A program made the translations under genes and the position numbers. From Sphingobacterium multivorum (GTDB lineage Bacteria > Bacteroidota > Bacteroidia > Sphingobacteriales > Sphingobacteriaceae), in assembly GCF_900457465.1 (NCBI RefSeq), contig NZ_UAUU01000009.1, forward strand, positions 558,001 through 622,000: a DNA stretch of 64,000 bases, in the 5' to 3' direction. The notes under the pieces were generated by a model. The model had not been told where the DNA came from, ran no database searches, and saw only the letters and a list, made by a program, of their open reading frames with translations. Positions 1 to 64,000 of the stretch are shown piece after piece; within the stretch, counting starts at the first letter, position 1; the number at the start of each line of letters is the position of its first letter.

Positions 1-202
1 CCACTACTTTGATATGTTCTGCCCCTTGTAGCGAAGACGCATTAAGCTGTAAATCGGCATTTTTATATAGACTGCGTAGCGCATACAACGATATTTCAGG
101 ATTTAGCGTCCCTATCGATTCATTGACGTTGTCTTTGATACAGCCGGACAGCAATGCTGACATCGCCAACATACTGCATAGTATTGATTTTAACTTTTTC
201 AT
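1..202 (-). CDS. Lipoprotein, DUF5689-like, N-terminal part (cut by window edge)
   Basis: Only the first 67 codons are inside the window; the gene continues past base 1. The N-terminus is a lipoprotein signal: a basic start, a hydrophobic core, then the lipobox LSGC with Cys21 as the lipidated residue. The following stretch (GTLNPEISLYALRSLYK) resembles the start of DUF5689-type lipoproteins that often follow SusC/SusD pairs in Sphingobacteriaceae; that family call is from memory and moderate. The start codon lies 3 bases after the SusD stop, so it is the third gene of the SusC-SusD transcript. The likely site is the outer membrane surface, as an accessory glycan- or substrate-binding protein. 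Confidence 0.6.
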   Translation of the reverse strand, partial: MKKLKSILCSMLAMSALLSGCIKDNVNESIGTLNPEISLYALRSLYKNADLQLNASSLQGAEHIKVV

Positions 203-205
203 TGA

Positions 206-1675
206 TTAGTTGATTGAAGGTTGCCACCACATTTTTTCATTTATCCCGTCTCCCCCCATACGACTCACAGCATCCTGATAATTTACTTTGTTTAAAGATT
301 GTACAATTGTTGGATAATTTAAACGTACTGGCATTTTCCCTTGATTCAACAAGCCCGGACCTTTGTATAAATCCAATAATTGGGTTCTACGATATTCGTA
401 CCACTGTTGGAAATCCGTAAATAGCATCGCATAGTATTTTTGCAAATGCACCTTTTTCAATTTCGCATGATCACTATCTGTGGGCAGCAACTGAACCTTT
501 GCACTGCTTAGGTAAGATGCTGGCGCTGTTAGCCCCCAGTATTCCATAGCCGCGTTCACCCCCTTTAAATAGGCTCCAGGCGCATCAACCTGAGCATACC
601 CTCTCATACCACATTCAGCAATAATAAATTGCAACTCGGCGTAATTCATGATATTCCCCATATGCGAGTCGGCTTTTAGACTTGTTAAAAGCGTTGATTG
701 TTGCTCGGGGACATTTCCTCTCTGGTATCCGGACTGCATACCGCCATATACTCCTAATGTGGCTTCAGTGGCCCAAATTTTTAATCGTGGGTCTGAAAGG
801 TCCAGCAGATTATTGATAAAAAACTCTGAATAGCCTTTGTTTCCATTAAAATCTATGTCACGGCTATTAAAATAAGGATTCATATAAGGCTGTACATTGG
901 TGTAGTATAAAGCAGCCGTTTCTGCATTGCTTTGCATCACCGGATATTCAGCGGCATTCGTTTCTAATATTTCTTTGATCTTTGCAACGGCATTGGTTTC
1001 TGACTTATGTGCTATACGTAGCAATAATCGGAGATATAAAGAATTACCAAATTTCTGCCATTTTCCAGGATCTGAATTAAATATAGGATCCATCGCTAAA
1101 TTGGTCGATTCGACAGCAACCTTACCTTTCAAAAGCGTATTGGCCTCTTCTAATTTTCTAAAGATATCCGCATAAATATCGGACTGTTTATCAAATACAG
1201 GAGTTAAATTACTATCACTATACCCTTTATTGCTGTCTGTATAAGGTACATCACCATACATATCAGTTATTAACGAACTCACCCAAGCATCCAATATAAG
1301 CGAAATACCCTGGTATGTCTGGTAACCCTTCTGCTGCCCTTCCCCTGCCTTCTGATAAATGTCGCGTATATTCGTCAACTGTACGTACCATCCGGACCAG
1401 GTAGATTCCGCTTCTGACGGTCTGATTTCATACCGTTGAATCTCCAATGCATCATTCACCGTTACAGTCACTTGCATAAGCTCGTTGTTGATGCGCATAT
1501 TCCGTGATAAATTTGTGTTTAACACATTGAGTAAAGCTGGCGCGATGAGACTTTGTGGCGCTGCCGCAGAAATTGCATTTGGATTTGTATTTATTGCGAC
1601 AAAATCTTTTGTACAGCTCTGTAGTATCCCACAGGCTGCCAACAAAATAAAAGCTTTTCTTATATTCTTTTTCAT
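206..1675 (-). CDS. SusD/RagB-like outer membrane lipoprotein (SusD_2 type)
   Basis: 489 residues, starting with a lipoprotein signal ending in LQSC (Cys21 is the lipidation site). The helical, Trp/Tyr-rich body, including DAWVSSLITDMYGDVPY and the late MLFTDFQQWYEYRRT stretch, is typical of the SusD-like_2 family, the surface lid that captures substrate and hands it to its SusC partner. It starts 12 bases after the SusC stop, on the same strand, and is followed 3 bases later by another lipoprotein gene, so the three form one operon. No glycoside hydrolase, peptidase or sigma/anti-sigma gene is visible beside it, so the substrate cannot be inferred. Confidence 0.93.
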   Translation of the reverse strand: MKKNIRKAFILLAACGILQSCTKDFVAINTNPNAISAAAPQSLIAPALLNVLNTNLSRNMRINNELMQVTVTVNDALEIQRYEIRPSEAESTWSGWYVQLTNIRDIYQKAGEGQQKGYQTYQGISLILDAWVSSLITDMYGDVPYTDSNKGYSDSNLTPVFDKQSDIYADIFRKLEEANTLLKGKVAVESTNLAMDPIFNSDPGKWQKFGNSLYLRLLLRIAHKSETNAVAKIKEILETNAAEYPVMQSNAETAALYYTNVQPYMNPYFNSRDIDFNGNKGYSEFFINNLLDLSDPRLKIWATEATLGVYGGMQSGYQRGNVPEQQSTLLTSLKADSHMGNIMNYAELQFIIAECGMRGYAQVDAPGAYLKGVNAAMEYWGLTAPASYLSSAKVQLLPTDSDHAKLKKVHLQKYYAMLFTDFQQWYEYRRTQLLDLYKGPGLLNQGKMPVRLNYPTIVQSLNKVNYQDAVSRMGGDGINEKMWWQPSIN

Positions 1676-1687
1676 AATACGCTGGAT

Positions 1688-4600
1688 TTAAAATGAGAAT
1701 GATAAATTGACACCCATTGTGCGGGTTGAAGGGAACTGGGCAATCTCTGCGCCCTTCTCAATACCGCTTGAATTTAGCGATCCAAACTCTGGGTCAAATG
1801 AAGGCCATTTGGTCATGACAAACAGATCTCTTCCGTACACGCCAATTGATGCGCGCTCAATTTTCAAGCGTTCAACAAAAGACTTAGGTAATGTATAGTC
1901 AAATCTGACCTCACGAAGCTTTATAAAGTCCGTGGAAAACGTATTTGATTCTATATTATCCCGGTTAAAATGTTTAGCATAATAATCTCCAGCAGACGCA
2001 ACAACTGTATTCTTGCTGTAGCTTCCATCACTATTCTTCACAACACCATCGCCGATAATACCATTATATCGTCCCGGAATTGTCTTTTTTAATTTTCCCT
2101 CTTCCATCAATACGGCATGCGTCAACGAATATCCCACTCCGCCGAATTGACCATCAAATAAGAAATTAAATCTAAATCCTTTGTATTTAAATTCATTCCC
2201 CCAACCAAATTTGGTCGTTGCATTTGGATTACCGATATACATGTTCTGTTGGGACAATACAGGAAGTCCATTTTCATAAATAATTTGACCATCCTGATTT
2301 CGCTCATATCCGAGTCCATAGATATCACCAAATCGTTTACCAGGTATGGCCACAATTGTTCCTCTACTTCCAAACAACGTGGATAGCACTAATTCTCCTT
2401 GCAGATCTGCAGGTATGGAAATAACTTTCGAATCATAGCTCGTAAAATTTCCATACATATTCCAATTTAAGCCATCTTTCTTCTTGATAATATCGCCAGA
2501 AAGCGCAATCTCTATCCCCCTATTCCGTACCTCTCCAGCATTCGTAATCTGATTTCTGAAACCGCTTGAAGGATCCAGCGGAGACTCAATAATCTGATCA
2601 AATGTCGAGTTTGAATACAGAGTAAGATCTAATCTAAGTCGATCTCTGAACATTCTAAAATCTGTTCCTACTTCATAAGAACGCGTACTTTCGAACGTCA
2701 GATTTTCATCTGGAACGGTGGTTGGATTTGTAAGCCCTCCAGTGGTCCCCTCAACACTACGGTAACCATAAGAGTTTAGATAAGCCCGTTTTCCTCCACC
2801 TCCGACTTGAGCAATCGATGCTCTGACTTTCCAAAAATTTATCGCTTTTGGCAGGTTTAGCAATTGGGAAATAACAAAACTTGTATTAAGCGAAGGGTAT
2901 ATAAATGGTTTAACTTCATTCCGTTTCGGAGATGCTAATGTACTCGCCCAGTCGATACGATTCGTTGCATCGACAAAAATCATATCCTTATAACTATAAT
3001 TTAGTAAGGCATATAAGCTATTGGCTGCATATTCCTCGCGGTAAGGTAAATAAACGATTTTTTCCCTCGCATTGGCAAAATTATATTGGTTTGGATAAAT
3101 AAGACTATTAGCGTAAGCATCATCTTTAATATACTTATTGTGCATCAATGAACCTCCAACCGATGCGCCAAATTTGTGAAGATTGTTCCGTTGATTGTTA
3201 TATTGCAATAAAAAGTCGGAAGTAATTTCCTGGTTATTGATGGACTGCTCCCGGTAATAGCCATAAGCGTACTTATAGGTATCAAATGGTCTCGATTGTT
3301 TGCGTTTATCATAGCTCCAATCGATTCCTGTCCGCACCATCAAATTCAACTCCTTATTGAATTTATAATCGGCCTGTAAATTTCCAATAATATTGTTTTT
3401 ATCCTGCGCATTGATCATATCATAAGATATGGTTCTTGGATTATCCAACAGGTTTGAAAACGGAGTCATCTGTTCAATTCCTTCCTTTCCTAGAATCCAA
3501 TTCTGCTCTAGCCAAGCTGCATTCACATTCGGCACAATGCCCCGTACAAAGTACATGTAACTTTGATTGTTATAACCGCTATTTGGTAAATTGTCTGATC
3601 CTCTATTATTAAAATTAATTTTTGTTGAAAGACTCAACTTATCCGTAATCTTATTATTGAACTGCATCGCGATGGTATTCCGATTATAGCCCATGTTGGG
3701 AATAATCCATTTATTCGTCACATTCGTATAAGAAAACCTTGAGCTGGTCTTTTCTGTGGCACCAGAAATACTGATCGAATTGGTAGACGTGAGCTCCGTT
3801 TGGAAAAGATCCTTTCGGTTGTTTTCATAGGGTCTCCATAAAGTCCGCTCTGGAGGTGTCAAACGATAGAAATTAGGATCGTACTGGTAATAATACTGTC
3901 CATCAAATTTGGGTCCCCAAGCAGAAGACGTACTTAAAGTACTTGCACCATCCTCTGACTGTCCGTAGGAATAATAAAGATCCTGATCAATCGCACCTTG
4001 ACCATATTCGTATTGATAATCGGGCCATCTGTTAATTGTCCCAATTGCCGTATTCGAATTAACGGATACACCAATTTTATTTTTAGCCCCTTTTCCCTTT
4101 TTTGTGGTAATAATCACCGCGCCATGTGCGCCACGGGAACCATAGAGCGCTGAAGCGCCTGGTCCTTTCAATACTGAAACGGACTCGATATCATCCGGAT
4201 TAATATCCGCCAATGATGTTCCAAAATCTACAGGAGAATCACTATCCAAATAATTGGAACTACCATTACCGGTCATCCGCGTCCCTCCTCCCATGACAAC
4301 ACCATCCACAACAATCAATGCGGAATTATCGCCCGTAAAAGATGTTTCCCCTCTTAAAATAATCTGATTGGATCCCAATGGCCCCGCACCCGACTTTACC
4401 AAATTCAAACCAGCGACTTTTCCTGTTAGAGCATCCGTCCAATTGTTTGAAATTGCATTCGTCAATTCCTCGCCTTTGACCGTGCTTATGGAATAGCCTA
4501 ATGCCTTCTCTTCTCGCTGTATGCCTAGTGCTGTCACAACGACTTCATTGAGCGCCTCCGATCTCGAACTTAAAAAAATTTTAGCATTCAATTGGGCTGA

Positions 4601-4939
4601 CGAAAAAGTTTGCGTTTCCGCTTCGTAACCGATTAGCTGAAAACGGATTGCTGTCCCTGATTCTACTTCAATATCGAAATTACCATTTCTGTCCGTCGCT
4701 CCTTTAACTACACCCGCTGCAAGGATTGATACGGATGCCAAAGGTTCTTTCGTCTGATTATCGACAACTTGCCCTTTTACTCTAATCTTGGTCTGCTTAA
4801 CTGCATGCACAGCTTGATCAGATCCTAGTGGAGCCGCCATTGCTGTAAAATCCATATTACAGGCAATTGCTAATGCCACAAATAGCACTTTCGAGGAGGA
4901 GTGCCTTAGATTAATTTGGATAGGGTTAATACTAAACAT
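1688..4939 (-). CDS. SusC/RagA-family TonB-linked outer membrane transporter
   Basis: 1083 residues. Order: an export signal in the first 36 residues, a carboxypeptidase-regulatory-like beta-sandwich at about 53-125 (KGQVVDNQTKEPLASVSI), the SusC signature at about 131-155 (NEVVVTALGIQREEKALGYS), a plug domain to about residue 280 (GLNLVKSGAGPLG, SVLKGPGASALYGSRGAHGAV), then the beta-barrel ending in an aromatic residue (NLSFSF). It imports an oligomeric substrate across the outer membrane using TonB energy, together with the SusD protein directly downstream. No extra N-terminal signalling domain (STN/FecR-interacting) is present and no ECF sigma or FecR gene precedes it. A TAnnTTTG-type -7 box lies at 4976-4983, about 37 bases before the start; its -33 box is not obvious. 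Confidence 0.96.
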   Translation of the reverse strand: MFSINPIQINLRHSSSKVLFVALAIACNMDFTAMAAPLGSDQAVHAVKQTKIRVKGQVVDNQTKEPLASVSILAAGVVKGATDRNGNFDIEVESGTAIRFQLIGYEAETQTFSSAQLNAKIFLSSRSEALNEVVVTALGIQREEKALGYSISTVKGEELTNAISNNWTDALTGKVAGLNLVKSGAGPLGSNQIILRGETSFTGDNSALIVVDGVVMGGGTRMTGNGSSNYLDSDSPVDFGTSLADINPDDIESVSVLKGPGASALYGSRGAHGAVIITTKKGKGAKNKIGVSVNSNTAIGTINRWPDYQYEYGQGAIDQDLYYSYGQSEDGASTLSTSSAWGPKFDGQYYYQYDPNFYRLTPPERTLWRPYENNRKDLFQTELTSTNSISISGATEKTSSRFSYTNVTNKWIIPNMGYNRNTIAMQFNNKITDKLSLSTKINFNNRGSDNLPNSGYNNQSYMYFVRGIVPNVNAAWLEQNWILGKEGIEQMTPFSNLLDNPRTISYDMINAQDKNNIIGNLQADYKFNKELNLMVRTGIDWSYDKRKQSRPFDTYKYAYGYYREQSINNQEITSDFLLQYNNQRNNLHKFGASVGGSLMHNKYIKDDAYANSLIYPNQYNFANAREKIVYLPYREEYAANSLYALLNYSYKDMIFVDATNRIDWASTLASPKRNEVKPFIYPSLNTSFVISQLLNLPKAINFWKVRASIAQVGGGGKRAYLNSYGYRSVEGTTGGLTNPTTVPDENLTFESTRSYEVGTDFRMFRDRLRLDLTLYSNSTFDQIIESPLDPSSGFRNQITNAGEVRNRGIEIALSGDIIKKKDGLNWNMYGNFTSYDSKVISIPADLQGELVLSTLFGSRGTIVAIPGKRFGDIYGLGYERNQDGQIIYENGLPVLSQQNMYIGNPNATTKFGWGNEFKYKGFRFNFLFDGQFGGVGYSLTHAVLMEEGKLKKTIPGRYNGIIGDGVVKNSDGSYSKNTVVASAGDYYAKHFNRDNIESNTFSTDFIKLREVRFDYTLPKSFVERLKIERASIGVYGRDLFVMTKWPSFDPEFGSLNSSGIEKGAEIAQFPSTRTMGVNLSFSF

Positions 4940-5524
4940 AGTTATTGGTGTAAATTGTTAATTTTCAATTTGGCACAAAAATATATTCTTAACAAAAAGT
5001 TTGTTTTAACTTAATGTTTTCTTTTTGTTAACAATTGTTTCGAATAGCATTTCCTTTTATCATACTATTACCGTTTTAATAAAATGCTTTGAAGTTCACC
5101 CTGAAGGGATTATCATGCATTAGGCACGCTTTTAAGCGATCTTTCTTTGGTTATTTTATATTTACAAATCGAAAATAATTAATAATATTTAAAAAACGAA
5201 ATAAATCGAAATTATTTAAAAGCCCATATTAAAATAAAAAAAACAAGAATTACTTAGTCTTTTAGGAATTATAAGACCGTCGGAAAGGGCCCGAAAGGAG
5301 GATTCTAGGATGTTTTAAGTAAATTTACTCCCCCCTTTAAGTAGCTATTTAGTATTTTACATAACTACTATATCCATGCTAAAACAATACCGTAACTATA
5401 CTGGAAGTATACGGTAACTTTCATGTAAAACTACGACAAGAGTAAATAACCGTAGACACAGCTGCCAACTGGGGTAAAAAGTGGGTGATCAAAGCTTCAG
5501 TATCCGCAATACTGAAGAAAACAA
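4940..5524. other. Gene-free region upstream of susC
   Basis: About 585 bases, very AT-rich, with no credible coding frame on either strand. A -7-like box for susC sits at 4976-4983 (minus strand, TATTTTTG). Further out, 5495-5517 forms a perfect 9-bp hairpin (CTTCAGTAT, loop CCGCA) without a T-run on the plus side. Near 5393-5421 there are two similar short tracts (ACCGTAACTATAC and AGTATACGGTAAC) in roughly inverted orientation. These could be regulatory for the transport operon, but nothing in the sequence identifies the regulator. Confidence 0.35.
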
Positions 5525-5553
5525 AAAGAGCCCAAACTTTCGTTGGGCTCTTT
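5525..5553 (-). terminator. Rho-independent terminator of trmB
   Basis: Perfect 11-bp inverted repeat (AAAGAGCCCAA / TTGGGCTCTTT) with a 7-base loop. In the minus direction the stem ends in CTCTTTTTG, giving the U-tract. It starts 23 bases after the trmB stop codon. Confidence 0.9.
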
Positions 5554-5575
5554 ATTACAATAGAAGCGTTAAGGC

Positions 5576-6232
5576 TTAAGCCTTCTCGAAACTCCACTTC
5601 ACATAGTTAATGTTCTTGTCATGCGCCAAATACTTCCGTTCGTAATATGTTTTAATGGATAAAACGTTATCAACCAAGTCTGAATGGTAAAGATCTGTCG
5701 TTTCCTTATATTTTTTCAAACCCTGTAAATCGATCTGCTCTAGTGTGTAAGCATAAAAACCGTCATTGTCTGTTTTCAGATTCATCATTCCTTCAGGCTT
5801 CATAATGATTTTATAACGTTCCAAAAACTTTGGCCCGGTCAATCGTTTCTTTTCTCGGCTATCTTGCGGTTGCGGATCCGGAAAGGTAATCCAGATCTCA
5901 TCAATTTCATTTTCAGCAAAATGTTCAAGGATAGTCTCAATTTGTATCCGAAGAAAAGCAACATTCCGAATTCCATCCTCCAAAGCTGTTTTGGCTCCTC
6001 GCCAAATACGATTACCTTTAAAATCGATACCGATGAAATTTTTCTCCGGAAACAATCTCGCTAGATTAACAGTATACTCACCTTTACCACAAGCAAGCTC
6101 CAAAACAACTGGATTATTGTTACCAAATTGCTTCTCAGCCCATTTTCCTTTATATTCTTTGCCTGCGTCGAGTTGGATTACATTTTCAAAAGTAGCAACT
6201 TCAGCAAATTTACGTAGTTTGTCCTTTCCCAT
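5576..6232 (-). CDS. trmB: tRNA (guanine-N7-)-methyltransferase
   Basis: 218 residues, the usual size. It methylates N7 of G46 in the variable loop of many tRNAs with S-adenosylmethionine. The SAM-binding loop is VLELACGKGEYTVNLA at about 43-58, followed by the acidic FIGIDFKGNRIW strand and the family motif TFPDPQP at about 116-122 (usually TFPDPWP, so the Trp is replaced by Gln here). The motif DNDGFYAYT near the C-terminus also fits. The gene stands alone with its own terminator immediately downstream and diverges from GDP-fucose synthase. A -7-like TATTTTTG is present at 6251-6258. Confidence 0.94.
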   Translation of the reverse strand: MGKDKLRKFAEVATFENVIQLDAGKEYKGKWAEKQFGNNNPVVLELACGKGEYTVNLARLFPEKNFIGIDFKGNRIWRGAKTALEDGIRNVAFLRIQIETILEHFAENEIDEIWITFPDPQPQDSREKKRLTGPKFLERYKIIMKPEGMMNLKTDNDGFYAYTLEQIDLQGLKKYKETTDLYHSDLVDNVLSIKTYYERKYLAHDKNINYVKWSFEKA

Positions 6233-6383
6233 TTTTTAATAAATATCCCGCAAAAATAACCTTATATTCCCGCTAAAAAAAATAAATCTGAGAGACAGCA
6301 CGAATACCGGTAATTACAGAACAATCTGAAGTCCTGTAGCAGACACAGGAATGCATAAATTGCATCCACACGGGCGAATTATA

Positions 6384-6414
6384 TTGCATATAAAAAGCAA
6401 TTTATCTAAGTTTG
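6384..6414 (+). promoter_or_regulatory. Promoter of GDP-fucose synthase gene
   Basis: TTG at 6384-6386, a 20-base spacer, then TAAGTTTG at 6407-6414, which matches the Bacteroidota primary sigma pattern (-33 TTG/TTTG, 19-21 bases, -7 TAnnTTTG). The whole spacer is nearly identical to those of the DUF4293 and murF promoters in this window. Transcription would start near 6418-6421, some 14-16 bases before the GTG. Confidence 0.8.
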
Positions 6415-6433
6415 CAGGAATCAATAACTTATC

Positions 6434-7375
6434 GTGGAGAAAGACGCTAAAATTTATATAGCAGGCCATCGTGGAATGGTCGGATCGGCAATTCATCGCA
6501 AACTATCGGAGCTTGGGTACAACAACATTGTCACACGCACATCTTCCGAATTAGATCTGCGCAATCAGCAAGCAGTGGCTGATTTTTTCGATCAGGAAAA
6601 ACCGGACTATGTTTTCTTAGCCGCAGCCAAAGTTGGCGGGATCATGGCGAACAACACCTATCGCGCTGATTTTATCTACGAGAATATGGCTATACAGAAT
6701 AACGTCATCAAATCTTCCTACGATAATAAGGTTAAAAAATTAATGTTCTTAGGCTCAAGCTGTATCTATCCAAAAATGGCTCCGCAGCCTTTGAATGAAG
6801 ACATGCTACTCACGGGTACTCTGGAGCCTACAAATGAGCCTTACGCAATTGCTAAAATCGCGGGAATAAAAATGGCGGAAGCTTTCAGGGATCAGTATGG
6901 ATGCAATTATATCTCCGTTATGCCAACAAATCTTTACGGAATTAACGACAATTACCATCCGCAAAATTCACATGTCTTACCGGCCTTGATCAGAAGATTT
7001 CATGAAGCTAAAATCAATCAGCTCCCTGAAGTTATGATCTGGGGAACAGGGACCCCCTTACGGGAATTTCTTTTTTCCGATGACCTGGCAGATGCCTGCG
7101 TTTTCTTAATGAATAATTACGACGAGAAACAATTTGTCAACATTGGCATTGGCGAAGATTTAAGCATTAAGGAACTTGCCGAATTGATTAAAGACGTCAT
7201 TGGTTACCAGGGAACTATTTCCTTCGACAGTTCCAAACCTGACGGAACACCGCGAAAACTCATGGATGTCTCAAAACTACATGCGCTGGGCTGGAAACAT
7301 CGAGTTAACCTTCGGGAAGGCATTCAACTAGCTTATGCGGATTTTTTGAAGAAAGAAGCAAATGCTTTTGAATAA
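6434..7375 (+). CDS. fcl: GDP-L-fucose synthase
   Basis: 313 residues. It converts GDP-4-keto-6-deoxymannose to GDP-L-fucose (epimerase and NADPH reductase) for surface glycans. Short-chain dehydrogenase features: the nucleotide-binding GxxGxxG at 11-17 (GHRGMVGSA), Ser108/Ser109 in GSSCIYPK, and the YxxxK pair Tyr137/Lys141 in [10 protein letters not shown]; the fucose-synthase signature [14 protein letters not shown] is also present. The start is GTG at 6434: an in-frame stop lies 7 bases upstream and the next ATG would remove the NADP-binding loop. The partner GDP-mannose 4,6-dehydratase is not in this window. Confidence 0.93.
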
Positions 7376-7391
7376 ATCCAACGCGATCGCA

Positions 7392-7895
7392 TTAGTAGGT
7401 CTCGCTATAGGAAGGAATTCCGTACTCGTTAACCTCATCCTTGATCACTGCATTTTCAGCTTCCGCAGCTTTATTTTTCTTCTTTTTCTTGGGACGAATA
7501 AAGCTCGTTAATTTACCGATGAGGCCGGTGATTTTATCTTGATTGATCTGGCCGACAGCACGCTCTGATAACAGCAACATCAGCGCTTTCTTTAAAACGC
7601 CCGTATTTTTTAGGAACAACCTATTCATAACAAAGGGAACCCCAATACGTAAGATCTTCGTTAACCAATCAGAATCTGGATTATTACTTTTGGCAAACAT
7701 CTGCTGTATAATATTCGCACCCGGGATATTATTTTTTAAGGAATTAAAAAAACGGATGGGGGCCTCTATTTTATTGTTAAGCAATGTAAATTGAGCCTTT
7801 AGATATAGCTCCTGCTCATTCTTTAATGTCTTTAAGCGCAATATTTCAGCTTTAAGTTCCTGTAAATTACGTATTTTGGTCTGTTTATTGTTCAT
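7392..7895 (-). CDS. Small basic protein of the YtxH/holin-like cluster, function unknown
   Basis: 167 residues when started at MNNKQTK (7895). A longer frame exists upstream, but it would run far into the holin-like gene; the chosen start overlaps that gene's end by only 11 bases, which is the usual coupling. The N-terminal third is predicted coiled coil (NLQELKAEILRLKTLKNEQELYLKAQF). The C-terminal half has a hydrophobic patch and a very basic run (RPKKKKKNKA). No catalytic motif is recognisable. It belongs to a three-gene unit with a holin-like membrane protein and a YtxH protein, seen in many Bacteroidota and probably linked to envelope stress; that role is inferred. Confidence 0.7.
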   Translation of the reverse strand: MNNKQTKIRNLQELKAEILRLKTLKNEQELYLKAQFTLLNNKIEAPIRFFNSLKNNIPGANIIQQMFAKSNNPDSDWLTKILRIGVPFVMNRLFLKNTGVLKKALMLLLSERAVGQINQDKITGLIGKLTSFIRPKKKKKNKAAEAENAVIKDEVNEYGIPSYSETY

Positions 7896-8304
7896 TTGTA
7901 GCCCTTTCTCTATCAAGTTTTTCTTTATGCAGTTCTTCCTCTTCTTCCTCAATTTCATCGTTCCATTTAGCCAAAAAACGTCGAATGGAGAGATCCATAA
8001 ATTTTGATTCCAGCATAGGCTCAAAAACGCGGATTAGGATAATGATCACTAAGAAGATACCTGCTGTTGCCAAAAAACCTAATGAATAACTACCCAATAA
8101 CTCTCCCAGCCAAAAACCTAGTGCTAAGCATAAGAAAAACAGAACAAATAAAGTAAAAATAAGCTTAGTTGCATCTACCACTAAGCTTGCAATTAAACGA
8201 GATGATCGTTCAATTGTTTTTAATTTAACAAGTTTAAATTGGGAGTCAATATACTCCTTGGTCTTTTGAAACGTACCACTTAGTGAAAATTTTTCTTCTT
8301 CCAT
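7885..8304 (-). CDS. Phage-holin-superfamily-like inner membrane protein
   Basis: 139 residues. Two strong membrane segments lie at about 46-70 (LIFTLFVLFFLCLALGFWLG) and 75-92 (LGFLATAGIFLVIIILI), preceded by an amphipathic N-terminus and followed by a highly charged tail with a Glu run (EIEEEEEELHKEK). This matches the Phage_holin_3_6 / YqjE-like family, which in spite of its name is a chromosomal membrane protein and not a lysis gene; no phage genes are nearby. It overlaps the next gene by 11 bases, which suggests translational coupling. Confidence 0.8.
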   Translation of the reverse strand: MEEEKFSLSGTFQKTKEYIDSQFKLVKLKTIERSSRLIASLVVDATKLIFTLFVLFFLCLALGFWLGELLGSYSLGFLATAGIFLVIIILIRVFEPMLESKFMDLSIRRFLAKWNDEIEEEEEELHKEKLDRERATNEQ

Positions 8305-8491
8305 GCATCTAAAATTTATTCAGGCTATTTCAGCCCATAACTAAAAAAACGAAAACGCTGTATCTTATAACCGCAACACAGCACTACTCTATACCCATGA
8401 AGAGCGCGCAGCTATCGTAAAAACAACTATCTCGCGAAATAGCCTGATAATATGTACTCTACACCAATTATTCTTTTGAATAATCTGCGAA

Positions 8492-8761
8492 CTATGCATG
8501 TTCGATGATATCATCATCCAGCACTTCTTCTGCCTGATTTAACTTCCCTTTTAACGTAGAAACAATCTTCTCTTTGAAATCATTCAACTGATCAAATTGC
8601 TCCTCTGCTCTTTCCCGAATAGCATCACTCAAATCGCTTAATGAATCATTTATTTTATCTCTTGTATCCGACCCTTTGTCTGGAGCAAATAAAACTCCCA
8701 AAGCTGCACCCGCGGCAAGACCGGCTAATAACGCCAAAGCTACTTTACTTGTGTCATTCAT
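8492..8761 (-). CDS. YtxH domain protein
   Basis: 89 residues. One N-terminal membrane segment with small residues (ALALLAGLAAGAALGVLFAPDKG) is followed by a long amphipathic, charged helix (DTRDKINDSLSDLSDAIRER...). The glycine/alanine-rich helix ending in LFAPDKGSDTR is the YtxH signature. These proteins are general-stress membrane proteins in Gram-positives and are common but uncharacterised in Bacteroidota. The gene lies 187 bases upstream of the holin-like gene on the same strand. Confidence 0.85.
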   Translation of the reverse strand: MNDTSKVALALLAGLAAGAALGVLFAPDKGSDTRDKINDSLSDLSDAIRERAEEQFDQLNDFKEKIVSTLKGKLNQAEEVLDDDIIEHA

Positions 8762-8987
8762 TTCTTTTTCTTTTAAAGTTCTAAATCTATTACGAAGAAT
8801 CTAGTCCTCGTTAATAATACAATTAACAAAGCAAATCGTTTGCCAAACAATGCTTTTTATCCTTTATTAATAAGGAACTATATTAACAATATAATCATTT
8901 TTTTCGGTAATCTTAGATCCTCCATCAATATTTCACCCGACAATTATTAACTTACTCAATTTTTTAGTATCTTTAAATCAGTCGATT

Positions 8988-10541
8988 ATGAAAATTATGC
9001 TAAATAAAACCTATTGCAGCGCCGTCTATGGGATAAATGCCTGCACTATTACCGTCGAGGTAATCGTATCTACTGGCCTCCATTATTATATCGTTGGCCT
9101 GCCTGACAATGCCGTTAAAGAAAGCTTAAGACGTATCGAAAGTGCCATTAATTCCTGTCAACTTCACATGCCACGCCAAAAGATCGTTGTCAACTTGGCA
9201 CCCGCAGATATTCGTAAAGAAGGTTCAAGTTACGACCTATCAATTGCAATAGGCATATTAGCATCTTCCGGCCAAATCACAAATATCCGTCTGGAAGACT
9301 ATCTTATTTTAGGCGAGCTATCATTAGACGGAAGTATTAAGCCCATACGTGGTGTTCTACCAATTGCATTACAGGCGCGCAAAGAAGGGTTTAAAGGAAT
9401 AATATTACCTAAAGCCAATGCAAAAGAGGCAGCTATCGTCACTGAAATCGATGTTATTGGTGTAGAAAATCTGACCCAAGTAGTGGAATTTCTCAATCAT
9501 ACTGTAACAATCGAGCCTACAAAAGTTAACATACAAACATTTTTTCAGGATGATACGGCCATTTATGACGTCGATTTCTCTGATGTACAAGGACAGGAGA
9601 ATATCAAACGAGCGCTGGAAATCGCAGCATCTGGTGGACATAACCTTATTTTAATAGGTCCACCAGGAGCAGGAAAAACCATGTTGGCAAAAAGACTACC
9701 AACGATCCTTCCCCCACTCAATATGACCGAATCGCTGGAAACGACCAAAATACACTCTGTGTCTGGAAATCTAAAGGCGAAAGACTCCCTCGTCACTGCA
9801 CGGCCCTTTCGTTCTCCACATCATACAATATCCGATGTGGCCATGGTAGGGGGCGGCTCAAATCCATTGCCGGGTGAAATTTCTTTATCCCACCATGGCG
9901 TATTATTCCTTGACGAATTGCCAGAATTCAAACGGAGCGTCCTCGAAGTCATGCGTCAGCCACTTGAATCGCGTCAAATTACGATATCAAGAGCTAAACT
10001 TACCGTCGAGTACCCCGCAAGTTTTATGCTCATTGCTGCCATGAATCCCTGCCCCTGTGGTTATTTCAATCACCCCGAGAAAGAATGCATCTGCGGCACT
10101 AACACCGTTCAGCGTTATCTAAGCAAAATATCAGGACCACTTTTAGACCGTATAGACCTCCACATCGAAGTCACCCCCGTGCTATTTGATGAATTGAATA
10201 CAACACGTTCTATAGATGATAGCCGCACGGTACGCCGTCGGGTCATTCAGACACGCGAAATCCAGAAAGAACGTTTTAAATCCTTCCCAGACATCCATTG
10301 TAATGCCCAGATGAGTACACAATTGACCCGAGAAATATGTCAGATTGATGAGCCCGGAAGGAAGTTACTTAAAACGGCTATTGAACGTCTGAGCCTATCT
10401 GCAAGAGCATACGATAGAATACTCAAAGTTGCTCGAACAATCGCTGATATGGAGCAAAGTAAAATGATCGAAAATCATCATCTCGCCGAAGCGATCCAGT
10501 ATAGAAATTTAGATCGGGAAACCTGGGGTGGAAAATTTTAA
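8988..10541 (+). CDS. comM: YifB/ComM-family AAA ATPase (Mg-chelatase-like)
   Basis: 517 residues. N-terminal Lon-like domain (about 1-170), a central AAA+ Mg-chelatase-type ATPase with Walker A GPPGAGKT at 224-231, Walker B VLFLDELPEF, the motif RSPHHTISD, a four-Cys segment NPCPCGYFNHPEKECICG, and a C-terminal helical domain. In competent Proteobacteria ComM is a helicase that helps branch migration during integration of transforming DNA; in Bacteroidota the role is assumed to be similar. Two ATGs are possible (8988 and 8997); the first is used. Its end overlaps the convergent rhomboid gene by 4 bases. Confidence 0.92.
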   Translation: MKIMLNKTYCSAVYGINACTITVEVIVSTGLHYYIVGLPDNAVKESLRRIESAINSCQLHMPRQKIVVNLAPADIRKEGSSYDLSIAIGILASSGQITNIRLEDYLILGELSLDGSIKPIRGVLPIALQARKEGFKGIILPKANAKEAAIVTEIDVIGVENLTQVVEFLNHTVTIEPTKVNIQTFFQDDTAIYDVDFSDVQGQENIKRALEIAASGGHNLILIGPPGAGKTMLAKRLPTILPPLNMTESLETTKIHSVSGNLKAKDSLVTARPFRSPHHTISDVAMVGGGSNPLPGEISLSHHGVLFLDELPEFKRSVLEVMRQPLESRQITISRAKLTVEYPASFMLIAAMNPCPCGYFNHPEKECICGTNTVQRYLSKISGPLLDRIDLHIEVTPVLFDELNTTRSIDDSRTVRRRVIQTREIQKERFKSFPDIHCNAQMSTQLTREICQIDEPGRKLLKTAIERLSLSARAYDRILKVARTIADMEQSKMIENHHLAEAIQYRNLDRETWGGKF

Positions 10542-11161
10542 AACTGAGCCAAACAATGCTTAATAACCCAAGGGAAACAGATAATCGTCAAGATCAGACC
10601 CGACAATGCGCCAAAGAAATGAGCATCGTGATTTATACCATCTTGCGCTTTTTTTGACGCCCACACACAGTAACCTAAAAACAAAAATGCAAACAGATAA
10701 GCCGGCATCGGTATAATCATCATCACACCAATGGTAATTTTCGGATCGAAAAGAATGTAGCTAAACAGAACCGCACAAATCGCACCTGAAGCGCCTAAAC
10801 TATAGTAACCGGGGTTATTTTTTTGCTGGATGATTGTTGGAATATCGCTCAAGATCAAACTACCGACATAGATTACGGCAAATAAAATATGACCGTATGG
10901 ACTTGCTTCTGCAAGTATGCGCTCCAAACCAAATGCAAAATAATAGAAGGTAAGCATATTAAACAGCAGATGCCCCCAATCTTTATGCACAAAGCCACTG
11001 GTAAGGATGGTATACCATTTTCGATTACGTGCGATACTATACGGATGCAACATCAGTTTACCGTAAAGTTGTTCATGTGAAAACGTATAGATACTGGTAG
11101 CGAGCGTAAAAAAGAAAATAATACTCGCAATAGGCATTTCTGTTAGATAATATAATAGCAT
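10538..11161 (-). CDS. Rhomboid-family intramembrane serine protease
   Basis: 207 residues with six predicted membrane segments. The catalytic pair is visible: Ser125 in the GASG motif (SLGASGAICAVL) and His181 in NHDAHFFGALSG; the HKDWGHLLFNML segment (His64, Asn68) supplies the oxyanion-hole side. It cleaves membrane proteins within or near their transmembrane helices; the substrate is unknown. It begins 8 bases after the LUD protein gene on the same strand and is probably cotranscribed with it. Its 3' end overlaps the convergent comM end. Confidence 0.93.
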   Translation of the reverse strand: MLLYYLTEMPIASIIFFFTLATSIYTFSHEQLYGKLMLHPYSIARNRKWYTILTSGFVHKDWGHLLFNMLTFYYFAFGLERILAEASPYGHILFAVIYVGSLILSDIPTIIQQKNNPGYYSLGASGAICAVLFSYILFDPKITIGVMMIIPMPAYLFAFLFLGYCVWASKKAQDGINHDAHFFGALSGLILTIICFPWVIKHCLAQF

Positions 11162-11169
11162 AGTAATTC

Positions 11170-11817
11170 CTAGAATCGATCCTCTAAAAGTAAAACGTAA
11201 AGTTCTTTTGGTCCGTGTGCACCCAAAACCAATCTTTTCTCAATATCAGCCGTCCTGGAGGGGCCGGTAATTGTCGAAATCATTGTCGGTATTTCCTGAC
11301 CGTAACGCTTCTGCATATAGGCTAAAGCATCCTTTAGATCCCAAACCAATTGCGAAGCTTTGGCAATGACAATATGAATTGGAGGATATATACTCAACCT
11401 GCGTCCTGAAGCATTTGCATTACTCACCATAACACTTCCATTACGTGCAACCAATGCTTCACATGAGGTAATGCTCGCATTTGCTGATTCAAAATCTTCC
11501 GCTGTTTTTAAAAAAGGGAAACCATATGGACTGAGTAAATTTTGAACACCTTGTTCCCAAGCGTATATATTTTTGATATTATTCTCCTCGGTCAATAAAA
11601 TCAGATTTTCAATCAGACCGATCTCGCCATCACAATACAGAAACTTGCCTCCCGCAGCAGTCAATTCGCGAACAAAAACAATATCCACCAACTCATCCTC
11701 TTCTTTATAAAGCGGCGTTTCTTTGAAATTGGGATGTGGATTATCGTTTTTCTGTAGTAATGCCTGACGTACCCGTTTTAACATTATCTCTTTCGCTGTT
11801 GCGTTCTTCACGTTCAT
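11170..11817 (-). CDS. LUD domain protein (LutC/YkgG family)
   Basis: 215 residues, the LutC size. In Bacillus, LutABC oxidises L-lactate with an Fe-S flavoprotein complex and LutC is the small subunit. Family features include the early KRVRQALLQ helix, the substrate loop CEALVARNGSVMVSNA and the late MISTITGPSRTADIEKRLVLGAHGP stretch (the GPSxTxDIExxLVxGxHGP signature). No lutA or lutB gene is adjacent, so this is an orphan paralogue whose partner is elsewhere or whose role differs. A -7-like TATATTTG at 11822-11829 ends four bases before the ATG, which would give an almost leaderless mRNA if used. Confidence 0.88.
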   Translation of the reverse strand: MNVKNATAKEIMLKRVRQALLQKNDNPHPNFKETPLYKEEDELVDIVFVRELTAAGGKFLYCDGEIGLIENLILLTEENNIKNIYAWEQGVQNLLSPYGFPFLKTAEDFESANASITSCEALVARNGSVMVSNANASGRRLSIYPPIHIVIAKASQLVWDLKDALAYMQKRYGQEIPTMISTITGPSRTADIEKRLVLGAHGPKELYVLLLEDRF

Positions 11818-11835
11818 GGCGCAAATATATATAAA

Positions 11836-11863
11836 TGCAGCGCTAGATCACTCTAGCGCTGCA
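11836..11863 (-). terminator. Hairpin downstream of ftsH
   Basis: Perfect 12-bp inverted repeat (TGCAGCGCTAGA / TCTAGCGCTGCA) with loop TCAC, 10 bases after the ftsH stop. In the minus direction it is followed by TTTATATATATTT, a poor U-tract, so it may be a weak terminator or an mRNA-end stabiliser before the LUD gene. Confidence 0.6.
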
Positions 11864-11872
11864 GCATTCAAA

Positions 11873-13954
11873 TTAATTCAAATTATTGGAGGGTGTTTCT
11901 GAACTCTGCCCTTCGTTAGATCGCGCTTCGTCCGGATGAACATCCAACGGTAAATCTGTCTGTGGAACTCCACCACCATCAGCACCATTCACAAACTCCT
12001 CGTAAGTAGTCTTGGTTTCAAATGGACGTTTACCTAATATCTCTTCCAAGTCCGACTGAAAAAGAATCTCTTTTTCCAATAGCTTTTCTGCTATTTTAAT
12101 CAAACCCTCACGTTTATCCAGCAATAACTGTTTGGTACGTGCATAGACGTCATTAATTAAGTTACGTACCTCTGCATCAATCAGCTCTGCCGTTTTGTCA
12201 GAATACGGCTTTTGGAAAGATGCCTCAGAACTATCTCGGAAGGAAACATTTCCAACTTTATCATTCATACCGTAGATTGCAATCATCGCATAAGAAAGTT
12301 GCGTGATACGCTCTAAGTCATTTTGAGCACCTGTTGAAATTCTTCCAAAAGTAATATCTTCAGCGACACGACCACCCATAGTCATACATAAACTGTCTAT
12401 AAGCTGTTCTGTCGTATATAGGAACTGCTCACGGGGAAGATACTGTGCATAACCCAAAGCAGCGACACCACGTGGTACAATAGACACTTTTACCAAAGGA
12501 TCGGCGTGCTCTAAAAACCAGCCCGCAATAGCGTGCCCAGCCTCATGATAAGCAACAATACGTTTCTCTTCCGGAGAGATGATTTTGTTTTTCTTCTCAA
12601 GACCACCGATCACACGATCAACGGCATCCTGAAAATCCTGCATATCAATCTCGGGTTTATTTTTACGGGCAGCAATAAGGGCTGCTTCGTTACACACGTT
12701 GGCAATTTCAGCTCCCGCAAAACCAGGTGTCTGCGCCGATAATTTTTTTGCATCGACCTCAGCCGATAATTTCAACGGCTTTAGATGCACTTTGAAAATT
12801 TGCTCACGGCCAATCAAATCCGGTTTATCAATAGAAATTTGACGGTCAAAACGTCCTGGACGCAACAATGCTGTATCCAGTACATCGATACGGTTAGTAG
12901 CCGCTAAAATAATAACGCCTGAATCCGTACCGAAACCATCCATCTCCACCAATAATTGGTTCAATGTATTTTCACGCTCGTCATTACCGCCCATCATCGA
13001 GTTTTTACCACGAGCACGACCTATAGCGTCAATCTCATCGATAAAAATGATACATGGCGCTTTCTCTTTCGCTTGCTTAAACAAATCGCGAACACGCGAT
13101 GCACCTACACCCACAAACATTTCGACAAAGTCAGATCCGGATAGCGAGAAAAATGGCACTTGAGCCTCTCCGGCTACAGCTTTAGCCAATAAAGTCTTAC
13201 CTGTTCCTGGAGGCCCTACAAGCAAAGCGCCTTTCGGAATTTTACCCCCTAGATTGGTATACTTACGTGGATTTTTTAAGAAATCCACAATCTCCATAAC
13301 TTCTTGTTTCGCTTCTTCAAGACCAGCAACATCATTAAATGTGATATTGATCTGCGATTCTTTATCAAACAACGTCGCCTTGGATTTACCTATATTAAAG
13401 ATCGCACCGCCACCGCCGCCAGCACCACCGCCCATACGACGCATCAAGAAGATCCAGATTGCAGCCAATACCAACAACGGCAACATAAACGTGATAAACC
13501 AGCTTGCCCAAGGGTTGGAACGATCATCATAAGTCAACTGGACCTTTGGTGTACCTGGCGTTAATTCCGCTTGCGATGCAGCTAATTTCTTTTCTAAAAC
13601 ATCGGGAGAGGCATCCTTAAAAATATATTGTGGACCCTTGTCTTCCTGTCCTGATAGACTTGGAAGCGGATCAGCAGCTTTTGTAGCGTCTTTAAAACTT
13701 GGGTTATCTTTCCAGCCCTTTTTTAGATAGACCTCCACTTCGACAAGATCATTCTTTTTATAGGCGACGAGACGCTCTACAGCGCCTGTATTCAACATAC
13801 GTGTCTCAAAATCACTATAGCTAACTTCCTTAGCTGGGCTTTCTCCAAAAACGTACTGTAAGGCAAAAAAACCTAAAAACATGGCAATCATAAGCCACAC
13901 AAAATTGAATTTTGGCGGTTTCGGGCTTACCTTACTACTCGGGATTTTTTTCAT
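11873..13954 (-). CDS. ftsH: ATP-dependent zinc metalloprotease FtsH
   Basis: 693 residues. An inner-membrane hexameric protease that extracts and degrades membrane and short-lived cytosolic proteins. Order: first membrane segment at about 18-36, periplasmic part, second membrane segment at about 151-171, Gly-rich linker, AAA domain with Walker A GPPGTGKT at 247-254, Walker B CIIFIDE at about 301-307, second region of homology [20 protein letters not shown], then the M41 zinc site HEAGH at 470-474. The C-terminal tail is acidic and low-complexity. It follows rsfS by 46 bases on the same strand with no promoter match between, so the two probably share a transcript. Confidence 0.97.
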
Positions 13955-14000
13955 TATATCGTAATTATATTTTCTTTATAAATTTTTTCGTTGAGGACAA

Positions 14001-14375
14001 TTAAGCGCTTTGGAAATGCTGTACTTCTGCATCTCCCCATAAATCCTCGATACCATAATGCGCTCTTTTTTCGGTCTTAAAGATATGTACAACCACATCC
14101 ACAAAATCCAAAATCAACCATTCACCATTGGATTGTCCTTCTTTATATTGGGGTTCTTGACCAAATGCCTTATAGACTTCTTCTTCGACACTCTTTGCTA
14201 TCGCATTCACCTGAATGTTAGAATCGGCATGACAAATCACAAAATAATCGGAAACAGAACTGTGAAGATCTCTTAAATCCAAGCGAACGATCTCGTTTGC
14301 TTTCTTTTCTTGCATACCATAAACGATAATTTCTGATAGACGTTGGGACAATTCTGAACTTTTATTTTTACTCAT
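14001..14375 (-). CDS. rsfS: Ribosome silencing factor RsfS
   Basis: 124 residues. It binds uL14 on the 50S subunit and blocks subunit joining in stationary phase or starvation. The family core is clear: LRDLHSSVSDYFVICHADSNIQVNAIA, then EGQSNGEWLILDFVDVVVHIF and a C-terminal YGIEDLWGDA. The gene precedes ftsH in the same direction, an arrangement common in Bacteroidota, and diverges from birA with 47 bases between start codons. Confidence 0.94.
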   Translation of the reverse strand: MSKNKSSELSQRLSEIIVYGMQEKKANEIVRLDLRDLHSSVSDYFVICHADSNIQVNAIAKSVEEEVYKAFGQEPQYKEGQSNGEWLILDFVDVVVHIFKTEKRAHYGIEDLWGDAEVQHFQSA

Positions 14376-14422
14376 TAAAAAATGTGATAGTTTTGACTTA
14401 ATATTTATTTAATACTTTCAGT

Positions 14423-15193
14423 TTGCAAAATAACAATATTTCGGGACTTATCATCGGTCAAAATACAATATATCTTGACAAAGTCGCCTCTACAAACGAT
14501 TATCTCAGGGAATTATTGTCAAATTTCAAGCCACTAGCTGAGGGGACTGCCATTTTAGCAGAAGAACAATTTCAGGGCAAGGGGCAGCGTGGAAGCTCCT
14601 GGGTCAGTGAACCAGGGAAAAATCTAACAACATCGATCCTCTTAAAGCCTCATTTCCTGCCCATAGCGGAACAATTTGCGCTTTCCGCCACAATCGCCAT
14701 TGCAACCGTCAATTGGCTGAAAAGCAAAACCGAGCAGCCTGTAGCCGTGAAATGGCCCAATGATATTTACGTCAATTCAAAGAAAATAACAGGCATTTTA
14801 ATAGAAAATAAATTAAAAGGCAGTAAAATAGACCACGCAATTATTGGCATTGGTGTAAATATTAATCAAATTAATTTTGACACAGCAACAACAATAACCT
14901 CGCTCGCCTGCCTGACCGATCGACAGGATTACAACATCAAGGAACTGGCACAGGAGTTATTCCAAGTGATCCAACAGGAGTACCTGAACCTGTATAAGGA
15001 GGGGGCTCAATATCAGTTAAACCGCTACAACGCGTTATTGTTTTGGAGAGGTGAAGAAAGACCATTCCTAGTCGACGGCATCAAAAAAACTGGCATTATT
15101 CAACAGGTGTCTAATGACGGGAAGCTACTGGTTCTTTTGGAAGACACCTTGCGCGAATTTGATATCAAAGAAATTACACATCTTATTACTTAA
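14423..15193 (+). CDS. birA: Biotin--[acetyl-CoA-carboxylase] ligase
   Basis: 256 residues. It activates biotin as biotinyl-AMP and transfers it to the carboxyl-carrier protein. Motifs: VASTNDYLREL near the N-terminus, the biotinyl-AMP loop KGQRGSSWVSEPGKNL at about 52-67, VKWPNDIYVNSKKITGILIE with the catalytic Lys-containing KWPND, and a small C-terminal SH3-like domain. There is no DNA-binding N-terminal domain, so it is a class I ligase and not a repressor. The start is TTG at 14423; no ATG or GTG occurs before the conserved STND segment. A TAGTTTTG -7 box lies at 14388-14395. Confidence 0.92.
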   Translation: MQNNNISGLIIGQNTIYLDKVASTNDYLRELLSNFKPLAEGTAILAEEQFQGKGQRGSSWVSEPGKNLTTSILLKPHFLPIAEQFALSATIAIATVNWLKSKTEQPVAVKWPNDIYVNSKKITGILIENKLKGSKIDHAIIGIGVNINQINFDTATTITSLACLTDRQDYNIKELAQELFQVIQQEYLNLYKEGAQYQLNRYNALLFWRGEERPFLVDGIKKTGIIQQVSNDGKLLVLLEDTLREFDIKEITHLIT

Positions 15194-15348
15194 TCTTTAC
15201 AAAAAAAGGATAACCCATTTTAGGATTGTCAAACCTTTGTTCTAAATTTGTCAACAGCGTGATTAAACCTTTATTCACCCGAAGTATCAAAGAACAAGAA
15301 CACACTGCAATCATTGTAGTGAAAAAGGAAAGAACAAATTAAATTCTG

Positions 15349-15798
15349 ATGAAAAAGTTAATACTGTTAATGACTGTGGTAATTTTTGCAGTTACGGGAG
15401 CATTCGCTCAGATTCACAAACCGGTAAAATGGACTGTGGCGAGCAAAAAGTTAAATAACAAAGAAGCTGTAGTTTATGTAAAAGCTACAATCCAAAATGG
15501 ATGGCACATATATTCACAAAATGTGAAAGATGGTGGCCCAATTCCAACTTCTTTCAACTTTGCTAAAGCGGCAGATTATACATTGGTAGGTAAAACTGCA
15601 GAGCCGAAACCAAAAGTAAAACACGAGGATGTATTTAAGATGGATGTTGGTTATTTTACAAACGAGGTAATTTTCCAACAAAAAGTAACTTTAAACAAAG
15701 GAACTGCCACCGTTAAAGGCACTGTTGAATGGCAAGCATGTGATGCATCACAATGTCTTCCTCCAGACGAATATGCTTTTGCTGTGACAATCAAATAG
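15349..15798 (+). CDS. Exported DsbD N-terminal-domain-like protein
   Basis: 149 residues with a cleavable signal peptide (about 1-20, ending AFAQ). The mature part is a single immunoglobulin-like DsbD N-terminal domain: NGWHIYSQNVKDGGPIPTSF early and WQACDASQCLPP near the end, whose two Cys (CDASQC) correspond to the disulfide relay pair. In E. coli this domain is fused to DsbD; here it is a separate secreted protein followed by the DsbD core gene, so it probably receives electrons from that protein in the periplasm. A -7-like TAAATTTG at 15243-15250 lies about 100 bases upstream. A terminator separates it from the next gene. Confidence 0.85.
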   Translation: MKKLILLMTVVIFAVTGAFAQIHKPVKWTVASKKLNNKEAVVYVKATIQNGWHIYSQNVKDGGPIPTSFNFAKAADYTLVGKTAEPKPKVKHEDVFKMDVGYFTNEVIFQQKVTLNKGTATVKGTVEWQACDASQCLPPDEYAFAVTIK

Positions 15799-15827
15799 TA
15801 AAAATGATTCTACACGGATAAATTAAT

Positions 15828-15847
15828 AAGGCGATTCTCATCGCCTT
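15828..15847 (+). terminator. Rho-independent terminator
   Basis: AAGGCGA / TCGCCTT stem with loop TTCTCA followed by a T-run, 30 bases after the stop of the DsbD N-terminal-domain gene and before the dsbD start. It probably attenuates or ends that transcript. Confidence 0.8.
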
Positions 15848-15884
15848 TTTTTATTTTTGACCATAACATCAGAAATTCATACGC

Positions 15885-17588
15885 ATGTTAAAAAACACAT
15901 TCATTCTACTTTTAATTGCTTTTTTCAGTCTTTCTTTAACGACAGCAACTTTTGCCTCCGCACAAGATAGTTTAACAAGTACAGAAGGACTTCAATTTGA
16001 ATCATCACCGGATACAGCTACCGCTGTTGAAGCGGTACCTGAGGATCTAAATTTTACAGCTTCACCTGACACAATGGTTAGTCAGGACAGCAGCAAAATA
16101 GCTCCTGTTAAGGCAAACGCTCCCTCCGGGCAAGAATCAAGTAAAAAATCACTTTGGAGTATCTTTATCGCAGGATTAGTTGGCGGCTTCGCAGCGCTAC
16201 TCATGCCATGTATATTTCCAATGCTCCCACTTACCGTAAGTTATTTTACAAAACAGGCTGGAAGCCGCGCAAGCGGTATCAGCAAGGCACTCCTCTACGG
16301 TCTCTTTATTATTGTGATCTATGTCGCTTTAGGAATGATTATTACCATTTCCTTTGGTTCGGATGCATTGAATGCTTTATCCACAAATGGGGTATTTAAC
16401 TTCCTATTCTTCCTCTTATTAGTTGTTTTCGCCGCATCCTTTTTTGGTGCTTTTGAAATCACGTTACCGAGTTCTTTTGTCAATAAAATGGATGCCAAAT
16501 CCGACAAAGGCGGTCTCGTAGGGCTTTTCTTTATGGCATTCAGCCTTTCACTGGTCTCCTTCTCCTGTACTGGCCCCATTATTGGCACCTTATTGGTCGA
16601 AGCGGCCTCAAAAGGAGAACGCCTAGGTCCCGCAATCGGTATGCTTGGCTTTTCTATAGCACTTGCAATTCCTTTTGGCTTATTTGCGATGTTCCCTTCG
16701 ATGTTAAAATCCCTGCCAAAATCTGGTGGCTGGTTAAATTCGGTGAAGGTTGTACTCGGCTTCTTAGAGCTTGCACTGGCACTGAAATTCTTATCAAATG
16801 TAGATTTGGCCTACCATTGGAATTGGCTGGATCGGGAGGTGTTCTTATCGCTATGGATTGCCATCTTTAGTATGATGGGCTTATATCTTATTGGAAAGAT
16901 TAAATTTTCACATGACAGTGAATTAAAATTCCTCTCCGTACCGAGAACTATTCTCGCTATCATTGTATTCTCCTTCGTTATCTATATGGTACCGGGGCTA
17001 TGGGGAGCTCCCCTAAAATCAATTTCAGCTTTCTTGCCACCCTCGGCAACACAGGACTTTGACCTGTCGGCAGGAATAGCAGCCGCTCCCGCACACAGTG
17101 ATGGTAAAGTCAAAAAATACGCGGAGATTTTTCACGAACGCGGTACACCAAAAGGATTTGATCCATATTATGATTATGATCAGGCCTTGGAAACAGCAAA
17201 AGAACTGAATAAACCTGTATTGATAGATTTTACAGGTTGGAACTGTGTTAACTGTCGGGAGATGGAAGCAAATGTCTGGACTGATCCTGCGGTTGCCAAA
17301 CTATTGAAGGAAGAATTTGTTATGGCCGAATTGTTTGTCGATGATAAAACAGAATTACCTGCAAACGAACAATTCGTATCAAAATACAGTGGCAAAAAGA
17401 TTAAAACGATAGGAAATAAAAACAGTGATTTCCAAGCATCGACGTTCAATAGCAATTCACAACCGTTATATGTTATTGTAGACGACACTGGAAAGGTATT
17501 GGTACCTCAGTCTGGTGCAAATAGAAATATTGAACAATATAAAGCGTTTTTACAGAGCGGAATTGATGCATTTAAGGCAAAAAAATAG
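15885..17588 (+). CDS. dsbD: Thiol:disulfide interchange protein DsbD
   Basis: 567 residues. Signal peptide, a Ser/Asp/Ala-rich linker to about residue 85, an eight-helix membrane domain of the DsbD/CcdA type (with Cys in MPCIFPMLP and SFSCTGPIIG), and a C-terminal thioredoxin-like domain with the active site GWNCVNCREME (Cys454, Cys457). It passes electrons from cytoplasmic thioredoxin across the inner membrane to periplasmic thiol proteins. It lacks its own N-terminal immunoglobulin-like domain, which is supplied by the preceding gene; together they make a complete DsbD. Confidence 0.93.
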   Translation: MLKNTFILLLIAFFSLSLTTATFASAQDSLTSTEGLQFESSPDTATAVEAVPEDLNFTASPDTMVSQDSSKIAPVKANAPSGQESSKKSLWSIFIAGLVGGFAALLMPCIFPMLPLTVSYFTKQAGSRASGISKALLYGLFIIVIYVALGMIITISFGSDALNALSTNGVFNFLFFLLLVVFAASFFGAFEITLPSSFVNKMDAKSDKGGLVGLFFMAFSLSLVSFSCTGPIIGTLLVEAASKGERLGPAIGMLGFSIALAIPFGLFAMFPSMLKSLPKSGGWLNSVKVVLGFLELALALKFLSNVDLAYHWNWLDREVFLSLWIAIFSMMGLYLIGKIKFSHDSELKFLSVPRTILAIIVFSFVIYMVPGLWGAPLKSISAFLPPSATQDFDLSAGIAAAPAHSDGKVKKYAEIFHERGTPKGFDPYYDYDQALETAKELNKPVLIDFTGWNCVNCREMEANVWTDPAVAKLLKEEFVMAELFVDDKTELPANEQFVSKYSGKKIKTIGNKNSDFQASTFNSNSQPLYVIVDDTGKVLVPQSGANRNIEQYKAFLQSGIDAFKAKK

Positions 17589-17747
17589 CCTGTATACAGC
17601 AGAAGGTATCCGTCGAGATTAACAGCAGAGAACAAGCAATTATTAAATTTGCATTATCTTTAGCTCACACTTAGATGAATTGCAGTTAATAAAGCGATTG
17701 CTTGTTCTTAATAGCGATATTGGCGACTTCTAATAACGGAAATATAA

Positions 17748-17778
17748 TTGTATATACGCTTAAAAATAGCTAAGTTTG
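17748..17778 (+). promoter_or_regulatory. Promoter of pfkA
   Basis: TTG at 17748-17750, exactly 20 bases, then TAAGTTTG at 17771-17778. The -7 box ends 7 bases before the ATG, so the 5' leader would be only a few nucleotides long. Confidence 0.75.
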
Positions 17779-17785
17779 AGTACGT

Positions 17786-18760
17786 ATGAGTAACATTAAA
17801 AAAATTGCTGTTTTGACATCTGGAGGAGATGCTCCAGGAATGAATGCTGGTATCCGCGCTGTTGTTAGAGCGGGGATCTACAATAATCTTGAAGTATTTG
17901 GGGTACGCAGAGGTTATGATGGTCTAGTTAATGGTGAGATTATCCCTATGGATGCTAAATCTGTAGCCAATATCATACAACGTGGTGGTACTATCCTAAA
18001 AACAGCCCGCAGCGAGGCTTTCAAAACAATTGAAGGACGTAAGCAGGCTTATGAAAATTTACGCAGCCACGGTATTGATGCCATGGTTGTTATCGGTGGC
18101 GATGGTACATTTACCGGCGCATCCAAATTTATCGAAGAATTCGATTTTCCTATCATCGGTCTTCCGGGCACAATCGATAACGATTGGCCGGCACAGACTT
18201 CACTATTGGCTATGATACAGCCATTAATACAGTTATCCAAGCCGTAGACAAAATTCGCGACACCGCCGAGTCTCACGATAGACTTTTTGTGATCGAAGTG
18301 ATGGCCCGCGACTCTGGTCTTATCGCCGTCCGTTCTGGTATCAGTACCGGTGCTGAGGCAGTTCTGGTTCCTGAGTTCGAGGTAGACTATGATGCGATTA
18401 TGAAAAGACTTGACAAAAGCCCGTAAAAATAAATCATCCCGCATTATTATTGTTGCTGAAGGCCGACAAAGAAGGCGGTATGGTGGTATCGGAAAAAATC
18501 AAGGAAAATTTCCCGCATTACGACGTTAGATTATCTATTTTAGGACATATTCAGCGTGGCGGAAGCCCTACTTGCATGGACCGCGTATTGGCCAGCAGGC
18601 TTGGAGTTGCAGCGGTAGAGGCTTTACTACAAGGCCGCAGAGGTGAAATGGCCGGACTGATCTGCAGTGAAGTAAGATTCACACCCTTTAGAGCGCCATC
18701 AAGCATAACGTAAAAATGAATGAAGATCTGCTTCGTATCATTGAAATCCTTTCGTTGTAA
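17786..18760 (+). pseudogene. pfkA: 6-phosphofructokinase, frame broken by four 1-base indels (probably sequence error)
   Basis: Joined across the breaks this is a normal-length (324-residue) ATP-dependent 6-phosphofructokinase, the committed step of glycolysis. Visible motifs: [19 protein letters not shown] (ATP site), [20 protein letters not shown] (catalytic Asp), [13 protein letters not shown] and GHIQRGGSP. Breaks: a lost base near 18183-18186 (GATTGG, expected GATTTGG), an extra C at 18420-18422, an extra C at 18463-18464, and a lost base near 18688-18695. The losses and gains cancel, so the true stop is at 18758-18760. The amino-acid sequence between breaks is fully conserved, which argues against an old pseudogene. 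Confidence 0.9.
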
Positions 18761-18790
18761 ATGATCTAGTTTATTCTTGACTAACAATAA

Positions 18791-18827
18791 AAAAAGAGGC
18801 TGTCTCAAAAAGGCAGTCTCTTTTTTT
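18791..18827 (+). terminator. Terminator-like hairpin at the left end of the IS1182 element
   Basis: AGAGGCTG and CAGTCTCT pair over 8 positions with one G-U wobble, flanked by an A-run before and a T-run after. It overlaps the left inverted repeat of the element and lies 31 bases after the repaired pfkA stop, so it could end pfkA transcription. Confidence 0.65.
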
Positions 18828-20566
18828 GCATTATCTAAGGTTTATTATTTGTTTTAACTGTTTGATTTTCATATATTTATAGTGTAAACAAAAAGGATAT
18901 ATGCCATCTCAAAGAGCTACTTTTAAGCCTTACTATCAGGACCAGATCATGGCCATTCCTCCAACTTTGGACGAACTGGTGTCCAAAGGTCATCCGGTAC
19001 GTATCGTTAACGATGTAATCAACCGGATCAACATCCCAGTCCCTATTGGACGCTTATAAGATAAAAGGCTGCTCCCAGTTATCATCCGCAGATGTTGTTG
19101 AAAGTTTTGGTGTTTGGCTACGTAAGCAATGTCTACAGCAGTCGCAAATTGGAAACGGCGTGCCGGGAGAACATCAATTTCATGTGGCTGAGCGGCATGA
19201 GCTATCCCGACCACAATACCATCAACAGATTTCGAGGCGTTCGTTTGAAAGAAGCACTTCGTAGTGTATTTGAAGAAGTTGTCAAACTCCTATCCGAAGA
19301 AGGTCTGCTGAGTATAGAAGATGTTTACACCGATGGCACCAAGATTGAAGCCAATGCTAACAAATACACCTTTGTCTGGAAAAAAGCTATCCAGACCAAT
19401 AAGGAGAAGATGAAAGCTGCCTTAAAAAGATATTTGGGAATACGCCCAAAGTATCGCCAAAGCAGAGGACAACCTTCCGGAACCTCCCGATCTGACAACA
19501 ATTGACCGCGAAAAAGTTCAGGCTACGGTCGATAACCTGAACCGGGTCTTGTCCGATAAACCTTCGGTAAGCAAGAAGATGAGGGCAAAGTTGCGCTATG
19601 CGACTAAAAACTACCCGGCCAAGATTGTTCAATATGAAGAGCAGGAAGTAACGCTTGGAGATAGAAATAGTTATAGCAAGACAGATCCCGATGCTACTTT
19701 TATGCGCATGAAAGAGGATCATATGAAAAATGGCCAGCTCAAAACCAGGTTATAACATTCAGATATCTACTTCCAATCAATACATCGTCAATTACACCAT
19801 ACATCCCAACCCCACAGATACCACAACGCTACCCGGTCATCTGGCACAACATGAGGCGAGCTTTGGGGAAATACTGAAACCATTACCGCAGATGCTGGCT
19901 ATGGCAGCCAGGAGAACTATGCGTTACTAGAAGGGAAAAACATTGGGGCCTATGTGAAATATGGTATGTTTGACAAGGAGCAGAAAAAGAGTTATTCGGG
20001 CAAGAAGCCATTCTCCGTTGATAAACTACATTATAACCCTGCAAAAGATTGCTATATCTGTCCAATGGGACAGGAAATGAACTGCATAGGTCTATTTACA
20101 CAAAAGACCTCCACAGGTTTCGAGCAAAAAATAAAAAGATATCAGGCAAAAAACTGCACAAACTGCCCATTGAACGGTGCTTGCCACAAATCACAGGGCA
20201 ATAGAATCATCCAGATAAATGAACAGCTTGAGGCTTATAAAGATAGAGCATACGGATTGCTTAACAGCGATGTCGGTATAGCCAAAAGAAAACAGCGATG
20301 TCACGATGTCGAACCAGTCTTTGGAAACATAAAACAGAACCACGGGTTCCGAAGATTTATGCTCCGCGGTAAGGAAAAAGTGTCCATAGAATGGGGGTTA
20401 TTGGCTATAGCGCAAAATCTAAGGAAAAAAGCAGCTTAAAAAGCTACTTTTTGTTCTTTTTCTTCCCAAATGAACAGTTCTGTGAAATAATCAACAAACA
20501 ACTCACAAATCTATCGCATAGCCATATTTAATAAAAAAGCTGCCTCAATAAATTTGAGACAGCTTC
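18796..20566 (+). mobile_element. IS1182-family insertion sequence
   Basis: About 1.77 kb. The imperfect inverted ends share GA(G/A)GCTGTCTCAAA: the left end starts at 18796, the right end is the complement ending at 20566. Each end is also flanked by an A or T run and forms a terminator-like hairpin. One transposase gene fills the interior. A target duplication could not be identified because both flanks are homopolymeric (AAAAAAA / TTTTTTT). Confidence 0.8.
18901..20439 (+). pseudogene. IS1182-family transposase, frameshifted
   Basis: Translated in pieces it gives a continuous IS1182-type DDE transposase: RATFKPYYQDQIMAIPPTLDELV at the N-terminus, MSYPDHNTINRFRG, a DVYTDGTKIEANANKYTFVW segment with the first Asp, TITADAGYGSQENY with the second Asp, a Cys-rich CTNCPLNGACH region, and DVEPVFGNIKQNHGFRRF with the Glu. 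Breaks occur near 19050-19085 (one or more), at the A-run 19424-19428 (extra A), at the A-run 19741-19744 (extra A) and near 19865-19870. As it stands no full-length transposase can be made. The neighbouring pfkA carries the same kind of damage, so sequence error is a serious alternative to true decay. Confidence 0.88.
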
Positions 20567-20674
20567 TTTTTTTATGCCTTGTGTTTCTTGATTTGTTCAA
20601 ATTCTTTGTAAAGGCCTGATACCCGAACGGTCATATTCCATAAGCGTACATGAGCTCCATATCAATCCCAGTTG

Positions 20675-21121
20675 TTATTTAAGCAAATTATTGCGGTATT
20701 CTTCAGATACCGGCGGCAACTGAATGGCCTGACCAGCTTTGGCCATCGAGTCCGCAAAATGATTCGTATTGCTGATCGCCTGTTCATATGCCTTAATAAC
20801 CTGTTCCGATAGGTGTAGGACCTTTGGATCTTTAAGATCAACACGGTATTGATTATTTTCCAGTGTAACATGCTGATAAAAACGATATGCCGCAGCCTTT
20901 AGTTGACCCAGCTCCTGTTGTGACAACTGATCGATCCGGGCATTAGGCGGCAACGTAACATCGATAAATGTCGTGTCTTTAGCCAATTGATCAATCGGGT
21001 GATCCAAAGGTATGGCATGCAACGCCTCTAGGTTGACAACAGGAATTCCCTTATCTTGATCGCCACCGCAGGAAGCAATCACCGTCCCCAAGAATATACC
21101 CAAAATTACTGTTTTCTTCAT
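20675..21121 (-). CDS. Hypothetical lipoprotein
   Basis: 148 residues with a lipoprotein signal (MKKTVILGIFLGTVIASC, Cys18 in IASC). The mature part is hydrophilic with predicted helices (QLSQQELGQLKAAAYRFYQHV). I recognise no family. It is monocistronic: the IS1182 element lies downstream and the TlpA-like gene's terminator lies upstream. The likely location is the periplasmic face of a membrane; function unknown. Confidence 0.75.
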   Translation of the reverse strand: MKKTVILGIFLGTVIASCGGDQDKGIPVVNLEALHAIPLDHPIDQLAKDTTFIDVTLPPNARIDQLSQQELGQLKAAAYRFYQHVTLENNQYRVDLKDPKVLHLSEQVIKAYEQAISNTNHFADSMAKAGQAIQLPPVSEEYRNNLLK

Positions 21122-21446
21122 CTTTACAATTTTATAACCCCAATAGCGCTAGAAATCCCATTGATCACCATGTTTAAATACCTAGGATTCATCATCCCTA
21201 ATCCCGCTGTTACGAGGATATGGCGGTTTCATGAAATCATTCGCTAGAGCAGCAGACGAAGTTAGCGAATTCATTCAATGTTTTGCAGTCGTCACGCTAT
21301 TCCCCTTTTAGAGTCGTCAATTAGTCGCGGCGCCAAAAAGCGATTGGATGAGGACGACTATAAAAAGAAACCCCTAATTGCAGACTCAGTTCACATGAGT
21401 ATAACAATTAGGGGTTATTCATGCCCAATGGCAACTAAATATCAGT
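21122..21446. other. Intergenic region, no gene seen
   Basis: 325 bases between the hypothetical lipoprotein and the TlpA-like gene. The only feature I can support is the terminator at 21369-21416. An open frame on the plus strand through 21278-21529 crosses that terminator and the TlpA 3' end and has no protein-like character. Confidence 0.5.
21369..21416 (-). terminator. Rho-independent terminator of the TlpA-like gene
   Basis: Perfect 12-bp inverted repeat (AACCCCTAATTG / CAATTAGGGGTT) with a 24-base loop; in the minus direction it is followed by TCTTTTTA. It lies 30 bases after the stop of the TlpA-like gene. Confidence 0.85.
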
Positions 21447-22586
21447 TTACTTTAGCAATTCAGCTAACTTCGCATCCAAAGCCTCACCTCTTAAATTTGA
21501 TGCGACAATTTTACCAGAAGGATCAATGAGGAAGTTTTGCGGAATACCACGTACTTCGTACAATTTTACCGGAGCTGATTTCCAGCCCTGTAGATCTGAA
21601 ACGTGTGGCCATTGTTGTAAATTATCATCATGGATAGCTTTCACCCAAGCATCTTTTTTACCGGGATTGTCTAAAGAAACACCAAACACGGTAAATCCTT
21701 TATCTTTAAATTTATTGAAAGCCGCAACGACATTCGGGTTCTCATGACGACAAGGACCACACCAACTTGCCCAAAAATCCAACAAAACATATTTTCCTCT
21801 TAAGGAAGATAAGGAAATATTCTTTCCTGTTGTGTCTGGCAATGTGAAATCAGGAGCTACCGAACCAACAGCTACTGCTTTCAATTTCTGGATACGCTCA
21901 GCCAATTCCTTCCCTTTTTCAGAATCTTTCAGTTCAGGAGACATTTTCTCAAAAGAAGCTACATATTCATTGACGTTTTCACCGCTGACATTCTCAGACA
22001 ACAAATCCAACGTATACCAGCTTTTTGGGTTTTTGTTAATAAATTCAGCATCTGCTTTTTCCATTTTTTCGGAAATCTCACCAGCTTGTTTTTGTAAGCC
22101 TTCGATGAATTTAGGATCCTGTTTTTGCGTCTCCGAAGCCGCATAATATTGTTGGTTCAATGCCTCGAACGCATCCGTATGCGGTTTCACAAAAGCCTTG
22201 TACTGCGTCAGATCGTCATTAAGCGCCGTACCTGAGACCGTTGCATTTTTAAACCCTTTGGTAGCATCGACTTTGATAACGCCTTTAGAAAGATATAACT
22301 GTGCTGTCTCAGGTTGCTTTTGACTATTTCTAAGTTCTGCAAAAGTTAAGCCCTCCGGCGAATAGATCATCATACCTTTTGTTGGTGTAGCTACCTGTCC
22401 GTTGAACTTAAATTCGCCTTTTACGACCGTTGCTGAATCAGTCTGACGAGTGCCATTCGCAGCATACTGCATAAACACTTTCGCTTTGTCTGACGTCGTG
22501 TTTACTTTTCCTGTAACCGTGAAGCTTTCTTGTGCCATTAACAAGGCTGGTAAAAAGCTTAAACCCATTAATATTCCCTTTTTCAT
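21447..22586 (-). CDS. TlpA-like thioredoxin-family thiol-disulfide reductase with DUF4369 domain
   Basis: 379 residues from MKKGILMGL (an upstream in-frame ATG at 22616 would spoil the signal peptide). Signal peptide to about residue 19, an N-terminal DUF4369-like beta domain (FTVTGKVNTTSDKAKVFMQY), a helical middle rich in Lys/Glu, then a thioredoxin-fold domain beginning VAPDFTLPDTTGKNISLSSLRGK with the active site FWASWCGPC (Cys276, Cys279). These periplasmic reductases serve cytochrome c maturation or general thiol repair. It is the last gene in the run LemA, TPM, TPM, TlpA but has its own terminator. Confidence 0.9.
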   Translation of the reverse strand: MKKGILMGLSFLPALLMAQESFTVTGKVNTTSDKAKVFMQYAANGTRQTDSATVVKGEFKFNGQVATPTKGMMIYSPEGLTFAELRNSQKQPETAQLYLSKGVIKVDATKGFKNATVSGTALNDDLTQYKAFVKPHTDAFEALNQQYYAASETQKQDPKFIEGLQKQAGEISEKMEKADAEFINKNPKSWYTLDLLSENVSGENVNEYVASFEKMSPELKDSEKGKELAERIQKLKAVAVGSVAPDFTLPDTTGKNISLSSLRGKYVLLDFWASWCGPCRHENPNVVAAFNKFKDKGFTVFGVSLDNPGKKDAWVKAIHDDNLQQWPHVSDLQGWKSAPVKLYEVRGIPQNFLIDPSGKIVASNLRGEALDAKLAELLK

Positions 22587-22660
22587 AATTATATACTTCC
22601 CATAAATGTAAAACATTTCCGTTTCACTGTCGTCCTATTTAACATTATTTAGCAAAGATG

Positions 22661-23467
22661 TTACCAACGTCCGGAAGCACCGCCACCACCAAAATCACCG
22701 CCACCGAAACCGCCAAATCCGCCACCAGAGCCTCCGCCGAAGCCACCGCCGCCACCTCGGCCGCCACCGCCGCCAAGACCATTCAGCAATGTCCACCAAA
22801 AGATATCAGAAGCGCCGCGTCCATTCATCACACGGCCACCACCGCCACCACCTCGTCCACCGCGATTGGAGAAAAGAACAACCAAGACTATCACAATAAT
22901 AACAACAAACATCACCGAACCTGATCCCTTTCCTTTCGGTTGTTTTGGATCAGCTTTGTACTCACCTTTTGTGTAGGAAATTAAGGAACTGGTCGCATCG
23001 TCCACTCCTTTGTAGTAATCGCCCTGACGAAAAGCCGGCTTGATATCATTTTCAATAATACGATATGCAATGGCATCCGGGACAGCGCCCTCTATGCCAT
23101 AACCTGTTTGAATAGTCACCGCCCGATCTCCCAGAGCGACCAACAACAGAATACCGTTATTATACTTTTTATTCCCAATACCCCATTTTTTCGCTAAACG
23201 AACCGCATAATCAGAAATATCATAGCCACCGGTAGAATTCATCATAACCACTGCAATCTGCGTAGATGCGGAATCCTCAAATGCCAATAGCTTCTGCTCC
23301 AATAATTGCTTCTGACTTGCGGTCAATGTGTTTGTATAATCATTGACAAGCCTATTTGATGTTTCTGGGAAATCTTGACCCAATACTGTGGCTACCGACA
23401 GCAAACAAAGCAACATAGCCATAGCAGGGATCCGAACCCGAGAAAATAATCTCGATACAAATTTCAT
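22661..23467 (-). CDS. TPM-domain membrane protein with glycine-rich tail (YgcG family)
   Basis: 268 residues: signal peptide (about 1-30), a TPM domain at about 33-160 (NDYTNTLTASQKQLLEQKL, DSASTQIAVVMMNSTGG, KWGIGNKKYNNGILLLVAL, IQTGYGIEGAVPDAIA), one membrane helix at about 184-200 (VMFVVIIVIVLVVLF), then a tail made almost wholly of Gly with Phe/Ser/Arg. TPM domains are found in photosystem II repair proteins and in many bacterial envelope proteins of unknown activity. It follows a second, shorter TPM gene and LemA, a very common trio in bacteria. Confidence 0.9.
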   Translation of the reverse strand: MKFVSRLFSRVRIPAMAMLLCLLSVATVLGQDFPETSNRLVNDYTNTLTASQKQLLEQKLLAFEDSASTQIAVVMMNSTGGYDISDYAVRLAKKWGIGNKKYNNGILLLVALGDRAVTIQTGYGIEGAVPDAIAYRIIENDIKPAFRQGDYYKGVDDATSSLISYTKGEYKADPKQPKGKGSGSVMFVVIIVIVLVVLFSNRGGRGGGGGGRVMNGRGASDIFWWTLLNGLGGGGGRGGGGGFGGGSGGGFGGFGGGDFGGGGASGRW

Positions 23468-23621
23468 CCTATAATTCTCTTTTATTCATTTTTATTTGCC
23501 TTGAGCAGTTTTCATGCAAATGGCGTTCGGTGAATCCCGAAATCGGGTTTATCACGATCTTTATCAGTTTATTTGTGAGACAGGAAATAGCTTTTCGGGA
23601 CTGTTTCTAGTCACTTAACAA

Positions 23622-24050
23622 CTAACGGTCTCCAAAAACAATATCATTTGGAAGCTCGTTGATGTCATCGTGTTCACGCGGGAAGAATTTTGCCAATTGT
23701 TTACCCGCATGTTCGATCCCCTTGACCAAGCCCTCAACAATGCGATCCACCCGAAACTCCGCCACCATTAGATCTTTGGTACTGTTCCAAAAATCACCTT
23801 CTACACGTTGGTGAATTCCCTTATCGCCGATAATGGAAAATTTATGGTCTTCCAGCGCGATATAGATAAGAACACCATTTTTCAATGTAGTCTTATGCAT
23901 GCCCAATTTGGAAAAATAATAGGTTGCACGATCATGTACCTCGTCGGGGCAATGATTTTCGACCACTACACGAATCTCACCAGAAGTCTCATTTTCAGCT
24001 ACATTAATAGCGTGAACGATCTTCTCTTGTTCTTCAGAATTTAATGCCAT
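23622..24050 (-). CDS. TPM-domain protein, short form
   Basis: 142 residues from MALNSEEQ (24050); an in-frame ATG eight codons upstream (24074) is possible but adds an unconserved MECKRIQT. It is a soluble TPM domain with no signal peptide: HAINVAENETSGEIRVVVENHCP, YFSKLGMHKTTLKNGVLIYIALED, FSIIGDKGIHQRVEGDFW. The N-terminal half of the larger TPM protein next to it has the same fold, so this is a paralogue kept on the cytoplasmic side. It lies between LemA and the larger TPM gene. Confidence 0.85.
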   Translation of the reverse strand: MALNSEEQEKIVHAINVAENETSGEIRVVVENHCPDEVHDRATYYFSKLGMHKTTLKNGVLIYIALEDHKFSIIGDKGIHQRVEGDFWNSTKDLMVAEFRVDRIVEGLVKGIEHAGKQLAKFFPREHDDINELPNDIVFGDR

Positions 24051-24140
24051 AGTTTGTATACGTTTGCACTCCAAAACTAGATTACCATACCGGTTATTCC
24101 AGATTCAAAGGGTCTAAACTAATTAAAACACGATAAAAAA

Positions 24141-24177
24141 ATGGATGATGTGCTTCTACGAAAGCCGCATCATCCAT
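24141..24177 (-). terminator. Rho-independent terminator of lemA
   Basis: ATGGATGATG / CATCATCCAT 10-bp inverted repeat with a 17-base loop. In the minus direction the stem is followed by TTTTTT. It lies 29 bases after the LemA stop. Confidence 0.8.
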
Positions 24178-24205
24178 CATCCTGTTCATTCCTAACAATT
24201 TGCTG

Positions 24206-24790
24206 TTAGAATGATACCGTTGGCGCTTTATCCGAACCTGGGGCCGCAGTAAATGTACCTTTTGCCTTAAATCCGAACATCCCCGCCATTAAATTATTCG
24301 GGAAGCTACGTACGGTGGTATTATATTGCTGTACCGCTTCATTGTAAGATCTACGTTCTGTTGAAATACGATTTTCAGTACCTTCCAGCTGTGCTTGTAA
24401 TTCCAAAAAGTTCTGATTGGCTTTCAAATCAGGATAAGCTTCAACAGACGCCAAAAGACGACTCAACGAACCGCTGAATTCATCCTGAACTTTTTGAAAC
24501 TTGGCAATATTCTCCTCAGACAAGTCATCGGCATTAATCGTCACCGAAGTAGCTTTAGCTCGTGCCTCTACAACAGCTGTCAATGTACTTTCTTCGTGTT
24601 TTGCCGCTCCTTTTACCGTATTAACCAAATTTGGAACTAGATCCGCACGACGTTGATACGCATTTTCAACTTGTGCCCATTTTCCTTTAACATTCTCATC
24701 TTGTGAGACCATCGTATTGTAGCCACAGGAGTTTAATGATACTAATGCAAATAAACCACATAGGGCGACCAAAAATCTTTTAATTTTCAT
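24206..24790 (-). CDS. lemA: LemA family protein
   Basis: 194 residues. N-terminal membrane anchor that also reads as a lipoprotein signal (LVSLNSC, Cys22), then the LemA core: GYNTMVSQDENVKGKWAQVENAYQRRADLVPNLV, QDEFSGSLSRLLASVEAYPDLKANQNF, AQLEGTENRISTERRSYNEAVQQYN. The ENAYQRRxDLVPNLV motif identifies the family. LemA proteins have an N-out membrane topology and no established biochemical function, but are repeatedly found next to TPM proteins as here. Confidence 0.93.
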   Translation of the reverse strand: MKIKRFLVALCGLFALVSLNSCGYNTMVSQDENVKGKWAQVENAYQRRADLVPNLVNTVKGAAKHEESTLTAVVEARAKATSVTINADDLSEENIAKFQKVQDEFSGSLSRLLASVEAYPDLKANQNFLELQAQLEGTENRISTERRSYNEAVQQYNTTVRSFPNNLMAGMFGFKAKGTFTAAPGSDKAPTVSF

Positions 24791-24949
24791 TGTTCAAAGA
24801 ATTAAATACTATTCAAATTATACGGTTACACTATCAAAGCATATACCAAGCTCTTACTAAGATAAGAATATTTTTATTTCCAAATCTCCAAATAGCCAAT
24901 ATTCATTAACTTTGTCCCGGTTTTGGGATAAAAACCCAGCCCTTATACT

Positions 24950-26494
24950 ATGCAAAAAGAAATTGAAATTGCGATACTTCCAGAAAGAATCGAGGACGAT
25001 CAGTATATTCTACAGCAAGGGATCAAAGCCCTGAAAGTCCAACCTCAACAAGTCAAAGGTTATAAAATCCGCAAACGTTCCATTGATGCCCGAAGCAAGC
25101 AGGTTGTTTATCGAGCTCGGGTTATTTACTACATTGACGAGCTTCCTGTTCCAGAAATCTACGAAAATAATTTTAAGTCCGTTAAAGACGGAAAACCCGT
25201 TATTATTATTGGCGCGGGCCCTGCCGGCCTGTTTGCAGCAATACGCTGTATTGAACGTGGTCTCAAACCAATTGTAATCGAACGCGGTAAAAAGGTCCAA
25301 GACCGTAGACGCGATCTAGCTAAGTTGAACCGGGAAGGCATCGTAAACCCTGAGTCAAACTACTGCTTTGGCGAAGGTGGAGCTGGAACGTACTCAGACG
25401 GAAAATTATATACACGTTCCAATAAGCGAGGTGACGTAGACAAAGTACTCAGACTTTTCGTTTCCCATGGGGCAACGACGGATATTCTGGTCAATGCGCG
25501 CCCACATATCGGTACAAATAAATTGCCGCATATTATTGAAGCCATGCGCGAGAGCGTCCTTGAATTTGGGGGCGAATTTCATTTTGACCAACGTGTCGAT
25601 GACATTTTAGAATCCTTCGGTCAAGTACGCGGTGTCAAATTAGCCAATGGTGAAGAAATTAAGGCAGATCATGTCATTGTAGCAACAGGGCACTCTGCGC
25701 GGGATATTTTCGAGCTTTTTCATCGCAACAATTGGCTGATCGAAGCCAAAGCATTTGCTTTGGGCGTGCGTATCGAGCACCCGCAGGCAATCATTGATCA
25801 GGCGCAATACCACTGCCAGGTAAGAAGCGAGCATTTGCCGCCAGCCTATTATAGCCTGGTTGAACAGGTGAATGACCGTGGTGTATTTTCATTCTGCATG
25901 TGCCCAGGCGGCGTCATTGCTCCCTGTGCAACAGATTTAGATGAAATCGTTGTCAACGGATGGTCACCATCCAAACGAAATAATCCGCACGCCAATTCAG
26001 GCACCGTTATTCAGATCAACCTTGAGGACGTTGCCAATGCACATAAGGATCCATTTGCATTACTGAATTTTCAGAAAGAGATCGAACGAAAGGCTTTTGC
26101 CGTAGGTGGCGGTAAGCTCGTTGCTCCGGCGCAACGCATGGTCGACTTTGTCGAAGGACGTGTATCTATGGATCTGCCAGAAAACTCGTACAAGCCCGGA
26201 ACAGCATCTGCAGATCTCACCGAAGTGCTACCTGTTTTTGTTCACGAAGCATTACGCGGTGCGTTGCCCATCTTTGGCAAAAAGATGAAAGGGTATTATA
26301 CCAATGAAGCCATTTTAGTCGGTGTAGAGTCACGTACATCTTCACCGATTCGGATTCCTAGAAATAAAGAAGATTTACAACACCCTCAGGTCAAAGGACT
26401 TTACCCTTGTGGTGAAGGGGCAGGTTATGCCGGCGGTATCATTTCGGCGGCTATAGACGGTATTAATTGTGTTGATGCGATCAATTTAAGTTAA
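24950..26494 (+). CDS. NAD(P)/FAD-dependent oxidoreductase (COG2509-like)
   Basis: 514 residues. An N-terminal 80-residue RNA-binding-like domain (KALKVQPQQVKGYKIRKRSIDAR) precedes a Rossmann FAD-binding motif PVIIIGAGPAGLFAAIRCIERG at about 83-104, the segment NYCFGEGGAGTYSDGKLYTR, and a C-terminal FAD motif GLYPCGEGAGYAGGIISAAIDG. This matches the widespread uncharacterised dehydrogenase family annotated as FAD-dependent or HI0933-like. The substrate is unknown. It stands alone, followed directly by tRNA-Gly; a -7-like TAACTTTG lies at 24907-24914. Confidence 0.88.
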   Translation: MQKEIEIAILPERIEDDQYILQQGIKALKVQPQQVKGYKIRKRSIDARSKQVVYRARVIYYIDELPVPEIYENNFKSVKDGKPVIIIGAGPAGLFAAIRCIERGLKPIVIERGKKVQDRRRDLAKLNREGIVNPESNYCFGEGGAGTYSDGKLYTRSNKRGDVDKVLRLFVSHGATTDILVNARPHIGTNKLPHIIEAMRESVLEFGGEFHFDQRVDDILESFGQVRGVKLANGEEIKADHVIVATGHSARDIFELFHRNNWLIEAKAFALGVRIEHPQAIIDQAQYHCQVRSEHLPPAYYSLVEQVNDRGVFSFCMCPGGVIAPCATDLDEIVVNGWSPSKRNNPHANSGTVIQINLEDVANAHKDPFALLNFQKEIERKAFAVGGGKLVAPAQRMVDFVEGRVSMDLPENSYKPGTASADLTEVLPVFVHEALRGALPIFGKKMKGYYTNEAILVGVESRTSSPIRIPRNKEDLQHPQVKGLYPCGEGAGYAGGIISAAIDGINCVDAINLS

Positions 26495-26512
26495 TATTTT
26501 TTGCTTTTCCTC

Positions 26513-26543
26513 TTGCAGAATACGAATAAATGCCTTACTTTTG
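26513..26543 (+). promoter_or_regulatory. Promoter of tRNA-Gly
   Basis: TTG at 26513-26515, 20-base spacer, TACTTTTG at 26536-26543. It ends 10 bases before the tRNA 5' end. Confidence 0.75.
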
Positions 26544-26553
26544 TAACATCAAC

Positions 26554-26626
26554 GCGAAAGTAGCTCAGTTGGTAGAGCACAACCTTGCCAAGGTTGGGGT
26601 CGCGAGTTCGAATCTCGTCTTTCGCT
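26554..26626 (+). tRNA. tRNA-Gly (GCC anticodon)
   Basis: Cloverleaf of 73 bases without encoded CCA. Acceptor GCGAAAG pairs with CTTTCGC, D-arm GCTCAGTTGGTAGAGC, anticodon stem CAACC/GGTTG with loop TTGCCAA (anticodon GCC), T-arm CGCGAGTTCGAATCTCG. A strong terminator follows. Confidence 0.97.
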
Positions 26627-26627
26627 C

Positions 26628-26658
26628 AAAAAAGCTTCCAAAATTTGGAAGCTTTTTT
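26628..26658 (+). terminator. Rho-independent terminator after tRNA-Gly
   Basis: Perfect 15-bp inverted repeat (AAAAAAGCTTCCAAA / TTTGGAAGCTTTTTT) with a single-base loop centre, beginning 2 bases after the tRNA. Confidence 0.92.
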
Positions 26659-26809
26659 CGTTTAATAGTGCTCTGTTATTCCCTACATTTCAGCCCTTCA
26701 TCACCTTTATCTTTGTTTGATTTTAACTAAAATTGCCGAAAAAATTATTAGCACAATTTAAAGCAAGTACCAAGAACGGATTAGTTTCAACGTTGGTTCC
26801 ATTCGAAGC

Positions 26810-26864
26810 TTCCTCGGTGCTTCTTCGGAGCTTGTTCGGTACTTGTTCGGTGCTTCTTCGGTTG
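26810..26864. repeat. Tandem repeat, five units of 11 bp
   Basis: Five consecutive 11-base units of the form TT(C/G)(T/C)TCGG(T/A)(G/A)C: TTCCTCGGTGC, TTCTTCGGAGC, TTGTTCGGTAC, TTGTTCGGTGC, TTCTTCGGTTG. It lies in a 485-base gene-free stretch between the tRNA-Gly terminator and the sufD terminator. An open frame over it on the minus strand (26758-27039) has no protein-like features and is not called. The rest of that stretch shows nothing else. Confidence 0.8.
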
Positions 26865-27086
26865 TGAGCGAACAAATAGCGTTGTAGCTCCGATTAAGAT
26901 CCGTTGTTATACCGTGAAAATGACGAAGTTGATATCCAAAATTACTAGGGTCTACCCTACAGCAAACAATGATAACTTTAAGCGCTTCTCCCAATACGAT
27001 TAAACGCTCTTCCGTCCAAGCAAGAGCAACAAGACGCAACTTGGCGCTTGATACGAAGGCTATGATGTATTGGTCTATGAAAAAAA

Positions 27087-27115
27087 ATGGCGTTTACCTA
27101 TTCAGTAAACGCCAT
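27087..27115 (-). terminator. Rho-independent terminator of the suf operon
   Basis: ATGGCGTTTAC / GTAAACGCCAT perfect 11-bp stem, 7-base loop, followed in the minus direction by TTTTTTT. It lies 30 bases after the sufD stop. Confidence 0.9.
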
Positions 27116-27144
27116 ATTTAAAAGCTATATGATCCTAAATGGAT

Positions 27145-28452
27145 TTAATTTGTTCTTAGGTTTTCTTCTACAAGCTCTTCAACATATTTGCGAACAACCT
27201 CATTTGAGAAACGTGTCGTTACGTCAAATGCAAATGCGTGCACCAACAGGATACGGGCAGACTCTTCGCCAATTCCTCTTGCTCTCAGATAAAACAGCGC
27301 TTCATTATCAAACTGACCGATGGTACACCCGTGTGAACATTTTACGTCATCGGCAAAGATTTCCAACTGTGGTTTGGTATAAACCGCCGAATTGTCTGAC
27401 ATCAACATATTATTATTCTGTTGAAAAGCATTCGTTTTCTGCGCATCCTCGCGCACAAAGATTTTTCCATTGAAAACCGCAACGGACTTGTCCTGTGTAA
27501 TATTTTTATACCATTCATAGGACTCACAATGTGGTTTCAGGTGGTCTACGATGGTATGATTATCGACCAATTGATCGGCAGCCGTTAAGTTGATTCCATA
27601 TAAATGGCTCTCCACATGCTCGGCATCCAAACGGACGTTGATATTGTTACGGATAAACGAAGCGCCTGGAAAATTACAGTTGTAATTATTGTAAAGACTG
27701 TATTTTTCTTGATATACCTCTGTATGATTAAAGTAACGGCTTACAGATTCCGCGAGCTGCAAATAATAATGTTGTACTTTAGCATTCTCTTTGACGATAA
27801 TCTCAGAGACCTTATTGTGCACATTATTTGCGGTACCTTCTGCAGTGATAAAGCTTTCGATCAATTCAAGTTCTGCATTTGGCTCGACAACGATCAAATT
27901 ACGTGTTTGTGCAAAGAAATCCTCTTTCCCTGTAGCGACGTGAATAATCTGTATTGGTTTATCAAGTACAACTCCCTTTTTCAAATGGATAAAAACACCA
28001 TTGGTAAAAGCAGCCGTATTCAAAGCGACCATAATATTGTCTGACTTATCCGCATATTTAGCAAAATGGGACTCAAATGCAGGCTCTGAAGTGGCTTCAT
28101 CCATTGGAATAACCGACAGTCCCTTTACATTTTCTAATTCACTTACTGCTAATACATACTGACCATTCACCAAAATAATGCGGTAGGCATCCAACTGCGG
28201 AATCTCACCTGCACTAAAGTCTAAGCCTTCGATATCCACATCGACATCAAGCGCATAAGGCTTATTGATAATACTGTGGATGTTTGTATATTTCCATTCT
28301 TCATTCTTAACGGTGGGAAAGCCTGCTGCTTCGAAACGCTCGAATGCAAGTTGGCGGGCTTCCACGAAAAACGAAGGTTCGTCTGAAACGCCTTGCTCTT
28401 TGAAAGCTCCCAACACTTGTTGAAGTAATGATTCTGAAACTAATGTACTCAT
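27145..28452 (-). CDS. sufD: Fe-S cluster assembly protein SufD
   Basis: 435 residues. It partners SufB and SufC in the SufBC2D scaffold that builds Fe-S clusters. The C-terminal half carries the shared SufB/SufD right-handed beta-helix and the late signature DDVKCSHGCTIGQFDNEALFYLRARGIGEESARILLVHAF. The N-terminus is helical with the conserved FPTVKNEEWKYTN. It is the last gene of the sufB-sufC-sufD operon on the minus strand, 59 bases after sufC, and is followed by a terminator. sufS, sufE and sufA are not in the window. Confidence 0.95.
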   Translation of the reverse strand: MSTLVSESLLQQVLGAFKEQGVSDEPSFFVEARQLAFERFEAAGFPTVKNEEWKYTNIHSIINKPYALDVDVDIEGLDFSAGEIPQLDAYRIILVNGQYVLAVSELENVKGLSVIPMDEATSEPAFESHFAKYADKSDNIMVALNTAAFTNGVFIHLKKGVVLDKPIQIIHVATGKEDFFAQTRNLIVVEPNAELELIESFITAEGTANNVHNKVSEIIVKENAKVQHYYLQLAESVSRYFNHTEVYQEKYSLYNNYNCNFPGASFIRNNINVRLDAEHVESHLYGINLTAADQLVDNHTIVDHLKPHCESYEWYKNITQDKSVAVFNGKIFVREDAQKTNAFQQNNNMLMSDNSAVYTKPQLEIFADDVKCSHGCTIGQFDNEALFYLRARGIGEESARILLVHAFAFDVTTRFSNEVVRKYVEELVEENLRTN

Positions 28453-28511
28453 GTTATTTTTTAATCAAATCGCCAAAATTCTCCTCTAATCCTATTTACT
28501 CAGGTAAAAGA

Positions 28512-29270
28512 TTAGGCGTTTTGTGTATCATATTCTTTTAACCAATCGTATCCTTTTTCTTCGAGCTCCAAAGCTAATTCTTTAGGTCCCGATTTCACGA
28601 TACGGCCATTATACAATACGTGAACAAAATCTGGAACGATATAATCCAACAAACGTTGGTAGTGTGTAATAACAATAAAAGCATTGTCTTTAGAGCGCAA
28701 TTGATTCACACCATTTGCAACGATACGAAGTGCATCGATATCCAAACCAGAATCTGTCTCATCCAAAATAGATAATTTCGGGTTCAACATCGCCAATTGA
28801 AAAATTTCGTTACGCTTTTTCTCACCACCGGAGAATCCTTCATTTAAAGAGCGGTTAGCCAAATTAGCTGAAAACTCAACCAATTTTTGCTTGTCTTTTA
28901 CCATTTGTAAAAATTCCTTCGCTTCCATTGGCGGAAGACCTTTGTACTCACGAATATCATTTACAGCCGTTTTCAAGAAATTGATATTCGATACGCCCGG
29001 AATCTCAACAGGATATTGAAAAGCCAAAAACAGCCCTTCACGCGCACGGTCTTCAGGGGAAAGATCCAATAAATCCACACCGTCCAATAGTGCGGAACCT
29101 TCACTTACCTCATAGGATTCACGTCCTGCTAATACATTCCCTAATGTACTTTTACCAGCACCATTTGGTCCCATAATCGCATGAACTTCGCCAGCTTTTA
29201 CTTCTAGGTTTAACCCTTTTAATATTTGTTTGTCTTCTACAGACGCATGTAAATTTTTAATGCTTAACAT
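28512..29270 (-). CDS. sufC: Fe-S cluster assembly ATPase SufC
   Basis: 252 residues. ABC-type ATPase that drives conformational change in the SufBCD complex. Walker A GPNGAGKST at about 34-42, Q-loop in FLAFQYPVEIPG, ABC signature FSGGEKKR, Walker B LSILDETDSGLD (with the SufC-specific DETDSGLD), and the H-switch VITHYQRLL. It lies between sufB and sufD on the same strand. Confidence 0.97.
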   Translation of the reverse strand: MLSIKNLHASVEDKQILKGLNLEVKAGEVHAIMGPNGAGKSTLGNVLAGRESYEVSEGSALLDGVDLLDLSPEDRAREGLFLAFQYPVEIPGVSNINFLKTAVNDIREYKGLPPMEAKEFLQMVKDKQKLVEFSANLANRSLNEGFSGGEKKRNEIFQLAMLNPKLSILDETDSGLDIDALRIVANGVNQLRSKDNAFIVITHYQRLLDYIVPDFVHVLYNGRIVKSGPKELALELEEKGYDWLKEYDTQNA

Positions 29271-29332
29271 TTTATTCGTATTGAGTATGGTATAATGTAG
29301 CGACTTAAACTACATTCCCAATGATTTTTTAT

Positions 29333-30782
29333 CTATCCTACTGAACCTTCTAATGAAATTGCCAATAATTTTTGAGCCTCTACAGCAAACTCCATCGGCA
29401 ATTGATTTAATACTTCTTTTGCATACCCGTTGACAATTAAACCAACAGCTTTCTCAGAATCGATACCCCGTTGATTCAAATAGAATACCTGGTCCTCACC
29501 GATTTTGGAAGTAGTCGCCTCATGCTCTAATTTGGCCGTCTTATTTCTATTTTCGATGTAAGGGAATGTATGTGCCCCACATTTATCACCGATCAATAAG
29601 GAGTCACATTGTGTAAAGTTACGCGAGTTGTCGGCATTTGGACCGATTTCACTAAACCTCTATAACTGTTGTGGCTCTTACCGGCGGAGATACCTTTAGA
29701 AATAATTTTAGATTTTGTGTTTTTACCCAAATGAACCATCTTCGTTCCTGTATCAGCTACCTGATGATTACGCGTCATGGCTACAGAGTAAAACTCACCA
29801 ATAGAGTTATCACCCTTTAAAATCACACCCGGGTATTTCCATGTAATTGCAGAACCGGTTTCTACCTGTGTCCAGGAGATTTTACTGTTATCGCCCTTAC
29901 AGATTCCACGCTTGGTTACAAAGTTATAAATACCACCTTTTCCTTCTTATCACCAGGGTACCAGTTTTGAACGGTAGAATATTTAATATCAGCATCACGT
30001 TCGGCAATCAATTCAACCACTGCCGCATGCAGCTGGTTTTCATCACGCATAGGTGCAGTACATCCCTCCAAATAAGAAACATAAGCCCCCTCATCCGCAA
30101 TGATCAACGTGCGTTCGAATTGCCCAGTATTCTGTGCATTGATACGGAAATAGGTAGACAATTCCATTGGACATCTAACGCCTTTTGGAACGTAAACAAA
30201 GGATCCATCCGAAAACACTGCAGAATTTAATGCTGCATAAATGTTATCTGTCTGCGGAACCACTGTACCCAAATATTTTTTCACCAGGTCAGGATGCTCT
30301 TGCACGGCCTCACCAAATGAACAGAAAATAACTCCTTGCTCTTTTAATTTCTCACGAAACGTTGTTTTTACAGATACCGAATCGAAGACAGCATCTACAG
30401 CCACAACTCCCGCCAATATTTTTTGCTCATCCAAAGGAATTCCCAACTTTTCGAAAGTGGAAATCAACTCAGGGTCAACCTCATCCATCGAATTAAGCTG
30501 CGGTTTTGCTTTCGGGGCTGCATAGTAGGAAATCTCTTGAAAATCAATCTCGGGAGCTTTGAAATTCTGCCAAGTAGGCATTCTTAACGTCAAGAAATGA
30601 CGGAAAGCTTTTAACCTCCATTCCAATAGCCATTCAGGTTCATTCTTTTTTGCCGAAATAAAACGAACCGTATCCTCAGTAAGGCCTTTGGCTGCAATTT
30701 CCATTTCGATATCTGTCGTGAACCCGTATTTATATTCTTCGAGCTCTAGCTCTTTTAACAAATCGTCGTCTTTAGTACTCAT
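29333..30782 (-). pseudogene. sufB: Fe-S cluster assembly protein SufB, frame broken by two 1-base losses (probably sequence error)
   Basis: Read across two breaks it gives a complete 483-residue SufB, the scaffold subunit that holds the nascent cluster. Conserved blocks: [80 protein letters not shown], then after the first break [30 protein letters not shown]-type sequence, and after the second break [19 protein letters not shown] and [16 protein letters not shown]. First break: a base missing near 29942-29947. Second: a T missing from the T-run at 29647-29649. SufB is normally essential here and sufC and sufD are intact, so I infer sequencing error. A -7-like TAACTTTG lies at 30842-30849. 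Confidence 0.92.
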
Positions 30783-31037
30783 ATTGCGCTCTCACGGTTT
30801 AACTAATTTGGGAGGGCTTCACCTCCGCACCTATCGAACTGCAAAGTTACAATTTCAAAGCCAATAAAACAGCATTTAATAGCACCTTACGAAGGCATTT
30901 TTAATAAAAAAATGACATTTATCACTCCATTTCATTAAAATGAGCACATTTCAATCGATTATGACAGTCAAATGATTTTGCATCGATTAAAATTATAATT
31001 ATAAAAACACGATATAACTAAAATCTATTTATCACCA

Positions 31038-31089
31038 ATAATTTTGTATATTTTTAAATTTCCAAATATAATTTTGTATATTTACAAAT
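31038..31089 (+). promoter_or_regulatory. Direct repeats upstream of the Lrp gene (promoter/operator)
   Basis: Two near-identical 22-base copies, ATAATTTTGTATATTT(TT/AC)AAAT, at 31038-31059 and 31068-31089, exactly 30 bases apart. The second holds a small dyad TTTGTA-TATT-TACAAA and a -7-like TAATTTTG (31069-31076); the first supplies a TTTG that could be the -33 box with a 22-base spacer. It lies 25 bases before the Lrp start, so self-regulation by Lrp is plausible but inferred. Confidence 0.55.
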
Positions 31090-31114
31090 ACTATTGATTA
31101 TTAAGACTTAAGAT

Positions 31115-31585
31115 ATGCCCTTTGCACCGGATAAAACAGATTTAAAAATTCTTAAACTATTACAAGAGAATGGTCGTATAACTAATTTGCAACTCGCATC
31201 TAGCATCGGACTGTCCCCCGCGCCAACCTTAGAGCGTGTGCGAAAACTGGAAAACTCAGGCTTCATCAAAAGTTACCATGCCTTTGTGGACGAGGAGAAA
31301 CTGGGGCTTGGGATCAAGTCGTTCATACAGATCTCACTCGATTTCCATACCCACAACGCTATTCCTGAATTTGTAGCTGCAGTCAAAATGATACCTGAAG
31401 TAACCGAATGCCATCACGTTACAGGCAATTGTGATTTCATCCTCAAGGTTTACGTAAAAGATATCAAAGCTTATGAAGGCGTCATCATGGAAAAAATATC
31501 CAAAATACCTTTTGTAAAGACATTCCAAACCATGATGATTATGTCGACCAGCAAAAAAGAACCCATTATTCCTTTAGAATATTAA
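31115..31585 (+). CDS. Lrp/AsnC-family transcriptional regulator
   Basis: 156 residues. N-terminal winged helix-turn-helix (DLKILKLLQENGRITNLQLASSIGLSPAPTLERVRKLENSGFI, residues about 8-50) and a C-terminal RAM ligand-binding/oligomerisation domain (IPEVTECHHVTGNCDFILKVYVKDIKAYEGVI). Such proteins sense amino acids and form octamers on DNA. It is divergent from the suf operon, with 332 bases between start codons. No target gene other than itself can be inferred. Confidence 0.94.
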   Translation: MPFAPDKTDLKILKLLQENGRITNLQLASSIGLSPAPTLERVRKLENSGFIKSYHAFVDEEKLGLGIKSFIQISLDFHTHNAIPEFVAAVKMIPEVTECHHVTGNCDFILKVYVKDIKAYEGVIMEKISKIPFVKTFQTMMIMSTSKKEPIIPLEY

Positions 31586-31733
31586 GCGAGGGAATTAAGC
31601 CCAATCAAAAATATCATTACCGGAATCTCGCTCTTGGACGCATTTGCGCCATGCGCGAATCACCGGCAATGATGTTTATCTACTTTAGCTATTGGACAGC
31701 AAACGCTTCGCAAAATTTAACCCAAGCCACAAC

Positions 31734-32408
31734 TTAAATCAGGCGCCAATCAATTGGGGTTTTACCATGTGCCGTCAAATACTGGTTTGCGCGTGAAAAA
31801 TGCTTACTACCAAAAAAACCACGATAGACAGACAACGGTGAGGGATGAACCGCCGTTAGAATAAGATGCTTCTTCGCATCAATGAGCACACTTTTCTTTT
31901 GGGCATAACTTCCCCACAACAAAAACACCACATGTTCACAACGCTCCGAAATGGCATGAATAATACTGTCTGTAAAAATCTCCCAGCCTTTCTTTTGATG
32001 AGAACCAGCCAAATGCGCCTGAACTGTCAAGGTCGCATTTAACAATAATACCCCCTGCTTGGCCCAAGAAGTCAAATCGCCAGCATGCGGCGCAACAAAA
32101 CCAGGGATATCATCTTGCAATTCCTTAAAAATATTTTTTAAAGATGGGGGCAAGGCAATCCCTGCCGGAACTGAAAAAGACAGCCCATGTGCCTGCCCGT
32201 CATTGTGGTAAGGATCCTGCCCTAAAATAACCACTTTCACCTGATCCAATGGCGTCAGCTTAAAAGCATTCATCACCAGATCTGCCGGTGGAAACACTTT
32301 CGTTTTCTGACGCTCTGCTTGCACAAAAGTAGATAACTGTTTCATGTAGGGCTGAGCGAACAAAGGCCTTAACACAGGAGCCCAAGAATCATCGTATTGC
32401 TTTTCCAT
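31734..32408 (-). CDS. ung: Uracil-DNA glycosylase
   Basis: 224 residues, family 1 UDG. It removes uracil from DNA to start base-excision repair. Catalytic motif [18 protein letters not shown] with Asp65 as the water-activating residue (GQDPYH at 63-68), and the second motif [11 protein letters not shown] with the catalytic His. LLLNATLTV is the uracil-binding strand. It is monocistronic, with its own promoter whose -7 box ends four bases before the ATG. Confidence 0.97.
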
Positions 32409-32412
32409 AATT

Positions 32413-32444
32413 CAAACATAGACAAAGTTGCATATAAAGGCAAA
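32413..32444 (-). promoter_or_regulatory. Promoter of ung (near-leaderless)
   Basis: On the minus strand TTTG (32441-32444), 20 bases, TATGTTTG (32413-32420). Only four bases separate the -7 box from the ATG at 32408, so transcription should begin at or next to the start codon. Confidence 0.7.
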
Positions 32445-32636
32445 TTTATCCGGCTGCCCACCTATTCGGCGTTATACCAAAGCAAGATTATCAGAACACA
32501 TCGATTAACATAAAAGCTACCATTTTCTAGAAAAACACATTTTTACAAAATAACAACCTGAACGAGTTGCTTAAACGGTGAAATTAACGGATATTTGCAG
32601 AATTAAATTGAATACAAATATTTTAAACAAAGATTT

Positions 32637-33176
32637 ATGTCAAATCTCGTTAGAATCATTATTTGCAGTGCATTGCTTATCGGAACAGTTGCCTTATTCT
32701 GGACCGGAAATTGGGGATGGGGAATTTTAGGGATCTTGATCACGATCTTAGGCTTCGTTACTGTATTTTTCCATGAATATATGCTGATTGCGCAATGGCA
32801 TATGCGTAAACAAAATATGGCCGCAGCTGAAAAATGGCTAGGTAAAATCACCAACTACGAAAAGCAATTGATCCCACAACAGCATGGTTACTACAACATG
32901 CTGATCGGACTGATCGAATCACAACGTGCACCTATGCAATCTGAAAAATATTTTAAGAAAGCATTGGCATTGGGTCTACATATGGACCATAACATCGCCT
33001 TAGCAAAATTGAGCCTAGCCGGTGTAGCCATGGCGAAGCGCAATAAACGTGAAGCCGAAAAACTTCTTCAAGAAGCTAAAAAAGCAGATAAAAATAAGTT
33101 GTTAGCTGATCAGATCAAAATGATGAAAGACCAGATGGGCATGATGGACAAACAGCAGATCAGATACAATCGATAA
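32637..33176 (+). CDS. Membrane-anchored TPR-like protein, function unknown
   Basis: 179 residues. Two N-terminal membrane helices (about 5-24 and 27-46; IIICSALLIGTVALFW and GWGILGILITILGFVTVFF) and a helical cytoplasmic part with TPR-like repeats (MAAAEKWLGKITNYEKQLIPQQHGYYNMLIGLIESQ; SEKYFKKALALGLHMDHNIALAKLSLAGVAMAKRN). No enzymatic motif. It is monocistronic and shares a bidirectional terminator with the convergent gene. Confidence 0.8.
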   Translation: MSNLVRIIICSALLIGTVALFWTGNWGWGILGILITILGFVTVFFHEYMLIAQWHMRKQNMAAAEKWLGKITNYEKQLIPQQHGYYNMLIGLIESQRAPMQSEKYFKKALALGLHMDHNIALAKLSLAGVAMAKRNKREAEKLLQEAKKADKNKLLADQIKMMKDQMGMMDKQQIRYNR

Positions 33177-33188
33177 TATTGAATAATC

Positions 33189-33226
33189 AAAAAAAGCTTC
33201 GAAGTTATAACTTCGAAGCTTTTTTT
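33189..33226. terminator. Bidirectional rho-independent terminator
   Basis: Perfect 18-bp inverted repeat AAAAAAAGCTTCGAAGTT / AACTTCGAAGCTTTTTTT with a 2-base centre, between the convergent TPR-like gene and the secreted hypothetical gene. Confidence 0.93.
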
Positions 33227-33244
33227 GTCAAGAGACAAAATCAA

Positions 33245-33709
33245 TTATTTCTTTAATGAAATAGGAACCTCCAAAAACTCCCCCTCTTCTGTACTGCTCT
33301 CAAAGACCAGTTTAACCATAACCGGTTTATCCGTTTTCTTCCAATCCTTTACAACGACCTGTATATCCACAGGCTTATCTTCTTCTAGCAAATAGTGCAG
33401 ATAATTCTGCTTATCTTCAAATTTAACCAATACATTTCCCATCTGAATCGTGGAAAAGAAATGGGGCTGTTTCTTCTGATCCAACACTTGCGTGGAAAAG
33501 GTGTTCATTTTATATTCCCGAGGATTCTTACTATACGATATAGCAAACAAATTGATCACCAATTCATGCTTAGGCTCATCTACGTGAAATTCCTTTACAT
33601 CGAATTGGATATCGTCAACAACCAACAATGAATCTGCCGACTGCGCCTTTACAAACCCACTGACAAGGAAGAGCATCAAGACAACAACATATCTAAAAAA
33701 AACGTTCAT
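33245..33709 (-). CDS. Secreted protein of unknown function
   Basis: 154 residues with a signal peptide (about 1-22, FLVSGFVKAQ). The mature part is rich in alternating beta-strand patterns (HELVINLFAISY, VDIQVVVKDW, PVMVKLVFESS), consistent with a small beta-sandwich. No family recognised. It follows DUF4293 on the same strand, but a terminator at 33727-33749 separates them. Confidence 0.75.
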   Translation of the reverse strand: MNVFFRYVVVLMLFLVSGFVKAQSADSLLVVDDIQFDVKEFHVDEPKHELVINLFAISYSKNPREYKMNTFSTQVLDQKKQPHFFSTIQMGNVLVKFEDKQNYLHYLLEEDKPVDIQVVVKDWKKTDKPVMVKLVFESSTEEGEFLEVPISLKK

Positions 33710-33726
33710 ATCATATTATATTTAAA

Positions 33727-33749
33727 AAAGCCACGGTCTTCGTGGCTTT
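33727..33749 (-). terminator. Rho-independent terminator of the DUF4293 gene
   Basis: AAAGCCACG / CGTGGCTTT 9-bp stem, loop GTCTT; followed on the minus strand by TTT. It lies 28 bases after the DUF4293 stop. Confidence 0.85.
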
Positions 33750-33776
33750 AACTATTATTGGATTATTCTTTCAAAT

Positions 33777-34259
33777 TTATGCCCTCAATCGATCGGCAGA
33801 CCGGATCAACTTTTCATCTTTACGTACACCTCCCATGGCTAACGCACAGAAAATAATCGAGATAGGCAACAAAAAGAATCCTACGCCGATATTCCCAGCA
33901 CCCAAAAATTGGTTCACCGTAGCGAGATGAGTACTTGCAGAAGAATATAGCCACACTGCAAATAAGATAATTGCGACAACCTCTACCCAAATAAGCAAAA
34001 GTTGGACTTTACGCTTTTTAAATTTAAATATCGTGAACAGGGGAAGCCCGCCTAATAATACGGTGGCCACAGTCTGGAGAATATAACCAAATCCCCCCTC
34101 GTGTACCGGCTGACCCGCAGCAACACTATACACACCGGTCACCTTCACATTCTTTCCTAAACCAACTAAATCGCTATAATTAACATAGGGAAATAGAAAC
34201 AAGCCGAATATGACTAATCCTGCTATCAGCAGATAAACAGTTTGGATACGTTGAATCAT
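33777..34259 (-). CDS. DUF4293 family membrane protein
   Basis: 160 residues with four predicted membrane helices. The N-terminus MIQRIQTVYLLIAGLVIFGLFLFPYVNY is the hallmark of DUF4293, a family restricted mainly to Bacteroidota and of unknown function. Its promoter (34281-34311) is almost identical to those of GDP-fucose synthase and murF. An IS4 element has inserted 3 bases beyond the -33 box, leaving the core promoter intact. Confidence 0.9.
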   Translation of the reverse strand: MIQRIQTVYLLIAGLVIFGLFLFPYVNYSDLVGLGKNVKVTGVYSVAAGQPVHEGGFGYILQTVATVLLGGLPLFTIFKFKKRKVQLLLIWVEVVAIILFAVWLYSSASTHLATVNQFLGAGNIGVGFFLLPISIIFCALAMGGVRKDEKLIRSADRLRA

Positions 34260-34280
34260 AGTTTAATTTTTGTATACCAA

Positions 34281-34311
34281 CAAACTTAGATAAATTGATT
34301 TTTATATGCAA
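34281..34311 (-). promoter_or_regulatory. Promoter of the DUF4293 gene
   Basis: Minus strand: TTG (34309-34311), 20-base spacer, TAAGTTTG (34281-34288), 21 bases before the ATG. The spacer differs from that of the fcl promoter at one position. Confidence 0.8.
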
Positions 34312-34314
34312 TAT

Positions 34315-35662
34315 CACATGTGTCCTAAATAAATTTTAGGGAGCTGTTTCTGTGTTCCCAACATAGATTTTTTCCTCATTTGAATTTTGACCCTACTTTT
34401 CATTCCTGGAAGATGTGCAGCTGTCCATTTTTCCCTTTGACCGGAGGCCTTACAAAGGGATCATCTATCCATTGCCAGATATTAATTTTTACGAAGATAT
34501 TCATTCTGATAAATGCCACCAGATTGGAGAGGTTCCAATCATATCTGGCCTTCTTTTGCAGATATTTTAGCAGTAATATACCGATCAGGGAAGTCCAGAT
34601 CTGGATCATCACTGCATTTTCAGAAGTCCCTATGAATGTCGATACTTTTAAGCGCTGCTTTAGATGCTTGAAGAAGACTTCGATATGCCAGCGCTGTTTA
34701 TATATATTAGCCACCACAGAAGCCTTCCACGCAGTATTATTGGTCAAAAAATGGTACTCATTGCCCGTGGTGCTGTCCCAAAAGTGAACCAGGCGTAGCG
34801 GCTTGCCGTTGTATTTATTGCAGGCAGGGCCAGAAAGCTCAATGAGCTCATCTTTAATGATTCCCTTTTCCAGGAGCGCTTCACTCTGATATGATTTGAT
34901 AACCTTGTACTTCATGCCAGTTTTACTCCTGGTAACGAAGTAACAGCCGGTGCTGTCCAAATCCCCAAGCCAGCTATAATCCACGTAACCGCGATCCACG
35001 ACCACGACGCTTCCTTTTGGAAAACTGTAGCTACCCGCACGCTGGCTCTCATGCACTTTTCCATCCGTAATCTGCATAAAGACAGGTAGGCATCCATCAT
35101 AATCCAGAACGGTATGAAGTTTTACCGCACCTTTGGTGCTCCTGAATTTAGCCCAGTCAAATAGAGATAGACATAATGGGATCACGCTGGCATCCATCAG
35201 ATAAACCTTTCGCTTCAATTGGGTAAGATCTTTGCGAAAATGCGTATCCTTTTGCCAGAGCTTGTCCAAAAGAGCAAAGTATAGATCTTTAAAGAGTTCA
35301 TGGGGGCGATGCTTGTTGATATAAGAAATATTAGACTTACTAGGAGCTCTAATCACACCTAAATGATTCAGATTACCAGTTGTACTGCGCAAGCCATTAC
35401 TGATATCCCGAACTGAATCTGCCGAGGAAAAATGGCAGAATATCATGCTCGCAAGATGCGTCCAACTGTTGATCCCTTTGCAATGTTTATCACTCTTATG
35501 TTTAGCCACCAAATCCTTGAATAATTCGCGGTCGATAAGCGATAAAATCTGACTAAAAACGTTTAAATTTACCATGGCGGTGTAATAAAATTTAGCGATT
35601 TAAATATAGCAACTTTGCTATATCAAAACACCGCCGCTTTTTTAACGTTTAGGACGCAAGTG
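34315..35662 (-). mobile_element. IS4-family insertion sequence, intact, with 9-bp target duplication
   Basis: 1348 bases. The ends are inverted: CACATGTGTCCTAAA at 34315-34329 and, as the complement, CACTTGCGTCCTAAA ending at 35662 (13 of 15 match). The same 9 bases, ATGCAATAT, flank it on both sides (34306-34314 and 35663-35671), so the boundaries are firm. It holds one intact transposase gene. Confidence 0.88.
34400..35575 (-). CDS. IS4-family transposase
   Basis: 391 residues, unbroken. The N-terminal DUF4372-like domain (SQILSLIDRELFKDLVAKHKSDKHCKGINSWTHLASMIFCHF) is followed by the RNase-H-like DDE core: Asp128 in YLMDASVIPL, Asp194 in VVVDRGYVDY, and Glu299 within the IS4 signature Y-(2)-R-(3)-E-(6)-K (Tyr292, Arg295, Glu299, Lys306). 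Given the exact ends and target duplication it is probably still functional. Confidence 0.95.
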   Translation of the reverse strand: MVNLNVFSQILSLIDRELFKDLVAKHKSDKHCKGINSWTHLASMIFCHFSSADSVRDISNGLRSTTGNLNHLGVIRAPSKSNISYINKHRPHELFKDLYFALLDKLWQKDTHFRKDLTQLKRKVYLMDASVIPLCLSLFDWAKFRSTKGAVKLHTVLDYDGCLPVFMQITDGKVHESQRAGSYSFPKGSVVVVDRGYVDYSWLGDLDSTGCYFVTRSKTGMKYKVIKSYQSEALLEKGIIKDELIELSGPACNKYNGKPLRLVHFWDSTTGNEYHFLTNNTAWKASVVANIYKQRWHIEVFFKHLKQRLKVSTFIGTSENAVMIQIWTSLIGILLLKYLQKKARYDWNLSNLVAFIRMNIFVKINIWQWIDDPFVRPPVKGKNGQLHIFQE

Positions 35663-35808
35663 ATGCAATATAATTGCGATCGAAAAAACAATCAACCTTA
35701 CAGCTCATTAAACAGCAAAACAATCAAACCCTATATTTTGTTGCATTTTTTTACACGATACTAAAGGGCTTCATTTTAGAAAGTTTTATCTTTGCGAAAA
35801 AAAATACC

Positions 35809-36330
35809 ATGTTATATATATACGGTGCAACTGCTCACGCTAAAACTGCGGTAGATGTAGCAGAAGATTTAGCGATTGAAATTGGTGGTCTTATTGACAA
35901 ATCATTGCTCATTGAAGATGTATTCGATTATGAGGTTCAACTTCACCATCAAGTAAAAGGCACGGAGGAAGATTTCTTTATTGCAGTCAAGAACCCAGGC
36001 CTTCGCCAACGGATTGTATCGGAAAATGCAGACTGGAATTACCAGACCCTCATCCATCCCAAAGCCTACGTATCAAAACGAGCGGAGATTGGTGAAGGCA
36101 CCATTATCCTCCCCGGCGCTTCCATCGCCCCTGATGTACAGATAGGCAACCATTGCGTTATCGCCGGTTCTGCTGTTATTGAAAGCAATACCATTATTGA
36201 AGATTTTGTCAACATCGGACCAAATGTCTCAATCGGAGCAAACGTTCTCGTAGGGCGAGGTTCAGAGATTAAAGCAAATACACGGATCGAAGATGAAGAA
36301 ACGATCCCCAAAGAGAGTATAATCGCTTAA
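35809..36330 (+). CDS. Sugar O-acyltransferase, PglD/NeuD-like, left-handed beta-helix
   Basis: 173 residues from MLYIYGATAHAKTAVDVA (35809); the frame is open upstream but that part is not protein-like and contains a -7-like TATCTTTG (35787-35794). N-terminal Rossmann-like half (IYGATAHAKTA, a G-x-G-x-H/A-K/A type motif) and C-terminal hexapeptide repeats (RAEIGEGTIILPGASIAPDVQIGNHCVIAGSAVIESNTIIEDFVNIGPNVSIGANVLVG). The family acetylates amino-sugars or sialic acid-type precursors for surface glycans. No other glycan gene adjoins it, so the substrate is unknown. Confidence 0.82.
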   Translation: MLYIYGATAHAKTAVDVAEDLAIEIGGLIDKSLLIEDVFDYEVQLHHQVKGTEEDFFIAVKNPGLRQRIVSENADWNYQTLIHPKAYVSKRAEIGEGTIILPGASIAPDVQIGNHCVIAGSAVIESNTIIEDFVNIGPNVSIGANVLVGRGSEIKANTRIEDEETIPKESIIA

Positions 36331-38094
36331 TTAAATCCCCGCGGAGTGAAATTGCAAGTCGTATAGTTTTTTATAATACCCATCAAAAGATAGCAATTCC
36401 TGATGCGTTCCAATTTCCTTGATTTCGCCTTTATCCAACACAATAATCTTGTCCGCCTTCTGAATGGTGGACAAGCGGTGGGCAATAACAATCGATGTTC
36501 TTCCTTTCATGAGGTTATCGATTGCATGCTGGATCATTTCTTCCGTTTCGGTATCTACTGAAGATGTCGCCTCGTCTAAAATTAGAATCCGGGGATCGTG
36601 TACCAAGGCTCGTATAAAAGAAATCAATTGGGCCTGCCCCGCGGATAAGGTTGCACCCCGCTCTTTCACATCATAATCATAGCCCCCAGGTAGTCGCATA
36701 ATAAAATCATGTGCCCCCACTTCTTTTGCGGCTTCAATGACCTGTTCTCTAGATATCGCTGGATCACCTAATGTGATGTTATTGATGACGCTATCCGAGA
36801 AGAGGAATACATCTTGCAATACCGTCGCAATGGTATTTCTCAGATAATCGAGATCATAATCGCGGATATTACGGCCGTCCAACAGAATTTCACCTTTATT
36901 GATTTCATAAAAACGGCTTAGAATATTGATGGTAGAAGATTTTCCAGCACCAGTAGCCCCAACTAAAGCCAGCGTCTCACCCGGATTAACATTAAAGTTT
37001 ACATCCTTTAGGACCCAGTTTTCCTCATTATAGGCGAACCAAACATCGCGAAACGCAATTTCACCTTTGATGTGTGCAGGTTTCAATGTACCCAAATTTG
37101 GAGTCTTTTCATCGGTATCCAACACTTCAAAAATCCGTTCAGCGCTAACCATGCCCATTTGAAGCGTATTGAATTTGTCAATAAGCTCCCGAATGGGCCT
37201 AAAGATCATATTGATATACATGATAAAGGCCACCACTACACCCGGAGAGATCACATCACCCATAATTTGTTTGGAACCGAACCAGACCAACAATCCCAAA
37301 GCAATGGCCATGATAATTTCCAAAACAGGGAAAAAGATGGAGAAATACCAATTGGTCCGAATATGGGCATTACGATGTTGCGCATTAATTTCCTTAAATT
37401 TATCCATTTCCTGCTTTTCACGCGCAAAATATTGGATAATACCGACTCCCGTAATGTGTTCCTGCAAAAAGGTATTTAAGTTAGAAACCCATTTCCGCAC
37501 ATCGATAAAGGCAGACTTCATCGCCTCTTTAAATACGTAAGTCGCTGCCACCATCAAAGGCATCGGAATTAAAACAATCAATGTCAGCTTCCAATCGGAA
37601 TAAAACATCACAACCAGAATAACGACCAACTGCAATAAATCGCCGATAATCTGAATCAAACCTTCAGAAAAAATATTGGAAAGAGTCTCCAAATCAGAGA
37701 TGGTACGGGTAATCAATTTTCCCAGTGCTGTGCGATCAAAATACTTCAGCCTGAGTTGAACAATGTGGTTAAATACCTGAATCCGAATATCACGGATAAC
37801 CGACTGCCCCAGAGTATTTGTCATTAAGGTATGGTAATAACGGATCAAAGTCTGCAGGATGACCAATGCCAACATTGCAATCAGCATGAGGGACAATCCA
37901 TTGGTATCGAAGTTTAGGATATAGTTATCCAGCGTATGCTGGATCAGCATAGGCAAAGCGGGGGCTACTGCAGCCAGCAATATCGTTAGGACGACCGATA
38001 TCCAAAATGCCATATGATATGGACGCATATAGCGACTCATGCGTTTCACCAAATTGATATCGTAGGTTTTACCAGTTATTTTATCTTGACTCAC
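36331..38094 (-). CDS. ABC transporter, fused permease and ATPase (MsbA/LmrA type)
   Basis: 587 residues. Six membrane helices in an exporter-type domain (about 25-310), then an ATPase with Walker A GATGAGKS at 379-386, Q-loop TVLQDVFLFSD, an ABC signature LSAGQ (LSGGQ is usual), Walker B ILILDEATSSVD and switch VIAHRLST. It works as a homodimer or heterodimer to export lipids, drugs or peptides; the substrate cannot be told. It starts 8 bases after truA in the same direction. Confidence 0.92.
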   Translation of the reverse strand: MSQDKITGKTYDINLVKRMSRYMRPYHMAFWISVVLTILLAAVAPALPMLIQHTLDNYILNFDTNGLSLMLIAMLALVILQTLIRYYHTLMTNTLGQSVIRDIRIQVFNHIVQLRLKYFDRTALGKLITRTISDLETLSNIFSEGLIQIIGDLLQLVVILVVMFYSDWKLTLIVLIPMPLMVAATYVFKEAMKSAFIDVRKWVSNLNTFLQEHITGVGIIQYFAREKQEMDKFKEINAQHRNAHIRTNWYFSIFFPVLEIIMAIALGLLVWFGSKQIMGDVISPGVVVAFIMYINMIFRPIRELIDKFNTLQMGMVSAERIFEVLDTDEKTPNLGTLKPAHIKGEIAFRDVWFAYNEENWVLKDVNFNVNPGETLALVGATGAGKSSTINILSRFYEINKGEILLDGRNIRDYDLDYLRNTIATVLQDVFLFSDSVINNITLGDPAISREQVIEAAKEVGAHDFIMRLPGGYDYDVKERGATLSAGQAQLISFIRALVHDPRILILDEATSSVDTETEEMIQHAIDNLMKGRTSIVIAHRLSTIQKADKIIVLDKGEIKEIGTHQELLSFDGYYKKLYDLQFHSAGI

Positions 38095-38102
38095 GTTAAA
38101 TT

Positions 38103-38858
38103 CTATATATAAGGATATGCTACTTCTGTTAAATACAACCCATGTGCCGGCACGGAAACACCTGCCTTCCCCCGGTTTTTGCTTTGGATAACCTCTTGCA
38201 TAAATGAAACAGGTTTGCCTTTTATGCCTATTTCCAACGATGTACCCACAATAGCACGCACCATATTGCGCAAAAAGCGATCAGCGGTAATATGAAAGAC
38301 CAAATGTTGTTCGGTATGCCATACCCACTCGGCTCTACGAATATCGCAAATATTTGTAAACACCTGCGTATGAGACTTACTAAAGCATTCGAAATCTTGT
38401 TTACCCAATAAAAATTGTGCAGCTTCATTCATCTTTTCAACATCCGGACGATCGCGCATAAAACATGAATAGGGATAGATAAAAGGATCTTTATGAAAAT
38501 GAAGATGGTATTCATAGGATCTTTGTGTCGCATCGAAGCGAGCATGTGCTTCGGGTTCCACTTCGATCAGGCGCTTTACGGCCACATCAAAGGGCAATAG
38601 TGCATTGAGCGAATGAATAAAACGATCAGCTTTTTGTAGAATACCCACAGGGGCTGCATCGAAATGTGCATACAATTGCTTGGCATGAACACCTGTATCT
38701 GTACGGCCAGCTCCAGTTGTTTCAATGGGTTCCCGCAACAGGGTTTCAAGCGCCTTATTCAGCACTTCCTGCACGGAAATTGCATTATTCTGAATTTGCC
38801 AACCATGATAAGCCTGTCCAAAATAGGCTATTTCTAAAAAAAAACGTCTTTTATCCAT
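38103..38858 (-). CDS. truA: tRNA pseudouridine synthase A
   Basis: 251 residues from MDKRRFFLEIAYFGQAYHGWQ (38858); the upstream in-frame ATG (38897) adds an unconserved extension. It converts U38-U40 of the tRNA anticodon stem to pseudouridine. Catalytic Asp54 lies in GAGRTDTGVHA, with the second conserved block ADRFLRNMVRAIVGTSLEIG near residue 195. It is upstream of the ABC exporter gene (8-base gap), probably one transcript. Confidence 0.94.
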   Translation of the reverse strand: MDKRRFFLEIAYFGQAYHGWQIQNNAISVQEVLNKALETLLREPIETTGAGRTDTGVHAKQLYAHFDAAPVGILQKADRFIHSLNALLPFDVAVKRLIEVEPEAHARFDATQRSYEYHLHFHKDPFIYPYSCFMRDRPDVEKMNEAAQFLLGKQDFECFSKSHTQVFTNICDIRRAEWVWHTEQHLVFHITADRFLRNMVRAIVGTSLEIGIKGKPVSFMQEVIQSKNRGKAGVSVPAHGLYLTEVAYPYI

Positions 38859-39060
38859 TATATGCAACAAAGGTACGTTTTTCCAAATGAGCATCATTTC
38901 TCCGTAGAACGAATTTGCTCATTTTCCTTATTATTTAATCCTTACATGACAAAACTGTTTGTTTTGCACTTCCTTTCGCTCGATGCTACTGGGCGAGTCA
39001 TTCGGGATTCAGTGGAACGAAGGTTTCCGCAACATCCTATCAACTTCGTCCCGCAACCAC

Positions 39061-39093
39061 GGTAAGTCCACAGTGAGTCCACGTTGAGTCCAA
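39061..39093. repeat. Tandem repeat, three units of 11 bp
   Basis: GGTAAGTCCAC, AGTGAGTCCAC, GTTGAGTCCAA: three consecutive 11-base units with an invariant AGTCCA core, in the 330-base gene-free region between truA and murF. It has the same period as the repeat at 26810-26864 but a different consensus. Nothing else was seen in this intergenic stretch (38859-39188). Confidence 0.75.
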
Positions 39094-39188
39094 CTTTTTA
39101 AGTACATTCAATGCGGGAGCACCATGGTCGCCATATGTTCGCACCCCGAACTTATCCCCTCGTTGTGCATAGCATAAAGCTAAAAAGG

Positions 39189-40490
39189 CTACAGTAGTTC
39201 GACCAGATTTTCAAAGGCCATACCCCTTGACGCTTTCAATAAGACCGTGCTGTCCACAATAGGATTTCCGCTGATTGCCTGTTTTGCTTCGGCAGTAGTT
39301 TCATAAAATGCTCCACCTTCATAACGATGTGCGAAAAATTCTTTTCCTACAAAAATTTTGCGATCTGCAGGAATAGCTCTTACGTTCTCGACAATTTTTT
39401 TATGTTCTTCAAATGATTCTGTCCCCAATTCAAACATATCACCCAATACAATAGCCTTCTTATCCGCTTCAATAATCCGAATATTATCCAATGCAGCAGC
39501 CATGCTTGTTGCATTTGCATTATAATAATCGCAGATTAGCGTATTGTGGGCAGTTTTCATAACCTGCGAACGATTGTTCGTAGGGGTATATCCTTCAATA
39601 CCCCGATTGATTGACGCAGAAGAAACGCCAAAATGCAAACCTACTGCAATAGCTGCAAGAAAGTTTTCGGTATTATAAGATCCTGTTAAATGGGTATCGA
39701 CAACATAAGATTCGGCCGTGCCTTTCTTGTGCCATTCAATTTGCAAAAGGGGATTTGCCCTAAGAAGCTTTCCAATCACATCATTACCTTCCGAAAAACC
39801 ATAAGTGACAATGTTGGCTATCTTGCGGGCGGAAGCCATCTCTTTAAGATGTGGGTTATCTGCCTGCAAAAATAATACCCCTTGATGGTCCTGCAGCCAA
39901 TCGTACAGCTCGCCCTTGGTTTTCTTTACTCCTTCAAAAGATCCAAAACCTTCTAGATGTGCTTTGCCAACGTTAGAAATCAAACCATGTGTCGGTTCGG
40001 CAATCCCACACAAAAAAGCAATTTCTTCCAAATGATTTGCCCCCATTTCGATGATTGCTAGCTCAACAGAATTATCTATGGCCAATAATGTCAATGGAAC
40101 ACCAATATGATTATTCAAATTTCCTTTTGTTGCATAGGCCTTGTATTTCTGCGAAACAACAGCGTACAACAATTCCTTTGTCGTGGTTTTTCCATTGGTT
40201 CCCGTCACTCCAATAACTGGAATATCCAATTGCTGTCTGTGGTAATTCGCTAGTTGCTGTAATGTTTTTAAAACATCATCAACAAGAATATACGCTTCTC
40301 CTTTTCGGTAGGTCTCGTCATCAATAACAACGTATTTAGCACCCATTTCAAGCGCTTTCTCGGCGAAAGTATTCCCATTGAAATTGGCCCCTTTTAAGGC
40401 GAAAAATAGACTATCTTTTTCAATTTTACGTGTATCTGTTGTAATATTCGGATACTGTTTATAAATCTGATAAAGTGATTGGATATCCAT
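39189..40490 (-). CDS. murF: UDP-N-acetylmuramoyl-tripeptide--D-alanyl-D-alanine ligase
   Basis: 433 residues from MDIQSLYQIYKQYP (40490). An earlier in-frame ATG at 40511 lies inside the -7 box of the promoter and cannot be used. It adds D-Ala-D-Ala to UDP-MurNAc-tripeptide, the last cytoplasmic step of peptidoglycan precursor synthesis. ATP-binding loop GVTGTNGKTTTKE at about 94-106, the Mur-ligase central motif IEMGANHLEEIAFLCGIAEPTHGLISNVGKAHLEGFGS, and the C-terminal domain motif CDYYNANATSMAAALDNI. It is monocistronic. Confidence 0.96.
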   Translation of the reverse strand: MDIQSLYQIYKQYPNITTDTRKIEKDSLFFALKGANFNGNTFAEKALEMGAKYVVIDDETYRKGEAYILVDDVLKTLQQLANYHRQQLDIPVIGVTGTNGKTTTKELLYAVVSQKYKAYATKGNLNNHIGVPLTLLAIDNSVELAIIEMGANHLEEIAFLCGIAEPTHGLISNVGKAHLEGFGSFEGVKKTKGELYDWLQDHQGVLFLQADNPHLKEMASARKIANIVTYGFSEGNDVIGKLLRANPLLQIEWHKKGTAESYVVDTHLTGSYNTENFLAAIAVGLHFGVSSASINRGIEGYTPTNNRSQVMKTAHNTLICDYYNANATSMAAALDNIRIIEADKKAIVLGDMFELGTESFEEHKKIVENVRAIPADRKIFVGKEFFAHRYEGGAFYETTAEAKQAISGNPIVDSTVLLKASRGMAFENLVELL

Positions 40491-40508
40491 GTTGAGCAAT
40501 TTGTTGAA

Positions 40509-40539
40509 CAAACTTAGAGAAATTGCTTTTTATATGCAA
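40509..40539 (-). promoter_or_regulatory. Promoter of murF
   Basis: Minus strand: TTG (40537-40539), 20-base spacer, TAAGTTTG (40509-40516), 18 bases before the ATG at 40490. The spacer CATATAAAAAGCAATTTCTC matches those of fcl and DUF4293 at all but one or two positions. Confidence 0.8.
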
Positions 40540-40874
40540 TACAATTACGCTTTAGCAGATCATATTATTCGCGACTTATTCAAAATTTCAAGCAATCTGC
40601 GATAGCGAAAACGTGCTTAGAAAACGTAGAAAATGCGGTATAACCCGATTGCCTTAAACGCTACCGATAACGTTTGCGCATTTATTTTATTGAATTTCCT
40701 TTAAGTATGACCTGAATATTGGTAATTTCATTGACCATTTAAACAGTTTGGGAAATTCAGGCGACCGTACTTTCACCCCTTTTTGCATTTTTTATGTCCG
40801 ATTACTTCAGCAATAAAAAGTTTGACAAGCAAAAGAGGATAGAAAACAGATGAACCTACAAATCAATACATTGT
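40540..40874. other. Intergenic region between murF and uxaC; possible LacI-type operator
   Basis: No coding frame. At 40661-40680 the tract AAACGCTACCGATAACGTTT has inverted AAACG/CGTTT ends and resembles LacI-family operators that often control sugar-acid operons. No regulator gene adjoins. There is no clear TTG-N20-TAnnTTTG promoter for uxaC in this stretch. Confidence 0.3.
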
Positions 40875-42275
40875 ATGAAAACTTTTTTAGACGACAACTT
40901 TTTATTGAACACAAAAACGGCTGAAGAGCTGTACCATAATTATTCAAAACATCTGCCGATTATTGATTACCATAATCACCTAATCCCGGAACAGATTGCA
41001 AATAATGTCAAGTTTGATAATATTAGTCAGGTTTGGTTACATGGTGATCATTACAAATGGAGGGCCATGCGTGCCAACGGTGTCAACGAACATTATGTGA
41101 CCGGAGACGCTTCAGATGAAGAAAAATTCATCAAATGGGCAGAAACTGTCCCTTATACCTTGCGTAATCCACTACACCATTGGACACACCTTGAATTACA
41201 ACGCTATTTTGGCATAACAGATGTATTGTCTCCAAAAACCGCGGCCAAGATCTATGCAGATACCAGTGCTTTACTGCAACAAGATAGTCATTCTGTCCGC
41301 GGACTACTCAAGATGATGCATGTTGAAGTCGTTTGCACAACAGACGACCCAATCGATAGTCTGGAATTTCATCAGCAGTTTGCGAAAGAGCGTGAATCAT
41401 TTAAAATGCTTCCGGCATTTCGTCCGGATAAAGCAATGAATTGCGATGACCTGCCTGCATTGAACCAATACATCAATAAGCTTGAAGAAGTCAGCAATAT
41501 GCAGATAAGCAGTTTAAGCGACTACCTCAAGGCCTTGAAGGCAAGGCACGACTTCTTTGCGACCAACGGCTGTAAAGTCTCAGATCATGGTTTGGAACAG
41601 ATCTATGCTGAAGATTACACCGAAACTGAAATCGCATTCATCTTTGATAAAATTCGTGCAGGCAAAGAAATAACTTTTGATGAGAGCCTGAAGTTTAAAT
41701 CGGCCATGTTAGTCTATTTTGCAGAATGGGATCATGAAAAAGGCTGGGTGCAACAATACCATTTGGGCGCTTTACGTAACAATAACTCCCGCATGCATCG
41801 CTTGATCGGTCCTGATACAGGCTGGGACTCCATTGGGGATTTTAGTCAGGGACGTGCATTATCAAAGTTTTTGAATAAATTAGATAACCAAGATAAACTA
41901 ACCAAGACAATTATCTATAATCTCAATCCAGCCGACAATGAACTTATTGCGACAATGATTGGGAATTTCAATGATGGTTCTATCAAAGGAAAAATTCAGT
42001 TTGGTTCAGCTTGGTGGTTTTTGGACCAAAAAGACGGCATGACAAAACAGATTAATACCTTGTCGAATATGGGTTTGTTAAGTCGTCTTGTAGGCATGTT
42101 GACCGATTCCAGAAGTTTTCTTTCTTTTCCAAGACATGAATACTTCAGAAGATTGGTCTGTGACATCTTTGGACAGGACATCGAAAAAGGAGAAATACCA
42201 AATGATATCGAATGGGTCGGGAAAATCATACAGGATATCAGCTACAATAACGCAAAAGAATATTTTGAATTTTAA
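40875..42275 (+). CDS. uxaC: Glucuronate (uronate) isomerase
   Basis: 466 residues. It isomerises D-glucuronate to D-fructuronate and D-galacturonate to D-tagaturonate, the first step of hexuronate catabolism. The family's metal site appears in LPIIDYHNHLIPEQIANN near residue 30 (HxH), with RMHRLIGPDTGWDSIGD and SWWFLDQKDGMTKQINTLSNMGLLSRLVGMLTDSRSFLSFPRHEYFRR as strong C-terminal signatures. It is the first gene of an operon; kdgK follows after 3 bases. Confidence 0.96.
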   Translation: MKTFLDDNFLLNTKTAEELYHNYSKHLPIIDYHNHLIPEQIANNVKFDNISQVWLHGDHYKWRAMRANGVNEHYVTGDASDEEKFIKWAETVPYTLRNPLHHWTHLELQRYFGITDVLSPKTAAKIYADTSALLQQDSHSVRGLLKMMHVEVVCTTDDPIDSLEFHQQFAKERESFKMLPAFRPDKAMNCDDLPALNQYINKLEEVSNMQISSLSDYLKALKARHDFFATNGCKVSDHGLEQIYAEDYTETEIAFIFDKIRAGKEITFDESLKFKSAMLVYFAEWDHEKGWVQQYHLGALRNNNSRMHRLIGPDTGWDSIGDFSQGRALSKFLNKLDNQDKLTKTIIYNLNPADNELIATMIGNFNDGSIKGKIQFGSAWWFLDQKDGMTKQINTLSNMGLLSRLVGMLTDSRSFLSFPRHEYFRRLVCDIFGQDIEKGEIPNDIEWVGKIIQDISYNNAKEYFEF

Positions 42276-42278
42276 TAA

Positions 42279-43310
42279 ATGAACATGCAGGGTAAAGTTT
42301 TAAGCTTTGGGGAATTGCTGTTACGGATCTGTCCGGATATTGAAGACAATTGGATTGAACAGCACCAATTGCCTTTCTACGTTGGAGGAGCAGAATTAAA
42401 TGTCGCTACAGCTTTGGCCCTATGGAACGTGCCATCATCCTACTTATCTGCGATACCGCAAAATGCCATTTGTGAAGGTATAGATGTCTATTTGAAACGT
42501 AGAAACATAGACACATCGGCGATGCAATGGGGCGGAGAGCGCTTGGGCATTTACTATCTCCCCAAAGGTAAAGATCTAAAAAATGCGGGGGTTATCTACG
42601 ATCGCGCCAATTCATCTTTTGCAAGCCTCAAAGTCGGCAGTATTGATTGGGACAAAGCCTTGAAGGATGTCAAATGGTTTCATTTTTCAGCTATCTGTTC
42701 TGCAATTAGCCAAGATATAGCAGACCTATGCCTGGAGGCGGTAAAAAAAGCACAAGAGAAGGCAATCTTTGTATCATTGGACCTTAATTACCGCGCTAAA
42801 CTCTGGAAGTATGGAAAGGCACCGAAAGAGGTTATGCCTCGGATTGCCAAGTACTGCAATTTAATTATGGGCAATATATGGGCCGCGCATCAGATGCTGG
42901 GCACGCCGCTTGACGAACAATTCTTAACAAACACGTCAGGATACACCGAAGAAGAGTTACTCGCGCAAGCAGATCGAACCAGCCGAGAAATCATTGCTTC
43001 CAACCCCATGTGCCAGTATGTCGCCAATACCTTCCGTTTTGACCACCATACCAAAGGGATAGAATACTACAGCACATTATTTGATAAAGACCGTTTGATC
43101 AAATCCACAACCTATATAGCGGAAGAGATTTTGGATAAAGTAGGAAGTGGCGACTGCTTTATGGCGGGTCTGATTTATGGATTGTATTCCAACCTTTCGC
43201 CGCAGGAGACGCTAGAATTTGCAACAAGCGCGGCATTCGATAAACTATTTATCGCCAGCGATGCAACAACAAGTACAGTGGACGATATTAAAAAGAGATT
43301 AACAACATGA
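42279..43310 (+). CDS. kdgK: 2-keto-3-deoxygluconate kinase (PfkB family)
   Basis: 343 residues. It phosphorylates 2-keto-3-deoxygluconate at O6. PfkB features: N-terminal LSFGELLLRICP and VGGAELNVATALALWN, and the C-terminal catalytic motif DKVGSGDCFMAGLIYG with catalytic Asp292. Bacteroidota forms of this kinase are longer than the E. coli type, as here. It overlaps the next gene by 4 bases (ATGA), a sign of translational coupling. The assignment rests on fold plus position between uxaC and kdgA. Confidence 0.9.
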   Translation: MNMQGKVLSFGELLLRICPDIEDNWIEQHQLPFYVGGAELNVATALALWNVPSSYLSAIPQNAICEGIDVYLKRRNIDTSAMQWGGERLGIYYLPKGKDLKNAGVIYDRANSSFASLKVGSIDWDKALKDVKWFHFSAICSAISQDIADLCLEAVKKAQEKAIFVSLDLNYRAKLWKYGKAPKEVMPRIAKYCNLIMGNIWAAHQMLGTPLDEQFLTNTSGYTEEELLAQADRTSREIIASNPMCQYVANTFRFDHHTKGIEYYSTLFDKDRLIKSTTYIAEEILDKVGSGDCFMAGLIYGLYSNLSPQETLEFATSAAFDKLFIASDATTSTVDDIKKRLTT

Positions 43311-43952
43311 ATTTAAAAGAGATTGTATTAAATAAAATTATCGAACAAGGAACACTTCCTTTATTCTTCCATCATGATCAGGAAGAAAGTATCGATATTC
43401 TACGAACATTATACAGAGCGGGTGTACGCGTTTTTGAATTTACAAATCGTGGCCCCGAGGCGTTGGCTGTTTTTGAGCGCCTTGTTGCAACGAGGGACCT
43501 TGAGATGCCAGACCTCTACTTGGGTATTGGCACCATCAAATCGGTGGACGATGCACAACAGTTTCTCCAGGCCGGTGCTGATTTTATTGTGGCCCCCTTA
43601 GTGAATCCTTTGGTTGGCTCGCTTGTACATGAGCACCATAAGTTGTGGATTCCAGGCTGCATGACACCGACCGAAATCTACACGGCTCAACAGCAACAGG
43701 CCGCATTGATAAAATTATTCCCTGCAAATATTTTGGGACCAGCATTTATGTCATCTATTCGGGATCTTTTTAAAGGTCAGAACTTTATACCAACGGGGGG
43801 TGTAGACATCGAAATAGAAAATCTAAAAGCATGGTTCAGGTCAGGTGTATGTGCGGTAGGTATGGGCCAGTAAACTGATTGATCCAAAGGACACCAGCAA
43901 TTTATTCGAAAATACACAAAAAGCACTTGATCTTGTCTCAAAAGCACGTTAA
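43307..43952 (+). CDS. kdgA: KDPG/KHG aldolase (3' end displaced by a 1-base insertion)
   Basis: It cleaves 2-keto-3-deoxy-6-phosphogluconate to pyruvate and glyceraldehyde-3-phosphate. TIM-barrel motifs: VRVFEFTNRGPEAL with the catalytic Glu, GIGTIKSVDDAQQFLQAGADFIVAPLVNP, and LIKLFPANILGPAFMSSIRDLF with the Schiff-base Lys. As given the frame stops at 43873 (188 residues) after CAVGMGQ. An extra C at 43867-43868 is the cause; without it the protein continues SKLIDPKDTSNLFENTQKALDL to a stop ending at 43952 (about 214 residues, the family's usual length). It overlaps the kdgK stop. Confidence 0.9.
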
Positions 43953-43969
43953 AAAACAATAAGATTGCT

Positions 43970-44008
43970 TGTATGCCTTCCACGAGCATCGTAAAAGGAA
44001 GGCATACA
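43970..44008 (+). other. Intergenic hairpin between kdgA and exuT
   Basis: Perfect 12-bp inverted repeat TGTATGCCTTCC / GGAAGGCATACA around a 15-base loop, with no U-run on either side. It may be an mRNA-stability or processing element inside the operon that separates enzyme and transporter levels. That role is inferred. Confidence 0.5.
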
Positions 44009-44068
44009 GCGTTCATTATTCGTCATTTGAAGCGATAGGTTCAAGAAAAATAAACAATTAAACCCATT

Positions 44069-45510
44069 ATGATTAATACAGAGAAAAAGGGTAATTACCG
44101 TTGGGTAATCTGTGCCCTCCTATTTTTTGCTACCACAATCAATTACTTGGATCGCCAGGTATTATCCTTAACCTGGAAAGATTTTATCAGCCCTGAATTC
44201 CACTGGACAAATACGGACTATGGAAATATTACCGCTTTGTTTTCTATTTTTTATGCCATCAGCATGCTTTTCGCGGGACGTTTTGTCGATTGGATGGATA
44301 CAAAAAAAGGTTTTCTATGGGCGATTGCTGTTTGGTCCATTGGCGCCATATACATGCTTTTTGTGGTATTGCAACCTCAGGAATTGTCGCTGGCGAGTGG
44401 TTTGTTGGATTTGAGGGTGCAAAAGAAGCTATTTCTCATGTGAACAATGCCGGTTTAATCATCAGCGTTAGTGTAAACTTATTTATTTTCGCCCGGTTTG
44501 TATTGGCGGTCGGGGAAGCTGGAAATTTCCCAGCTGCCATTAAAGCGACCGCAGAGTATTTTCCAAAGAAAGATCGTGCTTTAGCGACGAGTATCTTCAA
44601 TTCTGGAGCGACCATTGGCGCCCTAGCAGCACCGCTGACGATACCAGTTATCGCCGCACATTGGGGTTGGGAGATGTCTTTCATCATTATAGGTGCCCTT
44701 GGATTTGTCTGGATGGGTTTCTGGATCTTTCTTTATAAAAAACCGCACGAAAATCCAAAAGTAAATGCGGCTGAATTGGCTTACATTCACAAAGATGATC
44801 ATGAACATCAAACGGAGCAGTCTAGCGTAACAAAACAGCCCAAGACCACCATAGCAGAATGCCTTAAGTACAAACAAACCTGGGCTTTTGTCTTCGGAAA
44901 ATTCATGACCGACGGCGTCTGGTGGTTCTTCTTATTCTGGATGCCAGCCTATCTATCAGCCGTTTACGACATAAAGTCTTCTGATACAGAAGGGCAATTG
45001 GCCATATTTGTTTTATATGCGATCACCATGCTGTCAATTTACGGCGGCTGGTTGCCGACGTATTTTGTGGAGAAAAAGGGAATGAATGCCTATGAAGGTC
45101 GAATGAAAGCTATGTTGCTGTTTGCTTTCGTCCCGTTGGTCGTACTCTTTGCACAACCCTTGGGGCATATTTCCTATTGGATCCCCGTTATTTTAATTGG
45201 TTTTGCAGGTGCGGCACATCAATCGTGGTCGGCCAATATTTTTTCCACTATTGGCGATTCTTTTCCAAAACGTGCCATTGCCACTGTTACAGGAATCGGC
45301 GGGCTTGCGGGCGGTGTAGGAGCCTTTATTATCAATAAAACTTCGGGCTGGCTATTCGACTATGCCAAAGAGACTCAACTTGTCTTTATGGGTTTCAAGG
45401 GAGAAGAAGCGGGATATTTTATTATTTTTTCGTTCTGTTCAATCGCATATTTAATTGCATGGATTGTAATGAAAACACTAGTACCTAAACTTATTTTAAT
45501 AAGAAATTAA
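44069..45510 (+). pseudogene. exuT: Hexuronate MFS transporter, frame broken by one lost base (probably sequence error)
   Basis: Read across the break: a major-facilitator transporter of the ExuT/GudP anion:cation symporter family, about 480 residues with 12 membrane helices. N-terminal signature YRWVICALLFFATTINYLDRQVLSLTWKDF; later RFVLAVGEAGNFPAAIKATAEYFPKKDRALATSIFNSGATIGALAAP. The break is in the T-run 44358-44362 (AIYMLF then CGIATSGIVAGEWFVGF): five T where six are needed. The two halves overlap and are both fully conserved. It takes up galacturonate or glucuronate for the preceding genes. Confidence 0.9.
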
Positions 45511-45581
45511 CAAATATTGTAATATTTACAGTATATTAGCAATATCTTTATAAATATCAATCTAAACCACTTTTAAAAACA

Positions 45582-47201
45582 ATGAGCTTAAACTTAGAAG
45601 GTATCTTCTACGAGGAGAAAGACATTCCCGCAGAATTTACGCTAGACGAACAGGTCGATCAAAGAGAGTTCCTTTCCAATGGAGAAATGATTTCTTGGAC
45701 GGGTCAAGTAAACGAAGTATTTTCACCTATCTGTGTAAAGACTAAGGACGGCTTGAAACGTAAGCGCATCGGTAGTTTCCCTGTTTGTACTGAAAAAGAG
45801 TCCATGGAAGCCTTGGAAGCTGCTGTAAAAGCATACGACAATGGCCGTGGAGAATGGCCGACAATGAGCGTTGCCGATCGTATTACTTGTGTTGAAAATT
45901 TCACACAAAAGATGATTGCCAAGAAGGACATTGTTGTCAAGCTTATTATGTGGGAAATTGGCAAATCCTATGCTGACTCTGTTAAGGAGTTTGACCGTAC
46001 GGTAGAGTATATCTACGCAACGATCGACGCATTGAAAGATATTGACCGCGATTCTTCCCGTTTTCAGATCGAACAAGGTATTATAGCCCAAATCAGAAGA
46101 TCTCCACTAGGAGTTGTTTTATGTATGGGACCATTCAACTATCCATTGAATGAAACCTTCACAACGTTGATCCCTGCTTTGATCATGGGGAACACGATGT
46201 TGTTCAAACCACCTAAACATGGTACATTATTACATTACCCTTTATTAGAGGCTTTCAAAACAAGCTTCCCGAAAGGCGTTGTCAATACAATTTATGGTCG
46301 TGGAAACAAGATCGTTCCAAGTCTTATGCAGTCTGGAAGATCAATGTGTTGACGTTGATCGGTTCAAGCCGTGTTGCTGACGAACTTAAGAAATTACATC
46401 CTAAAGTTAACCGTCTACGCGCAATTCTTGGTCTTGACGCAAAAAAATGCGGCAATCATCACGAAGGATGCCGATTTAAATCTTGCTGTTTCTGAAACCG
46501 TACTGGGTTCTCTTTCATTCAATGGCCAACGCTGTACCGCACTTAAAATTATCTATGTACACCGCAGCTTGGCACAAGAGTTCCTAAAACGTCTTTCTGC
46601 GGAAGTTGCTAAACTAAAGTATGGTATGCCTTGGGAAAAAGGCGTGTCTTTGACACCTCTTCCAGAGGTTAACAAACCAGCTTATCTGACGGAATGTATC
46701 GAAGATGCAAAAGCGTATGGTGCAAAGGTGATTAACGAAAATGGTGGACAAGTAGCAGAATCTTTCTTCTACCCAGCGATCGTTTATCCGGTCAATTCTC
46801 AAATGAAACTTTACAGAGAGGAACAATTTGGTCCAGTTATCCCTGTTGTGCCATTTGATGACCTTGAGGAACCTATCGAGTACCTGATCGGCTCTTCGCA
46901 TGGACAACAGGTCAGTATCTTTAGTAACAATGCGGCTGTTGTGTCGTCTTTAATCGATCCATTGGTCAATCAGGTAAGTCGTGTCAATATCAACTGCCAA
47001 TGTCAACGTGGTCCAGATACCTTCCCTTTCACCGGAAGAAAAGATAGCGCTGAGGGAACATTATCCGTTGTGGATGCTTTGCGTTCATTCTCGATACGAT
47101 CGCTGGTCGCGGCAAAGTTCACCGATGAAAACAAGAAATTGTTGAATGACATTGTTAGTGAAAATGAATCGAACTTTTTAAGTACCAAATACATTTTCTA
47201 A
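45582..47201 (+). pseudogene. gapN: NADP-dependent glyceraldehyde-3-phosphate dehydrogenase, two compensating 1-base indels (probably sequence error)
   Basis: Repaired, it is a 539-residue aldehyde dehydrogenase of the non-phosphorylating GAPDH type: glyceraldehyde-3-phosphate + NADP + water to 3-phosphoglycerate + NADPH. Cofactor region [34 protein letters not shown], then GSLSFNGQRCTALKIIYVH with catalytic Cys318, and the C-terminal SRVNINCQCQRGPDTFPFTGRKDSAEGTLSV. A base is missing in the A-run 46337-46338 and one is extra in the A-run 46441-46447, so only about 35 codons are out of frame. Position after the KDPG aldolase and transporter suggests it uses the triose released by that aldolase. 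Confidence 0.9.
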
Positions 47202-47214
47202 TAGCATTATCTCT

Positions 47215-47269
47215 AAAAAAAGCGACACCGCAGGATGATTTTAGATCATCTCGCGGTGTCGCTTTTTTT
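47215..47269. terminator. Bidirectional rho-independent terminator
   Basis: Perfect 17-bp inverted repeat AAAAAAAGCGACACCGC / GCGGTGTCGCTTTTTTT, 21-base loop, between the convergent gapN and TonB-dependent receptor genes. Confidence 0.93.
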
Positions 47270-47284
47270 AGAAAATTCAAGGGC

Positions 47285-49693
47285 CTATAGCGCTCTTTCT
47301 TTCTCCTCATTACTTGTATCTTTCTTACGATAGTTGTTTTTTAAATTTCCGAATTTATACGAATAGGTCAATCGAACCACGCGACGATCTTGGTATTGCC
47401 TGATACTGGAGTCAAAATCGCCGAAATTGGTTTTCAGATTCTGATTCCCTGTATTAAACAAGTCGCTCACCGCCAGCTTCAACGAACTACGTTGATCTTT
47501 AAATGTCTTGGTCGCTCCTACCTCCATATCCCAACGGGCCTTCATATCGTATACATTATAGTTGAACGGCGAGAAATACCTCAAATTGACATTAGCGGAC
47601 AGACTTTTCGCCAGTTTTAAATTGTGCATCGATGTAGCCTGCAAAAGAAAGGAGGTCCTTTTCAGCGGATAACCACTCACCATGCCATCAAAGTTAAAGT
47701 GGATGCCTGTAATATTGTTATTCATGCTCCAAATCTTGGATACCGTAACCGGGATGTTCAGATTCAGATAAGCCGTCAAATTTTTACCTAAATTTTCACG
47801 TATAACCCACGTTTGTTTTAGCACCGAATCTTGCCCCATGCTCTCTACAATCGCATCCCGCACATCGTTAATACCCAATGTCACATTATAACGTTGCATC
47901 AAGGTATAGTTTAGGGTGAATTCATTGGAAAATTGCGGATTCAGATAAGGATTACCACGTTCAAAGGTTAGTTTATCAATAAAATAATCAAAAGGATTCA
48001 ACTGTCGGTAATTAGGACGCGTGATCTTCCTTGCGTAACCTAAGGAAAGGATATGATTCTCATGGAGTGTATACGTCAGATTTGCATTCGGAAAAAGTTT
48101 AAAGTAATTCCGTTTCACTTGCTTATTTAAGGTCAACGAGTTCCCGTCAGAAAATGTATATTCTCCCCTCGCGCCGACCTTCAGGCCCCATTTCCCTATG
48201 GTATTATTATAGTCTATATATCCAGCGGCGATCTGCTCCTTATACACAAAATGATTCGTACGCTTTTCATTATTAATCCAGGAATTGTTCAAAAAGTCTT
48301 CAAAGGTTAAATCGTTATCCGACGTAACGTTAGAATATTTAGCCCCCATCTCAAGCTTGGAGACCTTCGATAACGGTTGTTCATAATCCAGTTTGGCGAC
48401 ATAGATATCGATTCCGATAGGCATTCTACTGCGTTGGATCTCTTCGGGCGTAATCGCATCCATCTGACCATCAAAATATTGGTTATTATAACCTACGCGT
48501 TTGCTGCTTTTGAATTTACTCCAATCCAGGTCAAGGGTAAGTTTTCTGCCATTCGAATCAATTCTAAACTCATTGTTTAAATTAGCGGAGTAACGATCAA
48601 ATAATTCTTTGAACTGCGATGTTGAAATCAAAAGCGAATCCAATGTTGTAAAAGACTTTCCTACATTGGTTTTACTATCGTTATCGTTGTATTCGATATT
48701 ATTCGATCCATTAAACTGCAGGGTTAAGGTGTTTCTGGCCGATGTCCTTTGCTCAACACCGAAGCGATAGGAATGGTTCTGTTCCTTTTCGTCCAATATC
48801 GACCTTTGTTTAAAATAGGTCTTTTCACCTTTATTCTGAATAACACGATCAAGCAGAAGCTTCCGGTGGCTTTTCTCATCCGAACACGCATACGATCCAA
48901 ATACTGTCGTATTGTTCTTCTTATAGTTTAAGGATAAGGAGCTATTCCCTCTGAATTTTTCTCCCCTCCCTGCCGTCATGTTAAAGGTTCCGTTAAAACC
49001 TTCCATCCGATTTTTTTTGAGTACAATATTAATTGTACCCACTGCCCCCTCAGCGTCATCTTTTGCTGCACGCGTAGTAATCACTTCGACGGACTTAATC
49101 TGATTGCCATCCGTACTCTTCAAAAAATTCACCAACTGTTCACCGGACATATAGGTCTGCCGACCATCAATGGTCACGGATACACCAGATTGCCCCATCA
49201 ACTGTAGGTTATTATTGTTATCTAAACTCACTCCAGGAGCCCGCTGTACAATATCTAAGGCATTATTCCCTGCGGCCAAAGGCGAATTTTCCACATTTAA
49301 AACCAGTTTACCAGGCTTGCTTTCAACCATCGGCCGCTTACCCTCTACGGCGACCTCTTGCAATTTTCGTGTATCCGTGTTCAGCAGGATCGCCGGGACC
49401 TTGTGGTCTGATTTGCTGATATCAAAAACATTGCTCTTATTGGTGGTATACCCGACCATTTTCGCCTCGACATAATAACTTCCAGCTTGTATATCCGAAA
49501 ATTGGTATTCTCCATTTTCATCAGTAACAACGGCTTTCAGAATGACAGTCGTCTTTGCCTTCATCAGATAAGCAGTTGCCGAGACCAAAGGCACATTATT
49601 TTCCACATGTACTTTGCCTGTAACTTTCACTTGCGCATAGGCAAATGAAGTAATTAAAAAATTTAAGAGTAAGAGGTAAAAATATCTTTTCAT
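47285..49693 (-). CDS. TonB-dependent outer membrane beta-barrel receptor
   Basis: 802 residues. Signal peptide (about 1-20), carboxypeptidase-regulatory-like domain at about 22-110 (VTGKVHVENNVPLVSATAYLMKAKTTVILKAVVTDENGEYQFSDIQAGSYYVEAKMVGY), plug (LDIVQRAPGVSLDNNNNLQLMGQSGVSVTIDGRQTYMSGEQL) and an outer-membrane beta-barrel of the OMP_b-brl_3 type. The receptor is not of SusC type and has no SusD neighbour. Ligand unknown (siderophore, peptide or small molecule). It is monocistronic. Confidence 0.92.
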   Translation of the reverse strand: MKRYFYLLLLNFLITSFAYAQVKVTGKVHVENNVPLVSATAYLMKAKTTVILKAVVTDENGEYQFSDIQAGSYYVEAKMVGYTTNKSNVFDISKSDHKVPAILLNTDTRKLQEVAVEGKRPMVESKPGKLVLNVENSPLAAGNNALDIVQRAPGVSLDNNNNLQLMGQSGVSVTIDGRQTYMSGEQLVNFLKSTDGNQIKSVEVITTRAAKDDAEGAVGTINIVLKKNRMEGFNGTFNMTAGRGEKFRGNSSLSLNYKKNNTTVFGSYACSDEKSHRKLLLDRVIQNKGEKTYFKQRSILDEKEQNHSYRFGVEQRTSARNTLTLQFNGSNNIEYNDNDSKTNVGKSFTTLDSLLISTSQFKELFDRYSANLNNEFRIDSNGRKLTLDLDWSKFKSSKRVGYNNQYFDGQMDAITPEEIQRSRMPIGIDIYVAKLDYEQPLSKVSKLEMGAKYSNVTSDNDLTFEDFLNNSWINNEKRTNHFVYKEQIAAGYIDYNNTIGKWGLKVGARGEYTFSDGNSLTLNKQVKRNYFKLFPNANLTYTLHENHILSLGYARKITRPNYRQLNPFDYFIDKLTFERGNPYLNPQFSNEFTLNYTLMQRYNVTLGINDVRDAIVESMGQDSVLKQTWVIRENLGKNLTAYLNLNIPVTVSKIWSMNNNITGIHFNFDGMVSGYPLKRTSFLLQATSMHNLKLAKSLSANVNLRYFSPFNYNVYDMKARWDMEVGATKTFKDQRSSLKLAVSDLFNTGNQNLKTNFGDFDSSIRQYQDRRVVRLTYSYKFGNLKNNYRKKDTSNEEKERAL

Positions 49694-49799
49694 TCGTTTA
49701 TAAATAGGTGTAATAGCATTTACTTTTAATGGTATTAAATAGGCTTATAACACGAAGGTCAGTACTGATTTTCGATTGGTTATAGCGGTAATAATTTGT

Positions 49800-49819
49800 C
49801 TTCCGCCTTCAGGCGGAAG
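49800..49819 (-). terminator. Short hairpin downstream of the PspC gene
   Basis: CTTCCGCC / GGCGGAAG 8-bp GC-rich stem, loop TTCA, 11 bases after the PspC-protein stop. No strong U-tract follows in the minus direction (ACAAATT), so termination is uncertain. Confidence 0.45.
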
Positions 49820-49830
49820 ATTGGTTTATG

Positions 49831-51501
49831 TTATTTCTTTTTTGTCTCTATGGTAACACCATCTTTTTTGAGATTAATAATGGTATCCCGACGGATGACA
49901 ACAGACGTATCATGTGCAACTACCTCATTCCCCTCAGTGGCTGTTTCGTCACTGTCATCTGACTTTTTGGGCGGCAAGGCACATTTCAACCCAAGTGATG
50001 TAACTACAAATTCGACTTCTTTTATATCCCTTAGATCTTCACTATAACGGTCACGACATTCGTAAAATGAAATATCCCTTAATTTATCTTCCAAATTATC
50101 ATTAATGATCAACTTGGTACCTACTGGGAGAAACAACGTAATATTGACTTCTTGATCCCGATAGAGCTCACCTTCATTCAATTGGAACGCATTGTCAAAT
50201 GTTAATGATGTACTATCTTGTCTCAATGCATAGTTAATTTTACCAGCTCTATCCGTTGCGACTTTATAAGAATTTCCTTTAGCCGAATACTCATAACGTA
50301 CATATGGTTCTTGCAAAGAGTCAATACGCTCAATTCGAATACGGATATTACGCCTCAAATAGGTTGAAACGTTTTCATTTTTAATACCGATACCACTTCT
50401 CACACCATTTTTTAAGCGGATTACCCGAATATCATTTTCATTTAAGTAATAAACAGCCTGTTTTTGCAGTGGCTTCTCTTCAACAATCGTACTAGACTCT
50501 TTGAATTCCTTTGCTACCGATGTAGCGTAGTAGATGATACCGCCTATCGATGCCAACCAGACTAAAAACAAGGTGGTTGTCAAATAATTGTTCATTGGTT
50601 TTTTCTCGAAGAGAACACGGAGAAGCAAATAGAACAAGCCGGCGAAAGGGATAAAAATGGCCAAGAAACCCGCGATCAAAGCGAAAGGTACATCGCTCGG
50701 ATTCATGAGGTAGAAAGGACCAGAATCGTCCATGACGTCAGGAATTACGTTCACAATAGCCAGTGCAAAGAAGATAAGTCCAATGATCAATCCGATGAGC
50801 GTTAACCCGACGATAATAACAAAGAATACGCCGATAACTTTCACAAAGACCTGCAATAATTTAGCAACACCATCTCCGGTGCGGTCCATTCCCCTCGAGA
50901 ACGAGTCCCTTACCCCGCTCATTTCTTCATCAAAAGAACGTTTGAAGTTCTGAATATTCGGTGCTTCACCACGCATTTCCATCTTATCTGCACGGGTTAC
51001 AGCGAGCGGCATTACGATCCATAGGATAACATAGACCAATACGCCCGATCCACCGATCACAACAAATAAAGCAAAGAGTAAGCGTACCCATTTCGCCTCA
51101 ATACCAAAAAAGTGCCCCAATCCACTACATACTCCACTGAAAACTTTGTCATCGGGATCGCGCATCAGCTTCTTCCCTACTTTAAAACCATCTGCATTTG
51201 GCTGGCGCTGAAAAGACGCATAACCATCCTGATCCTCAGACTCGAAATCGCTGACGCTCCCCATTTGCTCGATAACGGCATTAACATCGTCCATATTCAG
51301 AACTTCTTTGCTGCCAGCCTGAATCTTCTCGGTAAACATTTCAGAAATACGATTTTCGATGTCCTCCAAAATCTCCTTACTATCTTCCGATTGTCCAAAG
51401 TGCTTCTTTATATCAATCATGTAGGAGCGAAGCACCTCATAAGCATCCTCTTCAATATGGAAGACGATACTATTTATGTTGATAATTATTGTCTTATTCA
51501 T
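49831..51501 (-). CDS. PspC-domain membrane protein
   Basis: 556 residues from MNKTIIININSIVFHIEEDAYEVL (51501); the earlier in-frame ATG (51534) would overlap PadR deeply. N-terminal helical segment, PspC domain at about 118-175 (LMRDPDDKVFSGVCSGLGHFFGIEAKWVRLLFALFVVIGGSGVLVYVILWIVMPL), several further membrane helices, then a large C-terminal domain of beta-strand character. It is an envelope stress protein by family. The ATG overlaps the end of the PadR-type regulator gene by 8 bases, a frequent Bacteroidota pair in which PadR controls both. Confidence 0.9.
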   Translation of the reverse strand: MNKTIIININSIVFHIEEDAYEVLRSYMIDIKKHFGQSEDSKEILEDIENRISEMFTEKIQAGSKEVLNMDDVNAVIEQMGSVSDFESEDQDGYASFQRQPNADGFKVGKKLMRDPDDKVFSGVCSGLGHFFGIEAKWVRLLFALFVVIGGSGVLVYVILWIVMPLAVTRADKMEMRGEAPNIQNFKRSFDEEMSGVRDSFSRGMDRTGDGVAKLLQVFVKVIGVFFVIIVGLTLIGLIIGLIFFALAIVNVIPDVMDDSGPFYLMNPSDVPFALIAGFLAIFIPFAGLFYLLLRVLFEKKPMNNYLTTTLFLVWLASIGGIIYYATSVAKEFKESSTIVEEKPLQKQAVYYLNENDIRVIRLKNGVRSGIGIKNENVSTYLRRNIRIRIERIDSLQEPYVRYEYSAKGNSYKVATDRAGKINYALRQDSTSLTFDNAFQLNEGELYRDQEVNITLFLPVGTKLIINDNLEDKLRDISFYECRDRYSEDLRDIKEVEFVVTSLGLKCALPPKKSDDSDETATEGNEVVAHDTSVVIRRDTIINLKKDGVTIETKKK

Positions 51502-51865
51502 CGTTATTATCTTTAACTGGTTTAGTTGAATCATTGTTTCTACCCACCAATGACGTGTTTACAGCAAACACGAGCTCATTCCAGGTAACATCTAGTCGCG
51601 AAAGGACTTCTAACCCTTCTTGGGTAATTTCATAATATTTTCTAGGCGGACCTGAAGTTGACTCCTTCCATATATAGCTTAACAGTCCATTGTTTTTTAG
51701 ACGTGTTAGAAGCGGATATAAGGTTCCTTCCACAACCAATAATTGAGCTTTTTTCAGTTCGCTGATAATATCGGAGGCATAAATTTCTCCTCGAGAAATT
51801 ATGGATAGGATACAATATTCAAGTATCCCCTTCCTCATTTGGATTTGTGTATTTTCAGCTATCAT
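51494..51865 (-). CDS. PadR-family transcriptional regulator
   Basis: 123 residues from MIAENTQIQMRKGILEYCILSII (51865); the longer frame (51931) runs through the promoter and operator. Winged helix domain: RKGILEYCILSIISRGEIYASDIISELKKAQLLVVEGTLYPLLTRLKNNGLLSYIWKESTSGPPRKYYEITQEGLEVL, where EGTLYPLLxRL and GPPRKYYxIT are the PadR signatures. It is the first gene of the PadR-PspC pair and probably represses it through the dyad at 51883-51925. Confidence 0.92.
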   Translation of the reverse strand: MIAENTQIQMRKGILEYCILSIISRGEIYASDIISELKKAQLLVVEGTLYPLLTRLKNNGLLSYIWKESTSGPPRKYYEITQEGLEVLSRLDVTWNELVFAVNTSLVGRNNDSTKPVKDNNDE

Positions 51866-51872
51866 AACAATA

Positions 51873-51925
51873 CAAAGATATATGTATTTTATGGTACCAT
51901 GCAATACATAGTACCATACAAAACA
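51873..51925 (-). promoter_or_regulatory. PadR promoter with overlapping operator dyad
   Basis: The -7 box TATCTTTG is at 51873-51880 and a TTG lies 21 bases away at 51902-51904. Across that -33 region is a large imperfect inverted repeat: TGTATTTTATGGTAC (51883-51897) and GTACCATACAAAACA (51911-51925), 13 of 15 positions matching around a 13-base centre. Placement over the promoter fits autorepression by PadR. Confidence 0.65.
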
Positions 51926-52019
51926 AAACAATCCAACTAAACAACTGATTTACAGTGAAATAATTTTTAAATAAATAATATTTTTATTTCTATCAGGAAA
52001 TTTTTGGATATTTATCGCC

Positions 52020-52406
52020 ATGATTAAAATCTTATTAGACTATAAGTGGTGTTTTATTTGGGCCATAATAGTTATTGTTTTATGCACCCTCCCGGGCAAT
52101 AATTTTGATGCAGTTCCCGCCTATCCAGGTATGGATAAATTAGTCCATTGTGGGATGTTCTTTGTTTTCTGTACATTGCTATACAACGGTGTAATCCAGC
52201 AATTCCACGGTAAACCGACCCGTTGGCTTCCAATCTTTGTCGTTTCCATCCTTGGTTTTTTATTTGCAGGACTGACAGAGTTACTTCAGCTTTATATTTT
52301 TACGTATCGCAGCGGTGACTGGTGGGATTTATTTGCAGACAGCATCGGAATCGGCATGGCAGGATTTGCCTATCTCCTAAACTATGTCAACCGACGTCGC
52401 AAATAA
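52020..52406 (+). CDS. VanZ-family membrane protein
   Basis: 128 residues, four membrane helices. The VanZ-like signature is visible: LPGNNFDAVPAYPGMDKLVHCGMFFVFCTLLY (the MDKxxHxxxF motif) and LTELLQLYIFTYRSGDWWDLFADSIGIGMAG (the Q-x(5)-R-x-GxxxDLxxNxxG type motif). The function of these small VanZ proteins outside glycopeptide resistance clusters is unknown. It has no cotranscribed neighbour. Confidence 0.9.
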   Translation: MIKILLDYKWCFIWAIIVIVLCTLPGNNFDAVPAYPGMDKLVHCGMFFVFCTLLYNGVIQQFHGKPTRWLPIFVVSILGFLFAGLTELLQLYIFTYRSGDWWDLFADSIGIGMAGFAYLLNYVNRRRK

Positions 52407-52536
52407 CGTGTTGAATTCGTTTTGACCTGGTCATTACTATTGAAGGCATGGCCTGCTCGTAATAGTGGTTACCGTAATTATTGAATTTGCTTTATCCGGA
52501 CGGAGAAGGGTATAAGTTATGGGATAGACTTTCGAA

Positions 52537-53235
52537 CTAGGCTCTTGCCAGCGTAGCAACAGATACCCTGCAATCAACTGCATCTAAGAGTGTCAATGCT
52601 GCTGAAACAACCGTTGCTCCCGTGGTCAATACATCGTCAACCACAAGGATATGTACGTTAGCCGGCAACATAGTGCCTTTGTAATCGAAAATATCACTTA
52701 CATTGTCGTACCGGTCGATCCGCCCCTTACCCGTTTGGCTCATTGTCGCTTTCTTCCTGACCAAAATATCTTCCCGCAGGGGGATTCCCATTGCTCTGGA
52801 CAACCCTCTTCCGAAGTAAGTGGATTGGTTGTAGCCTCTTTTTCGGAATTTGCTACGGTGCAATGGCACAGGAACAATACAATTGATATCCTGATAGGCC
52901 TTTGTTTTGATTAATTTTAAGCCGTATAGATAACCAAAATATTCTGCAAGAAAAGGTTGGTTGTTGTATTTAATCTGATAAATGAGGCGCTCTACGCGAC
53001 TATCCTTTTGCAATAATAAGAATGAACAGGCCTCTTCCACCGGAGCTTTCCCCCAGAGCTGTCTTGCGGTATCATTATCCGAATATTCGTGAAAGTTAGT
53101 ATAGGGCAAATGGAAATCGCATGCTGTACAGACAAACTTTTCCTGATATTTTAGCACACAGCCGCAACAGCCACATTCCCTTGGAAAAAATATGGCTATA
53201 AAATCGCTAAACACCTTATTTAATTCGGATTTCAT
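52537..53235 (-). CDS. comF: ComF-family phosphoribosyltransferase-like protein
   Basis: 232 residues. An N-terminal zinc-ribbon (CGCCGCVLKYQEKFVCTACDFHLP) followed by the double-zinc-ribbon-to-PRTase architecture; the PRPP-binding loop is HILVVDDVLTTGATVVSA near residue 198-215, and RKRGYNQSTYFGRGLS is the ComF motif. In naturally competent bacteria ComF is needed for DNA uptake or processing. It follows rlmN in the same direction with a 41-base gap. Confidence 0.9.
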   Translation of the reverse strand: MKSELNKVFSDFIAIFFPRECGCCGCVLKYQEKFVCTACDFHLPYTNFHEYSDNDTARQLWGKAPVEEACSFLLLQKDSRVERLIYQIKYNNQPFLAEYFGYLYGLKLIKTKAYQDINCIVPVPLHRSKFRKRGYNQSTYFGRGLSRAMGIPLREDILVRKKATMSQTGKGRIDRYDNVSDIFDYKGTMLPANVHILVVDDVLTTGATVVSAALTLLDAVDCRVSVATLARA

Positions 53236-53276
53236 CTGGTTAATTCCCCTATTAAAGATAGGAACTATCCTTCAGA

Positions 53277-54347
53277 TTATGCTTCGGATTCCTCTTTTTC
53301 CTTATCCTTGATTGCTAATTGTCCGCAGGCTGCATCGATATCTTTACCACGGCTACGTCTCACATTCGTGATGATACCTTGGCTTTTTAAATAATTTGCA
53401 AATACCTCGATTTTATCTGCTTCAGCATTCAGGAAATCGGCCAATGCGATAGGGTTGTATTCAATCAGGTTGACCTTACAAGGAACATGTTTACAGAACT
53501 TGGCCAGTTCTTTTGCATCCTCCAGCTCATCATTGAAATTGTTAAAGACAATATATTCAAATGTAATGGGGTTCTTTGTTTTCGCATAAAAATATTTGAG
53601 TGCTTCGGCCAGTGCCTTTAGTGAGTTCTGCTCATTGATAGGCATAATTTCATTCCGTTTTTTGTCATTTGCCGCATGCAAAGAAAGTGCTAGGTTAAAA
53701 CGTACCTGATCATCACCCAATTTCTTAATCATTTTTGCGATACCCGCTGTGGACACCGTGATCCGCTTGGCGGCCATATTCAATCCATCCGGCGCTGTAA
53801 TGCGCTCAACAGACTTCATCATATTGGCATAATTCAACAAGGGCTCGCCCATCCCCATATAAACGATATTTGTCAGTGGCTGCCCATAGTGCTCTTCGGC
53901 TTGCTTGCTGATAAGAACGACTTGATCATAGATCTCATCGGCATTGAGGTTACGTTTACGATCCATATAACCTGTTGCACAGAACTTACAGGTCAAGCTA
54001 CAGCCCACCTGTGAGCTGACACAAGCGGTCATTCGTTCCGGAGCAGGTATTAACACCCCTTCAATGATGTTGTTGTCATAGAGCCAAAAACTACTTTTAA
54101 TTGTTTTATCTGAGCTGATCTGAGATTCTTTGACTGTAACTGCATTGATCGTAAAATTCGCTTTCAGCTTCTCACGAAGGGGCTTACTCAAATTACTCAT
54201 CTGATCAAAATCTACGCAAGATTTCACCCAAATCCATTCATAAATCTGCTTCGCACGAAAGCCCTGCTCCCCCAACGCGGTAAGTTGATCTTTGATCTCA
54301 TCCAAAGACAAACTCCTGATATCTATTATTTTACTTTTTTCAATCAC
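53277..54347 (-). CDS. rlmN: Dual-specificity RNA methyltransferase RlmN
   Basis: 356 residues when started at GTG 54347. A longer frame begins at ATG 54377, but its codons Tyr-Leu-Cys are the -7 promoter box TATCTTTG itself, so the GTG is preferred. Radical-SAM enzyme that methylates A2503 in 23S rRNA and A37 in some tRNAs. Cys motif QVGCSLTCKFCATG (Cys116, Cys120, Cys123), an upstream TACVSS, and the second catalytic Cys near the end in DAACGQLA (Cys341). TGEPLLN appears as MGEPLLNYANM. A terminator for the upstream gene ends just before the promoter. Confidence 0.93.
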   Translation of the reverse strand: MIEKSKIIDIRSLSLDEIKDQLTALGEQGFRAKQIYEWIWVKSCVDFDQMSNLSKPLREKLKANFTINAVTVKESQISSDKTIKSSFWLYDNNIIEGVLIPAPERMTACVSSQVGCSLTCKFCATGYMDRKRNLNADEIYDQVVLISKQAEEHYGQPLTNIVYMGMGEPLLNYANMMKSVERITAPDGLNMAAKRITVSTAGIAKMIKKLGDDQVRFNLALSLHAANDKKRNEIMPINEQNSLKALAEALKYFYAKTKNPITFEYIVFNNFNDELEDAKELAKFCKHVPCKVNLIEYNPIALADFLNAEADKIEVFANYLKSQGIITNVRRSRGKDIDAACGQLAIKDKEKEESEA

Positions 54348-54381
54348 GGTACAAAGATAAGAATAAATAAGTGACAAAAAA

Positions 54382-54406
54382 TCCCGTTCTAAGAAATAGA
54401 ACGGGA
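54382..54406 (-). terminator. Rho-independent terminator of the MiaE-like gene
   Basis: TCCCGTTCTA / TAGAACGGGA perfect 10-bp stem, 5-base loop, followed in the minus direction by TTTTTTG. It lies 45 bases after that gene's stop and just upstream of the rlmN promoter. Confidence 0.88.
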
Positions 54407-54451
54407 CAACTGTTATGTATGTGTTTTAAAATAGGTAGGAGCGAGGTTCAA

Positions 54452-55033
54452 TTAGCCATGAATGGCTTCTTTACTTCCGTACGACTGAATTAGCTTCCCT
54501 TCAAATTCCAACCACTCCTTCCAACGCTTTTCTACGTCGACGTCTACGGAATATTTGCGTGCAAAATTTAGAAATGTGGTATAATGATTTGCCTCAGACA
54601 CCATTAAATCATAGTAAAACTTCGCAAGATCTTTATCTTGAATATTTTGTGAAAGCACTCTAAAACGTTCGCAGCTACGGGCTTCAATCATCGCCGCGAA
54701 TAATAAACGGTCAATAAAAGCCATATTTCTACTGCCATCTTTTTTAGAGAATTTCATCAATTGACCGACATAATCATCTTTTCGTTCACGACCCAAGGTA
54801 TAGCCACGTTCTTTGATGATATCAATAACCATCTTAAAATGTTCCATTTCTTCGATTGCGATTGCTGTCAGCTCATGCACCAAATCTTCGTGTTCTGAGT
54901 TGTTGGTAATTAAGGATATGGCATTTGAAGCAGCCTTTTGTTCACACCAGGCATGATCTGTCAAAATCTCTTCTAAATTTCCTTCTGCAATGTTTGCCCA
55001 TCGCGGATCTGTCAACAACTTTAATCCAAGCAT
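54452..55033 (-). CDS. miaE: tRNA-(ms2io6A)-hydroxylase (MiaE family)
   Basis: 193 residues. Ferritin-like di-iron oxygenase that hydroxylates the isopentenyl side chain of ms2i6A37 in tRNA. The iron ligands are visible in ordered E/H motifs: DHAWCEQKAA, IEEMEHFKMV, EARSCERFRVL and SEANHYTTFL. Length and order match the non-proteobacterial MiaE group. Since MiaA and MiaB are not in the window, the exact substrate stays inferred. A -7-like TACCTTTG precedes the gene. Confidence 0.9.
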   Translation of the reverse strand: MLGLKLLTDPRWANIAEGNLEEILTDHAWCEQKAASNAISLITNNSEHEDLVHELTAIAIEEMEHFKMVIDIIKERGYTLGRERKDDYVGQLMKFSKKDGSRNMAFIDRLLFAAMIEARSCERFRVLSQNIQDKDLAKFYYDLMVSEANHYTTFLNFARKYSVDVDVEKRWKEWLEFEGKLIQSYGSKEAIHG

Positions 55034-55104
55034 CTTACTCTCTAAAATGATTTACGACACAAAGGTAGCGAATATCTGAGCGTTAAAAAAATGATAATCG
55101 CTCT

Positions 55105-56145
55105 TTAGGCATCTTTATGAAGAGCCTTTCGAATTTCAGGTGCTATTTTCTCACCAAAAATCTCAATAGAACGCAGCATTTCTTTATGCCCAGGGGCGCC
55201 CACATCCATATGTGCAGAGAAGCGTGTCAATCCAAATTTCTCCTGTATTTGCAATATTTTATCTACGGCATAAGCAGCATCCCCAACAATAAGGTGTCCT
55301 CTGGAAGATCTTCCGAAGTCATATTGTGTGCGTTGGTATGGCGGCCATCCACGACTTGCACCGATACGATCCATCTGTGCCGAATAAATCGGATAATAGT
55401 AGTCTGCTACCTGCGCGTTGTTATCGCCAAAGAACGCATGCATATGTACCCCGACCTGAAAATTAGCCATATCATGCCCATTATCCTCATATGCTTGACG
55501 GTACATGTCAAATAAATGATCGAAGCTTTCATACATCCCGCCGATGATGGCAAACATAACCGGTAAGCCCAACTTTCCGGCACGGATCACAGAAGATGTT
55601 GTGCCACCTACTGCAACCCAAATCGGTAGTGATCCATTTTTAGGTCTTGGGAAAACTTCCTGATTGATTAATGGTGCTCTAAAATTACCGCGCCAAGTAA
55701 TTGGATTTTGCTTGTTCAGACGAAGCAAAAGCCCTAGTTTTTCCTCAAACAACTCGGAATAATCTTTTAGATCATAACCAAATAAAGGGAAAGATTCAAT
55801 GAAGGATCCTCTTCCTGCCATGAGCTCAGCACGTCCATCGGATAAAAGATCGACGGCTGCGAAATCCTGAAATAATTTAACCGGATCGGCAGAACTTAAT
55901 ACCGAAACTGCACTGCCCAATTTAATATTTTTGGTAACGGTAGAAGCCGCAGCCAAGATAATTTCGGGTGCTGCAACCGCATAATCTGCACGGTGATGCT
56001 CCCCTATTCCAAAGAAATCCAATCCTACTTGATCCATAAGCTTGATCTCTTCAATAATTTCTTTCATTCTATCTTGTGCTGCCTGGATTTGACCTGTAAC
56101 AGGATCTATCCTCGAGTCGCCAAACATTCCTATTCCTAATTCCAT
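55105..56145 (-). CDS. LLM-class flavin-dependent oxidoreductase (luciferase-like)
   Basis: 346 residues with the TIM-barrel bacterial luciferase fold. Signatures: MELGIGMFGDSRIDPVTG at the N-terminus, DQVGLDFFGIGEHHRADYAVAAPEIILAAAS, and GRAELMAGRGSFIESFPLFGYDL. It uses FMNH2 and oxygen or F420-like chemistry on an unknown substrate. Monocistronic; 171 bases without features separate it from the VirJ-like gene. Confidence 0.9.
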   Translation of the reverse strand: MELGIGMFGDSRIDPVTGQIQAAQDRMKEIIEEIKLMDQVGLDFFGIGEHHRADYAVAAPEIILAAASTVTKNIKLGSAVSVLSSADPVKLFQDFAAVDLLSDGRAELMAGRGSFIESFPLFGYDLKDYSELFEEKLGLLLRLNKQNPITWRGNFRAPLINQEVFPRPKNGSLPIWVAVGGTTSSVIRAGKLGLPVMFAIIGGMYESFDHLFDMYRQAYEDNGHDMANFQVGVHMHAFFGDNNAQVADYYYPIYSAQMDRIGASRGWPPYQRTQYDFGRSSRGHLIVGDAAYAVDKILQIQEKFGLTRFSAHMDVGAPGHKEMLRSIEIFGEKIAPEIRKALHKDA

Positions 56146-56316
56146 TTTTATCTATTTTATAAGTCATTCAAAAGTAACACCTTCTTTCCCTGAATTATTT
56201 GATCTAGGATAAGAAAATGATACCGCACCATACCCTGGATCACAAAAAAATAAAGAGCTGTCTATTTGGTCGCTTACTTGATCTGGCCATCAACAAAGTT
56301 ATACTAGGCTCCTCGG

Positions 56317-56985
56317 CTAAAAGAGTGCAACAGTATTCTTCGCGACCTGGTCTGCATTGCCACTAAAATGATGCCCGCCGGAGAGGTATTTTTTTGTAAA
56401 ATTCTTAAGTGTTATCTTCTGTATCGGGAAATCAGCTTCATCATCACCAAGAATAACGCCCGTTTTGACTGCACCCATTCGATTGATTTCCGCGATCACG
56501 TCAAGACTCCGTTTTGTATTACTCCGACCCAAAATATCCGCTATATGGATCTCCAAATCTGTTGACACAGATGGTTCCAGCAGGACAACACTCTTTAGGT
56601 TCTTCTTAATGACGGGATCCAGGCGATTAATAATAAAAGGAACCGCGTCTGCGCCAAATGAATACCCCACTACAAAAAGATGTATATTTTGCCGTGCTAA
56701 GAGTATGTTTTTCAGTGTATTCGAAACATCGGCAGCAATCTCACTCGGGCTTTTCTTCTTCCAGAAATAGGTTTTCGAATCGATCGCTGCCACAGTATAT
56801 CCTACTCCAGCAATCAGCTCACAAAGCTTGTTAGAGAATGAATTAAATCCACCATCGCCACTCAGATAGAGAACCAAAGGTAATGCAGCTTTATTGTTCC
56901 AATATTTCATGTCAATCAAACGCTGTTGTGCAAACGCATGAAACGCCATGCCAGCAATTATTAATAAGGTAGCTATTTTTTTCAT
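56317..56985 (-). CDS. VirJ/AcvB-domain alpha/beta hydrolase
   Basis: 222 residues with a signal peptide (about 1-20, AFHAFAQ). Alpha/beta-hydrolase features: the N-terminal PLVLYLSGDGGF (the LSGDGGW-type motif of the AcvB/VirJ family), nucleophile elbow VVGYSFGAD with Ser109, an acidic residue in LGDDEADFP, and the catalytic-type His in GGHHFSGN. In Agrobacterium, AcvB is a periplasmic hydrolase of lysyl-phosphatidylglycerol made by LpiA. Here the gene starts 21 bases after mprF on the same strand, mirroring the lpiA-acvB pair; this strongly suggests the same role. Confidence 0.85.
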   Translation of the reverse strand: MKKIATLLIIAGMAFHAFAQQRLIDMKYWNNKAALPLVLYLSGDGGFNSFSNKLCELIAGVGYTVAAIDSKTYFWKKKSPSEIAADVSNTLKNILLARQNIHLFVVGYSFGADAVPFIINRLDPVIKKNLKSVVLLEPSVSTDLEIHIADILGRSNTKRSLDVIAEINRMGAVKTGVILGDDEADFPIQKITLKNFTKKYLSGGHHFSGNADQVAKNTVALF

Positions 56986-57006
56986 CTGTACAGCATCTAC
57001 ATGAAG

Positions 57007-59601
57007 CTATTCGTTCGGTTTCATGACTTTGACCAGTGCTACAGGAAGTTGTATGAGATCAAAATCATTATCAAATATAAGGTATTTATTTTCCCAAAAT
57101 GTCGCATACTTCTCTTTAAAGTCGCGCAGGCTATGGTAATGTTTAAAGTTACCCAATCGTGTTGAGGCAAATTTCATAATCTTTTCTGCGGGACTATCTG
57201 TCGCCCCCAACCCCGTCATCGGTACCATGCCCAAATTTAGATAGACGTACTTTTTGGCCTTAGCATACGCAATAAGCTCAACAATCAATGCATCCATGCT
57301 ACCACCCGGTGCATCAAGAGACTTCCGAATCATATCGTAGGTGCACTCATCTTTCGCATAGTCGGGGATGATATTCAGAAAGGCTACGATAGTATTCTGC
57401 TCATTTTTCAGTACAATGATATCTTGCAAAATAAGCTCATTTTCATCAAACATCCCTTGCGAAAAAACCATTTCCTTTTTATCAAATTCTTTTAACCATT
57501 CGTTGGAAATTATCCTTAACTGATCTATAATTGCCTTTTCCTGCGGCGCTTTCAACACTTCTGTTGTAAAACCCTTTTTTTGAATTGCATTAAGTCCATT
57601 GCGTAATGACTTACGTTCTTTTCCTTCGAGCTTGAATGTTTCCAATTCTAATACAGCCTCTTGTCCAATGGTGATCTTCTGTTTACGTAGGGATGAAAAA
57701 TGAACCAAACTATTTTCATCAACACGGTAATAAATGGCCTTTAAACCATTCGCATAACAGTATTGATCGAATTCCTGGACCAACTCTTCCTTATCCCCCT
57801 GTTCACAGACAGGCTCATCCAATACAATAGCAAATTCATTCGCCAAGCGATAAGCGGTAAATCCCTCCGAGACTTCTGAGAAAAACAAACTCTTATCTTT
57901 TCCCAATTTAAAGAAATCCATGGGAGACTGACCAAACTCAATCAATAATTGTTCTGCACGTTCCAATTCAGATTGGCTGGAGTCTTCATCTGCGAGGAGA
58001 CGGGGACGAGCTAACGCGTAGATTAGTAGGAGCCAACAAAAAAGTCCAAGTACTTGCGTAATCCGCAGGAATTCTTGTCCAAATGCCGTTTGGGGCATCA
58101 AGTCATCATCAGCAAACAAGAGGAAGCTTCGTGCTGTATGATAGATAGATTGTCGCCAGGTGAAGTCGACACCGAAATGCTGTTTATCAATGAAGTAGAA
58201 GCTCAATACGTCAAACAGGCATATGGCTAGGAGAGCAACAAAAAATGTGATAAACCCGATTCGCACCCAGCGAATATTACTCTTGATCCGATATTGCTTA
58301 TAGCTCACGGCCAGTAAAATCAAGGTCAATAAAGCAACCGAAGCTTCTTCATAGTCCAATGCCTTAAACACGTGCCCAAAAAGCGACAAGGCGCTAAACG
58401 CCACGGCGATCCAAAATGCAATTCGGAAACCTTTGATCAAGTACGCCGAGGTCACCAACAGCCCTAAGCCTAACACTAACACCATAAATTTGGACGCGTG
58501 AATTGCTTCTAAAGGCAAATAGAAACGATCAAGTTTCATCCGGTCGGCCAAAGGAGGCGTCAATACAGATACGAGATTTACCATGCCCAAGAAGAAGATA
58601 AGCAGCGCTGGGCCAATACGTGCCAGCAATTGTTTCCCACGCCATGCAAAAGCCAGAAGCCCCAGGACTAAAGGTAACCAAAATTCGAATGCCCGGTAGA
58701 GAATTGTAATGCCCAATCCTTCTGCCTGCGAGTAGCCGTACGCTTTAAAAATATACAGCATAGTCAACTCTACAGCCCCAAGCCCCCGTAGAAAAGGAGA
58801 AACAATCATCAATACCACCGAAACAGTATAGGCAATAGCCGCAGCCTCGAAAGAGTGGTCCAAACCAAGGGCATACATACTTACAAAAGCATGGGCAATA
58901 CCGCAGCATTCAACGACCATCGATGCCAGCATGGTACCCAACAAATATTTTAGCTTGACCTCTCCTGAGAATATTTCATCAATATTAGAGGCTACAGCAG
59001 GAAATTTTAGTTCAACCCAGCGATAGACGCCTTTGTGTGTTCTAAAAGACCAAACGAGCCAAAATACGACGCCCAGAAGCAGCCCCAAAACCACCAATGA
59101 GATCCAGGCATCACCAAAATTTTTATTGTGCCAAATCGTATACAATATAACAGGTACACCGATCAGAAAGACCGTCAGTAGTCCGACATAGCCATACAGC
59201 GCCCCTGCTTGATGAATTTGCGTCGTATTCAAATTTCTTTTTCGCAACTGCGTCGTTGTATATGCCAAAGAACTAATCCCACCCGCAGGCAGAAACACAC
59301 TGAGTAAATTTCGCTTGAGGAAAAGATCAATAGCGATTCTCAGGTTAATAGAAAGGCCTATCGCTTTAAAACTCTGCACATACATCAATCCCTGAAGTAC
59401 AATATAGACGAGAGTAATTCCTACGCCGACCAAAACCCAGGTTAGATTGGCCGCACACAAATGTGGAATGATGGCAGCAAGCTCTTTTCGTTCATTTCTA
59501 AAAAATACAAAGGCCAACAAAATAACCAAAACAGCTATTAGTTCCTTCCAATAGGTCTTTGGTGAAAAATGTCGAATTCGTTGCGCAATAGTTTTGGCCA
59601 T
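57007..59601 (-). CDS. mprF: Phosphatidylglycerol lysyltransferase/flippase (MprF family)
   Basis: 864 residues. A long N-terminal membrane part of about 13 helices (residues about 18-540, flippase domain; starts RIRHFSPKTYWKELIAVLVILLAFVFF) and a cytosolic C-terminal aminoacyl-transferase domain of the DUF2156/GNAT type (about 560-850; DFFKLGKDKSLFFSE, AFLNIIPDYAKDECTYDMIRK, GALDALIV-like GGSMDALIVELIAYAKAKKYVYLNLGMVPMTGLG). It transfers Lys (or Ala) from aminoacyl-tRNA to phosphatidylglycerol and flips the product, lowering envelope charge and giving resistance to cationic peptides. Cotranscribed with the VirJ-like hydrolase downstream. Confidence 0.92.
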   Translation of the reverse strand: MAKTIAQRIRHFSPKTYWKELIAVLVILLAFVFFRNERKELAAIIPHLCAANLTWVLVGVGITLVYIVLQGLMYVQSFKAIGLSINLRIAIDLFLKRNLLSVFLPAGGISSLAYTTTQLRKRNLNTTQIHQAGALYGYVGLLTVFLIGVPVILYTIWHNKNFGDAWISLVVLGLLLGVVFWLVWSFRTHKGVYRWVELKFPAVASNIDEIFSGEVKLKYLLGTMLASMVVECCGIAHAFVSMYALGLDHSFEAAAIAYTVSVVLMIVSPFLRGLGAVELTMLYIFKAYGYSQAEGLGITILYRAFEFWLPLVLGLLAFAWRGKQLLARIGPALLIFFLGMVNLVSVLTPPLADRMKLDRFYLPLEAIHASKFMVLVLGLGLLVTSAYLIKGFRIAFWIAVAFSALSLFGHVFKALDYEEASVALLTLILLAVSYKQYRIKSNIRWVRIGFITFFVALLAICLFDVLSFYFIDKQHFGVDFTWRQSIYHTARSFLLFADDDLMPQTAFGQEFLRITQVLGLFCWLLLIYALARPRLLADEDSSQSELERAEQLLIEFGQSPMDFFKLGKDKSLFFSEVSEGFTAYRLANEFAIVLDEPVCEQGDKEELVQEFDQYCYANGLKAIYYRVDENSLVHFSSLRKQKITIGQEAVLELETFKLEGKERKSLRNGLNAIQKKGFTTEVLKAPQEKAIIDQLRIISNEWLKEFDKKEMVFSQGMFDENELILQDIIVLKNEQNTIVAFLNIIPDYAKDECTYDMIRKSLDAPGGSMDALIVELIAYAKAKKYVYLNLGMVPMTGLGATDSPAEKIMKFASTRLGNFKHYHSLRDFKEKYATFWENKYLIFDNDFDLIQLPVALVKVMKPNE

Positions 59602-59725
59602 ATAATCGTTTAATGATGAATAACCTTGAGATATAGTATAAACACGAAATAAAGCTAATCGTTTGAAAATGACTAATTGTTAATTTTTCGTCAATTCTTT
59701 TCACATTAATCAGTAATTTTCCGGC

Positions 59726-60963
59726 ATGAAAGAGAAAAAGGTTTTGTTCATCGGACTGGTGTGGCCAGAGCCAACATCTTCAGCAGCGGGCTTCCGTATG
59801 ATGCAATTAATTGAGACGTTTATTAATCGCTCTTATCAGATTACATTTGCTTCTGCTGCTGCCAAATCGCCGTATAGTGCACCTTTACAGTCTCTCGGGA
59901 TCCAGGAACAGACCATCGTGCTGAATAGCAACAGCTTTGATGAATTTATTGCGCAACTTAAGCCCGACATTGTTGTATTTGACCGCTTTATGGTAGAAGA
60001 GCAATATGGTTGGCGTGTTGCACAGCATTGTCCAAATGCACTCCGCGTACTTGACACGGAAGATTTGCATTTTTTGCGTCAGGCGAGACCAGACATCCGT
60101 CAAAAATAACGGTGATTTTTCCTTTCAAGAGTTATTTACCGATACGGCCAAACGGGAAATTGCCGCGATATTGCGCAGTGACCTCTCGTTGATCATTTCC
60201 GAATCCGAAATGAAGATTCTGATCGAAGAATTTCGCATTTCACCCGATATCCTTTATTATCTCCCTTTTCTCGAAGATGAGATCACTGCTGCAGATGTGG
60301 AGCAATGGAACACCTTCGAAGAGCGCAAGAACTTATTATTTATCGGAAATTTTATCCATGAGCCGAACTGGCATACGGTACAATACCTAAAAACACAAAT
60401 CTGGCCGCAATTACGGAAGATGCTCCCCAAAGTGGAATTACACATTTATGGCGCCTATGCAACCCAAAAAGTACTTCAGTTAAACAACCCAAAAGAGAAT
60501 TTCCTGATCAAGGGCCGAGCGGAATCTGCTCGTCTGACCATGGAAAGTTACCGTCTACTGGTGGCTCCAATTCAATTTGGTGCCGGTGTGAAAGGGAAGT
60601 TTATCGACGCCATGCAGACAGGTACCACCATCTGTCACCACGAAAGTTGGTGCAGAAGCCATGAAGGGCAATTTGGACTGGAATGGCTTTATCGAAGACG
60701 ATCCCGAAACGTTCTGCCGAAAGACTGTTGAGCTCTACGAAAATGAAGATCTTTGGAAAACGGCCCAAGAACATGGTATCCGTATTATCAACGAACGTTA
60801 TGAAAAACGAAAGTATCAGTCCGATTTTATGACTAATCTATCTTTATTAAAAGTACAGATTGACAGGCATCGTCAACAAAACTTTATTAGTCAGATATTA
60901 TTGCACCACACGATGCAGAGCACAAAATATATGTCTTTATGGATCGAGGAAAAAAATAAATAG
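59726..60963 (+). pseudogene. Glycosyltransferase (GT4-like), frame broken by two 1-base insertions (probably sequence error)
   Basis: Read through the breaks: about 411 residues, GT-B-type glycosyltransferase. N-terminal Rossmann half VLFIGLVWPEPTSSAAGFRMMQLIETF, and a C-terminal half with LLFIGNFIHEPNWHTVQYLKTQIWPQLRKMLPKVELHIYGAY, KGRAESARLTMESYRLLVAPIQFGAGVKGKFIDAMQTGTP and the GAEAM motif. First break: extra C at 60089-60090. Second: extra A near 60624-60630. Donor and acceptor are unknown. It is divergent from mprF and convergent with the MBL hydrolase. Confidence 0.82.
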
Positions 60964-60967
60964 ATCC

Positions 60968-62080
60968 TTAGTTAACTTCCCGCCACCAAGGGGCGTATAC
61001 GGTATCTAATTTATTCAAATGGATCATTTCCCCTATTTTTGGCGTAAGCAGTGTGATCTGTTCTTTGTTCGCCGTCTCGTAAAATTTCTCCATGGGTTCT
61101 TTCCAATCGTGCCATCGCCAACGCGAATTTAGAAGAGTGAACGGGTAAAATAGCTTTGGCCTTCAGATCCTTCGTTTCAGCAGCCCATTCATCAGGTAAA
61201 GAATGGATATAATGCCAGGCATCGTTATACTGGCCATTTTCCAAGATCGCTAAATCAAATGGACCAAATTGGTCACCTATTTTTTTGAAGTGCTTACCAT
61301 ACCCACTATCTCCCCCCAAGAAAATGCTGTACTTAGAAGTTTTTAACACAAAAGATGTCCACAAGGTATTATTCCGTGTAAATCTACGTCCCGAAAAAGT
61401 GCCTTGCGGGGTGTGAAGGTTACTTGAAAATCGGGCGCCAGTTTTATCTGGGTCATACCAATCACCCTCGATGATCTGATCGGCCTTGTATCCCCAAGAT
61501 TCAAAATGCGCCCCTACTCCGAGACCACAGATCACCTGACCGACTTTATCCCGCAATTTCACAACAGTCTCATAGTCCAGATGATCGTAATGATCATGCG
61601 AGATAAACAAATAGTCAATTTTCGGAAAAACCATCGCCGCATAGTCGACCGACATCTTAAATGCTTTATTGCTACCTGGTATGGGAGAAGCATTTGAGCT
61701 GAATACTGGATCTACCACTATTAATTTTCCATCTAACTTCAATAGATAGGAGGAGTGACCAAACCAAATCAGTACGTCATCTGCGGGAAGATGTGCTAAA
61801 TCGCATTCCATAGCTGGCAATACACTGATAGGTTTAAGTGGGGATTCTTGTTGAAAAGGAAATCCCACAACAAAGAGACCATATTCACATCGCCTTTCAA
61901 CGATGGCGTTACTTCGAGGTTATGAAAAATACCATTTTTAAAATTGGGGGACTGTTTCATACGTTCAAGCCGAGCTCCTTTGAAACTTCCGCCAAACATT
62001 GGATGAACAAAATAATAAAGCACGCTACTGATGAGCGCAATCAATAGCGTCGCTAATACAATCCATCCAATCGTTTTCAT
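60968..62080 (-). pseudogene. MBL-fold metallo-hydrolase (RomA/UlaG-like), two compensating 1-base indels (probably sequence error)
   Basis: Repaired, it has 370 residues: one N-terminal membrane helix (IGWIVLATLLIALISSVLYYFV), a short lumenal stretch (HPMFGGSFKGARLERMKQSPNF), and a metallo-beta-lactamase fold with the metal motif SHDHYDHLD, GLGVGAHFESWG, ILPVHSSKFALA and the terminal TVYAPWWREV. This matches the membrane-anchored NAPE-PLD/RomA-like branch. Breaks: a base missing in the G-run 61840-61843 (expected NPPLKPIS) and an extra base near 61115 (expected ALAWHDWKEPMEKF). The start codon overlaps the dcd stop by one base (TAATG). Confidence 0.8.
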
Positions 62081-62616
62081 TAGAAGTTATTCTTCCACAT
62101 CATCGACTCCACCGGACGGATGGTCTTGCCATTGTATTTTGCGTTACCTTTGGTGTTATAAAATGTCTCGATATCGCCTTCTACAGCAAAATAGATCAAT
62201 TGTCCAATTGGCATTCCCGCGTAAACCCGAACAGGCTGAGCAACCGAAATTTCCAAGGTCCAGGTATTACAGAAACCGACATCGCCCTTTCCTGCAGTTG
62301 CATGAATATCTATCCCTAAGCGACCAGTACTCGATTTGCCCTCTAAAAAAGGAACATGTTTATGCGTTTCGGTATACTCTTGCGTAACACCTAAATAAAG
62401 GGTGTTGGGTTCCAAGACGAAACCTTCTTCCGGGATTTCAAAATGCTGAATTTCATTGTGCTTCTTGGCATCAAGTACACGGTCTGCATACGTTGCCAAA
62501 TATTTCCCCAAATGCACATCGTAGGAATTTGTTCCTAAACATTTACGATCAAATGGTTGAATGACAATGCTGCCATTTTCAATCTCTTCGAGAATTCTTT
62601 TATCAGATAAAATCAT
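62080..62616 (-). CDS. dcd: dCTP deaminase
   Basis: 178 residues from MILSDKRILEEIENG (62616), the canonical family start; the upstream ATG (62646) would add ten unconserved residues. It deaminates dCTP to dUTP, supplying dTMP synthesis. Family motif EGKSSTGRLGIDIHATAGKGDVGF at about 92-115, with the catalytic-type Glu in TLEIS (about 122), and substrate-binding NSYDVHLG. It overlaps the MBL gene by one base, so the two are cotranscribed. Confidence 0.95.
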   Translation of the reverse strand: MILSDKRILEEIENGSIVIQPFDRKCLGTNSYDVHLGKYLATYADRVLDAKKHNEIQHFEIPEEGFVLEPNTLYLGVTQEYTETHKHVPFLEGKSSTGRLGIDIHATAGKGDVGFCNTWTLEISVAQPVRVYAGMPIGQLIYFAVEGDIETFYNTKGNAKYNGKTIRPVESMMWKNNF

Positions 62617-62735
62617 GTGTATCAAAATAGCAAAAGCATCAGGCAATGCTATACAAATTCAAAAATACAGTTCTCCCACTAATTTTACTTCATTTTTCAA
62701 AACAAAAATCTGCGATTTGTTTTTTAAATTTGGGT

Positions 62736-63377
62736 ATGAGTCTAGTGTATCTACGTGAAATTGATAGCCAAACCAAATTTGCAATTTGGCGAATTGAGGA
62801 ATCGGACGACGATTTACTGTCGAAACTTCAATTGGATGAACGTGAAAAAGCGAAATTAGGGTCTTTCAACAAAGGGAAAAGACGGTTACATTGGCTTGCC
62901 ACCCGTGTGCTGTTGCGCACCTTATTAAACACATCCCGTTATATAGAATGTCCATCTGATGCAAATGGCAAGCCTTATCTCGCCAATTTCCCCCAAAAAA
63001 TATCACTTTCACACTCATTTGATTATGCCGCAGCTATGATCAGTACAAAAGGAGAGGTGGGTATCGACATGGAAATCATCAAAACAAAAGTAGAGCGTAT
63101 CCAACATAAGTTTCTAAAACCTGCGGAGCTTGCATTCATCGCACAGGATGAGAACCGATATGAGCAGCTTTATGCTTGCTGGTGCGCTAAAGAAGCGATT
63201 TATAAACTTCAGGGAAATGCAGGGGTCTCCTTCTTGAATAACATGACCATACAACCATTCGACTATCAGGTGCAGGGTATATTAAAACTCGAACTCCACA
63301 GCGATCAACATACACATCTATATGACGTACATTACGAGAAGTTCAATGAATATATGCTCGCCTACGCTGTAGAATAG
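62736..63377 (+). CDS. 4'-phosphopantetheinyl transferase (Sfp/AcpT type)
   Basis: 213 residues from MSLVYLREIDSQTKFAIWRIEES (62736); an in-frame ATG 90 bases upstream precedes a region containing a TAAATTTG box (62725-62732), so it is rejected. It transfers the phosphopantetheine arm of CoA to a carrier protein. Motifs: ANGKPYL, ISLSHSFDYAAAMIS, GIDMEIIK (Mg-binding Asp) and CWCAKEAIYKLQG (the W-x-x-KEA-x-x-K motif). Two-domain length fits the Sfp or HetI type. No carrier protein or synthase gene is adjacent. Confidence 0.92.
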   Translation: MSLVYLREIDSQTKFAIWRIEESDDDLLSKLQLDEREKAKLGSFNKGKRRLHWLATRVLLRTLLNTSRYIECPSDANGKPYLANFPQKISLSHSFDYAAAMISTKGEVGIDMEIIKTKVERIQHKFLKPAELAFIAQDENRYEQLYACWCAKEAIYKLQGNAGVSFLNNMTIQPFDYQVQGILKLELHSDQHTHLYDVHYEKFNEYMLAYAVE

Positions 63378-63438
63378 GTCCTTTAAAAAAATAATTTTTC
63401 TCAATTTCAATGAATTAGCACACAGACAGCACTTTTTT

Positions 63439-63469
63439 TTTGTGCTTTTTGAAAAAGCTTCTATATTTG
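63439..63469 (+). promoter_or_regulatory. Promoter of tRNA-Glu
   Basis: TTTG at 63439-63442, 19-base spacer, TATATTTG at 63462-63469, 18 bases before the tRNA 5' end. Confidence 0.7.
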
Positions 63470-63487
63470 CATCATCGAAAACGATAT

Positions 63488-63558
63488 GGCCCGTTCGTCT
63501 AGGGTTAGGACGCAAGATTTTCATTCTTGAAACAGGGGTTCGATTCCCCTACGGGCTA
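63488..63558 (+). tRNA. tRNA-Glu (TTC anticodon)
   Basis: 71 bases without encoded CCA. Acceptor GGCCCGT pairs with ACGGGCT (first pair G-T), D-arm GTCTAGGGTTAGGAC, anticodon stem CAAGA/TCTTG with loop TTTTCAT (anticodon TTC), T-arm AGGGGTTCGATTCCCCT. The D-loop GGG is one G shorter than I would expect for this family; a lost base there would fit the indels seen elsewhere. Confidence 0.92.
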
Positions 63559-63559
63559 C

Positions 63560-63588
63560 AAAAAGCGACTTCAAAAGAGTCGCTTTTT
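63560..63588 (+). terminator. Rho-independent terminator after tRNA-Glu
   Basis: AAAAAGCGACT / AGTCGCTTTTT perfect 11-bp stem with a 7-base loop and a T-run, directly after the tRNA. Confidence 0.9.
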
Positions 63589-63671
63589 TTATTTTAGGAA
63601 CAAATATTAAAAAAGCAAAAAAGGTACTGTTATAAATTCCAAATATTTAGACAAAAAAGTATTTTTGTATT

Positions 63672-64000
63672 CTAAAGAAGTTCAGCTACTGAACTATCTT
63701 GCGTAGTCTCGGTTTTCGGATCGAGACTACCTCTTTGGTAGTTTTCAATAAATTCAGTATCGTTTTTCCAAAGCGTATAAATCAACACTAAGAGTTTCCG
63801 CTGTATTGCCACCTGTCCAATCATTTTCGATGCCTTATTGTTTTTATTGATTCTGATATAAGTTTCTTTTAATGCTTCATTGTACCTACAGGCCACCATC
63901 GCTGGGAAATAAAGTGCATTTCTGATATATCTGTTTCCTTTCTTGGAGATCCTAGTCTTGCCTTTAATCGAGGTGCCAGATTCTCTTTGCACTACATCAT
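63672..64000 (-). CDS. IS110-family transposase, C-terminal part (cut by window edge)
   Basis: The frame is open to base 64000, so the start lies outside the window. The visible 109 residues are the C-terminal Tnp_20 (IS116/IS110/IS902) domain: VQRESGTSIKGKTRISKKGNRYIRNALYFPAMVACRYN, then the conserved helix YIRINKNNKASKMIGQVAIQRKLLVLIYTLWKN. IS110 elements use a DEDD transposase with a bridge RNA, usually encoded in the flanking non-coding end; the 3' end here (63589-63671) is short and shows no hairpin I can call. It lies about 110 bases from tRNA-Glu. Confidence 0.88.
   Translation of the reverse strand, partial: DVVQRESGTSIKGKTRISKKGNRYIRNALYFPAMVACRYNEALKETYIRINKNNKASKMIGQVAIQRKLLVLIYTLWKNDTEFIENYQRGSLDPKTETTQDSSVAELL

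Follow-up and report, generated by a model that had tools for sequence, protein, structure and literature searches.

Is the mprF gene of Sphingobacterium multivorum, together with the gene for a VirJ-like hydrolase that follows it, a unit for making and removing an aminoacyl lipid? The question is raised by a locus within a 64,000-nucleotide stretch of DNA (the window), where the initial annotation had placed the hydrolase gene 21 bases after mprF. The open reading frames bear out this layout, with mprF first and both genes on the minus strand:

57007..59601, minus strand: mprF, 864 aa, ATG start; PF03706 N-terminal membrane (flippase) region and PF09924 C-terminal synthase domain
56986..57006, minus strand: mprF-virJ spacer, 21 bases; no terminator-like site found by scan
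56317..56985, minus strand: virJ, 222 aa, ATG start; single-domain AcvB/VirJ-type alpha/beta hydrolase with signal-like N-terminus

Sites returned by a sigma-70/terminator scan of the region did not outnumber those found in shuffled sequences. In the four nearest named relatives (L077-L080) VirJ is 87-88% and MprF 94-96% identical over the full length; by this comparison both are maintained genes, and a degraded gene or frame artefact was rejected. Also rejected was a longer conserved unit including the downstream luciferase-like gene, since mprF and virJ stay paired where these neighbours are absent; the neighbours in question (MBL, glycosyltransferase, LLM, MiaE, RlmN) turned up in no loci other than L077-L090 and L093, all of them Sphingobacterium. 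A known defence system was discarded, PADLOC giving no match at E 0.01 for MprF or VirJ.

Proposed function of the pair

We consider it likely that mprF and virJ are one functional unit, making and removing an aminoacyl lipid. MprF would use charged tRNA as the source of an aminoacyl group (most likely that of lysine), join it to an inner-membrane lipid, most likely phosphatidylglycerol (PG), at the glycerol headgroup, and flip the product into the periplasmic leaflet. There VirJ, once exported, would act on the ester bond as a Ser109/His205 hydrolase, restoring the lipid to its unmodified form and setting the amino acid free. With such a pair the cell could adjust the amount of aminoacyl lipid up or down, and hence its surface charge. 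We infer hydrolase activity and export of VirJ from Agrobacterium AcvB/VirJ and, more weakly, lysine as the amino acid, PG as the acceptor and the role in charge.

MprF and VirJ proteins

Two domains are joined in MprF: PF09924 (199.5 bits, cut-off 27.5; residues 563-842) and PF03706 (78.2 bits, cut-off 33.4). The NCBIfam MprF equivalog NF033480 scores 564.6 bits, below its cut-off of 600, in a match spanning 9-840 of 841; since this cut-off is a naming threshold and not a functional feature, the protein is termed MprF-type, not an NCBI equivalog. The closest solved structures are 7f47 and 6lvf (LpiA/MprF) and 4v36 (Lys-PG synthase domain). The presumed catalytic residue lies in a short motif:

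57325..57336, minus strand: DMIR motif, MprF residues 756-759, counterpart by alignment of DLMR in known MprF proteins; its Asp is the one that we take to be catalytic (LpiA D750)

VirJ matches PF06057 with 128.1 bits (cut-off 22), aligns to the AcvB crystal structures of 2026 (9xhn, E 2.6e-20; 9xhm, E 7.3e-20) and shares 27% identity with the catalytic domain of AcvB. Its AlphaFold2 model has an alpha/beta hydrolase fold (pLDDT 90.4). VIA-align Z values range from 15.7 to 18.0 for the model (50 matches listed), and none of the matches listed points to a particular substrate. Among the Foldseek PDB matches listed, domain 1 of Brucella VirJ (9rc4) ranks 29, and AcvB is absent from the best 50 listed (library up to 8 April 2026). 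The SGDGGF and GYSFG motifs that the initial annotation had pointed out start at residues 42 and 107, and alignment to AcvB places them in the following set:

56929..56985, minus strand: putative signal peptide, VirJ residues 1-19 (MKKIATLLIIAGMAFHAFA), assigned by eye
56845..56862, minus strand: SGDGGF, VirJ residues 42-47; Asp44 = AcvB Asp271
56647..56667, minus strand: nucleophile elbow GYSFGAD, VirJ residues 107-113; Ser109 = AcvB Ser336, Asp113 = AcvB Asp340
56548..56565, minus strand: STDLEI, VirJ residues 141-146; Asp143 = AcvB Asp370
56365..56373, minus strand: HHF, VirJ residues 205-207; His205 = AcvB His433

The N-terminus (MKKIATLLIIAGMAFHAFA-QQ) resembles a signal peptide by eye. 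The catalytic Ser336 and His433 of AcvB are both present (Ser109, His205), as are its three acids for Lys-PG hydrolysis (Asp44, Asp113, Asp143). Passages of PMC13197417 report that S336A abolishes AcvB activity and that Asp271, Asp340 and Asp370 serve Lys-PG hydrolysis. The pocket residues Glu368, Glu384, Glu410 and Glu413 are replaced by Ser, Thr, Asp and Asp in VirJ, in loops of uncertain alignment; these columns vary among the Bacteroidota sequences and are not evidently class-defining. The hydrophobic membrane loop Trp378-Leu379 of AcvB corresponds to Ile-Leu, hydrophobic but without Trp.

Whether the amino acid is lysine is a separate matter, and alanine or another amino acid is a real though minor possibility. 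AcvB Glu368 and Glu384 are not kept, and similarity alone, by which MprF was judged here, cannot give its specificity. By that measure, however, MprF is nearer to Lys-PG synthases: its synthase domain scores 158.8 bits against 4v36, which is named as a Lys-PG synthase, 145.2 against 5vrv and 131.3 against 6lv0 (LpiA), compared with 110.9 against the Ala-PG synthase domain 4v34. Asp143 also speaks for lysine: its counterpart Asp370 is, according to passages of PMC13197417, Thr/Ser in the homologues of Brucella abortus and of Pseudomonas, which makes Ala-PG, whereas the window VirJ has Asp. All 78 named loci with a residue at that column keep this Asp, 2 of the 80 (L095, L121) being gapped there through a protein start set at the first ATG.

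Acceptor lipid

Canonical PgsA (TIGR00560) reached its cut-off in none of the 93 congeneric genomes, so the PG part of the preferred reading needs care. Matches at E<=1e-15 were obtained in 296 of 395 genomes of the phylum, and all positives belong to another class. The pair may work as proposed on a lipid other than PG, glycerol-headed or hydroxyl-bearing (phosphoglycerol ceramide, diacylglycerol), with VirJ reading the aminoacyl-glycerol head. The genome probably makes sphingolipids, since it carries a serine palmitoyltransferase over cut-off, clustered with a gene for a CDP-alcohol phosphotransferase; an MprF homologue that lysylates diacylglycerol is described in excerpts of PMC10580965; and AcvB docking, in passages of PMC13197417, used the lysyl-glycerol fragment alone, from which we infer that the lipid tails are irrelevant. 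Against this stands the cardiolipin synthase of the window's genome (TIGR04265, 416.8 bits, cut-off 290), which suggests that PG exists. Moreover, PG is reported for Bacteroides in parts of PMC5167729 and PMC12132519, yet the Bacteroides of the control set gave no PgsA match at E<=1e-15, and this class may simply have a diverged PgsA. A non-PG acceptor is held unlikely; more probably, a diverged enzyme supplies PG as the acceptor. Diverged CDP-alcohol phosphotransferases of this genome (L066 1507-2109, L065 2008-3048) are candidates for that PG-phosphate synthase. With canonical PgsA unrecognised there, the genus is well suited to finding out which lipid serves as the MprF substrate.

A second, divergent pair (L063) resides in the same genome, in the order virJ-DUF5686-mprF. 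Its hydrolase lacks two of the three AcvB substrate acids; the Asp370 counterpart is Ser there, and Lys in L008. A more speculative version of the non-PG reading, which we rate as quite improbable, is that a non-PG lipid such as phosphoglycerol ceramide is marked by MprF with a lysyl or other aminoacyl group and cleared of it by VirJ, and that the second pair serves a different aminoacyl lipid.

Pairing in the genus and in the phylum

Among the 93 congeneric genomes, MprF was found in 45 and VirJ in 34, and MprF is present in all of the latter; 11 MprF genomes have no VirJ. Of 59 VirJ rows, 8 were second-domain or trailing fragments whose proteins had entered the count through another row; leaving these out gives 51 VirJ places in the genus. 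MprF lies within 6 kb in 45, always on the same strand, and outside that distance in 6. The survey of VirJ-mprF adjacency across Bacteroidota that the initial annotation had proposed gave a similar picture: MprF lies near VirJ (within about 5-6 kb) in 74 of 80 named loci, including one (L145) with a partial MprF at a contig end, and the 6 with no MprF in the stored flank all encode two-domain proteins. Chance adjacency was rejected, the expectation being about 0.4% per locus for a genome of 5 Mb with two randomly placed MprF genes (arithmetic only).

The order is mprF>virJ in 68 of the 74 paired loci, and in at least 56 of the 68 the genes overlap or are separated by no more than 60 bases. This is a lower count, as ATG-only protein starts give L095 and L121 spuriously wide gaps (533 and 478 bases); their virJ frames are open over 233 and 236 codons, with only GTG or TTG as early starts. 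The same starts leave both gapped at active-site columns of the VirJ alignment. The gap in L133 is genuine, virJ being interrupted before the His433 column. L133 and L136, in which the matched stretch overruns its stop, were left out of one comparison. MprF and VirJ distances correlate (r=0.946 over 73 pairs, 3 of 76, L095, L121 and L145, being left out), a value that partly reflects species relatedness.

That VirJ is a general esterase, or acts in secretion or on another substrate, and adjoins mprF through co-regulation under envelope stress, is very unlikely: its fold is common to many esterases and some virJ genes (6 of 51 in the genus, 6 of 80 named) lie away from mprF, but no congeneric VirJ genome (0 of 34) lacks MprF, the acids for Lys-PG hydrolysis are kept, and AcvB, its nearest homologue of solved structure, hydrolyses lysyl-PG.

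An lpiA-acvB-like synthesis/turnover module conserved in another phylum, as first suggested, is well supported by gene order, co-inheritance and the catalytic and substrate residues. VirJ is rare, found in 11 of 395 genomes of the phylum, and the mprF-virJ module is not general in Bacteroidota, recurring in a scattered minority. Among the papers listed in a literature search, none was seen to describe the pairing in this phylum.

Comparison with known systems

The pairing is known from Agrobacterium and relatives, and the genes recur side by side in some Bacteroidota. In Agrobacterium tumefaciens, lpiA-acvB encodes a Lys-PG synthase/flippase and a periplasmic Lys-PG hydrolase in an operon. The window shares with it the MprF-type synthase, the PF06057-type hydrolase, the catalytic Ser and His and the counterparts of Asp271, Asp340 and Asp370; in the window and its relatives the two genes are likewise adjacent, on the same strand and kept across species. 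In contrast, AcvB has two domains and the window VirJ one, the phylum differs, and canonical PgsA over cut-off is absent here. In Pseudomonas, PA0920-PA0919 is an operon of an Ala-PG synthase and a hydrolase, a further such pair in a Gram-negative organism, with alanine in place of the lysine proposed here. The VirJ of octopine-type Ti plasmids of Agrobacterium is also a single-domain hydrolase, exported there (the N-terminus here is signal-like), and is shown in passages of PMC13135905 to lower Lys-PG; the window virJ lies next to mprF. LysX of Corynebacterium/Mycobacterium (Lys-DAG), an MprF homologue, is a precedent for a non-PG acceptor in excerpts of PMC10580965, which do not mention a VirJ partner; unlike the window MprF, it is fused to lysyl-tRNA synthetase, as named in the NCBI model.

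Possible relation to polymyxin resistance

If the preferred reading, a unit of synthesis and removal, is right, reversible lipid aminoacylation would be a means of envelope control also in a scattered set of Bacteroidota. For Sphingobacterium detergens E70, excerpts of PMC12724326 give MICs of 256 (polymyxin B) and 512 ug/mL (colistin), report few resistance genes, argue against lipid A modification and propose sphingolipid-dependent vesiculation. The E70 surface became more negative on polymyxin exposure (-26.3 to -34.9 mV), which lends no support to induced lipid lysylation; the word mprF is absent from the main text, and the gene appears to be outside the scope of that study. S. detergens CECT 7938, a strain other than E70, carries the mprF-virJ pair (L083), which makes the pair a candidate contributor to polymyxin resistance in this species.

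The mprF-virJ pair

A predicted aminoacyl-lipid synthase/flippase gene and an AcvB/VirJ-type alpha/beta hydrolase gene follow each other in the window:

57007-59601, minus strand: mprF, 864 aa, PF03706 membrane region and PF09924 synthase domain
56317-56985, minus strand: virJ, 222 aa, PF06057

The initial annotation placed a VirJ-type gene 21 bases downstream of mprF, and ORFs and domains confirm both genes and the spacer. PF03706 and PF09924 each score above the curated cut-off in MprF, which also matches the NCBIfam MprF equivalog over its whole length, at 564.6 bits (below the cut-off of 600). PF06057 is found in VirJ at 128.1 bits (cut-off 22). Of 153 confirmed VirJ relatives the best 80 were compared, and the nearest to the pair among the named genomes are from Sphingobacterium. 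The S. siyangense proteins are 87% (VirJ) and 96% (MprF) identical to those of the window, and VirJ proteins 88% identical were found in three Sphingobacterium metagenome genomes.

A glycosyltransferase-like gene divergent from mprF (59726-60963, plus strand) is split into three overlapping ORFs. The name is a reading of the sequence; two of the pieces match no family above cut-off. A single open frame of 411 aa lies at this position in S. siyangense (locus L080); the split denotes either a broken gene or a sequencing error.

Distribution of the pair

VirJ was identified in 34, and MprF in 45, of 93 congeneric genomes. None of the 93 carries VirJ without MprF (Fisher p 4e-16, relatedness ignored), and 11 carry MprF without VirJ. 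MprF lies within 6 kb, always on the same strand, at 45 of 51 VirJ places, arranged as mprF>virJ (29), virJ>X>mprF, where X is a further gene (12), or virJ>mprF (4); no MprF was found inside 6 kb at the other 6. The pair is the conserved unit, since the other genes next to it in the window are found in Sphingobacterium loci only.

VirJ is rare across Bacteroidota (11 of 395 genomes). PF09924 occurs in 73 of these genomes, including all 11 with VirJ, and the two are adjacent by coordinates in 9. In the exceptions they reside on one contig about 330 kb apart (G064), or on different contigs, VirJ being a fragment (G339). Named genomes were surveyed through the best 80 of the 153 relatives, with stored flanks of up to 5 kb, in Sphingobacterium, Chryseobacterium, Kaistella, Halpernia, Pedobacter, Mucilaginibacter, Dyadobacter, Flavobacterium and others. 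MprF lies inside the flank in 74 of these 80 loci (2 on the opposite strand, 1 partial), and all six loci lacking it there encode two-domain VirJ proteins. The order is mprF>virJ in 68, with spacing of 60 bases or less, or overlap, in at least 56; a 4-base overlap is the commonest (18 loci), taking the first ATG as start. Pairwise distances of MprF and VirJ correlate over 73 pairs (r=0.946; 999 shuffles gave no value above 0.14), species' shared ancestry contributing to the value.

Hydrolase and synthase

VirJ aligns to AcvB of Agrobacterium, for which two crystal structures matched (9xhn, E 2.6e-20; 9xhm, E 7.3e-20). Its own structure, predicted from an alignment of 38 sequences, 37 of them from loci and one from the window, shows an alpha/beta-hydrolase fold (mean pLDDT 90.4). 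Residues named in the 2026 AcvB paper (PMC13197417) were mapped by counting from Ser336 in the alignment to AcvB. Their equivalents are Asp44 (Asp271), Ser109 (Ser336), Asp113 (Asp340), Asp143 (Asp370) and His205 (His433). According to the same paper, S336A abolishes AcvB activity, the homologues from Brucella abortus and Pseudomonas carry Thr or Ser where AcvB has Asp370, and the Pseudomonas product is alanyl-phosphatidylglycerol. Because Asp370 is kept in VirJ, in contrast to those homologues, its counterpart points to lysine as the amino acid. Glu368 and Glu384 are changed to Ser and Thr, which counts against lysine; Glu410 and Glu413 are both Asp.

The solved structures closest to MprF are MprF/LpiA proteins (7f47, 6lvf). 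Scores of 131-159 bits were obtained with three synthase-domain chains: 4v36, which is named Lys-PG synthase, 5vrv, titled 'Protein regulated by acid pH', and 6lv0 (LpiA). The alanyl-PG synthase 4v34 scores less (110.9 bits). We take 5vrv and 6lv0 to be Lys-PG enzymes; similarity of this kind is a weak guide to MprF specificity.

Additional VirJ loci

A second cluster is found in the same genome, on one strand (contig 2, 77-83 kb; 3415-9439 of locus L063, which spans 74000-88000):

virJ2, DUF5686/CarboxypepD_reg protein gene, mprF2

The second MprF is 36% identical to that of the window, and the DUF5686 protein reads as an outer-membrane type. Across the genus, 12 of the 51 VirJ places have the same VirJ-MprF spacing; the identity of the intervening gene comes from the window's genome only. 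The second VirJ keeps the catalytic Ser and His as well as Asp271, Asp340 being changed to Gly and Asp370 to Ser, and may act on a different aminoacyl lipid from the window VirJ.

A third, two-domain AcvB-like VirJ (contig 9, locus L064, 4574-5766) is split over frames. Several of its neighbours are also interrupted by frame changes, which may be an assembly-quality problem; the contamination estimate of the genome is 6.45%. In Sphingobacterium yanglingense, a two-domain VirJ (locus L133, 5001-5534) has a stop ahead of the His433 column, suggesting gene loss or sequencing error.

Relation to lpiA-acvB and the acceptor lipid

Judged by sequence, the pair belongs with the lpiA-acvB system of Agrobacterium and would work alike. 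AcvB is reported to bind LpiA directly (PMC13197417). The initial proposal of an lpiA-acvB-like module in another phylum is partly supported: sequence and recurrent pairing speak for it, and VirJ is rare in the phylum (11/395). The component parts and the principle of synthase/hydrolase pairing were already known. Among the open-licence papers listed in literature searches, no description of mprF-virJ pairing in Bacteroidota was found; the recurrence in this phylum, the second pair and the acceptor question are new.

The pair is a candidate, testable contributor to the strong polymyxin tolerance of Sphingobacterium. One observation counts against a role in charge: on exposure to polymyxin, the charge of S. 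detergens E70 shifted further to the negative side (PMC12724326).

The pair also raises the question of the lipid receiving the amino acid. None of the 93 congeneric genomes has the canonical PG-phosphate synthase PgsA (TIGR00560) above cut-off; 6 of 14 control genomes do. At E<=1e-15 it was found in 296 of the 395 phylum genomes, all listed under classes other than the window's, which includes Chryseobacterium; the genus and family of the window likewise supply no positive. Diverged PgsA may escape the model: the control-set Bacteroides lacks a match at E<=1e-15, although papers report PG in Bacteroides (PMC5167729, PMC12132519). The window's genome encodes one cardiolipin synthase above cut-off and four CDP-alcohol phosphotransferases (PssA above cut-off, one in a serine-palmitoyltransferase cluster, two unassigned); PG is therefore probably present, made by a diverged enzyme. 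Some MprF homologues use diacylglycerol (PMC10580965). A cluster on contig 10 (locus L065, 494-4029), possibly a separate phospholipid head-group pathway, encodes a nucleotidyltransferase, an ATP-grasp-like protein, a CDP-alcohol phosphotransferase and a membrane region resembling that of MprF but lacking the synthase domain.
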